IMG/VR virus record: IMGVR_UViG_3300024520_000378
Coordinates: 1 to 28,622 of that record
Length of the DNA stretch: 28,622 nucleotides
Source of the DNA: a virus
Direction: 5' to 3' (one strand)
Positions 1 to 28,622 of the stretch are shown piece by piece. The notes under the pieces are model-generated. The model was given only the letters and a program-made list of their open reading frames with translations, was not told where the DNA came from and searched no databases. How positions within the stretch are numbered: the first letter of the stretch is position 1; each line of letters opens with the position of its first letter. The position numbers and the translations under genes are program-made.

Positions 1-216
1 CAGCACCCTGCGGACCTCGGCGAACACCTCGACGAGCTTCGCCAGGTGCTCTGCCAGCGTGGGCTCTAGCCCGATCATTCCGTCGACCCCGTAGTCCCGG
101 AGCCCCCAGTAGGGCGGGCTCGTCACGACGCAATGCACGGACTCGTCCGGAAGCGTTGCGAGCTGCTCTAGTACGTCGCCGACGAGCACCTGCCATGTAG
201 TGCTCAGATCGTCCAT
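1..216 (-). CDS. DNA methyltransferase, beta class (N4-cytosine or N6-adenine), N-terminal part
   Basis: Partial gene running off the left edge; 72 codons are visible. The reading begins MDDLSTTWQVLVGDVLEQL and contains TSPPYWGLRDYG at about residues 33-44, the catalytic motif IV (S/D-PPY/W) of S-adenosylmethionine-dependent amino-methyltransferases. Finding motif IV within the first 45 residues, before any SAM-binding FxGxG motif, is typical of the beta class, where motif I lies near the C terminus (outside the window). The ATG has a good AGGAGA ribosome site on the minus strand (about 223-228). It is divergent from the gene at 300. In phages such enzymes usually protect DNA from host restriction or mimic host methylation. 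Target base and specificity cannot be read from this fragment. Confidence 0.85.
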   Translation of the reverse strand, partial: MDDLSTTWQVLVGDVLEQLATLPDESVHCVVTSPPYWGLRDYGVDGMIGLEPTLAEHLAKLVEVFAEVRRVL

Positions 217-299
217 GGGGAGGTCTCCTGCGGGGTTGACCCTGGGCACCTTACCATTGCGCTCTGGCATTCGTCGCTGTCTGCCTGTATTCTCCCGAA

Positions 300-581
300 A
301 TGGAGACGACCACTTCCTTGGATAGGCCTAGGGCCCCTAAGAACTCCGACGCCGAGCTGGGGCTGGATTTCGAGAGGGTCTGCACCGGGCCGGACAAGCA
401 TCGGCTGCGTGACGTGTTTCGCGCACGGGTGCCTGGCGGCTGGCTGGTGGTCTCGGGGCCGGCACGTGGGGGCCTGTGTTTCGTTCCCGACCTACAACAT
501 TCTTGGCAACCGACGGGCGGCGGGGCCCTCCCCCTGGTCCCGCCGTCCAGCGGCGCTCGAGGAGCAGACCATGGGGATTAG
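300..581 (+). CDS. small phage protein of unknown function (93 aa)
   Basis: The 93-residue product contains a compact stretch, FRARVPGGWLVVSG, followed by GGLCFVPD, a pattern I associate with small uncharacterised phage proteins carrying a PGGWLV...FVPDPxHxW core; the name of that family is not known to me. No signal peptide, membrane segment or catalytic motif is visible. The ATG has no clear Shine-Dalgarno sequence (upstream TCTCCCGAA). The last codons overlap the start of the next gene by 11 nt, so the two may be coupled. The 83 bp separating it from the divergent methyltransferase should hold promoters for both, but no convincing -35/-10 pair was found there. Confidence 0.6.
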   Translation: METTTSLDRPRAPKNSDAELGLDFERVCTGPDKHRLRDVFRARVPGGWLVVSGPARGGLCFVPDLQHSWQPTGGGALPLVPPSSGARGADHGD

Positions 582-981
582 CGTAGAGGCTGACGGCAGG
601 GTACTCGGCTACAAGACCACCCAGGGTCCGGTCGCAGCGTATCGGACGGCCCTCGCCGTGGGCGACGCGATCGACATTACCGCCGCCGCCAACGTGGCCC
701 TCGCCAAGATAGGGCACGGGGGCCTGCAAAACGTGGCGGTGGGAGGTCGGTTCTCTATCGCTGCGAGCACGGTGGTGGTCCACTGTCTGCGCTACGCCAA
801 GAACGGCGATTTCCTCTCGGAGAGTTCGGGCACGCTGACCGCAGGCGCGTTGACCGACGGCGCAGGGAAGTTCCTGAGCACTCAGACGCTTGCGTTCGAC
901 ACCCAGGGCGCGATCAACTCGAGGGTTCTGATCGAGGCTCCCAGCGCCGGCACGGTGGACCTGTACGCCGAGGGGTTCTAG
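571..981 (+). CDS. probable virion structural protein (136 aa)
   Basis: Product MGISVEADGRVLGYKTTQGPV..., rich in Ala, Gly, Ser, Thr and Val with alternating beta-like hydrophobic patterning, as in small phage decoration or minor tail proteins. I chose the internal ATG because GAGGAG lies just upstream (559-564) and because the upstream extension in this frame (from GTG 409) overlaps the previous gene heavily and reads as low-quality Arg/Trp/Pro sequence. The stop TAG directly abuts the GTG of the next gene. No family is recognised; the structural role is inferred from composition and from sitting in a run of virion-like genes. Confidence 0.65.
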   Translation: MGISVEADGRVLGYKTTQGPVAAYRTALAVGDAIDITAAANVALAKIGHGGLQNVAVGGRFSIAASTVVVHCLRYAKNGDFLSESSGTLTAGALTDGAGKFLSTQTLAFDTQGAINSRVLIEAPSAGTVDLYAEGF

Positions 982-1800
982 GTGGGCGTCGGCAAAATCC
1001 GCGCAGTCGCCAAGGCGCTCATTGACGAGCTCGGCCTGGTCGCTGGTGGCGCCGCAGCCACTCCGCTCACCCGCGCTAACATGCTCGTTCACGCCAGCAA
1101 CGGCTCATGGGGATCGTGGGGGATCTGGACCTCCACGGCAATGCAGACGTCGGGTCACGGGCAAGTGTCCCACCTAGACAACACGTCGGCGATTGTCCAG
1201 GGGGCGTCCTACGGGTCACGATTCGCCCAGCGTTGCTCGGGTGCGTCGGGCTGGCAGACGATCGGGTCGGATTACAACGGTGACCTGTTCCGAGCTAACA
1301 CCGGCCTCCAGTTCGTGCACGAACTGGATTGCATACCCTTCGACGACGAGACAAATCCGTGCCTCGCGAACTGCTATATCCTAATGTGGGGCCTATGGAA
1401 TCAGCGTTCCACCTCGCTGATAGGCGTAGGCGGGCTGGACCCGGCATCATTGCACGGCTGCGGGATTCGGTTCAAGGTCGGCACCGACACGAATTTCCAG
1501 TTTTGCTCGGACACGGGAACTAGTTCACTCACCCTCGTGGACTCGGGGCTCGCGCCGGTTGACGGTACGCGCTACATATTCCGCGCCGTCTATGACGGCT
1601 TCGTCGCCTCTTCGGGCTCGTGTCGGCTTGAGATTCTCGACGGGGACAAGACCGTGCTGGCGACGACCACACTCACGGCAAACGGCCCAGCCGCCAACAA
1701 CCCAATCAACCCTCGAATCTTCTGGCAGTCTGACGGCACGTCTCTCGTCAGGTCGCTCTCGATTATTCACCAGCAGTGGGCTATGGGGCTGCCAGATTGA
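982..1800 (+). CDS. putative tail/receptor-binding protein with shared N-terminal anchor (272 aa)
   Basis: GTG start immediately after the preceding stop. The N terminus MGVGKIRAVAKALIDELGL nearly repeats the N terminus of the gene at 2036 (MGVGKIRTVSRQLIDELGL), then diverges. The remaining ~250 residues are Ser/Thr/Gly-rich and beta-patterned, with a stretch (about residues 120-265) resembling the concanavalin-like beta sandwiches of phage tail proteins: GIRFKVGTDTNFQFCSDTG, then a turn, then YIFRAVYDG and RLEILDGDKTVL. A common N-terminal peptide with variable C-terminal domains is the usual design of phage fibre or decoration proteins docking on the same virion site. Family assignment is by pattern only. 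Confidence 0.65.
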   Translation: MGVGKIRAVAKALIDELGLVAGGAAATPLTRANMLVHASNGSWGSWGIWTSTAMQTSGHGQVSHLDNTSAIVQGASYGSRFAQRCSGASGWQTIGSDYNGDLFRANTGLQFVHELDCIPFDDETNPCLANCYILMWGLWNQRSTSLIGVGGLDPASLHGCGIRFKVGTDTNFQFCSDTGTSSLTLVDSGLAPVDGTRYIFRAVYDGFVASSGSCRLEILDGDKTVLATTTLTANGPAANNPINPRIFWQSDGTSLVRSLSIIHQQWAMGLPD

Positions 1801-2036
1801 TCCGCACCGTAATTACCTTGCGACCGGACCCCAAGTCAGATCCCACGGATTGGATCAACACCCTGCTCCCGTCGCCGATTCTGTCGCGCTCTCGTGAGGT
1901 CGGATCGCATTGGGAGATTATCCTGACGGACCCGGCGGCCGTGATCGACGCGGGCACCGCTGACGCTCTCGCGGCTGGGCTCATGGGCGTGTATGGCGTG
2001 GCGTTCACCTACGAGGTGCGGGAGTACGAGGCCTAA
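1797..2036 (+). CDS. small unknown phage protein (79 aa, TTG start)
   Basis: Reads LIRTVITLRPDPKSDPTDWINTLLP and ends AFTYEVREYEA. The TTG overlaps the previous stop (TTGA), matching the 4-nt overlap style of the neighbours, and a weak GGGG lies about 8 nt upstream. A GTG at 1776 would add seven residues but has no ribosome site and deepens the overlap. The stop TAA shares its last A with the next ATG (TAATG), so the gene is tightly coupled between the two proteins that share an N-terminal anchor. A small fibre chaperone or adaptor is possible, but this is only context. Confidence 0.55.
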   Translation: MIRTVITLRPDPKSDPTDWINTLLPSPILSRSREVGSHWEIILTDPAAVIDAGTADALAAGLMGVYGVAFTYEVREYEA

Positions 2037-2461
2037 TGGGCGTCGGCAAGATTCGCACAGTCTCTCGGCAATTGATCGACGAGCTTGGGCTCGGCGGCGG
2101 CGGCAGCGCCGCGATTGTCAGCGGGACGGCGATCACCTCTGGTTGCCCGCCGCACTGCCCCGCGCCTGCGAGCACCACGACCGCAGAGTTAGGGGAACGC
2201 GTCCTCTACGACCCAAGCAACAGCGAGCTGCTTGACGGTAGCCCGGCAATGACGTTTGCGGCACCAGCCTCGCCGATATTGGGTTCGCGGTGGGCAATAA
2301 AGAACCGAAGCGCGTCCCAAGAGCCAGTAATTATTGACGGCAACGGGAGCGACATCGAAGACCCGCTTGCGAGCTATGCCGTCGCTGCGAGTTTCACGCT
2401 GAGCGGCGACGGTATTTCCGTGGAGTGGGAATTCGACGGAGCCCAGTGGTTGGTTATATGA
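2036..2461 (+). CDS. putative virion/fibre protein with shared N-terminal anchor (141 aa)
   Basis: Begins MGVGKIRTVSRQLIDELGL, matching the gene at 982 over its first 19 residues, followed by a GGGG hinge. The rest (ERVLYDPSNSELLDGSPAMTFAAP...GSRWAIKNRS...IIDGNGSDIEDP...ISVEWEFDGAQWLVI) has the look of the small beta-rich tip domains common at phage fibre ends, where an 'xRWAIKNxS...ItIdgnG..Ie....' pattern recurs. Start and stop are coupled to both neighbours (TAATG before, ATGA after). It is likely a second protein docking at the same virion position as the 982 product. Confidence in the coding call is high; the role is inferred. Confidence 0.7.
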   Translation: MGVGKIRTVSRQLIDELGLGGGGSAAIVSGTAITSGCPPHCPAPASTTTAELGERVLYDPSNSELLDGSPAMTFAAPASPILGSRWAIKNRSASQEPVIIDGNGSDIEDPLASYAVAASFTLSGDGISVEWEFDGAQWLVI

Positions 2462-3195
2462 CCCACGTTCATAACAATCCGATAACCCCGGTTATTTCGC
2501 TCGCGGCAACCGGCAGCACAAGCGTGGCGCAGACGGTGACGATCACGAATTGGAGCAGCTACGACGCTCCCTCAGTCTGGGCCCGTGTAATCACGGCTAC
2601 TCAAAGCGAAGCGACCGCGCCGAGCGCGGTAACAAACAACGACGACGGGACGCTGACCGTGCCCATGCCCGCTGGCGCGGGCACCTATACGGTCCAGGTC
2701 CGCGTGCAGGAGTTCGGCACCCTGGCGCAGCCTGCGGTCACGGCGGACATAGTCCTGTCCACGCCACCTGCCTATCGGTACTACCGGCTGACCGGCCTCG
2801 TGGTCGTCGGCGGGGATACGGCACTCGAACGCTGGCGGCTCTACGACGCGGTATCAGGCGGCGGCACCCAATACCCGCCGACGATGAGCAACAACACTAC
2901 GCCGAGCCCCTACGTGGCGTCGGCGTCATTTGCCTACAGCTCGTCCTACGATCCGTGGAAGGCGTTCGACGGGCTCAGCTACACCATGTGGTGGCTGCTC
3001 GGCAGATCGGACGCAGAGCACCTGACAGACTGGATTCAGATTGACCTGGGGGCGCCTGTCGTGATCCTGTCGGCGTGGGTGGATTTCGGCGAATCGTACA
3101 CGAACTCCGTCACGTTCCAGGGCTCGACCGACGGGATCGCGTGGACCACGATCAGCACGACGGCGATCACGACGCAGGAAGTGTGGATTCTGTGA
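2458..3195 (+). CDS. virion protein with C-terminal F5/8 type C (discoidin) carbohydrate-binding domain (245 aa)
   Basis: The ATG overlaps the preceding stop (ATGA); the in-frame upstream GTG at 2425 would lie entirely inside the previous gene. Residues about 10-100 form a beta-rich, Thr/Val-rich region (VAQTVTITNWSSYDAPSVWARV...TLTVPMPAGAGTYTVQVRV) resembling an Ig-like domain. Residues about 105-245 match the F5/8 type C fold: YYRLTG at the domain start, SSSYDPWKAFDG, WIQIDLGAPVVILSAWV, then VTFQGSTDGIAWTTI. These are the classic 'W-x-DG...W-x-Q-x-DLG...S-x-DG-x-x-W' landmarks. Such domains bind cell-surface glycans, so this is a candidate host-recognition protein. It ends with GTGA, shared with the next gene. 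Confidence 0.75.
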   Translation: MTHVHNNPITPVISLAATGSTSVAQTVTITNWSSYDAPSVWARVITATQSEATAPSAVTNNDDGTLTVPMPAGAGTYTVQVRVQEFGTLAQPAVTADIVLSTPPAYRYYRLTGLVVVGGDTALERWRLYDAVSGGGTQYPPTMSNNTTPSPYVASASFAYSSSYDPWKAFDGLSYTMWWLLGRSDAEHLTDWIQIDLGAPVVILSAWVDFGESYTNSVTFQGSTDGIAWTTISTTAITTQEVWIL

Positions 3196-3410
3196 GAGCA
3201 GCTTGCGAGGCGGCGATTCTCGGATTCGCGCCAGCGTATCGCCAGCGAAACGCCGCCCTTCTGGGCGAACACGAGAACTACGTGCGGACGGTCCTGCGGC
3301 TCCTCCGCGATCACTACCACGAGCTCGTGATCCAGGGCGCCACTGAGTGGTCGGTCCCGCCGCAGATCGCAGCGACGCTTAGCGACATGAAGCCCGAGGG
3401 CTGGGAATGA
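3192..3410 (+). CDS. small alpha-helical protein of unknown function (72 aa)
   Basis: Starts at GTG in a GTGA overlap with the F5/8-domain gene. The product MRAACEAAILGFAPAYRQRNAALLGEHENYVRTVLRLLRDHYHELVIQGATEW is strongly helical. The frame is open further upstream (to an ATG at 3075), but that stretch lies wholly inside the F5/8 coding sequence and is not used. It ends with ATGA shared with the next gene. It is the first of three short helical genes ahead of the large terminase, so a packaging role is conceivable, but no family is recognised. Confidence 0.55.
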   Translation: MRAACEAAILGFAPAYRQRNAALLGEHENYVRTVLRLLRDHYHELVIQGATEWSVPPQIAATLSDMKPEGWE

Positions 3411-3808
3411 CAATGGACGCACCGCAAACGACCAGCGAGTACGGCGGAAACGTCATGGGCGCGATCGTCAAAGAGCACCGGGAACTGATGGAGCTTCGGG
3501 TCAAGTACGACGAGAAGCTCAGAGAGAACGGCAAGCTGTGGCACCGGGTCAAGATAGCGGAGACCCTTTGCAACGACGCCCAGGTCAAGCTCAAGAAGGC
3601 GCAGCGCGGGAACACCCTGGACGAGGTAGACGAAGACGCCCTCTTCCTGGCCCAGGCAGAGGTCACATTTAAGCGGCACGGAATCCGGGGCGGGAGGACA
3701 ATCAAGATCCGCTCGCGCGGGCGGGACGCGTCCGTGGTCCACGGCCCCGAGTCAAAGCCGCTGCTCAAAAGCGCAATCCGCAAGGCCCGCGAGTGGCTGG
3801 CCCGCTGA
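3407..3808 (+). CDS. hypothetical helical protein (133 aa)
   Basis: ATGA overlap with the preceding gene. The product is charged and mostly helical: residues 20-75 (AIVKEHRELMELRVKYDEKLRENGKLWHRVKIAE and onward) have coiled-coil spacing, followed by an acidic turn (DEVDEDALF) and a basic tail (GIRGGRTIKIRSRGR...SAIRKAREWLAR). A basic C terminus and a location just before the terminase genes would fit a small DNA-binding packaging factor, but no helix-turn-helix is evident and no homolog is recognised. Confidence 0.6.
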   Translation: MTMDAPQTTSEYGGNVMGAIVKEHRELMELRVKYDEKLRENGKLWHRVKIAETLCNDAQVKLKKAQRGNTLDEVDEDALFLAQAEVTFKRHGIRGGRTIKIRSRGRDASVVHGPESKPLLKSAIRKAREWLAR

Positions 3809-4210
3809 GTGCCGGGACGAGGACACCAACGGTCAAGCAAGGCCGGGAAGGCGAAGAGGCCGCCGAAGAAGGCGAAGCCCGCCGCAGAGCCGGACGTGCC
3901 GGACCTGCTCTCGTGGGCGCGGAAGGAAGTCCAGACTTGTCAGGCCTTGATCGAGAAGAGTCATAAGTACCTCGGCGAACAACTCGAAAAAGCGACCCAA
4001 GAAGACGGGAACGTTAACGACGTCCTCCGCATCCTCAAAGCCCTCGAGGGCCGCCAGGACCGGGCGCTCACGCTCGAAGAAAGGCTCACGCCGCGCGACG
4101 TGGAGGCACGGCCAGAACTGGCTGCTGGAGCGGGCGGACGTCAGCGAGGGTTCGCCGACTCTCTGGAAGCCGTCCAAGCTGTCGCGAAAGCCGAACGCGA
4201 GACTGCTTAA
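3809..4210 (+). CDS. candidate small terminase subunit, or N-terminal part of the large terminase reading (133 aa)
   Basis: GTG start directly after the previous TGA. The N terminus is Lys/Arg/Pro-rich (RSSKAGKAKRPPKKAKPAAEP), followed by a helical stretch (LLSWARKEVQTCQALIEKSHKYLGEQLEKATQEDGNVNDVLRILKALEGRQ). Size, charge and place just ahead of the large terminase suit a small terminase subunit. Third-codon-position GC is high up to about 4100 and then drops, while frame +1 (the terminase frame) becomes strongly codon-biased from about 4098. The last ~36 residues (VEARPELAAGAGGRQRG...) may therefore not be real coding, and the product may continue by frameshift into the large terminase. Confidence 0.55.
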   Translation: MPGRGHQRSSKAGKAKRPPKKAKPAAEPDVPDLLSWARKEVQTCQALIEKSHKYLGEQLEKATQEDGNVNDVLRILKALEGRQDRALTLEERLTPRDVEARPELAAGAGGRQRGFADSLEAVQAVAKAERETA

Positions 4211-4277
4211 GGCCGCCGCCCTCTTCACCTGGATCGAGAACAACCTTCGCATCCGGATAAAGCGAAAGGTTGACATC

Positions 4278-5969
4278 GTGGCCGCCGACGGCAAGAAGCG
4301 GAAGACGCAGGTCGTCGGGCTGCGATTCAACGCCGTGCAAATGATCCTCTGCCAAGAGCTGGCCAGGGCATGGTCTGAGGGGCGGCCCTACAAGGTTCTC
4401 GTACCCAAGGCCCGGCAGCTAGGGATCAGTTCTTGGTTCCAGGCCGTGCAGTATGCCATGTGCGTGGGCGAGGGGAACTACCACACGGCAACCGTGGCCC
4501 ACACCGAGGCGGGCGCCGAGGAGGTCTTCTCGAAGACCCAGACCTTCCACAAGGAGCTTCGACCGCCGCCGGACCTGCTCACGCGCCAGCAGAACCGGCT
4601 CACACTGACCAACGGCTCGACCACCTGGACCGGGACGATCAAGACGGGTGACGAGCTCGCCAAGGGGCCGACGCTTTCGTGCCTGCATTTGTCGGAGTGC
4701 GCGAACTTCTCCGACAAGGGGATAAACGCCGTCGGCGCGATCACGAGCGCCCTCAACGCGGTAGCTGACGCCCCGGACGCGATTATCGGCTACGAGTCTA
4801 CGGCCAACGGGCGAGACCCCTTCTTCTGGGTGGAGTGTGAGCGGGCCAAAGACCCAAACAGCCGGACGGAGAACCGGCTCATCTTCCTGCCGTGGTTCCT
4901 CGACCCCGAATACTCCATGACGTGGACCGAATACAAGACCCGCCTCGCCGGCAAGAAGATACCCAAGCAGTTCGCCCTCACCACGGAGGAGAAGCTGCTT
5001 CGCAAGAAGCTGGGCGCGGTGGAGGTCACCAAGGACAATTACACCTACCGATACCGGGCGGACCTGACGCGGGAGCAGTTGCTCTGGAGGCGCTTCAAAA
5101 TTTCCAACGACTGCTTCAACAAGGAGCACCTGTTCCAGCGGTATTACCCTAGCTTCTATGAGGAGGCCTTCTCCAGCACGGTCGAGTCGCTGTTTAGCAA
5201 CGAGACGATCACGTATTACATGAACCACTCGCGCCCCGCGCAGATCGTGTGCAACGTGGTGGACGCGGGCCCGAAGGTGGCCCTCTACGCGAACCCAAAG
5301 GGCAACCTCCGGGTGTGGGCCGACGCGGTTCCCGGCCAGGATTACGTAATCGGCGCCGACGTCGGTGGAGAGCAGAAGAACAGCGACCCCTGCGCTGCCT
5401 ACGTGATCAACGCCAACACCCTCCAGGTGGTGGCGGCCGTGCATGGGCACATGGAGTTTGACCATTACGCGGACTATCTGTGCCTCCTAGGGAAGTACTA
5501 CAACTTCGCCAGGCTGGTCGTGGAGAACAACCATCAGCCTGCGGTCGCGAAGACCTGCTTCAAGAACTCCTACCCGAACCTCTACCACTACGAGGACGAA
5601 AACTCGATCCGGGGGACCGTGGCGGCCAAGCCTGGCTTCAACACCAACCGGAAGACGCGCCCGGAAATAATCGCCTACCTCGACGCCGCCACTCGGGACC
5701 GGAAGCTGTCCTGCTACGACGGGGGCTTCGCGAAGGAGCTGGAGCATTTCGTCTGGAGGGAGTCTGCCAAGAAGTACCAGGCGAGTTCCCCGCACCACGA
5801 CGACCGGGTTATGGCAATGGCGATAGCCCTCTACTGCTGTCCGGGGGCGGGCGAACAGGCCGGGCGACCGGCTACCGTGAAACCAAGTCGAGCTTATTTG
5901 GCCTACCTGCGGCTCGAGGCCGAGGGCGATGGCGACGGCGACGTCCATAGAGGGGTCTTGGTGCTCTGA
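4278..5969 (+). CDS. terL: terminase large subunit (packaging ATPase/nuclease)
   Basis: Motor that translocates phage DNA into the prohead and cuts it. Counting from the GTG: adenine-motif region LRFNAVQ (15-21), Walker A-like VPKARQLGIS (42-51), Walker B LSCLHLSE with the catalytic Glu at about 140, and RNase H-like nuclease landmarks YVIGADVGGEQ (about 355), VVENN (about 414) and HHDDRVMAMAIA (about 505). These are the large-terminase hallmarks. The start is uncertain. The conserved N-terminal region (FTWIENNLRIRIKRKVDIV...) and strong codon bias in this frame run back to about 4098, yet no ATG, GTG or TTG exists between there and 4278, so the GTG probably gives a truncated model. The stop overlaps the portal start (TGATG). 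Confidence 0.9.
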   Translation: MAADGKKRKTQVVGLRFNAVQMILCQELARAWSEGRPYKVLVPKARQLGISSWFQAVQYAMCVGEGNYHTATVAHTEAGAEEVFSKTQTFHKELRPPPDLLTRQQNRLTLTNGSTTWTGTIKTGDELAKGPTLSCLHLSECANFSDKGINAVGAITSALNAVADAPDAIIGYESTANGRDPFFWVECERAKDPNSRTENRLIFLPWFLDPEYSMTWTEYKTRLAGKKIPKQFALTTEEKLLRKKLGAVEVTKDNYTYRYRADLTREQLLWRRFKISNDCFNKEHLFQRYYPSFYEEAFSSTVESLFSNETITYYMNHSRPAQIVCNVVDAGPKVALYANPKGNLRVWADAVPGQDYVIGADVGGEQKNSDPCAAYVINANTLQVVAAVHGHMEFDHYADYLCLLGKYYNFARLVVENNHQPAVAKTCFKNSYPNLYHYEDENSIRGTVAAKPGFNTNRKTRPEIIAYLDAATRDRKLSCYDGGFAKELEHFVWRESAKKYQASSPHHDDRVMAMAIALYCCPGAGEQAGRPATVKPSRAYLAYLRLEAEGDGDGDVHRGVLVL

Positions 5970-8143
5970 TGCCGCGCAAGAAAAACCGCAACCGAGGCGG
6001 GCGGAAAACACCGAACTTGCTGGGGCCGTCTCGGGCAGAGAGCCCGAAGCGGGCCCTGGACATGGAGAAGGCGAGCTTTTGGCAGCGACGGCTCAAGGCC
6101 GCCGACAAGGCCAAGGAGGAGTTTTCGGCGAGCGGTCAGGAGGTAGACAACTACTTCCGCTCACGCCACGCCGCCCTCTTCACGAGCCCCAGCGTCCGCG
6201 ACTACTTCATGAAATTCGACGGCGCGGCGGCGGTCAGCGTGCCCAAGAGCGCCCAGGTCCGCAACGCGCTTGGGCCGCACCTCTACGTGCTGAACCCCAA
6301 GCGCAACGTGAACCCCAAGACCAACGACATGGTCATGCTCGCCATGGGGCGCGCCCTGGCTGCGTACACGAACCGGACCCCGCGAGAGTCCCGCCTGGCG
6401 CGCGAGTGCCGCCGCTCGATTGACGACGCGTTACTTCGCGGGCGAGGCTTCATGTACACGGGCTGGGACGACACGCTGGAGGTGATCACGTCCTGGTACG
6501 TCTCCAGCACCGACGTGTTCATTGACCCGGACGTGTCGTCCATGGACGAGGCTGAGTGGATCGCCGTTCGGCGCGTCGTGCCGCTGTTTCGGGCAGAGCG
6601 GGAGGTCAAGGACAAGTGGAGGAAGCGCGGGCTGAAGGCAAACTACCGCTCGGAGACCACCGACGGATCGGCTTCGTCTGGCGATATTGGCTCCAACAAA
6701 AACGAAGGCCAGGCGCCACTCACCAACGACCTCGTGGAGCTGTTCGACGTCTACAGCAAAATGGGCCCAGGAATGCGGGGGCAAGACTTCCCGGAGAAGC
6801 CTGGGCGCAGGAACCCGGACGACTACGTGAAGCTCACGGTGTGCATGGACCACCCCGTGCCGCTCTACGAGGACGAGTGGGAGATACCGCTCTACCTTGA
6901 CCGCGACTGGCCGCTTGTCCCCCTGGATTTCATTGAGACCCTTGACGAACTCTGGCCCGAGTCGGTCATGTCCCAGGTCATGCCCCTGCAAAAGGCCATG
7001 GACCTGCTGACCAGCCTGGAGCTGAACAGTTGCAAGATGCGGGCGAAGGTTGTGGTCCTCGGCGACTCGTCCCTCGACGCCAAGATCCAGCAGCGAATCA
7101 AGAACGGAACCCCCTCGGAATACCTCGCCGTGGACATGAAGCAGGGCGAGAACCTCCGCGACAAGTTTATGACCCTCGACTTTGGCCGGAACCCGACCGA
7201 GGTCGCCCAGGCGCGCGACTTCTTGGAGCGCCAGTTTGAGGCGACGACCGGGCTCACGGCCCTGGTGACCGGCGGCGGCGACCCCGGAAGCTCAAAGGAC
7301 CGATCGGCGACAGCAACGCGGGCGAGGTCGGCGGCGACCAACGCCCGGCTGGGCGACATGCGGGCGCGGGTCGAGGAGTGGGCGACGACGGTGGCCCGGC
7401 ACGAAGCCCTGGCCGTGCGGATCGAGCTCAGCGACGAGGAGGTTCGGCGCTACGTCGAACCCGAGGACATTCAGCTCTACATGGTCTCTATCCGGCCACC
7501 CAGGGAGTGGATCCGTGAGTTCAAGGTGGAGGAGGTTCCGATCCGCGACCGCAGGAGCGAGGACCAGAAGCGACGCGGCGACGCAATGACCATGGAGTCC
7601 CTGTCCCCCGGCGCGGCTACCTACTTCCCGTCCGTAGAGGAGGCGGCCCAGGCCACGTTGCAGGCCATGACAGACATAACCGCCCTGGCCGAGGTTGATT
7701 TCCGGGTGGCCGAACTCACCCGGCTGTGGGCGGTGGAGCTCGGCATGGGGTTCTTCGATCCGGAACAGTTGTTCCAGCCTGACGAGTCGGGGCAGCCGCA
7801 ACTTCGGCTCCCCAGCGGCGTGTCGTGGCGAATGGTCGGAGTCGAGGACGTTTGGCGGGACACCGCAGGCGTCAGCGAGAAGACCCTCATGCGGGAGTTG
7901 TCGTATGAGATTGCCACCGGCTCCATGGGCAAGTTCGACAAGGAGCGCGAAATCGAGGTAGCCGAGACTGCCATGCAACAGGTGATGCCGCTTGCTGTCC
8001 AAGCAGGCGACTACAACCTGATTAACGCGATCTTCCACCTGGTCAACGAGGCGCACGAAATACCGGAGGACAAGCGACTCCCGCAGCTCCAGCCGCCGCC
8101 GCCTCCCCCAGAGCCGGGCCAGCCGCAGGGGGCGCCCCAGTGA
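5969..8143 (+). CDS. portal protein (head-tail connector), 724 aa
   Basis: The dodecameric ring through which DNA enters and leaves the capsid. The length (724 aa) matches the large P22-type portals rather than the ~500-aa T7 or HK97 types. Visible features are a basic N terminus, a helical entry (RRLKAADKAKEEFSASGQEVDNYFRS), a central stem/wing region with ITSWYVSSTDVFIDPDVSSMDEAEWIAVRR (the 'P..v..DP...' motif usual in portals), then VMPLQKAMDLLTSLELNSCKMR, and a Pro-rich C terminus (LQPPPPPPEPGQPQG). Its place between terminase and scaffold is canonical. ATG overlaps the terminase stop; the end overlaps the next gene (GTGA). Confidence 0.85.
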   Translation: MPRKKNRNRGGRKTPNLLGPSRAESPKRALDMEKASFWQRRLKAADKAKEEFSASGQEVDNYFRSRHAALFTSPSVRDYFMKFDGAAAVSVPKSAQVRNALGPHLYVLNPKRNVNPKTNDMVMLAMGRALAAYTNRTPRESRLARECRRSIDDALLRGRGFMYTGWDDTLEVITSWYVSSTDVFIDPDVSSMDEAEWIAVRRVVPLFRAEREVKDKWRKRGLKANYRSETTDGSASSGDIGSNKNEGQAPLTNDLVELFDVYSKMGPGMRGQDFPEKPGRRNPDDYVKLTVCMDHPVPLYEDEWEIPLYLDRDWPLVPLDFIETLDELWPESVMSQVMPLQKAMDLLTSLELNSCKMRAKVVVLGDSSLDAKIQQRIKNGTPSEYLAVDMKQGENLRDKFMTLDFGRNPTEVAQARDFLERQFEATTGLTALVTGGGDPGSSKDRSATATRARSAATNARLGDMRARVEEWATTVARHEALAVRIELSDEEVRRYVEPEDIQLYMVSIRPPREWIREFKVEEVPIRDRRSEDQKRRGDAMTMESLSPGAATYFPSVEEAAQATLQAMTDITALAEVDFRVAELTRLWAVELGMGFFDPEQLFQPDESGQPQLRLPSGVSWRMVGVEDVWRDTAGVSEKTLMRELSYEIATGSMGKFDKEREIEVAETAMQQVMPLAVQAGDYNLINAIFHLVNEAHEIPEDKRLPQLQPPPPPPEPGQPQGAPQ

Positions 8144-8511
8144 TCCGACTCGAGGACATGACCGCACTCCCTGGGGAGACCTGGGACGAACTCCGCGCCC
8201 GGCACCGGGAACTGACGCGGGGCCTGGTGGGGGCGCCCAGCTTTCGGATCAGCCGGACCCTCCAGGGCGGTGAGTACCGTAGCGACGTCGGGGCCTACAT
8301 TTCGGGACCATTGGCCATGAAGAAGCGCCTCGACGCTCTAAAGCGACAGGGATATGTGGAGGGGCCAAGCAACGCCGACCTCTACGACGCCATGATCGCC
8401 GACGAAAAAAGACACACCACCGGCGGTACCGCTGGTGGGCTTGAGGGAGAGGCCCTCGTCCGGCAGTGCTTCGAGGAGGCGCGGGCCGAGGGCTTCAAGT
8501 CAGACGAGTAG
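8140..8511 (+). CDS. hypothetical protein between portal and scaffold (123 aa)
   Basis: GTGA overlap with the portal. Product MIRLEDMTALPGETWDELRARHRELTRGLVGAPSFRISRTLQGGEYRSDVGAYISGPLAMKKRLDALKRQGY is soluble, charged and likely helical, with no recognised motif. Small genes in this position of short-tailed phages are often virion assembly factors. It ends 25 nt before the scaffold gene, and a sigma70-like promoter candidate starts right at its stop codon. Confidence 0.6.
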   Translation: MIRLEDMTALPGETWDELRARHRELTRGLVGAPSFRISRTLQGGEYRSDVGAYISGPLAMKKRLDALKRQGYVEGPSNADLYDAMIADEKRHTTGGTAGGLEGEALVRQCFEEARAEGFKSDE

Positions 8512-8541
8512 TTGACAAAAGTCGGAGTGAAAAGATATGAC
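8512..8541 (+). promoter_or_regulatory. candidate sigma70-type promoter overlapping the scaffold start
   Basis: A perfect TTGACA (8512-8517) is followed after 18 bp by TATGAC (8536-8541), four of six matches to TATAAT. The -10 covers the scaffold ATG, so an RNA from it would begin inside the scaffold gene and serve the capsid gene downstream rather than scaffold itself. The spacer is A-rich for this GC-rich genome. No experimental support; chance occurrence is possible. Confidence 0.35.
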
Positions 8542-9547
8542 AGTAGAGGCAGACGAAGCAACGTTTGACCAAATGCTCGAGGCGGCAATGTCCGAAGTGG
8601 ACGGCGCTGATGAGAGCGACGCCTTGGACGACGCTGGCGACGCCGGCCCCGACGACGAGGAAGACCTCGACGCGTCGGGCGAGCTGGCCGACGAAGCGGA
8701 CGAGGAGGGCGTCAGCGACGAGGAGGACGTCGAGGAGGATTCGGACGAGCCGGACCTGGAGCCGGACGACGACGAGCCCCCGGCGGCGGAAGACTCGGGC
8801 CGCACCGAACAGCATGAGCTGGACCGGCTGCGGGCAGTTGTCGCGCGTCAGGAAAACGAACTACTCGGTTTCCGCTCCAACGCACCGCGCCCTCAAGCGT
8901 CGCAGCCGCAGCGCAGGGTAGACCCGCGCCTCGAGGCGGCAGTCCAGGCGATCTACAGAGGCGGCGACGTAAAGGAGTCACTCAAGGACTTTGACCCGAC
9001 GACCCAGCGAGCAGCGATCAAGTTCGTTCAGCATGACGCCGACCAGCAGGCCAGGTACGGGCTCGACCCCGAACTGGCTTACGCGGAGAAGTGGTCTCCG
9101 TTCGTGGCCCGCCATGCGATGCAACTTTTCGAGGACCGCTTCCGGGCACTTGAGGACAACCAGCGATCACGCGACGTCGGAGAGGTCGTCCGGGGCTACG
9201 ACGAAGTTCTCAGGACGGGGAGCGACAAAGCCGAGGTGGCTAGGATTCTCCGCGAGGAGGTTCTGCCAAACCCGAAGCAGACCATTGAGCAGCGAATGCG
9301 GATCGCCGTCGAGTTGCTGGTCAGCAGGAGGGACGCCGGGAAGCTCGCCAGGACCAAGCAAAAGGTCGAGGCGCGCGGAAGAGACCAGGACTCCCGGCGG
9401 CGGGCGCGGCGCGAGAGCGGCGCGCGGAAGAAGAAGAAGCGTGGCCGCGCTCGGCCACCCCAGACGGACGACTTGGAGGCCTACGCAAAGTGGGCTGCGG
9501 AACACGAGGACCAACTCGGCCCCGACGATTTCGTCGGCGTCGAATAA
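8537..9547 (+). CDS. capsid scaffolding protein (336 aa)
   Basis: Placed between portal and major capsid gene, as expected for the internal scaffold that guides prohead assembly and then leaves. The N-terminal ~90 residues are extremely acidic (DDEEDLDASGEL, DEEDVEEDSDEPDLEPDDDEPP). The middle is helical (HELDRLRAVVARQENELL...). The C-terminal third is highly basic (RRRARRESGARKKKKRGRAR) before a final short acidic segment (DDLEAYAKWAAEHEDQLGPDDF). An acidic N terminus and a basic C-terminal coat-binding segment are typical of P22-like scaffolds. The ATG has GGAG 11 nt upstream. Confidence 0.8.
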   Translation: MTVEADEATFDQMLEAAMSEVDGADESDALDDAGDAGPDDEEDLDASGELADEADEEGVSDEEDVEEDSDEPDLEPDDDEPPAAEDSGRTEQHELDRLRAVVARQENELLGFRSNAPRPQASQPQRRVDPRLEAAVQAIYRGGDVKESLKDFDPTTQRAAIKFVQHDADQQARYGLDPELAYAEKWSPFVARHAMQLFEDRFRALEDNQRSRDVGEVVRGYDEVLRTGSDKAEVARILREEVLPNPKQTIEQRMRIAVELLVSRRDAGKLARTKQKVEARGRDQDSRRRARRESGARKKKKRGRARPPQTDDLEAYAKWAAEHEDQLGPDDFVGVE

Positions 9548-9563
9548 ACAGAGGTAGGTAATC

Positions 9564-10670
9564 ATGCCGGGTCAAGGCATTGGCGTCAGCGAACGCGTTG
9601 CGAAGGCAACGATTTCCATGTGGCTGAAGAAACTCCACACGGAAACAATCCAGAACTACGCGCTCCTGAGCGTGATCCAGAAGAAGGGGAACGTCAACTA
9701 TGGCGGGTCCGGCGGCGAGCTCCGCTGGGTCTTCCAGTACCGCGACCACGACCTCGACGGTCACATCGACGGCGCGCCCAAGGCGTTCAAGCGCAAGAAG
9801 GTGATCGAAAACGCAAACCTCGACTGGCGCGGCTACGAGTCCACCGAGGTGATCACCCTCAAGGAGCGCGAGCAGCAGTCGGGCGAAGAGGCCATGATCA
9901 AGATTTTCGGGGCCCGCGAGAAGATGATGCGCGAAGGCCTCATGCGCCAGCTCGGGAAGGAGTGGTACGTTGACGGCAACGCCGCCGGCAACGCCGAACG
10001 GTTCCACGGCGTCGAGTCCATGATGTCCTCTGGCGTCCAGACCGCAGCGGACGACCTGGCCACCCTGCCAAATGACACCTATGCGGGTGTCTCCACCGCT
10101 TACGGGTCGCTCAAGAGCAACGCCGTGAAGGGCGTGGACGAAGAGTACGGCGTCTGGTCTCCGGTGATCGTCAACACGAACGTCAACCCCGGCGGCGGCA
10201 ACCGCGCCTGGGCCGACTTCGCAGACGAGTTCATGCGCCTCGGGATCATTGAGGCGTCCTACGGGACCACCTCGACGGACAACATCGACCTGATCCTGCT
10301 CACGAAGACGGCCTATCGGCAATTCCTGAACATTGCCGACGACAAGGAGCGGATCAACATCATGCGCGGCGCCGACGTCGAGCTGGTGAGCCTCGGCTTC
10401 AAGAACTTCGTCAACTTCGACGGGGTGCAGGTCGGCTGGGATTTCGGGATCAGCGCCACCGACCCGGCGGCCAACGTGGTCCACGGCTACGGCTTCAACT
10501 GCGACAAGCTGTACCTCAAGGTGCTCGGCGGCAAGGACCGCAAGACACTGTGGGGCTCCAAGCTCACCTGGAATGACGATTACGCGAGCGATCGGATCTA
10601 CCTCCATCTGCTCGGCAACCTCTGCTTCGAGAGCCCCCGGCACTTCGTGGCCTTCAAAGACCTCAACTAG
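9564..10670 (+). CDS. major capsid protein (368 aa)
   Basis: Main coat protein, expected HK97 fold. The evidence is position (right after the scaffold), size, a strong ribosome site (AGAGGTAGG, 9551-9559) and sequence style: an N-terminal arm (SERVAKATISMWLKKLHTETIQNYALLSVIQKKG), an extended loop with FQYRDHDLDGHIDG, a spine-like helix (EEAMIKIFGAREKMMREGLMRQLGKEWY), then a beta-rich P/A domain (DNIDLILLTKTAYRQFLNIAD; YLKVLGGKDRKTLWGSKLTW). The pattern 'T..ay..f......' and C-terminal 'LHLLGNLCFESPRHFVAFKDL' match capsid families of short-tailed phages. No cleavage or fusion is apparent. Confidence 0.85.
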   Translation: MPGQGIGVSERVAKATISMWLKKLHTETIQNYALLSVIQKKGNVNYGGSGGELRWVFQYRDHDLDGHIDGAPKAFKRKKVIENANLDWRGYESTEVITLKEREQQSGEEAMIKIFGAREKMMREGLMRQLGKEWYVDGNAAGNAERFHGVESMMSSGVQTAADDLATLPNDTYAGVSTAYGSLKSNAVKGVDEEYGVWSPVIVNTNVNPGGGNRAWADFADEFMRLGIIEASYGTTSTDNIDLILLTKTAYRQFLNIADDKERINIMRGADVELVSLGFKNFVNFDGVQVGWDFGISATDPAANVVHGYGFNCDKLYLKVLGGKDRKTLWGSKLTWNDDYASDRIYLHLLGNLCFESPRHFVAFKDLN

Positions 10671-10685
10671 GTCAGGAGAAAGAAC

Positions 10686-11213
10686 ATGGCAATTACTCCA
10701 CGCGACGGGGCGGTCAAGAGTCAAGACCTCCCCTTCTCCCTCGGCGATCGGCACGCTGCCGCAACGGGCACCGTCGAAATCAGCAAGTTGCTCGGAACGA
10801 CCTTCGAGCTGGAGGACGGGCTCCACGCAATCCTCGTGGAGGCAGGCGCGGCTCAGGCTTCGCCCGCCAAGCTCTGCTTCAAGTGGTCGGACACGGTGGC
10901 GCGCAAGGTCGTGATCACGTCGGCGCCGGGAAACCAGGCGGTGGGCGTCGCCCACCCCGACCTGGAAGACCTCGCCCTCGGCGACCTGTTCTTCCTGCTC
11001 CGGGGTGGCGCTGGCCACGCGCGGGTTAGTGGGATTTCGTCGGCGGCAATCGTGGCCGGCGTCGTGGTCCAGCCAACCACTGACGGGAAGCTGGTCACCG
11101 ACGCCGCCTACGAGCAGCACGTCAGCCTCGGCAACGCCCTCAACGCTGCCGCTGCCGTGGACCTCGACGTCGAAATTCAGATTACCGACGATATGCCGGG
11201 GGCCTTCGCCTAA
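10686..11213 (+). CDS. capsid decoration-like protein (175 aa)
   Basis: Immediately downstream of the major capsid gene with its own good ribosome site (AGGAGA, 10675-10680), implying high expression. The product is beta-rich with short Gly/Ala turns (VEISKLLGTTFELEDGLHAILVEAGAA...KLCFKWSDTVARKVVITSAPG...VGVAHPDLEDLALGDLFFLLRGGAG), a composition fitting a head decoration or cement protein. No signal peptide. The stop is coupled to the 58-aa gene (TAATG). The role is inferred from location and composition. Confidence 0.65.
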   Translation: MAITPRDGAVKSQDLPFSLGDRHAAATGTVEISKLLGTTFELEDGLHAILVEAGAAQASPAKLCFKWSDTVARKVVITSAPGNQAVGVAHPDLEDLALGDLFFLLRGGAGHARVSGISSAAIVAGVVVQPTTDGKLVTDAAYEQHVSLGNALNAAAAVDLDVEIQITDDMPGAFA

Positions 11214-11389
11214 TGGCCGAGCGTCGGATCACCACGGGGGCGAAGACCGATCTTCGCCCCCTGATCGAAGGCCTGAACGCCCAGGCCGCCAAGCTGGACG
11301 TGTTGCTCGCCAAGCTGGACGCCGACGCGGGGATCACCGACGTCGACTATGCCTCGACGGTTGGCGCGTCCGAGACGTACACGGGCTAG
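11213..11389 (+). CDS. small phage protein after the capsid genes (58 aa)
   Basis: ATG overlaps the previous TAA (TAATG). The product begins MAERRITTGAKTDLRPLIEGL and continues NAQAAKLDVLLAKLDADAGITD, then VDYAST. An amphipathic helix with 'LLAKLDADAGVTDxDY' is a pattern that recurs in small proteins next to phage capsid genes. It is followed within 16 nt by a strong terminator hairpin, making it the last gene of the head block. Function unknown. Confidence 0.65.
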   Translation: MAERRITTGAKTDLRPLIEGLNAQAAKLDVLLAKLDADAGITDVDYASTVGASETYTG

Positions 11390-11404
11390 TCAGCTACGCC
11401 CCCT

Positions 11405-11445
11405 GTGAGGTCCGGGCCTCTCCCGGTCCGGGCCTCACGCCTTTG
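11405..11445 (+). terminator. strong intrinsic terminator-like hairpin between head and tail genes
   Basis: A 14-bp stem, GTGAGGTCCGGGCC (11405-11418) with GGTCCGGGCCTCAC (11425-11438), closes a 6-nt loop (TCTCCC). All 14 positions pair, two as G-U. A short T run (GCCTTTGG) follows. The T tract is weak, so read-through is likely, which would make it a processive attenuator lowering tail-gene transcripts relative to capsid. Confidence 0.7.
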
Positions 11446-11453
11446 GAGAGCCC

Positions 11454-12425
11454 TTGACGCCTATCACCCTCAGCGACGTTCGGAGCTACGCGGCGGAAAC
11501 CGCGTCAGCCGACGTCGCAACTGGCGCTGGCGACCGCTCTATAAACAACTGGATCAACCAGGCCCTCCAGCGAATTTGGAAGGGCCATACGTGGAGTCAC
11601 GCCCTCCGAGCGGGGCGTCTCTACCTAGACCCCGAGGAGGCGTCGAACTCGGTCACTGGAGGAATGGCGATCGCGACGGGATCACGCCTGATCACGGTCA
11701 ACCCCCCGGACGTGATCAAGCAGAAGTACCTAGACGACCGCTGGCACCTCTACGTTGACGCCGAAGGTCGAATGACCTTCGAGCTAGAGGAGATACTCAC
11801 ACCGACCACCGCGAGGCTCCTCCCTGGGCACAACTGGCCCAACGTGACCCTGGCAATCACACCGGGGCCGCTCGGTGCCGGTGCCCCGTATACGTGGGCC
11901 CGCCACATATTCGCGCTGCCAGACGACGCCGTGGAGGTGATGCGGGTCGAGGAAATGCAGACCCGGCTCCCACTGAGGCACGTCCTCCCGCACGAGTTCG
12001 ACCACCAGCGCCAGAGCACCCCGGTTCTGCGCGGCAGCCAGCCGATTTTCTACACCATGCGCCGGGGCAACCTGGAGGTCTGGCCGAGCTCCGGCTCAAC
12101 CGGGCGGCACCTCCTCCTGAGCTATCGGCGAGGTCCGCCAGCCTACAAGGTCACAGACCCCGGCGACACGGCGGTGGACTGGGTGCCCGAGTGGTCCGAC
12201 CTCCTCCTCAAGGGGATCGTTCTCGAGGCGGCGGTCACCCAGGGCGAAAACGCTCCAGTGCCCTACCAGATCGCCTTCAACGAGTTCCGGCTGTGCATGA
12301 AGGCGTACAAGGCTGAGGACTCCGGAATCCAAAACATAACGGGCCCCATGAGCCTGGCCGGCCCTGTTGCCCGCGACTACATGCGGGTCACCGACTACCC
12401 GGCCATTATTCCAGAGGTGGGGTAA
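11454..12425 (+). CDS. head-to-tail adaptor / tail tubular protein A-like (323 aa)
   Basis: Starts at TTG with a clear GGAGAG ribosome site (11445-11450); no better start exists nearby. The N terminus (LSDVRSYAAETASADVATGAGDRSINNWINQALQRIWKGHTWSH) matches the helical start of the P22 gp4/T7 gp11 adaptor family ('i..wiN.al..i.....W'). Later segments (RHIFALPDDAVEVMRVEEM; PIFYTMRRGNLEVWPSSGSTGRHLLLSYRRGPP; DLLLKGIVLEAAVTQGE) follow that family's usual order. Such proteins form the ring under the portal in short-tailed phages. The stop couples to the next gene (TAATG). Confidence 0.7.
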   Translation: MTPITLSDVRSYAAETASADVATGAGDRSINNWINQALQRIWKGHTWSHALRAGRLYLDPEEASNSVTGGMAIATGSRLITVNPPDVIKQKYLDDRWHLYVDAEGRMTFELEEILTPTTARLLPGHNWPNVTLAITPGPLGAGAPYTWARHIFALPDDAVEVMRVEEMQTRLPLRHVLPHEFDHQRQSTPVLRGSQPIFYTMRRGNLEVWPSSGSTGRHLLLSYRRGPPAYKVTDPGDTAVDWVPEWSDLLLKGIVLEAAVTQGENAPVPYQIAFNEFRLCMKAYKAEDSGIQNITGPMSLAGPVARDYMRVTDYPAIIPEVG

Positions 12426-12697
12426 TGGGCCGGACCACGATCCGCGAGTTCAATGGCCTGGCGCTGGACGTTCACCGGACCTCCATGCCACCAACCCTCT
12501 TCCAGGTGGACGAGGGGGGCGACCGCTTCGGGCGGGGAACGTGGAAGCGCCGTAAGGGAATGCGCCACACCGACTTTCCGAAAAAACCAGACCCTATCGT
12601 AGCCCTCCTCGGCTTCGAGATGCCCGGCCTCGACTTCGGCCTGCTCGTGGTGGAGGCAACCAGGGTGCATGGCGTCCTCAACATAGCGGAGCAATAG
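12425..12697 (+). CDS. tail protein fragment-like, similar to the N terminus of nozzle/tail-hub proteins (90 aa)
   Basis: The product IREFNGLALDVHRTSMPPT followed by FQVDEGGDRFGRGTWKRRKGMRHTDF resembles the opening of large P22 gp10-like or tubular-B-like tail proteins ('..FnGLn..d....lp.......N.d....G.l..R.G'). Here it is a stand-alone small gene, while the large nozzle-like protein begins three genes later at 14048 with a different N terminus. Either the two halves act together after a split, or this is an independent small tail protein. ATG overlaps the adaptor stop. Confidence 0.55.
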   Translation: MGRTTIREFNGLALDVHRTSMPPTLFQVDEGGDRFGRGTWKRRKGMRHTDFPKKPDPIVALLGFEMPGLDFGLLVVEATRVHGVLNIAEQ

Positions 12698-12698
12698 C

Positions 12699-13106
12699 AT
12701 GGCGGCGGCACTCTACGACAAGGGGCGGCAAAAGTTCCTCGAGGGCTCAATCGCGTGGCTGACCGATAACATTAAGCTGGTCCTCGTGGACACCGCTCTG
12801 TATTCCGTGGACCTCGCCACCCACGACTTTCTGGACGACATTCCGGCGGGTGCGCGGGTGGCGACTTCCGGGAACCTCTCCGGGAAGACCTCCACCGACG
12901 GGGTGGCTGACGCCGCCGACGTCACGCTGGTAGCTGTGGCCGGGGCGACCGTCGAGGCGATCGTGCTCTACAAGGACACCGGGGTGGCTGCCACCAGCCC
13001 CCTGCTGACCTACGACGACGTGGCGGCCGGCCTGCCCGTCACCCCGAGCGGCACGAACATAGCGGTGCTTTGGGACGCCGGGGCCAACAAAATCTTCAAG
13101 CTGTAG
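12699..13106 (+). CDS. minor virion protein (135 aa)
   Basis: The product opens AALYDKGRQKFLEGSIAWLTDNIKLVLVDTALYSVDLATHDFL and matches a phage structural family I recognise by pattern only: 'lYdkgr..fl.G.i.w..d.ikvvLvD...Y..dl..h.fl.dip...rva'. This family is common in tail and decoration regions of environmental phages. The C-terminal half is beta-rich (VTLVAVAGATVEAIVLYKDTGVAATSPLLTYDD). The start has no strong ribosome site (GAGCAATAGC upstream) and lies 1 nt after the previous stop, so reinitiation is likely. Confidence 0.7.
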   Translation: MAAALYDKGRQKFLEGSIAWLTDNIKLVLVDTALYSVDLATHDFLDDIPAGARVATSGNLSGKTSTDGVADAADVTLVAVAGATVEAIVLYKDTGVAATSPLLTYDDVAAGLPVTPSGTNIAVLWDAGANKIFKL

Positions 13107-13115
13107 GGGCGCCAA

Positions 13116-13547
13116 ATGGCCGACGACGTAGCACTCAACCCCACCGCCGGCGGGGCCATCGTGGCGACCGACGAGATAACCGGGGCGCGCCATGTTCAGT
13201 TGGTCAAGATCATGTTGGGGGCGCTCAATGCCAACGACGGGCCCGTGTCGTTGGCGAACCCGCTGGCGATTCGCTATGGCGCGGCCACCGGCGCGGCCAC
13301 CGCCTCCGTCGTTGGCTTAACAAACGTGGTAGCCCTGGCGGCCAACACGGACCGCAAGTCGGTGAGCATTTTCAACAACGGTGGTGGCGGGAATGTCTAC
13401 TACCAGACCGGCGCGGTGTCGGTCGTCGCGGTGGCGTCTCCCATACCGATCGGAAGCCACGTGGTGATCACCACTACCGAGGCGATCAACCTGATCGCCG
13501 ACAGCGCGAGCGCAGACGTCAGGCTCTACGAGGAGACGTACGCGTGA
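13116..13547 (+). CDS. minor structural protein (143 aa)
   Basis: The product (ADDVALNPTAGGAIVATDEI, then ARHVQLVKIMLGALNANDGPVSLANPLAI) fits the small phage proteins that combine a '(V/I)ALNPG.GGa.vatDdigg..vQ.vKl..G..' opening with a beta-sandwich end (RKSVSIFNNGGGGNVYYQTG, then VVITTTEAINLIADSASADVRLYEETYA). Such proteins are found beside tail or decoration genes. The ribosome site is AGGGG (about 13105-13109). The stop overlaps the next gene (GTGA). Confidence 0.65.
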   Translation: MADDVALNPTAGGAIVATDEITGARHVQLVKIMLGALNANDGPVSLANPLAIRYGAATGAATASVVGLTNVVALAANTDRKSVSIFNNGGGGNVYYQTGAVSVVAVASPIPIGSHVVITTTEAINLIADSASADVRLYEETYA

Positions 13548-14035
13548 TCGCCAGGGGACCGTCCGGCAACGCCAGCGCGCTGCTCGGAAAGCAGCTCCCA
13601 GCCCTGTCTGGGCTAAGCGTGGGCCAGGTGCTCATTGGGAACGCCTCTGGTGAGTTCGCGCTGGGCTCGTCCGCAGTCCTGGCCTTGCCGTTCGGTGCAA
13701 AGCTGGATAACCTGGGTTTCTTCGCGATAGCGAGCGGGCGCGCTTCCCGGCCCGACACCAGCGGCGGCGCCGATTCCGAGCAGCCGATCCCTGCGAGCGG
13801 CACGCTGACCAAGCTGGCCTATAAGACCTCAAGCGCCGACGCAACCAGCACGCTCAAAATCCACGTCAACGGGGTCGTCCAGGCGACTGTTCCTCTGACG
13901 AATATCAACGCTCACAACGGCGGCGTGGAGACGGTCTCGGTGGCCGTAAGCGCGGGGGACTACTGCGAGGTCGAATACGACGCTGGACAGGCACCTGACG
14001 AATCCACGCTGATTGTCTTGTTAGAAGTCACGTAA
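13544..14035 (+). CDS. minor structural protein (163 aa)
   Basis: Uses GTG in a GTGA overlap with the previous gene. The frame is open far upstream, but that part is an Arg-rich shadow of the preceding gene. The product has an N-terminal Gly/Ala/Ser region (MIARGPSGNASALLGKQLPALSGLSVGQVLIGNASGEFALG) typical of phage surface proteins, then a beta-rich domain (TLTKLAYKTSSADATSTLKIHVNGVVQATVPLTN...SVAVSAGDYCEVEYDAGQAPDESTLIVLLEV) resembling a small jelly-roll fibre-tip fold. Possible head or tail fibre. Confidence 0.65.
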   Translation: MIARGPSGNASALLGKQLPALSGLSVGQVLIGNASGEFALGSSAVLALPFGAKLDNLGFFAIASGRASRPDTSGGADSEQPIPASGTLTKLAYKTSSADATSTLKIHVNGVVQATVPLTNINAHNGGVETVSVAVSAGDYCEVEYDAGQAPDESTLIVLLEVT

Positions 14036-14047
14036 TGAGGAGCTGAG

Positions 14048-16408
14048 GTGCCGCTACCGCTTTTCATTTCGGCTGGATCGGCGCTGGCAATAGCCCCCAC
14101 GGGCATACCAGCCGGCGCCCTGGGCACCCCAACCATCTCGGTCCTGAACCTGGTAAGCCCCACTGGCATACCCAGCGGGGCGGCATTCGGGGCGGCTGCC
14201 CTGACCATTAGCCTGTCGCCGACAGGCATACCCAGCGGGGGGGCATTCGGGGCAACCACCATGACCATCAGTCTGTCGCCCGTCGGGATACCGAGCTCCG
14301 CAGCATTTGGCCTTCACTACGTCGTGTCCACCGTGGTGGCAAACCTCGTATCCTCGGCCCACCGCCCAACCATGGCCGAGTACAGGCACATAGGCTACCT
14401 CACCGACGGGTGGACCTCGGTCAAGAGGTGGAATGGCAGAGACCCCCTCGAGGACGCAGGGATAACCGGCCCCAGCCAGCAGGTCGGGACGTGGGCGCCC
14501 GTCCCGGCAACCGCCGGCGGCGTCACCGACGTCGGCGTGCATCTCTTCCGCTACCGCTACCTAGACTCCAGGTCGGGATACGTCTCCAACCCGTCCGAGG
14601 AGATTGAGCTAACGGTCGCGGCTGGCGCGGAGAGCCTGACCTTCTCTCTGGTCGCATCAGGCACCCCGACCCCCACCAGAATCGTCCGGTCTGCCGATCC
14701 GAAGGTGGACCGAATAATCCTCGAAATGTCGGTGACTGACGGCACGGCCTTCTTCAAGGTCACCGAGGTAGCCCAAACGGTCGCCACGGTCGTGGTCAAC
14801 CTCACGGACGCCACAATCCGGCAGCTATTCCTTCCCTATGAGAGCTTCGGGCACGACCCGCCGCCGGTCGCGAAGAATATCGTCAGCCACCGAGAGCGGA
14901 TTTGGCTGTTCTCCCAGGTGATCCACAGGGTCGGGACGGCAACATTTGTCAATGCCTCAACCGTGGTTCTGGCCGGGTCAACGGACCCAGAATGGTCCAC
15001 TGACGCCATGGGGAGTTTGACCGCCCCGGACTCCGACGTGGTGTGGTTTGTTCGCAAGGACGGAGACGACCAGTCGTACGAAATTAGCTATTTCAACGAC
15101 GGGCTGGCGAGGCTCGTCCTCACCGAGGCATACCAGGGGGTGACCACCGCGAATACCGGATACGTCATCTTCTCGCGCGCCAATGTCGTCTGGGTCAGCA
15201 ATCCAGGCTTCCCGGAGTCGTTCACCCCGCTCCGCTTTATCAACGGGCCCAACGGGGAGCTGGCCGGGGACATTACCGCCGGGGTGGGCTACGGCCCGGC
15301 GATGGTCTTGTTCACGCTGTCCGGCATGCACCGTCTCTCCTGGGAGCGGGGTCCGCTGGTAGACCCGGACCTCAAGCCGCTCAGCAACAAGTACGGTGCG
15401 CTCAACCAGCGGGTCGTGATTGAGGTCGAGGGCGTGATCTACGCGCTGGACAGGTCGGGGTGGCAGGCATGGGACGGAGTATTCCCGGCGCACATTTCAC
15501 GGTCTGTGGACGGGCTCCTGGCGAGTATCGACTTCACCCTGGCCGACCGCTTTCACGCGGTTTTCATACCTCCGATCAGAGCGATTCGCTGGTACGTCTG
15601 CTTTCACGGGGAGAGCTATCCGCGCCACTACGTCCAGCTCGACGTGGACACCAAGACGTGGGGCACTGGGGAGCACGAGTTCGGTGTCTCCGAGAGTAAG
15701 CTGGTCCCCACGGCAAACGGCCTCGAGGTGCTCCTGGGCGACGAGAATGGATACCTCTGGCTGGGCGAGGTTGGCACGTCCGAGGGCACGGTCCCCGGCG
15801 AGAGTCACCTGACCGCAGCGGCGGGCTCCACCGCTGCCATAGTCTCCGTGGCCCAGACCCTCGGGACGAGCGCGTCAGGCCTGGGGGGCGTAATGGCGTA
15901 CTGGGTCGAGGGCGCCGAGTCCCGGCAAATCCACAGGAACACCGCGAACACCATTGAGTTGGTGTCTGCGTTTTCGGCGGCCCCTGCGGTGGGGGACACC
16001 ATTTGGTGCGGGTCGATTCTGGCCAAGCTGAGGACCAAGGCGTTTCCGGCGCCGAGCGGGCCCACCAAGGTCGCCAGGAGCCGCTATGTCTGGTTCCTCT
16101 TCGAGCCGGTGGCCGGGGAGCGCGTGGCCAGCGTGCGGCTGTATGACGACTACCAGGTACAAGCAAAAACGTGGGGGAGGAACGCTGACCGCGCCGACCT
16201 CCCCGGCCTGAAATTCCCCGCCGACGGGACAGCCGACTGGACCATGCAACTCGGCTCGGCGGCCACCCCGGACGGCGTGGTCAGGGTTCCGACCGGCGGC
16301 GACTACCACCGGGTCCAAGAGGTCGAGCTGGTCCTCCGCGAGCCTGACATAGACTTCGAGCTGTATGGGCTGGAGATTGGCGCCTCCGAGACAGAGAGGC
16401 TCGCCTAA
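14048..16408 (+). CDS. large tail hub/nozzle-like protein with N-terminal TGIPSGAAFG repeats (786 aa)
   Basis: GTG start with GAGGAG about 6 nt upstream. Residues ~17-90 carry four tandem ~20-residue repeats (PTGIPSGAAFG type). The remaining ~690 residues look like the P22 gp10-like tail-nozzle family: FRYRYLDSRSGYVSNPSEEIEL, HRERIWLF, RANVVWVSNPGFPESFTP, GDITAGVGYGPAMVLFTLSGMHRLSW, QRVVIEVEGVIYALDRSGWQAWDG, then WYVCFHGE...YVQLDVDTKTW. These are repeated beta-blade-like strands ending in Trp, as in the propeller of such proteins. It likely forms the tail nozzle. The C terminus couples to the next gene (TAATG). Confidence 0.7.
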   Translation: MPLPLFISAGSALAIAPTGIPAGALGTPTISVLNLVSPTGIPSGAAFGAAALTISLSPTGIPSGGAFGATTMTISLSPVGIPSSAAFGLHYVVSTVVANLVSSAHRPTMAEYRHIGYLTDGWTSVKRWNGRDPLEDAGITGPSQQVGTWAPVPATAGGVTDVGVHLFRYRYLDSRSGYVSNPSEEIELTVAAGAESLTFSLVASGTPTPTRIVRSADPKVDRIILEMSVTDGTAFFKVTEVAQTVATVVVNLTDATIRQLFLPYESFGHDPPPVAKNIVSHRERIWLFSQVIHRVGTATFVNASTVVLAGSTDPEWSTDAMGSLTAPDSDVVWFVRKDGDDQSYEISYFNDGLARLVLTEAYQGVTTANTGYVIFSRANVVWVSNPGFPESFTPLRFINGPNGELAGDITAGVGYGPAMVLFTLSGMHRLSWERGPLVDPDLKPLSNKYGALNQRVVIEVEGVIYALDRSGWQAWDGVFPAHISRSVDGLLASIDFTLADRFHAVFIPPIRAIRWYVCFHGESYPRHYVQLDVDTKTWGTGEHEFGVSESKLVPTANGLEVLLGDENGYLWLGEVGTSEGTVPGESHLTAAAGSTAAIVSVAQTLGTSASGLGGVMAYWVEGAESRQIHRNTANTIELVSAFSAAPAVGDTIWCGSILAKLRTKAFPAPSGPTKVARSRYVWFLFEPVAGERVASVRLYDDYQVQAKTWGRNADRADLPGLKFPADGTADWTMQLGSAATPDGVVRVPTGGDYHRVQEVELVLREPDIDFELYGLEIGASETERLA
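14096..14311 (+). repeat. four in-frame ~60-bp repeats encoding TGIPxGxAFG modules
   Basis: The units start at the glycine codons at 14102, 14165, 14225 and 14285 (periods 63, 60 and 60 nt). The second and third are nearly identical over GGCATACCCAGCGGGG and the following CATTCGGGGC. The first (GIPAGALG) and last (GIPSSAAFG) are degenerate. Similar 'GI.S.eAFGtPtv' repeats occur in various phage tail proteins without a known function. Confidence 0.8.
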
Positions 16409-17250
16409 TGGCCAACCGCGTGGTCCTGCCTGGCATGTTCGACCTGGCAAGGAACCAGGACAAGTTCCTCCTGACTGAAACCCTCGACAAGCTGAACAAG
16501 GGCATCGAGGGCAACCTGGCGGACATTGAGACAATCCAGGCGAACGACACAGGCCGGAATGTGCGGCCAGATCCCGTGAGGGCATTTCCAATGCCGAGCG
16601 GGACCGTGACGCCGATCTTCCAAGAGAATCCGCTGGTGCCGGGGGTGTTCTTCGCGGTGGACCAGTATTCGGCGCTCCAGTTTGGCCCCGTCGGCGGGCT
16701 CCTCACGGTGGACAAGGACGCCGCTCAGTGCGAGACGATTACGCTGGGGTTCCTCTCGCCGCCGACGGCAGCCGCCGACTCGACCGGAGACTATGTCGCC
16801 CAGATCGCGCTACCCTCGCAGGCGGCGCTGGTGTTTGGCGGCCCGACGCCGACAGGCATACACCCGGTCCTCTTGGAGCTCGTGTCCGCTATCCCGTCTG
16901 GCTGGCAGGCATTCTCCACCACGGCGATTCGCATCTACTACGCCCTCGACTTCACCAACTACGGGCCCACCGGAACGGCGTCCACGCTGACCGTGACGCT
17001 CCGTGTCCGCAATCCGACGAACAACGCTGTCCTGGCCAGCAAGGCTGAGGTCTATAACACCGGGCCGCTTGGCGCTGCCAGAGACCTGCTCGTGCCCTAC
17101 ACGCCGATCGCCTTAACGGCTAAGCAAATCAAGGCGTCCTGGCGCGTCGGGGTTCCTCTAAAATTCGAGCTGGAGTTTCTTGTTGACGCAGAGCATGGGC
17201 CCGCCACCGGGAGGATCGACATTGGGCGGCTCGAGGTGAACTGGCTATGA
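16408..17250 (+). CDS. putative virion protein (280 aa)
   Basis: TAATG coupling with the nozzle-like gene. The N terminus is helical (MANRVVLPGMFDLARNQDKFLLTETLDKLNKGIEGNLADIETIQ), possibly trimeric, then beta-rich and Thr/Pro/Gly-rich to the end (HPVLLELVSAIPSGWQAFSTTAIRIYYALDFTNYGPTGTASTLTVTLRVRNPTN...GRIDIGRLEVNWL). A helical start followed by an all-beta body fits a tail spike or needle-type protein. No catalytic motif or recognised family. Confidence 0.6.
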   Translation: MANRVVLPGMFDLARNQDKFLLTETLDKLNKGIEGNLADIETIQANDTGRNVRPDPVRAFPMPSGTVTPIFQENPLVPGVFFAVDQYSALQFGPVGGLLTVDKDAAQCETITLGFLSPPTAAADSTGDYVAQIALPSQAALVFGGPTPTGIHPVLLELVSAIPSGWQAFSTTAIRIYYALDFTNYGPTGTASTLTVTLRVRNPTNNAVLASKAEVYNTGPLGAARDLLVPYTPIALTAKQIKASWRVGVPLKFELEFLVDAEHGPATGRIDIGRLEVNWL

Positions 17251-17534
17251 GCAGTGAGTACGTTTTGGCGGCTCTGATCGGCCTCAGCATGGCGCTGATC
17301 AAACTTCTCGAAAAGGCCTGGGACGCGAGGGGCGGGCGCGCTGACGCGCCGTCCCTCCTGGCGGCAATCCAGGCAGAGCTTTCCCAGATCCGCGCCATCG
17401 CCGCTCAGCAAACCCATGTGTCCGCCCGACAGACAGAAATATCGGAGCGCATGGATAGGAGGCTGGAGAAACTGGAGCGTGGGCAAATTCGTCTACTGGA
17501 GCGGTCGGCCTCGACGACGGGGGGTGTCGAGTGA
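17247..17534 (+). CDS. small membrane protein with N-terminal TM segment and coiled coil (95 aa)
   Basis: ATGA overlap with the previous gene. Residues ~5-21 (YVLAALIGLSMALIKLL) form one membrane segment. Residues ~36-88 (SLLAAIQAELSQIRAIAAQQ and ERMDRRLEKLERGQIRLLERS) are a long amphipathic helix. This topology is that of an inner-membrane spanin subunit (Rz-like) or a holin-associated protein. It lies two genes upstream of a lipoprotein, supporting a lysis role, but no sequence family is recognised. Confidence 0.6.
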   Translation: MSSEYVLAALIGLSMALIKLLEKAWDARGGRADAPSLLAAIQAELSQIRAIAAQQTHVSARQTEISERMDRRLEKLERGQIRLLERSASTTGGVE

Positions 17535-17872
17535 GCCTGGCTGAGTCCCTGGTGTTTGGTCTGACGGTGGCTGAGTGGTCCATTTTGCTGACCGCCCTCG
17601 TCACATTCGCGGGGGCGCTCTGGGAGCGAATGCGCGCCAACAAGGGGGAGGGCAAGCTGGAGGCGGTCATGGAGGCGATCGAGGAGGTCCACCAAATGAA
17701 TCCCCAGGCGGGGAAGATGGTGAAGACCCTCGCCCGAGACAAGGCGACCAAAATGGGCTTGGAGGCCGGAAGGTGGGGCCTACAGGGGGACACGGAGCGG
17801 CTCACCAGAAAGCTAAAGCGCAAGCCCGAGGCCCCTACTGGTAAAGTGGACGACGGAGAGAACCACACGTGA
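17531..17872 (+). CDS. small membrane protein, holin-like candidate (113 aa)
   Basis: GTGA overlap with the preceding gene. One hydrophobic segment, VAEWSILLTALVTFAGALW (about residues 13-31), is followed by a charged helical cytoplasmic-type tail (GKLEAVMEAIEEVHQMNPQ, then MVKTLARDKATKMGLEAGRWGL, then a Lys/Arg-rich end). The tail resembles phage membrane proteins with 'al.avieGIEe......K..ik..A...G....L', which I know only as holin-neighbour or unknown proteins. Located inside the lysis-like cluster; a holin role is inferred from topology and neighbours. Confidence 0.55.
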   Translation: MSLAESLVFGLTVAEWSILLTALVTFAGALWERMRANKGEGKLEAVMEAIEEVHQMNPQAGKMVKTLARDKATKMGLEAGRWGLQGDTERLTRKLKRKPEAPTGKVDDGENHT

Positions 17873-18093
17873 GGCTGACAGCACTGATCGCCGCCCTGCT
17901 CGTGACTGGCTGCACGCTGGACAGCGCGTACGTAGCTGGTGACCGGCTGACCTACGACGCGCTGGCGCCGGCGCACCAGGCCTACGTCGAGGCCGACGAG
18001 TCCCTGGACTCGGACCAGAAGGACCGGCGCCTCTCCCTGCTGCGCTCCTGGGAGGCCCGCGTGCTCGAGGGCGAAGACAGGGTTGGCGAGTGA
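17869..18093 (+). CDS. small phage lipoprotein, candidate outer-membrane spanin (74 aa)
   Basis: GTGA overlap. The N terminus MRLTALIAALLVTGC is a textbook lipoprotein signal peptide: Arg near the start, a hydrophobic core, then the lipobox LVTGC with the lipidated Cys at residue 15. The mature ~60 residues are helical (DRLTYDALAPAHQAYVEADESLDSDQKDRRLSLLRSWEARV), matching a small lipoprotein pattern repeatedly seen in tailed phages ('adR.TydaiAPeylaYv.aDp.L....k.rr...l.sW'). Lipidation and location suggest a spanin-like part in outer-membrane disruption and so a diderm host. The spanin call is inference; the lipoprotein call is solid. Confidence 0.75.
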   Translation: MRLTALIAALLVTGCTLDSAYVAGDRLTYDALAPAHQAYVEADESLDSDQKDRRLSLLRSWEARVLEGEDRVGE

Positions 18094-18404
18094 CTTACTC
18101 GCTCGACGGATTCGGCGATTCGCTCCTGGCCAAGGTTCAGGCAGCCCTGAGCGCCGAGTGGCATGAGCTGCCAGAGGAAGCAATGGAAGACGTCAGGGGA
18201 GCACTGAGGGACGCGGCAGCCCTGACCGTCCGCGCGCTCAATGGGGACGACGTGGGCGCCGAGCTCGTTATCGTCAAGGCGACGATTGCCAATTGGGAGT
18301 TCGTCCACGCGAGCAGGGTCCAGGCTGCCATGGAGGCAGCGGCCAAAGAGGCACTCCAGTATGCGGGGGAGATACTCCTCGGCGTGATCGTGGCGGTAAT
18401 CTAA
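18090..18404 (+). CDS. hypothetical protein downstream of the lipoprotein (104 aa)
   Basis: GTGA overlap with the lipoprotein gene and TAATG with the next gene. The product is helical and acidic (SLLAKVQAALSAEWHELPEEAMEDVRGALRDAAALTVRALNGDDVGAELVIVKATIANWEFVHASRVQAAMEAAAKEALQ) and ends in a hydrophobic stretch (YAGEILLGVIVAVI) that could touch a membrane. Proteins of this kind often follow the small phage lipoprotein in related gene orders. No enzymatic motif; a lysis or virion role is possible. Confidence 0.6.
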   Translation: MTYSLDGFGDSLLAKVQAALSAEWHELPEEAMEDVRGALRDAAALTVRALNGDDVGAELVIVKATIANWEFVHASRVQAAMEAAAKEALQYAGEILLGVIVAVI

Positions 18405-19948
18405 TGGCGAACGTCAGCCCCAACGCACCCTTCTATGGCTACGCGGGCGGCGGCGGCGGCCAGGCCCCGACCAGCAACCAGCCCTTCTACGGCTACGCGG
18501 GCGGCGCCATGGCCACCGCGAGCCCGAACAGCTACCAGGCGCAGTATGCTTCGGGCCAGGCAGCGACCCCGAATACTCCCTTCCCCGGCTTTAGCAACTA
18601 CGGCTATCCGGGGGAGACCGGGACGCAGACCGCCAACCGGATGCAAATGGAGTACGAAATCATGGGGCAGCGCCCGCTGCCTGCCCAGTGGGACGCGCAG
18701 CGCCCAGGTGGCGGTGGCATGTGGGGTGCGTCTCCGACCATGCCCGGTCTCCCAGGCACCCCGTTCCTGACGGCTGGGGGGCAGCCGGTAGGGCAAGGCA
18801 GCTCCTACGGAGGGTCTGCGAGCGGTGGGTATGACTTTGGCGGCGGCGGCGCTGGCGGTGGCGCGGGTCCAGGCGCGGGCGTCGTGGGTCCAGGCGGCGG
18901 GGCTGGCGGTGGGTACGCGATGGGGGCCTACGGGGCAAACGATCCGCTCGCGCAAGCCCGCCGCGCTGCTTTCGGATCACTGAATAGCTACTACGACCGG
19001 CAGTACGGAGCAAACCCGCTCGCCCAGAACCTTCAGGGCTCGATCGCTGACCAGCTCAGCGGTGCGAACAGCCCAATCACAGCGCAGCGCGCCAGCCTGG
19101 CCGACGCCGCCGCTGGGCAATTCGCCCGCGAGCAGGCCGAAATGGCCAGGGGTGCCGCCAACGCTGGCCTGGGCTCGAGGGGGGGCGTGGCTGGGACAGC
19201 CCTCGCAGCGGCAAGGAGCAGGATTGACGCGGGCCAGCGGCAAGGGCAGCGGGACTTGACAATCAGCGAGGCCCAGCGCCGCGAGCGGGCTCTGGCGCCC
19301 GGCATGCAGTACCTACAGCAGCAGGCACAGGCGGACTGGAACCGGACCGGGCGAGGCGTTGACCTCCTCTCGCGATTCGAGATGACCGGAGAGGGGCCAT
19401 TCGGAACGGGAGGCGGTGGCGGTGGCCTTTCTAGGAACCTCCCCACAGGCCGCGCGACGGGCGGGGTGAACCAGTATGCACCCGGCGCGGGCGGGGTGGG
19501 GGGATCGTCCTACGGGGGCGTGACCATGATCCCAGGCATGAATGCCCAGCCCTGGCGCAGCGGAGGGTCGTCCGCCAGGAACAACCGGGGCGGGACTATG
19601 GGGTTTGACCTCAGCGGCTACTCGTCGGGCGACGTCGGGCCGGACCGCTACAGCGGGTGGAATGAGCGATACGGGACAGACCCACGCACCCCGGTTGACG
19701 ACTACGCGCCGCAAACCATGGGCTATGACCCCTACCAGCCCATGCCCCCGCCCTCCTATGGCTCTCCCCAGCCAACCTTCCAGCCGCCCCAGGGCGACTT
19801 CGGCTACCAGCCCATGCCCCCGCCCAACCCGGCTGCTCCCCAGCCAACCTTCCAGCCGCCCCAGGGCGACTTCGGCGGCGATCCGTATACCGGCGGCGAC
19901 ACCCCGGCCCTCGGCGGACGCTGGGATCTTGGGTTTAGGTATCCCTAA
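18404..19948 (+). CDS. glycine- and proline-rich, largely disordered virion (ejection-type) protein (514 aa)
   Basis: Starts at ATG in TAATG; the longer in-frame version from 18293 lies in the previous gene and is rejected. The N-terminal third is low complexity with two FYGYAGG units and long Gly runs (residues ~140-175). A middle helical Gln/Ala/Arg-rich region (about 185-320: LADAAAGQFAREQAEMARGAANAGL, QGQRDLTISEAQRRERAL, MQYLQQQAQADWNRT) resembles internal virion proteins. The C-terminal part is Pro/Gly/Gln-rich with two 24-residue repeats (YQPMPPP...PQPTFQPPQGDFG). First of three consecutive genes likely encoding the ejectosome, analogous in position to P22 gp7/gp20/gp16 or T7 gp14/15/16. 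Function inferred from position. Confidence 0.6.
   Translation: MANVSPNAPFYGYAGGGGGQAPTSNQPFYGYAGGAMATASPNSYQAQYASGQAATPNTPFPGFSNYGYPGETGTQTANRMQMEYEIMGQRPLPAQWDAQRPGGGGMWGASPTMPGLPGTPFLTAGGQPVGQGSSYGGSASGGYDFGGGGAGGGAGPGAGVVGPGGGAGGGYAMGAYGANDPLAQARRAAFGSLNSYYDRQYGANPLAQNLQGSIADQLSGANSPITAQRASLADAAAGQFAREQAEMARGAANAGLGSRGGVAGTALAAARSRIDAGQRQGQRDLTISEAQRRERALAPGMQYLQQQAQADWNRTGRGVDLLSRFEMTGEGPFGTGGGGGGLSRNLPTGRATGGVNQYAPGAGGVGGSSYGGVTMIPGMNAQPWRSGGSSARNNRGGTMGFDLSGYSSGDVGPDRYSGWNERYGTDPRTPVDDYAPQTMGYDPYQPMPPPSYGSPQPTFQPPQGDFGYQPMPPPNPAAPQPTFQPPQGDFGGDPYTGGDTPALGGRWDLGFRYP
18428..18506 (+). repeat. 25-bp direct repeat encoding PFYGYAGG
   Basis: Two copies (18428-18452 and 18482-18506), 54 bp apart and differing at one base, encode PFYGYAGG near the N terminus of the disordered virion protein. 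Confidence 0.8.
19733..19876 (+). repeat. 72-bp tandem repeat, two copies, in the disordered virion protein
   Basis: Copies occupy 19733-19804 and 19805-19876. The first 20 bp and last 39 bp of each unit are identical and only a 13-bp internal segment differs, so the duplication is recent or maintained by gene conversion. It encodes 24 residues, YQPMPPP-(variable)-PQPTFQPPQGDFG. Confidence 0.9.
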
Positions 19949-19959
19949 AGGAGGCGACC

Positions 19960-21030
19960 ATGGCTCAAGCAAGACGCACCTTCTTCTCCCTCGGCGGTCC
20001 GACCTACATGGACGACCCCAGGGTTGCCGAGCAGCAGCGGCAGCAGCAGCTCAACATGGAGATGCAGCGGCAACTCGCCGCGCGCCAGCAGTCGCAGCAG
20101 GCGCACGTCCTGGCGCAGCAGGCTCAGGCCCTCGATCGCATGAAGATGCAGCAGACCGGCGACCTCGAGCGGTCCAGGATGAAGGGTGTCACGCAGCGGC
20201 ACAAGCAGAGCATGGACGCCGCCATGCGGGAGGCACTGGCCGGGCGCAAGTTCCAGAGCGACCAGGCTGAGACCGCCTACGGGCGCCAGAAGGAACTCGG
20301 GAAGACCGCCTACGGGCGCAAGCGGACCCTCGCCGAGGAGTTGGCCAAACGGGGCCTCGAGGCGGAGGGTCGAGGGCAGAAGTTCCGGCTCGGCATGGAG
20401 GAGGAGCGCACCAAGCGCAGGGGGGCCGAACTAGAGGCGCAACTCACCGAGCGGACTGCGCGCGAGACGCGCGAGGTGGGGCGCGAGAAGGCGCGGGCCA
20501 AGGTGTCGAAGGGCCGCTTCGATGCGGAGACGAAACTTCGTCAGCGCGCGCTGAAGTTGCAGGAAAAGAAATTCAAAGAGGCCATGAAGGCCGGGGCGGT
20601 GGAGGCCAAGAAGACCGGGGTCCGGGAGATGGCCCAGGCCAAGAAGACCGTCCTCGACAGCGTGGTCGAGTTCAAGGACTTCATGGCGAAGGAGCCCACG
20701 GCGGAAGAGGCCGTGGCCCGCGCGAAGCTCCTCCTCCAGCAGGCGAAATTGGTGGAGGAGCGGGTGGGCGGCGAGCCCGGGATCTACATGTACACGGTGC
20801 AGCAGCTAGCCAAGCACGCCGGGCACGAATTGCTCGAAGCCGCCCAGCCAGGAACGGGCGCGCTCCTCCTTGGGTCACCCGCGATGTGGGCGGTCCCGAG
20901 CGGATACCTGCCGAGGGGCACGCGCGAGGCCGCGATGACCCCAGCCCAGCGCGAAGCGTACGAAATGTCGGGGCAACTGTTCCCTGAGCGGACGGGCCTC
21001 TTCGGGACTCCGCCCCCGGTCTATAGGTAG
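19960..21030 (+). CDS. Gln-rich coiled-coil internal virion (ejection-type) protein (356 aa)
   Basis: Has the strongest ribosome site in the window (AAAGGAGG, 19947-19954, overlapping the previous stop codon). Residues ~20-70 are Gln-dominated (EQQRQQQLNMEMQRQLAARQQSQQAHVLAQQ). A long charged helix follows to ~250 (RTLAEELAKRGLEAEGRGQKFRLGMEEERTKRR, ELEAQLTERTARETREVGREKARAKV). The C terminus is mixed, with a hydrophobic patch (GTGALLLGSPAMWAVPSG). Long helical Gln/Arg/Lys-rich proteins in this slot are typical of the ejected pilot proteins of short-tailed phages. No enzymatic motif. The GTG of the next gene shares its G with this stop. Confidence 0.65.
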   Translation: MAQARRTFFSLGGPTYMDDPRVAEQQRQQQLNMEMQRQLAARQQSQQAHVLAQQAQALDRMKMQQTGDLERSRMKGVTQRHKQSMDAAMREALAGRKFQSDQAETAYGRQKELGKTAYGRKRTLAEELAKRGLEAEGRGQKFRLGMEEERTKRRGAELEAQLTERTARETREVGREKARAKVSKGRFDAETKLRQRALKLQEKKFKEAMKAGAVEAKKTGVREMAQAKKTVLDSVVEFKDFMAKEPTAEEAVARAKLLLQQAKLVEERVGGEPGIYMYTVQQLAKHAGHELLEAAQPGTGALLLGSPAMWAVPSGYLPRGTREAAMTPAQREAYEMSGQLFPERTGLFGTPPPVYR

Positions 21031-24000
21031 TGCCTCCCTCTCCGTTCCTGACCCCGCTCCTCGGAGGCGGCGCCCGTGGCGCCATGAGCTACGACACCAA
21101 CGAGCTCGCACGGATCACAGGCGCCGAGACCGCACCCAACAACCCGCTGTTCAACGCCCTGCGGTTCGTGTCCAGGCCGTACTACGCCATGGCATCCCTG
21201 TTCAGCGGCGAGCCCTTGGACGCGCTGGAGAACCTCGGGCAAATGGCGCTCGATTGGCCAACCGGCGGATTTATAAACCGCAACTTCTCGCTCGCGAAAC
21301 TCCTCCCTGAGTCGGTGCAGCAACACGGCGACATCACCGACGCGGGAGAGCGCCCCGAGTTCACCACCGTTATGAAGCGATGGGGGATTCGCCCACCGCG
21401 CAGCACCGGCGGGAGACTGGCTGCGGACCTGCTCGGTGGGGTGCTTCTCGATCCGCTGACCTACCTGACCCTGGGCACCAGCGCACTCGCCAAGGGCGCC
21501 CTTACCGGAATGACCAAGGGCGCCGCCACCGCCCTCGTGGCTGAGCAACTTGTCAAGACGAAGGCCGGGAAGGACATGCTCTTCCGGTTCGGTGGAGACG
21601 CCGAGCGCGTCATGGAGAACGCCCTTCGCCAGAAGGGCCACGCCTTCACGGGCTTTTCCGGTGCGGACGCCCAGGGTGACCTGCTCAACAAGGGGATCGA
21701 CGCCTTGGAGTCTGCGGGCCTGGTCCGCAAGCATGGGGCGCTCAGGTGGCATGGGCCGTTTGGAATGGGAGAAGGCAAGGACATAGCCGAGGACATTTGG
21801 GGACGGGCTTGGGGGAAGACCCTTCCGGGCATGGCGTACGGCGCGCTCCGCGCCGGCGCAAACGCGAATCCTCACGGCTGGGCCGCAGCCGGGAAGGCTG
21901 CGGCGGACGACGGATGGAACTGGGTCACGTCCAAGTTCTACGACAAGACCATGAGCAACAAGGTGAGCCAGGGGCTCCAGCACCTCTCGCGCCGCCTCGG
22001 ATTCGAGCGCGCGGGCGCTGACCGCGAGGCCGCCGAACTCGTGAGGGATTTGTGGTCCCCCTTCGCGCGCAACCAGCGCGAGGTGATGGGCCAGGCGTAC
22101 GACGACGCTGGCGACGCCTTCCGCGCCTCGGGCGGGCAAGGCGCAAACCCGCTGGACGACGCGGTGAACCGGGTCATGGCGCAGCAGCCAGCTCTCGACC
22201 CCACCCAGGTGCGGGACGCCTTCAAGCAGTACCAGTCCTCCATGGACAGCGTGCAGCAGGAGTTGGTCAACCTCGGGATCTGGAATCAGGCGTGGGGCAA
22301 GGTCAACTACGTTCCCCACCAGTCCTCGGCGCTTCTCCAGCACATCATGGGCGAAGCGATCGGCAACCCCGTGCTCATGGACTCGCTCAAGGACGTATTC
22401 ACACGAGGGCGGAAGTATGCCGACAAGGCCGCCTTCCACGCAGCGATCCTCAAGATCGCCAACAAGCACGGACTCCAAAACCTCGGGCTCGAGGAGTTGG
22501 TGAAACTGGACCTTGGGGAGTTGCACCTCACCCGCCTCGTGGCCCACAACAAGACCAGGTTTCGCACCACGCTGTGGAACGGCGCGGAGAAATACCACGA
22601 CCTCGGCGCGACGGTCCAGTTCGGAGGTAGGACCGTGCCCGTCAACCCGAACGTCGCCGCCTACGTAAACGCGCAGTTCGACCAGGTCGGCGGACGGGAG
22701 AACTTCCTTCAGAAGATCATCGGCGGCGGACTATTCGAGGTTCGGACTGCGCGCGGGTCCGACTACCAGACCATGATCAAGTTGGTCAAGGACGAGAACG
22801 CCGCAGCGAGGGCGGCAGGCAAGACTCCGACCTGGGTTCTGAAGGACGGCAAGGCGCACCGCCGCCGGCGAGGACTCAACTACCTGTTCAAGCCGGCCCT
22901 GACCACGCACCCCCAAAATGTGGGCTTCCACTTCGGCAACGACCTGTCCTCGGCACTCATGGCCATGTTTGATCCCGGCCTCGGGCTCAAGCAGGGGTTC
23001 AAGGCATTCGCGGACACGATCAGGGACGCACCGATTCTTCAGCGGCTCGCCGGCTGGACCCCTTCGGACGCGGGCCAGTTCCTCCGCGCCACGAGCCCCG
23101 ACGCTGCGATCAGCGCCAAGGCTCTCCAAGACCTCGGGGGGAAAACCTTTGGCGGGCACAGCGTCTCCGACGTGATCGGCCAGATCAAGCAGTTCACCGG
23201 ACGGATTAGCCAGGCCGACATTCAAGACGCGATCCGCCTGGACGAACTCGGGCGCGAAGCTGTCGCCACCGGGTGGAAGGGGAGGCTTGAGGGAGCCTTC
23301 ACCCTGGAGGGCGCGCAGGCGGCGGCGCCAGGGCAGGCGACGAAGGGAGTCGGGGAGTGGTGGGTCGGCATGGGCGAGAAGATGGCCTCGCACATCGAGA
23401 ACACTCACCGTATCGCTAGCTATCTCAAGCTGATTCAAGAGGGGGTTAACCCTACTGCGGCCATGAAGCGGGTTGGCGACGTCTTCGTGAAGTACGATTT
23501 GGTGAGCCACGGCGAGCGAGCTCTGCGAGATATTTTTCCATTCGCCCGTTTTATGATCGGCTCGGCGCGCTGGACCGAACAAATGGCCCGGCGCCCGGCG
23601 ACGACCGGCCTCACCACGATCGCGCGCATGACCGGCTCACTGCAAGACGAGCAACTCTTGCCGTCGTCGGTTCGCGGAGGGATCGGCGTACCGTGGGGCA
23701 AAGACAAGGAGGGGAACATGCAGTACCTCACCTCCCTGCGTCTCCCGCACGAAGCCGCCATGGGGGTCTTGGACGCCGTGTCCAGTTTCGAGGGCTTCCG
23801 CCGCAAGGGACTTGGCTCCCTTCACCCGCTGATCAAGGCCCCGCTGGAGCAGGCGGCCAACCGAAATTTCTTCTTCGGTGGCGAGGCCAGCGCATACCGC
23901 CGCAAGCCAGGCTGGCTCCCCGGCGGCGCTCCACTCACCGAGGAAATCCGCAGGCCCGACGGCACCATCACCCACGAGGTGCCTGGCTGGCTCAACGACG

Positions 24001-24317
24001 CGATCGGAGCCACGCCGGCGAGTCGCGCGCTCAAGATTGTGGACACACTTCGCGACGACCGCAAGAGCCTAGCCGATAGGCTGATCCGCAACGTGACGGG
24101 CATTCGGACGGTCACCGTAGACCAGCGCCGCGCGACTGCCGAGGTGCTGGAGAGGTGGCTAGAGTCTCGCGCCCGGTCGGGACAGGTCGGTAAAATAAAC
24201 GCCTTCTTCAGCCGGTTTGACGAAGAGAGCACCCCAGAGGAAATTAAGATTGTCCTCAAGTCGCTCAGCGCCTTCCGGTCGGAGAAGCGACGCGAGCGGA
24301 AACGGAAACAGAGGTAG
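21030..24317 (+). CDS. very large internal virion / DNA-ejection protein (1095 aa)
   Basis: The largest gene here. Its GTG overlaps the preceding stop; an ATG at 21084 (MSYDTNELARITGAE) is an alternative. Mostly soluble and helical. Two landmarks recur in giant phage virion proteins of this kind: KPALTTHPQNVGFHFGNDL (about 620), like the 'hPgFhvrNl' motif, and ERALRDIFPFARFMIGSARWTEQMARRP (about 830), like 'r.v.PFf.W.r.n.....l.rkP'. No lytic-transglycosylase Glu motif was recognised. Size and place suggest the counterpart of T7 gp16 or P22 gp16. The C terminus is very basic (RSEKRRERKRKQR). Confidence 0.7.
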   Translation: MPPSPFLTPLLGGGARGAMSYDTNELARITGAETAPNNPLFNALRFVSRPYYAMASLFSGEPLDALENLGQMALDWPTGGFINRNFSLAKLLPESVQQHGDITDAGERPEFTTVMKRWGIRPPRSTGGRLAADLLGGVLLDPLTYLTLGTSALAKGALTGMTKGAATALVAEQLVKTKAGKDMLFRFGGDAERVMENALRQKGHAFTGFSGADAQGDLLNKGIDALESAGLVRKHGALRWHGPFGMGEGKDIAEDIWGRAWGKTLPGMAYGALRAGANANPHGWAAAGKAAADDGWNWVTSKFYDKTMSNKVSQGLQHLSRRLGFERAGADREAAELVRDLWSPFARNQREVMGQAYDDAGDAFRASGGQGANPLDDAVNRVMAQQPALDPTQVRDAFKQYQSSMDSVQQELVNLGIWNQAWGKVNYVPHQSSALLQHIMGEAIGNPVLMDSLKDVFTRGRKYADKAAFHAAILKIANKHGLQNLGLEELVKLDLGELHLTRLVAHNKTRFRTTLWNGAEKYHDLGATVQFGGRTVPVNPNVAAYVNAQFDQVGGRENFLQKIIGGGLFEVRTARGSDYQTMIKLVKDENAAARAAGKTPTWVLKDGKAHRRRRGLNYLFKPALTTHPQNVGFHFGNDLSSALMAMFDPGLGLKQGFKAFADTIRDAPILQRLAGWTPSDAGQFLRATSPDAAISAKALQDLGGKTFGGHSVSDVIGQIKQFTGRISQADIQDAIRLDELGREAVATGWKGRLEGAFTLEGAQAAAPGQATKGVGEWWVGMGEKMASHIENTHRIASYLKLIQEGVNPTAAMKRVGDVFVKYDLVSHGERALRDIFPFARFMIGSARWTEQMARRPATTGLTTIARMTGSLQDEQLLPSSVRGGIGVPWGKDKEGNMQYLTSLRLPHEAAMGVLDAVSSFEGFRRKGLGSLHPLIKAPLEQAANRNFFFGGEASAYRRKPGWLPGGAPLTEEIRRPDGTITHEVPGWLNDAIGATPASRALKIVDTLRDDRKSLADRLIRNVTGIRTVTVDQRRATAEVLERWLESRARSGQVGKINAFFSRFDEESTPEEIKIVLKSLSAFRSEKRRERKRKQR

Positions 24318-24319
24318 CC

Positions 24320-24745
24320 ATGGCATTCGCTGTCACGCTTACAACGACGATCCAGGTAGACAGCGGAGAGGTTCTGACCCTCGCCAAGCGCAAGGTGACG
24401 GGCCTCGAGGAGGTGGACGACCGGGCGCCGGGCGTCATCAGCAAGGCGACTGCGACGCTGTGGGATTCCGACGCCGACGGCGGCATCGCCGACTACTCGC
24501 TGCTCGTCCTGGTCTCCGACGCTGAGGTGGACGTGGAGCTGACCGTGCAAGACAGCGACCCCAACCAGGAGTTGGTGTCGCTCCGGGTAAGCAAAGACGT
24601 GCCGCTGCTGCTGGGGAGCTCGGCGGCCTACTACAACCACGCGGCTGACGACGTTTGGGCCGGCACCCTGGGCGCCATTGACCGGATCAGGGTCAGGGAA
24701 AACAATGGCGCCGACGCCCGCCCCCGGCTGAGGCTCTACCGTTGA
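24320..24745 (+). CDS. probable virion protein, last gene of the structural operon (141 aa)
   Basis: ATG 2 nt after the previous stop, with CAGAGG (24309-24314) as ribosome site. The product (FAVTLTTTIQVDSGEVLTLAKRKVTGLEEVDDRAPGVISKATATLWDSDADGGIADYSLLVLVSDAEVDVELTVQDSDPNQELVSLRVSKDVPLLLGSSAAYYNH, ending RLRLYR) is all-beta with an acidic surface, typical of a small phage decoration or tail-tip protein ('D..v.lel...........l.v..g.pf.L.......y'). It converges with the minus-strand recombination genes. Confidence 0.65.
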   Translation: MAFAVTLTTTIQVDSGEVLTLAKRKVTGLEEVDDRAPGVISKATATLWDSDADGGIADYSLLVLVSDAEVDVELTVQDSDPNQELVSLRVSKDVPLLLGSSAAYYNHAADDVWAGTLGAIDRIRVRENNGADARPRLRLYR

Positions 24746-24758
24746 CGCTGGTCGGATA

Positions 24759-24781
24759 CCTCGTCGCCTTTCCTGGCGAGG
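24759..24781. terminator. weak imperfect hairpin between convergent operons
   Basis: CCTCG and GGCGAGG arms with a bulge (core TCGCC at 24764-24768 with GGCGA at 24775-24779, loop TTTCCT) lie in the 46-bp gap between converging genes, where a bidirectional terminator is expected. The stem is short and there is no U tract on either side, so this is tentative. Confidence 0.3.
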
Positions 24782-24791
24782 CCTCCCCGCT

Positions 24792-25718
24792 CTATGAGGA
24801 TTGGCCCGGCCCTGCGGAGGTCGCTCCCCAGTCGTCAGCCGTGGAGCTGTCGGAGAGCAGGTCCAGCACGGCCTCGGTGCTGGCGTCGCCGTGCCTCTCC
24901 ACGCAGGCCTCGCAGGCCCGCCTGCTCTTGTAGACCCTCTGGAGGTCTCCTGGCTTGATTGGGAGGTCGCAGAGTTGGCATGTGCGTAGGAGCCCGTCCT
25001 TGGTCCGCCGTGCCCGTCGTGCCTTAGCGGCCAGGAGGGACGGCAGGGCCTCTGCGCACTTCTCTCGCTTCCCGGTGGGGCTACCAGCGAGCCAAACGCT
25101 GAAGCTGGCAGCGCACCCAGCCGCATGTCGCGACGGGTCGATCTTGTCGGGCTGCTTGCAGATCCCGCCAGCCCCACACGCCCAGCAGCGGAACGCGTAG
25201 CGGGTGAGCGGCTCCCGCGTTCCGCTTGCGACACGCGCGTAGGCCTCGCCGCACAGAGAGCAGTCGGCTGGCTGATGCTCCGGGGTGGCGTGGACCCGAC
25301 CTCCGCAGGGGCACTCCCACTCCTGGGTCGGGTTGATGATCGTCCCGACCCGGCCCCCGTTGCGGTCGCGGATCGGGGCGTCACGGACGGAGGCGTGCTT
25401 CTCCTCCACCGCGTGCTTCTCCTCCACCGCAGCGAACTGCGCCGACAGGTCTCGCTCCACCGCCTCTCCCTTCTCCTTGGCGTCGTCGGAGTCGTAGCGA
25501 TAGGCGGCCCGCTTCTGGTGGGCGAGTAGCGCCGTGACTTTGAGCCCGATCAGCTCAACGAGCACGTATCCCAGGGGCTTGCCCCCGTGGTTGACCTGGG
25601 GCGCGAGCAGCAGCTCGGCCTCCCGGTCGGCGTCTCCACTGGCGGCGGCCATTTTCGCTCCGACGTCGGCGAAGGCTGACCATAGGCTAGCCACGGGATC
25701 GCCCCCGGAGCGTGTCAT
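24792..25718 (-). CDS. multi-zinc-ribbon protein of unknown function (308 aa)
   Basis: N-terminal ~120 residues are helical (AELLLAPQVNHGGKPLGYVLVELIGLKVTALLAHQKRAAYRYD), with a perfect VEEKHA-VEEKHA repeat near residue 100. Then come three cysteine clusters: WECPCGG...DCSLCGEAY (about 135-160), FRCWACGAGGIC (about 175-187), and CQLCDLPIKPGD...RRACEACVERH (about 245-280), the last a typical CxxC...CxxC zinc ribbon. The ATG lies inside the 42-aa zinc-ribbon gene (32-nt overlap). It is the distal gene of a minus-strand operon behind a RecT-like gene, which hints at a DNA recombination or ssDNA role, but the family is not recognised. Confidence 0.7.
   Translation of the reverse strand: MTRSGGDPVASLWSAFADVGAKMAAASGDADREAELLLAPQVNHGGKPLGYVLVELIGLKVTALLAHQKRAAYRYDSDDAKEKGEAVERDLSAQFAAVEEKHAVEEKHASVRDAPIRDRNGGRVGTIINPTQEWECPCGGRVHATPEHQPADCSLCGEAYARVASGTREPLTRYAFRCWACGAGGICKQPDKIDPSRHAAGCAASFSVWLAGSPTGKREKCAEALPSLLAAKARRARRTKDGLLRTCQLCDLPIKPGDLQRVYKSRRACEACVERHGDASTEAVLDLLSDSSTADDWGATSAGPGQSS
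25393..25428 (-). repeat. perfect 18-bp tandem repeat encoding VEEKHA twice
   Basis: Two identical, adjacent 18-bp units (plus strand GCGTGCTTCTCCTCCACC) within the multi-zinc-ribbon gene, keeping frame. Confidence 0.9.
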
Positions 25719-25815
25719 ACCCAGCCGGCGCCGTCTCCTTGGTGAGGTCTCGGTGACACCGGAGGCAAGTCGTAAAAAAGGTCTTCTCCCCGCAGAGGGC
25801 GCACGGACCTCTCAC
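25687..25815 (-). CDS. tiny zinc-ribbon protein (42 aa)
   Basis: GTG start in a GTGA overlap with the stop of the RecT-like gene. It encodes MRGPCALCGEKTFFTTCLRC and then HRDLTKETAPAGYDTLRGRSRG. Cys5, Cys8, Cys17 and Cys20 form CxxC-x8-CxxC, a compact zinc ribbon as in many tiny phage proteins. It fills what would otherwise be a gap between the two larger minus-strand genes, and its end overlaps the 308-aa gene's start, so all three would be translationally coupled. Function unknown. Confidence 0.65.
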   Translation of the reverse strand: MRGPCALCGEKTFFTTCLRCHRDLTKETAPAGYDTLRGRSRG

Positions 25816-26681
25816 GCCGGCACCTCGAGGCCATCGTCAGCCGACGCTCGGACGTCGGACACGACGGCGAGCTCGGCCTCGACCTTGGCGGTGAGCGCGT
25901 TGAGCGCGCTGGGTCCGTCGTAGTCGGCCGCCCTGATTTCCCCCCGGAGGTCCAGAATCCGCTGTGGCGACGTCTCCCCCACCGCCTTTCGCAGCTTGTT
26001 GCAGGCGCTCCTACAGGACATGAGCGCCTGCTGGTGCTCCTCGCTCTGGGGTGGCGGGCCCTCTGGCTTCGGCTTCGGCCTCGGCCTCGGCTTGGCCTTC
26101 GGCTTTGGCTTTGCGGCGGCGTCAACGACCTCGGCGTCAATCGTGACCACCTCGAGGGCGACGTCGCCCTCTGGCGTCGTCTTTCCGCCCAGCTCACCGG
26201 GCGAGTAGACCGGCCCCGCGCGGAAAACGTCCGGGCAATACGTCTTGTAGCCGTTGCTCACGGCTCGGTTGAAAAGCATGTTTTTGGGATACTTCTTGTA
26301 CGTCTGGCTGTGCGACAACCCGGCGCGCTCTGCGTCGCCGAGGGTGAACTCCTCCACGCCGATCGGCTGCCACTGCCCGCTGTCGTCGCGCTCCTCAAAT
26401 CGGAGGCGACACACGGTGTCGGTCTTGGCCTCGACCACGTAATTGTACTTCGGGTGGTCCTTGATCGCCCCGGCGATCACGTGGCCTCCGACCTCGACCT
26501 TGCCCTTAAGGACATGCAGCCCAGACATGGACGCGAACGGGCCCAGCCCGTAATCGCGACCGGCGATAATCTTTGTTATGGCTTGCGCCTCGCCACGCGC
26601 ATCGTCAAAGAGCCCCGAGGCGGCAAATGCCCCGGCGATCTGCGGGACGGACATACCGAGCGGGATCATTTCATGCTGCAT
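25812..26681 (-). CDS. RecT-like phage recombination/annealing protein (289 aa)
   Basis: Residues ~1-170 match a pattern common in phage RecT-type annotations: SVPQIAGAFAASGLFDDARGEAQAITKIIAGRDYGLGPFASMSGLHVLKGKVEVGGHVIAGAIK, then YNYVVEAKTDTVCRLRF, IGVEEFTLGDAERAGL, YKKYPKNMLFNRAVSNGYKTYCPDVF and GPVYSPGELG. Such proteins are thought to anneal ssDNA or act in recombination-dependent replication. A Lys-Pro-rich linker (KPKPKAKPRPRPKPKPEG) leads to a helical C-terminal domain. The ATG has TTGGAGA upstream; a TTG at 26795 after GGAGGTG would add 38 plausible residues (DPLEKLLAFAAVGWKPTSPL). The pattern memory is strong, but the fold is unverified. Confidence 0.65.
   Translation of the reverse strand: MQHEMIPLGMSVPQIAGAFAASGLFDDARGEAQAITKIIAGRDYGLGPFASMSGLHVLKGKVEVGGHVIAGAIKDHPKYNYVVEAKTDTVCRLRFEERDDSGQWQPIGVEEFTLGDAERAGLSHSQTYKKYPKNMLFNRAVSNGYKTYCPDVFRAGPVYSPGELGGKTTPEGDVALEVVTIDAEVVDAAAKPKPKAKPRPRPKPKPEGPPPQSEEHQQALMSCRSACNKLRKAVGETSPQRILDLRGEIRAADYDGPSALNALTAKVEAELAVVSDVRASADDGLEVPA
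26063..26115 (-). repeat. GGCTTC-type simple repeat encoding a Lys-Pro/Arg-Pro linker
   Basis: Degenerate hexamer repeats (GGCTTC, GGCCTC, GGCTTT on the plus strand) encode the KPKPKAKPRPRPKPKP linker between the conserved core and the helical tail of the RecT-like protein. Confidence 0.75.
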
Positions 26682-26713
26682 CTTGGTCTCCAAGCTGCCC
26701 CCGCCGCCGAGGG

Positions 26714-26777
26714 GAGACGTTGGCTTCCACCCAACGGCGGCGAAGGCGAGCAGTTTTTCGAGAGGGTCCAACGTCTC
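26714..26777. promoter_or_regulatory. operator-like inverted repeats in the divergent recT-like/rusA-like region
   Basis: GAGACGTTGG (26714-26723) is repeated as its exact reverse complement CCAACGTCTC (26768-26777), and a third half-site CCAACG lies at 26731-26736. The sites sit between divergent genes, as regulator sites would, with a T-rich stretch between them (26753-26758). No clear -35/-10 was found. If the RecT-like gene starts at 26795 the sites would be coding. Confidence 0.4.
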
Positions 26778-26826
26778 TGGCGCGGAGGATACCAAGCACC
26801 TCCGACGGGTCGCCGTCGGTGGCGTG

Positions 26827-27567
26827 ATGCAGTATGGGCGCGTGGACCTCCAGCGGTGGGCAGCGGAGACGGCTACGCCTGACGAGGCGCAAAGCCTTGG
26901 CCCCCGGCAGGTCCGCGCCCGCCTGCACTGCCGGCCCGCACAAAAGGGCAACAGCAAGCAGATCGTCAAGGTCGGCGGGAAGCTGCGGCTGGTAAGCGCC
27001 AAACGGGACCAGCGCGCCGAGCGGTCCCTGCTGGCGCTCCTCGCCCCGCACGCGCCGGCAGAGCCGCTCGACGGTCCCCTCGAGTTGCGCCTGGTGATCC
27101 ACCACGCGCCGCCCAAGTCGTGGCCAGCCTGGCGTGCGGCGGCGGCGCTCGCTGGGGTGATCCTGCCCAGCGGCAACGGCACCCCAGACTGCGGGAACGT
27201 CCTCAAGCTGGTCGAGGACGGCCTACAAAAGTCGGGCTGGATCGTAGACGACGCTCGCACGGTGTCGTACCTCATGGAGTCCCGCTATTCGCAGGAGCCC
27301 GGCTACACGATCCAGGTCTCGGAGCTCGCGGGGAGGTGCGGGCCGAAGACGAAGCGCGCGGCCGTACCCCCGCTTCCTGAACGCCGGCGCACATACTATT
27401 CGCCCTCCGAGCATGAGCTGGAGGCGGTGTCCCCAAATTCTTCACGTCCTTGCGCTGTGTCGCAGCGGCGGGATACCCTCTGCCTGCCCCGCTGCTGGGG
27501 CGCCGGCGTGCGGCTAGGTCCGCCGGTGCCCCCGGTGGCCGGGGTGAGTCTGCCGAGACCCATGTAA
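26827..27567 (+). CDS. RusA-like Holliday junction resolvase (246 aa)
   Basis: RusA enzymes are dimeric nucleases cleaving branched recombination intermediates. Visible are an N-terminal strand with RPAQKGNSKQI (36-46), the core LELRLVIHHAPPKSWPAWR, then GTPDCGNVLKLVEDGL (118-133) and WIVDDARTVSYL (138-149). These match the RusA 'kPDxDNlxKxxxDaL...DDxqV' signature with Asp121, Asn124, Lys127, Asp131 and Asp141/142 kept. The second Asp of the PDxD pair is Gly123. The C-terminal ~80 residues beyond the fold are Arg/Pro-rich with weaker codon bias and may be spurious. The ATG lacks a clear ribosome site; GTG 26824 is adjacent. The stop is followed at once by a terminator-like hairpin. Confidence 0.7.
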   Translation: MQYGRVDLQRWAAETATPDEAQSLGPRQVRARLHCRPAQKGNSKQIVKVGGKLRLVSAKRDQRAERSLLALLAPHAPAEPLDGPLELRLVIHHAPPKSWPAWRAAAALAGVILPSGNGTPDCGNVLKLVEDGLQKSGWIVDDARTVSYLMESRYSQEPGYTIQVSELAGRCGPKTKRAAVPPLPERRRTYYSPSEHELEAVSPNSSRPCAVSQRRDTLCLPRCWGAGVRLGPPVPPVAGVSLPRPM

Positions 27568-27569
27568 GC

Positions 27570-27609
27570 CCTCGCCGCCCCCGTACGGCAAACTCCGGGG
27601 GCGGCGAGG
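27570..27609 (+). terminator. strong terminator-like hairpin after the rusA-like gene
   Basis: A perfect 14-bp stem: CCTCGCCGCCCCCG (27570-27583) pairs with CGGGGGCGGCGAGG (27596-27609), with a 12-nt loop and CACCCTTT downstream. It begins 2 nt after the rusA-like stop and 24 nt before the initiator start, so it would control read-through into the replication gene. Confidence 0.65.
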
Positions 27610-27628
27610 CACCCTTTCCGGAGTTGCC
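27587..27628 (+). promoter_or_regulatory. alternative hairpin that can sequester the initiator ribosome site
   Basis: GGCAAACTCCGG (27587-27598) is complementary to CCGGAGTTGCC (27618-27628) apart from one bulged A. The right arm contains GGAG (27620-27623), the only ribosome-site candidate for the ATG at 27634. Its left arm overlaps the loop and right arm of the terminator hairpin, so the two structures exclude each other. Confidence 0.5.
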
Positions 27629-27633
27629 CCCGC

Positions 27634-28509
27634 ATGACGAACGAAGTCCTGACGATCGCTGAGAGCTGGCCGTTTGTGTCGCTGCCAACTCTGCTCCTGG
27701 CCGACCGCGACGTCCCCCGCCCGGCGAAGCTGACCTGGTGCGCCCTCGTCCTCTGGGGGCGGGGCCACGGCCGGGTCTGGGCGTCCAAGGACAAACTCGC
27801 CCAGGCCGCCGGCGTGAACCGGAGCACCCTCTACCGCCACCTGGCGTCACTTGAGCACCAGGGATGGATTACTCAGGGCCACGACGGGCGCCGCCCGGTG
27901 ATCCAGGTCCACCGTCGCAAGGTCCACCGTCGCAAAGCTGCACAGGTGTCTCACCAGCGGGACACAGGTGTCTCACCAGTGAGAATCAATATGTCTCACC
28001 AGCGAGACATAGAAGTAGAAAGAGAGAAGGAGAAGAAAGAAGGAGAATGTGTGAGCCCTCCCAAGACTCTCCGGGATCAGGCCAGGGCGCTCGCCAAGGT
28101 CTACCCTCATGGGTGGTCCGAGGGCGGCGCCAAGCGGGCGCCGGGTATCAAGCAGTCCACGGTTGCCCTCGGGGTGGCGCTGCGGGGTGGCGCGACCTAC
28201 GAGCATATCCTGGCAGGGGCAGGGGCCTTCGCCCAGGCTACCGCCTCAGACGCCCAGTTCAATCCGGCGATGCACCGCTGGATCGCCCGCGAGGGCTGGC
28301 TCGAGGTGCCCGAGCGGGTTGAGCAGCGCCAGCAAATGGTGGGCAACCCACCCGAGTCGGACCGGGAGAGGGCGACGCGGAAGCGTGCAGAGGCGCAGGC
28401 CGAGGCCGAGGGCGCCGACCCGGCGTTCCTTGAGGCGGCGTCGAGGCTCTCTAGGAGGCTCAGCCGCCCCCATGCCCGTGGGGTCAGCCGAGGGCAGACA
28501 GGTCCGTGA
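27634..28509 (+). CDS. winged-helix replication initiator (lambda O-like) with origin inside the gene (291 aa)
   Basis: Expected to bind origin repeats and recruit a helicase or helicase loader. Residues ~14-95 form a winged helix: FVSLPTLLLADRDVPRPAKLTWCALVLWGRG, then VWASKDKLAQAAGVNRSTLYRHLASLEHQGWI (recognition helix), then a wing (HDGRRPVIQV). Residues ~95-145 are a charged linker encoded by tandem repeats and a purine tract. The C-terminal domain (ARALAKVYPHGWSEGG...KQSTVALGVALRGGATYEHILAGAGAFAQAT...QFNPAMHRWIAREGWLE) matches the end of phage helix-turn-helix replication proteins ('yP......a...w......g....il.ga..y......f.p....Wl....W'). The layout of DNA-binding domain, origin-coded linker and C-terminal domain is that of lambda O. 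Confidence 0.75.
   Translation: MTNEVLTIAESWPFVSLPTLLLADRDVPRPAKLTWCALVLWGRGHGRVWASKDKLAQAAGVNRSTLYRHLASLEHQGWITQGHDGRRPVIQVHRRKVHRRKAAQVSHQRDTGVSPVRINMSHQRDIEVEREKEKKEGECVSPPKTLRDQARALAKVYPHGWSEGGAKRAPGIKQSTVALGVALRGGATYEHILAGAGAFAQATASDAQFNPAMHRWIAREGWLEVPERVEQRQQMVGNPPESDRERATRKRAEAQAEAEGADPAFLEAASRLSRRLSRPHARGVSRGQTGP
27906..27935 (+). repeat. 15-bp tandem repeat just upstream of the iterons
   Basis: GGTCCACCGTCGCAA occurs twice head to tail (27906-27920 and 27921-27935), encoding VHRRK-VHRRK in the linker. It lies 11 bp before the first iteron and may be part of the origin or a chance coding duplication. Confidence 0.85.
27947..28047. other. putative lambda-type replication origin (iterons plus purine-rich unwinding element)
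   Basis: Three iterons of consensus TGTCTCACCAGCGAGACA lie at 27947-27964, 27969-27986 and 27992-28009 (spacing 22 and 23 bp, about two helical turns). Iteron 3 is a perfect palindrome around a 6-bp centre (TGTCTC...GAGACA); iteron 1 has one mismatch; iteron 2 keeps TCTC...GAGA. Directly downstream, 28017-28047 is 31 consecutive purines, low in GC, suited to be a DNA-unwinding element. All lies in the linker part of the initiator gene. Confidence 0.7.
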
Positions 28510-28540
28510 CGGGGCTCCCTGGGCGCAGGAGGGGCTATCT

Positions 28541-28622
28541 GTGAACGGGCTCGGCTGCGACGACTGCGGAGGTCCGGTCCCGGAGTGGCGGGGCCCGTGG
28601 GCTGGGGGGCGCCGGCGTAGGT
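28541..28622 (+). CDS. N-terminal part of a CxxC zinc-binding protein (runs off the edge)
   Basis: GTG preceded by an excellent AGGAGGGG (28527-28534) at a 6-nt spacing. It reads MNGLGCDDCGGPVPEWRGPWAGGRRR with a CxxC knuckle at residues 6-9. It follows the replication initiator by 31 nt and would be the next gene of the replication operon. The visible 27 codons are too few to name a family. Confidence 0.5.
   Translation, partial: MNGLGCDDCGGPVPEWRGPWAGGRRRR

Follow-up and report, generated by a model that had tools for sequence, protein, structure and literature searches.

The large terminase (TerL) gene analysed here is coded well 5' of GTG 4278, with no standard start codon (ATG, GTG or TTG) in this upstream part. 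The gene lies in a window that comprises the whole stretch of DNA studied, 28,622 nt in length, which corresponds to positions 1–28,622 of the 28.6-kb virus record IMGVR_UViG_3300024520_000378 in IMG/VR. Translation of TerL begins or is joined 5' of position ~4200. As the best, though still tentative, explanation, we propose that TerL has its start within the upstream gene, at CTG 4122 or CTG 4125, which gives an overlap of ~90 nt between the two genes.

The TerL locus and its relatives

The TerL frame matched phrog_2 in a profile search (1.8e-15). Its predicted structure matched the fold of T4 gp17 (Z 25.6), and the nuclease domain superimposed on the G20c nuclease with an rmsd of 1.9 over 180 residues. 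The product is a large terminase consisting of an ATPase with a Walker A motif and an RNase H-like nuclease domain. For the ORF at 3809–4210, family and phage searches revealed neither a match nor any relative besides that described below, and no similarity to TerL. Its predicted helices (residues 30–64 and 69–100) are of low confidence, and a stand-alone structure model was discarded because of its poor quality. This ORF is possibly a TerS-like small terminase. A second small ORF precedes TerL at 3407–3808, is stop–start coupled to the 3809 ORF via TGAGTG and is kept in the relative. Either of the two ORFs could encode the small terminase. Stop–start coupling thus occurs at 3808/3809, and it was also found at 5969. 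A gene similar to tail proteins (phrog_17517; 2425–3195) lies just 5' of the packaging genes.

Relatives were sought among viral contigs, genome contigs, phages and plasmids, using TerL, the upstream ORF, the portal and the major head protein as queries in addition to motif patterns. The only close relative was IMGVR_UViG_3300049999_000692 (L001), with ~77% DNA identity over 7.9 kb and 75–76% protein identity. All others reached at most ~31%, so that no intermediates were available for resolving the TerL N-terminus, and two genomes, the window and L001, form the evidence base for the mechanism. In L001, the two frames overlap in the same way, the N-terminal segment of TerL (WRHGQNWLL) is shared, and the upstream ORF is 80% identical and ends at the same TAA stop. 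The high conservation of the overlap is not special in this pair, which is more conserved elsewhere and has longer identical runs there. The region of the major head protein (9700–10870) is far more conserved than the pair mean of 76%, with identical runs of up to 86 nt, which perhaps reflects recent exchange or strong constraint.

Table 1. Features at the 5' end of the TerL gene, in window coordinates
Feature	Position	Strand	Basis or remark
Upstream ORF, 133 aa, unknown family, predicted helical hairpin	3809–4210	+	GTG start directly after the TGA of the preceding gene
TerL reading frame, stop to stop	3951–5969	+	first ATG/GTG/TTG is GTG 4278
Overlap of upstream ORF and TerL frame, +1 relation	4100–4210	+	codon usage by frame
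GGAGG, SD-like; GGCGG in L001	4102–4106	+	alignment, SD scoring
Possible small hairpin CGGCCA-GAAC-UGGCUG	4109–4124	+	identical in both contigs
Tandem CTG CTG in TerL frame, proposed TerL start	4122–4127	+	conserved in both contigs
GTC codon, GTG in L001 (L001:1413)	4140–4142	+	pairwise alignment
First helix (ARLLKAAALFTWIENN) and first strand of the TerL ATPase fold	4197–4280	+	removed by a start at GTG 4278
CTGCTTAA, CTG in TerL frame that overlaps the stop of the upstream ORF; candidate for a coupled restart	4203–4210	+	CTG and stop conserved
GTG, earliest standard start codon in TerL frame	4278–4280	+	too far 3'

Coding signal and fold 5' of GTG 4278

Codon usage was trained on confident genes of the window, and the same procedure was applied to all plus-strand ORFs. 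In the TerL frame, the coding signal started at ~4110. Forcing the start to GTG 4278 cost 32.6 log-units, and the homologous GTG of L001 cost 31.1. The corresponding loss was 0–4.5 in the other well-scoring plus-strand genes of the window and 7.5 for the 3809 ORF. These values bear out the original prediction that TerL coding extends 5' of GTG 4278 in the absence of ATG, GTG or TTG. Its further claims, that the upstream frame loses its bias after ~4100 and that the two frames stand in a +1 relation, held as well. By its upstream-frame score, 4100–4141 ranks among the lowest 0.2% of real coding stretches, and the +1 frame of a single gene equals the TerL-frame score of this segment in only 0.02% of stretches. 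The hypothesis that only the upstream frame codes was rejected in both contigs (P<0.0001 for the window, 0.0002 for L001). Between 4142 and 4207, both frames showed intermediate scores, as an overlap would give. The 17 differences between the contigs in the overlap are spread 7/4/6 over the codon positions of the upstream frame and 4/6/7 over those of the TerL frame, which does not separate the frames. A single-switch model placed the change point at 4105–4113 for the window alone and at 4106–4111 jointly with L001, with 4106 or 4108 in 500 of 500 bootstraps of the joint analysis. The two contigs are, however, identical at 4105–4129 and provide no independent evidence there.

We then compared 97 distinct TerL sequences, namely those of the window, L001 and distant relatives. 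A start was required to lie at least 48 aa before Walker A, or 60 aa for the window and L001, because both carry an insertion. Such a start, ahead of the first ATPase strand, is present in 94 of the 97 sequences (an ATG is available in 86 of these). Of the other three, two are cut off by a contig edge, and the window is the sole internal exception. The relatives share a helix–strand element ('Y/F....LKIR.K') before an 'F.LN..Q' block, and GTG 4278 would cut this element. The predicted TerL structure shows a confident helix (residues 130–145) and strand (147–157) in the ATPase domain, with GTG 4278 encoding residue 157 at the end of that first ATPase strand. In alignments with the P74-26 and HK97 TerL structures, chain residues 1–2 fall on model residues 131–132, that is, at position ~4200. 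A TerL start at GTG 4278 is ruled out by the codon loss, the starts of the relatives and the predicted fold.

Several TerLs deserve separate mention. Two related ones, in L015 (282–596) and L019 (3794–4108), have no upstream start other than a TTG ~88 aa ahead of Walker A, with a G-rich SD-like stretch 5' of the codon. In L067 (1–345), a late TTG is the one standard start that the TerL frame offers ahead of Walker A, and the frame runs off the contig edge; a GGGG run lies near the expected start, and the missing start is possibly due to the contig edge or a sequence error. The product of 790–2817 in L010 (PQ571263.1, Bacteroides phage BF1-TP2) carries the label 'tail spike protein', yet its alignment is that of a large terminase, and Terminase_6C is cited in its own annotation note. 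Going by the alignment, the label is probably a misannotation.

Initiation at a CTG codon or a change of frame

As a control for candidate starts, we determined the best in-frame signal immediately 5' of the start of 37 ordinary genes, which reached a maximum of 4.4. The signal was 2.4 before CTG 4122, 3.4 before CTG 4125 and 3.3 before GTG 1413 of L001, whereas it amounted to 6.9 before window position 4140 and 4.7 before CTG 4203. A start at CTG 4122 lost only 2.4 log-units in the window and 3.8 in L001, inside the control range. The tandem CTG codons, which the original prediction had mentioned as an alternative, are therefore roughly on a par with a frameshift in explaining the data. They are also the most economical solution, because each of the other TerLs whose start is visible forms a separate gene with its own start. 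TerL would accordingly be a separate gene in the +1 frame, overlapping the end of a preceding, probably TerS-like small gene by ~90 nt and initiated at a non-standard codon within it, most likely one of the two CTGs. Ribosomes already on the upstream ORF may help initiation, as may, in the window, the GGAGG 13–15 nt 5' of the codons. The predicted N-terminus is Met followed by LERADVSEGSPTLWKPSK (CTG 4122) or by ERADVSEGSPTLWKPSK (CTG 4125). The leader would comprise 95 aa before Walker A, including the ~11-aa insertion, as compared with 51–97 aa in other TerLs. A start at 4122 keeps the entire fold, since the ATPase fold of known TerLs begins at a position equivalent to ~4200. Both the preference for initiation over a shift of frame and the choice of codon are inferences.

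In bacteria, CTG is a rare and weak start codon. As in other cases of CTG or near-cognate initiation in bacteria and phages, the window has a needed N-terminus with only near-cognate codons, here conserved, inside a translated upstream ORF. In contrast to those cases, the start is a candidate, the SD spacing is long (13–15 nt) and the SD sequence is not conserved in L001. The GGAGG noted in the original prediction is thus present in the window (−9.3 kcal/mol, 13 nt before CTG 4122) but is replaced in L001 by a weaker element (−4.8). Other genes of the phage have SD-like sites 12–13 nt from their starts (3413, 5969; 3242 in L001), and this long spacing applies to the portal gene as well as to the 3413 gene. 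Two further points count against the CTG start. The switch model slightly prefers a boundary at 4106–4111 (−4.3 log-units for 4122 in the window), which suits a frameshift, and L001 has an ordinary option in GTG 1413. Because of this in-frame GTG, it is only in the window that standard starts are completely absent, and this absence is not conserved. ACG 4098 was rejected as a TerL start, as L001 has AAA there.

At prfB the frames stand in a +1 relation, as they do at the window locus, and a prfB-like shift had originally been the preferred cause. Ribosomes on the 3809 ORF would shift +1 into the TerL frame at ~4105–4113 and yield a putative low-abundance fusion of the first ~98 upstream-protein residues to TerL. 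We regard this as possible but less probable than initiation at CTG 4122/4125. It agrees with two open, +1-related frames whose signals fall and rise abruptly at one place, also in L001, and with a 25-nt identical run that begins at the change point and contains the possible hairpin. Inspection of the alignment at 4050–4140, however, revealed no slippery P-site/A-site codon pair that re-pairs well in the +1 frame, no CCC or CUU, and no stop codon after any codon or at the change point. The P site thus lacks a conserved slippery codon that is followed in the A site by a slowly decoded codon or a stop. The codons immediately 5' of the change point differ between the contigs, as does the SD-like element, and the prfB-like mechanism was not upheld. 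Identical runs of 25–26 nt are not rare in this pair, and the identity of the hairpin in both contigs precludes covariation. In the window, the RNA of the whole region shows no unusual stability (z +1.6; −2.5 in L001), and no Rfam match was found at the locus. The signal at 4107–4121 is too short to require a shift. When the fusion was modelled by reading GCAC (4106–4109) as one step, the TerL part was good, whereas residues 110–124 had a pLDDT <50 and the junction ~50–60. The original prediction had proposed to look for a fused small–large reading in homologs; none was found among the TerLs compared, and wherever the start of another TerL is visible, no fusion is needed.

In other phages, terL has been suggested to undergo recoding (PMC5009743, PMC9030533), and a frameshift here would extend a known kind. 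For terL of Streptomyces phage Hau3, translational bypassing at a UUA codon preceded by KGWG has been proposed (PMC5009743). There, too, the large terminase is thought to need non-standard decoding, but the UUA/KGWG motif was not seen at the window change point, and the anomaly here concerns the gene's 5' end. A putative −1 frameshift affects terL of Microbacterium phage vB_MoxS-R1 (PMC9030533). There, the TerL-related coding signal likewise extends over two ORFs, but both encode parts of TerL, while our upstream ORF lacks TerL similarity and the relation is +1. The +1 frameshift of Listeria phage PSA cps/tsh (PMC5009743) shares the frame relation. The cps/tsh and prfB sites, however, use CCC or CUU codons, often followed by a stop codon, and the window has no such site. 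In a more far-reaching and rather improbable reading, a +1 frameshift that does without a classical slippery site would fuse a TerS-like protein with the packaging ATPase and thereby set the ratio of free small subunit to TerS–TerL fusion.

An ordinary GTG start at 4140–4142 is unlikely. L001 would use GTG 1413, and C4142 of the window would be an assembly error, a population variant or a defective copy. The aligned GTG of L001, a loss of only 3.3–7.4, a leader of 89 aa before Walker A and a reasonable SD in the window (GGAGCGG, spacing 6, −6.0) speak for this start. Yet the signal of 6.9 before 4140 exceeds that of all 37 control starts, the alignment is locally gapped, and single-base consensus errors are rare. 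Termination–reinitiation at CTG 4203, which would yield a minimal TerL, is about as unlikely. Known TerL folds begin approximately here (P74-26 residue 2 and HK97 residue 1), the adjacent genes are stop–start coupled, and both the CTG and the stop are conserved in L001. This start has no SD, however, and leaves unexplained 10.6 log-units of TerL-frame signal 5' of it in the window and 6.8 in L001, and the upstream frame alone does not account for 4100–4210 (P<1e-4). Sequence error, the remaining suggestion of the original prediction, is conceivable as the one-base substitution at 4142, whereas a 1-nt indel common to both assemblies, which would turn the abutting signals into one continuous frame, is very improbable because the ~23% diverged L001 has the same frames and upstream stop, and the site is not a homopolymer.

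Meaning for terminase genes

TerL genes are widely used as markers of tailed phages, and their starts are usually called automatically. Gene callers restricted to ATG, GTG and TTG remove the first ATPase helix and strand here. If TerL starts at CTG 4122/4125, the locus would be a clean natural case of an essential gene that is initiated at a non-AUG codon within another gene. A frameshift fusion, if demonstrated instead, would represent a new way to tie the small and large terminase together.
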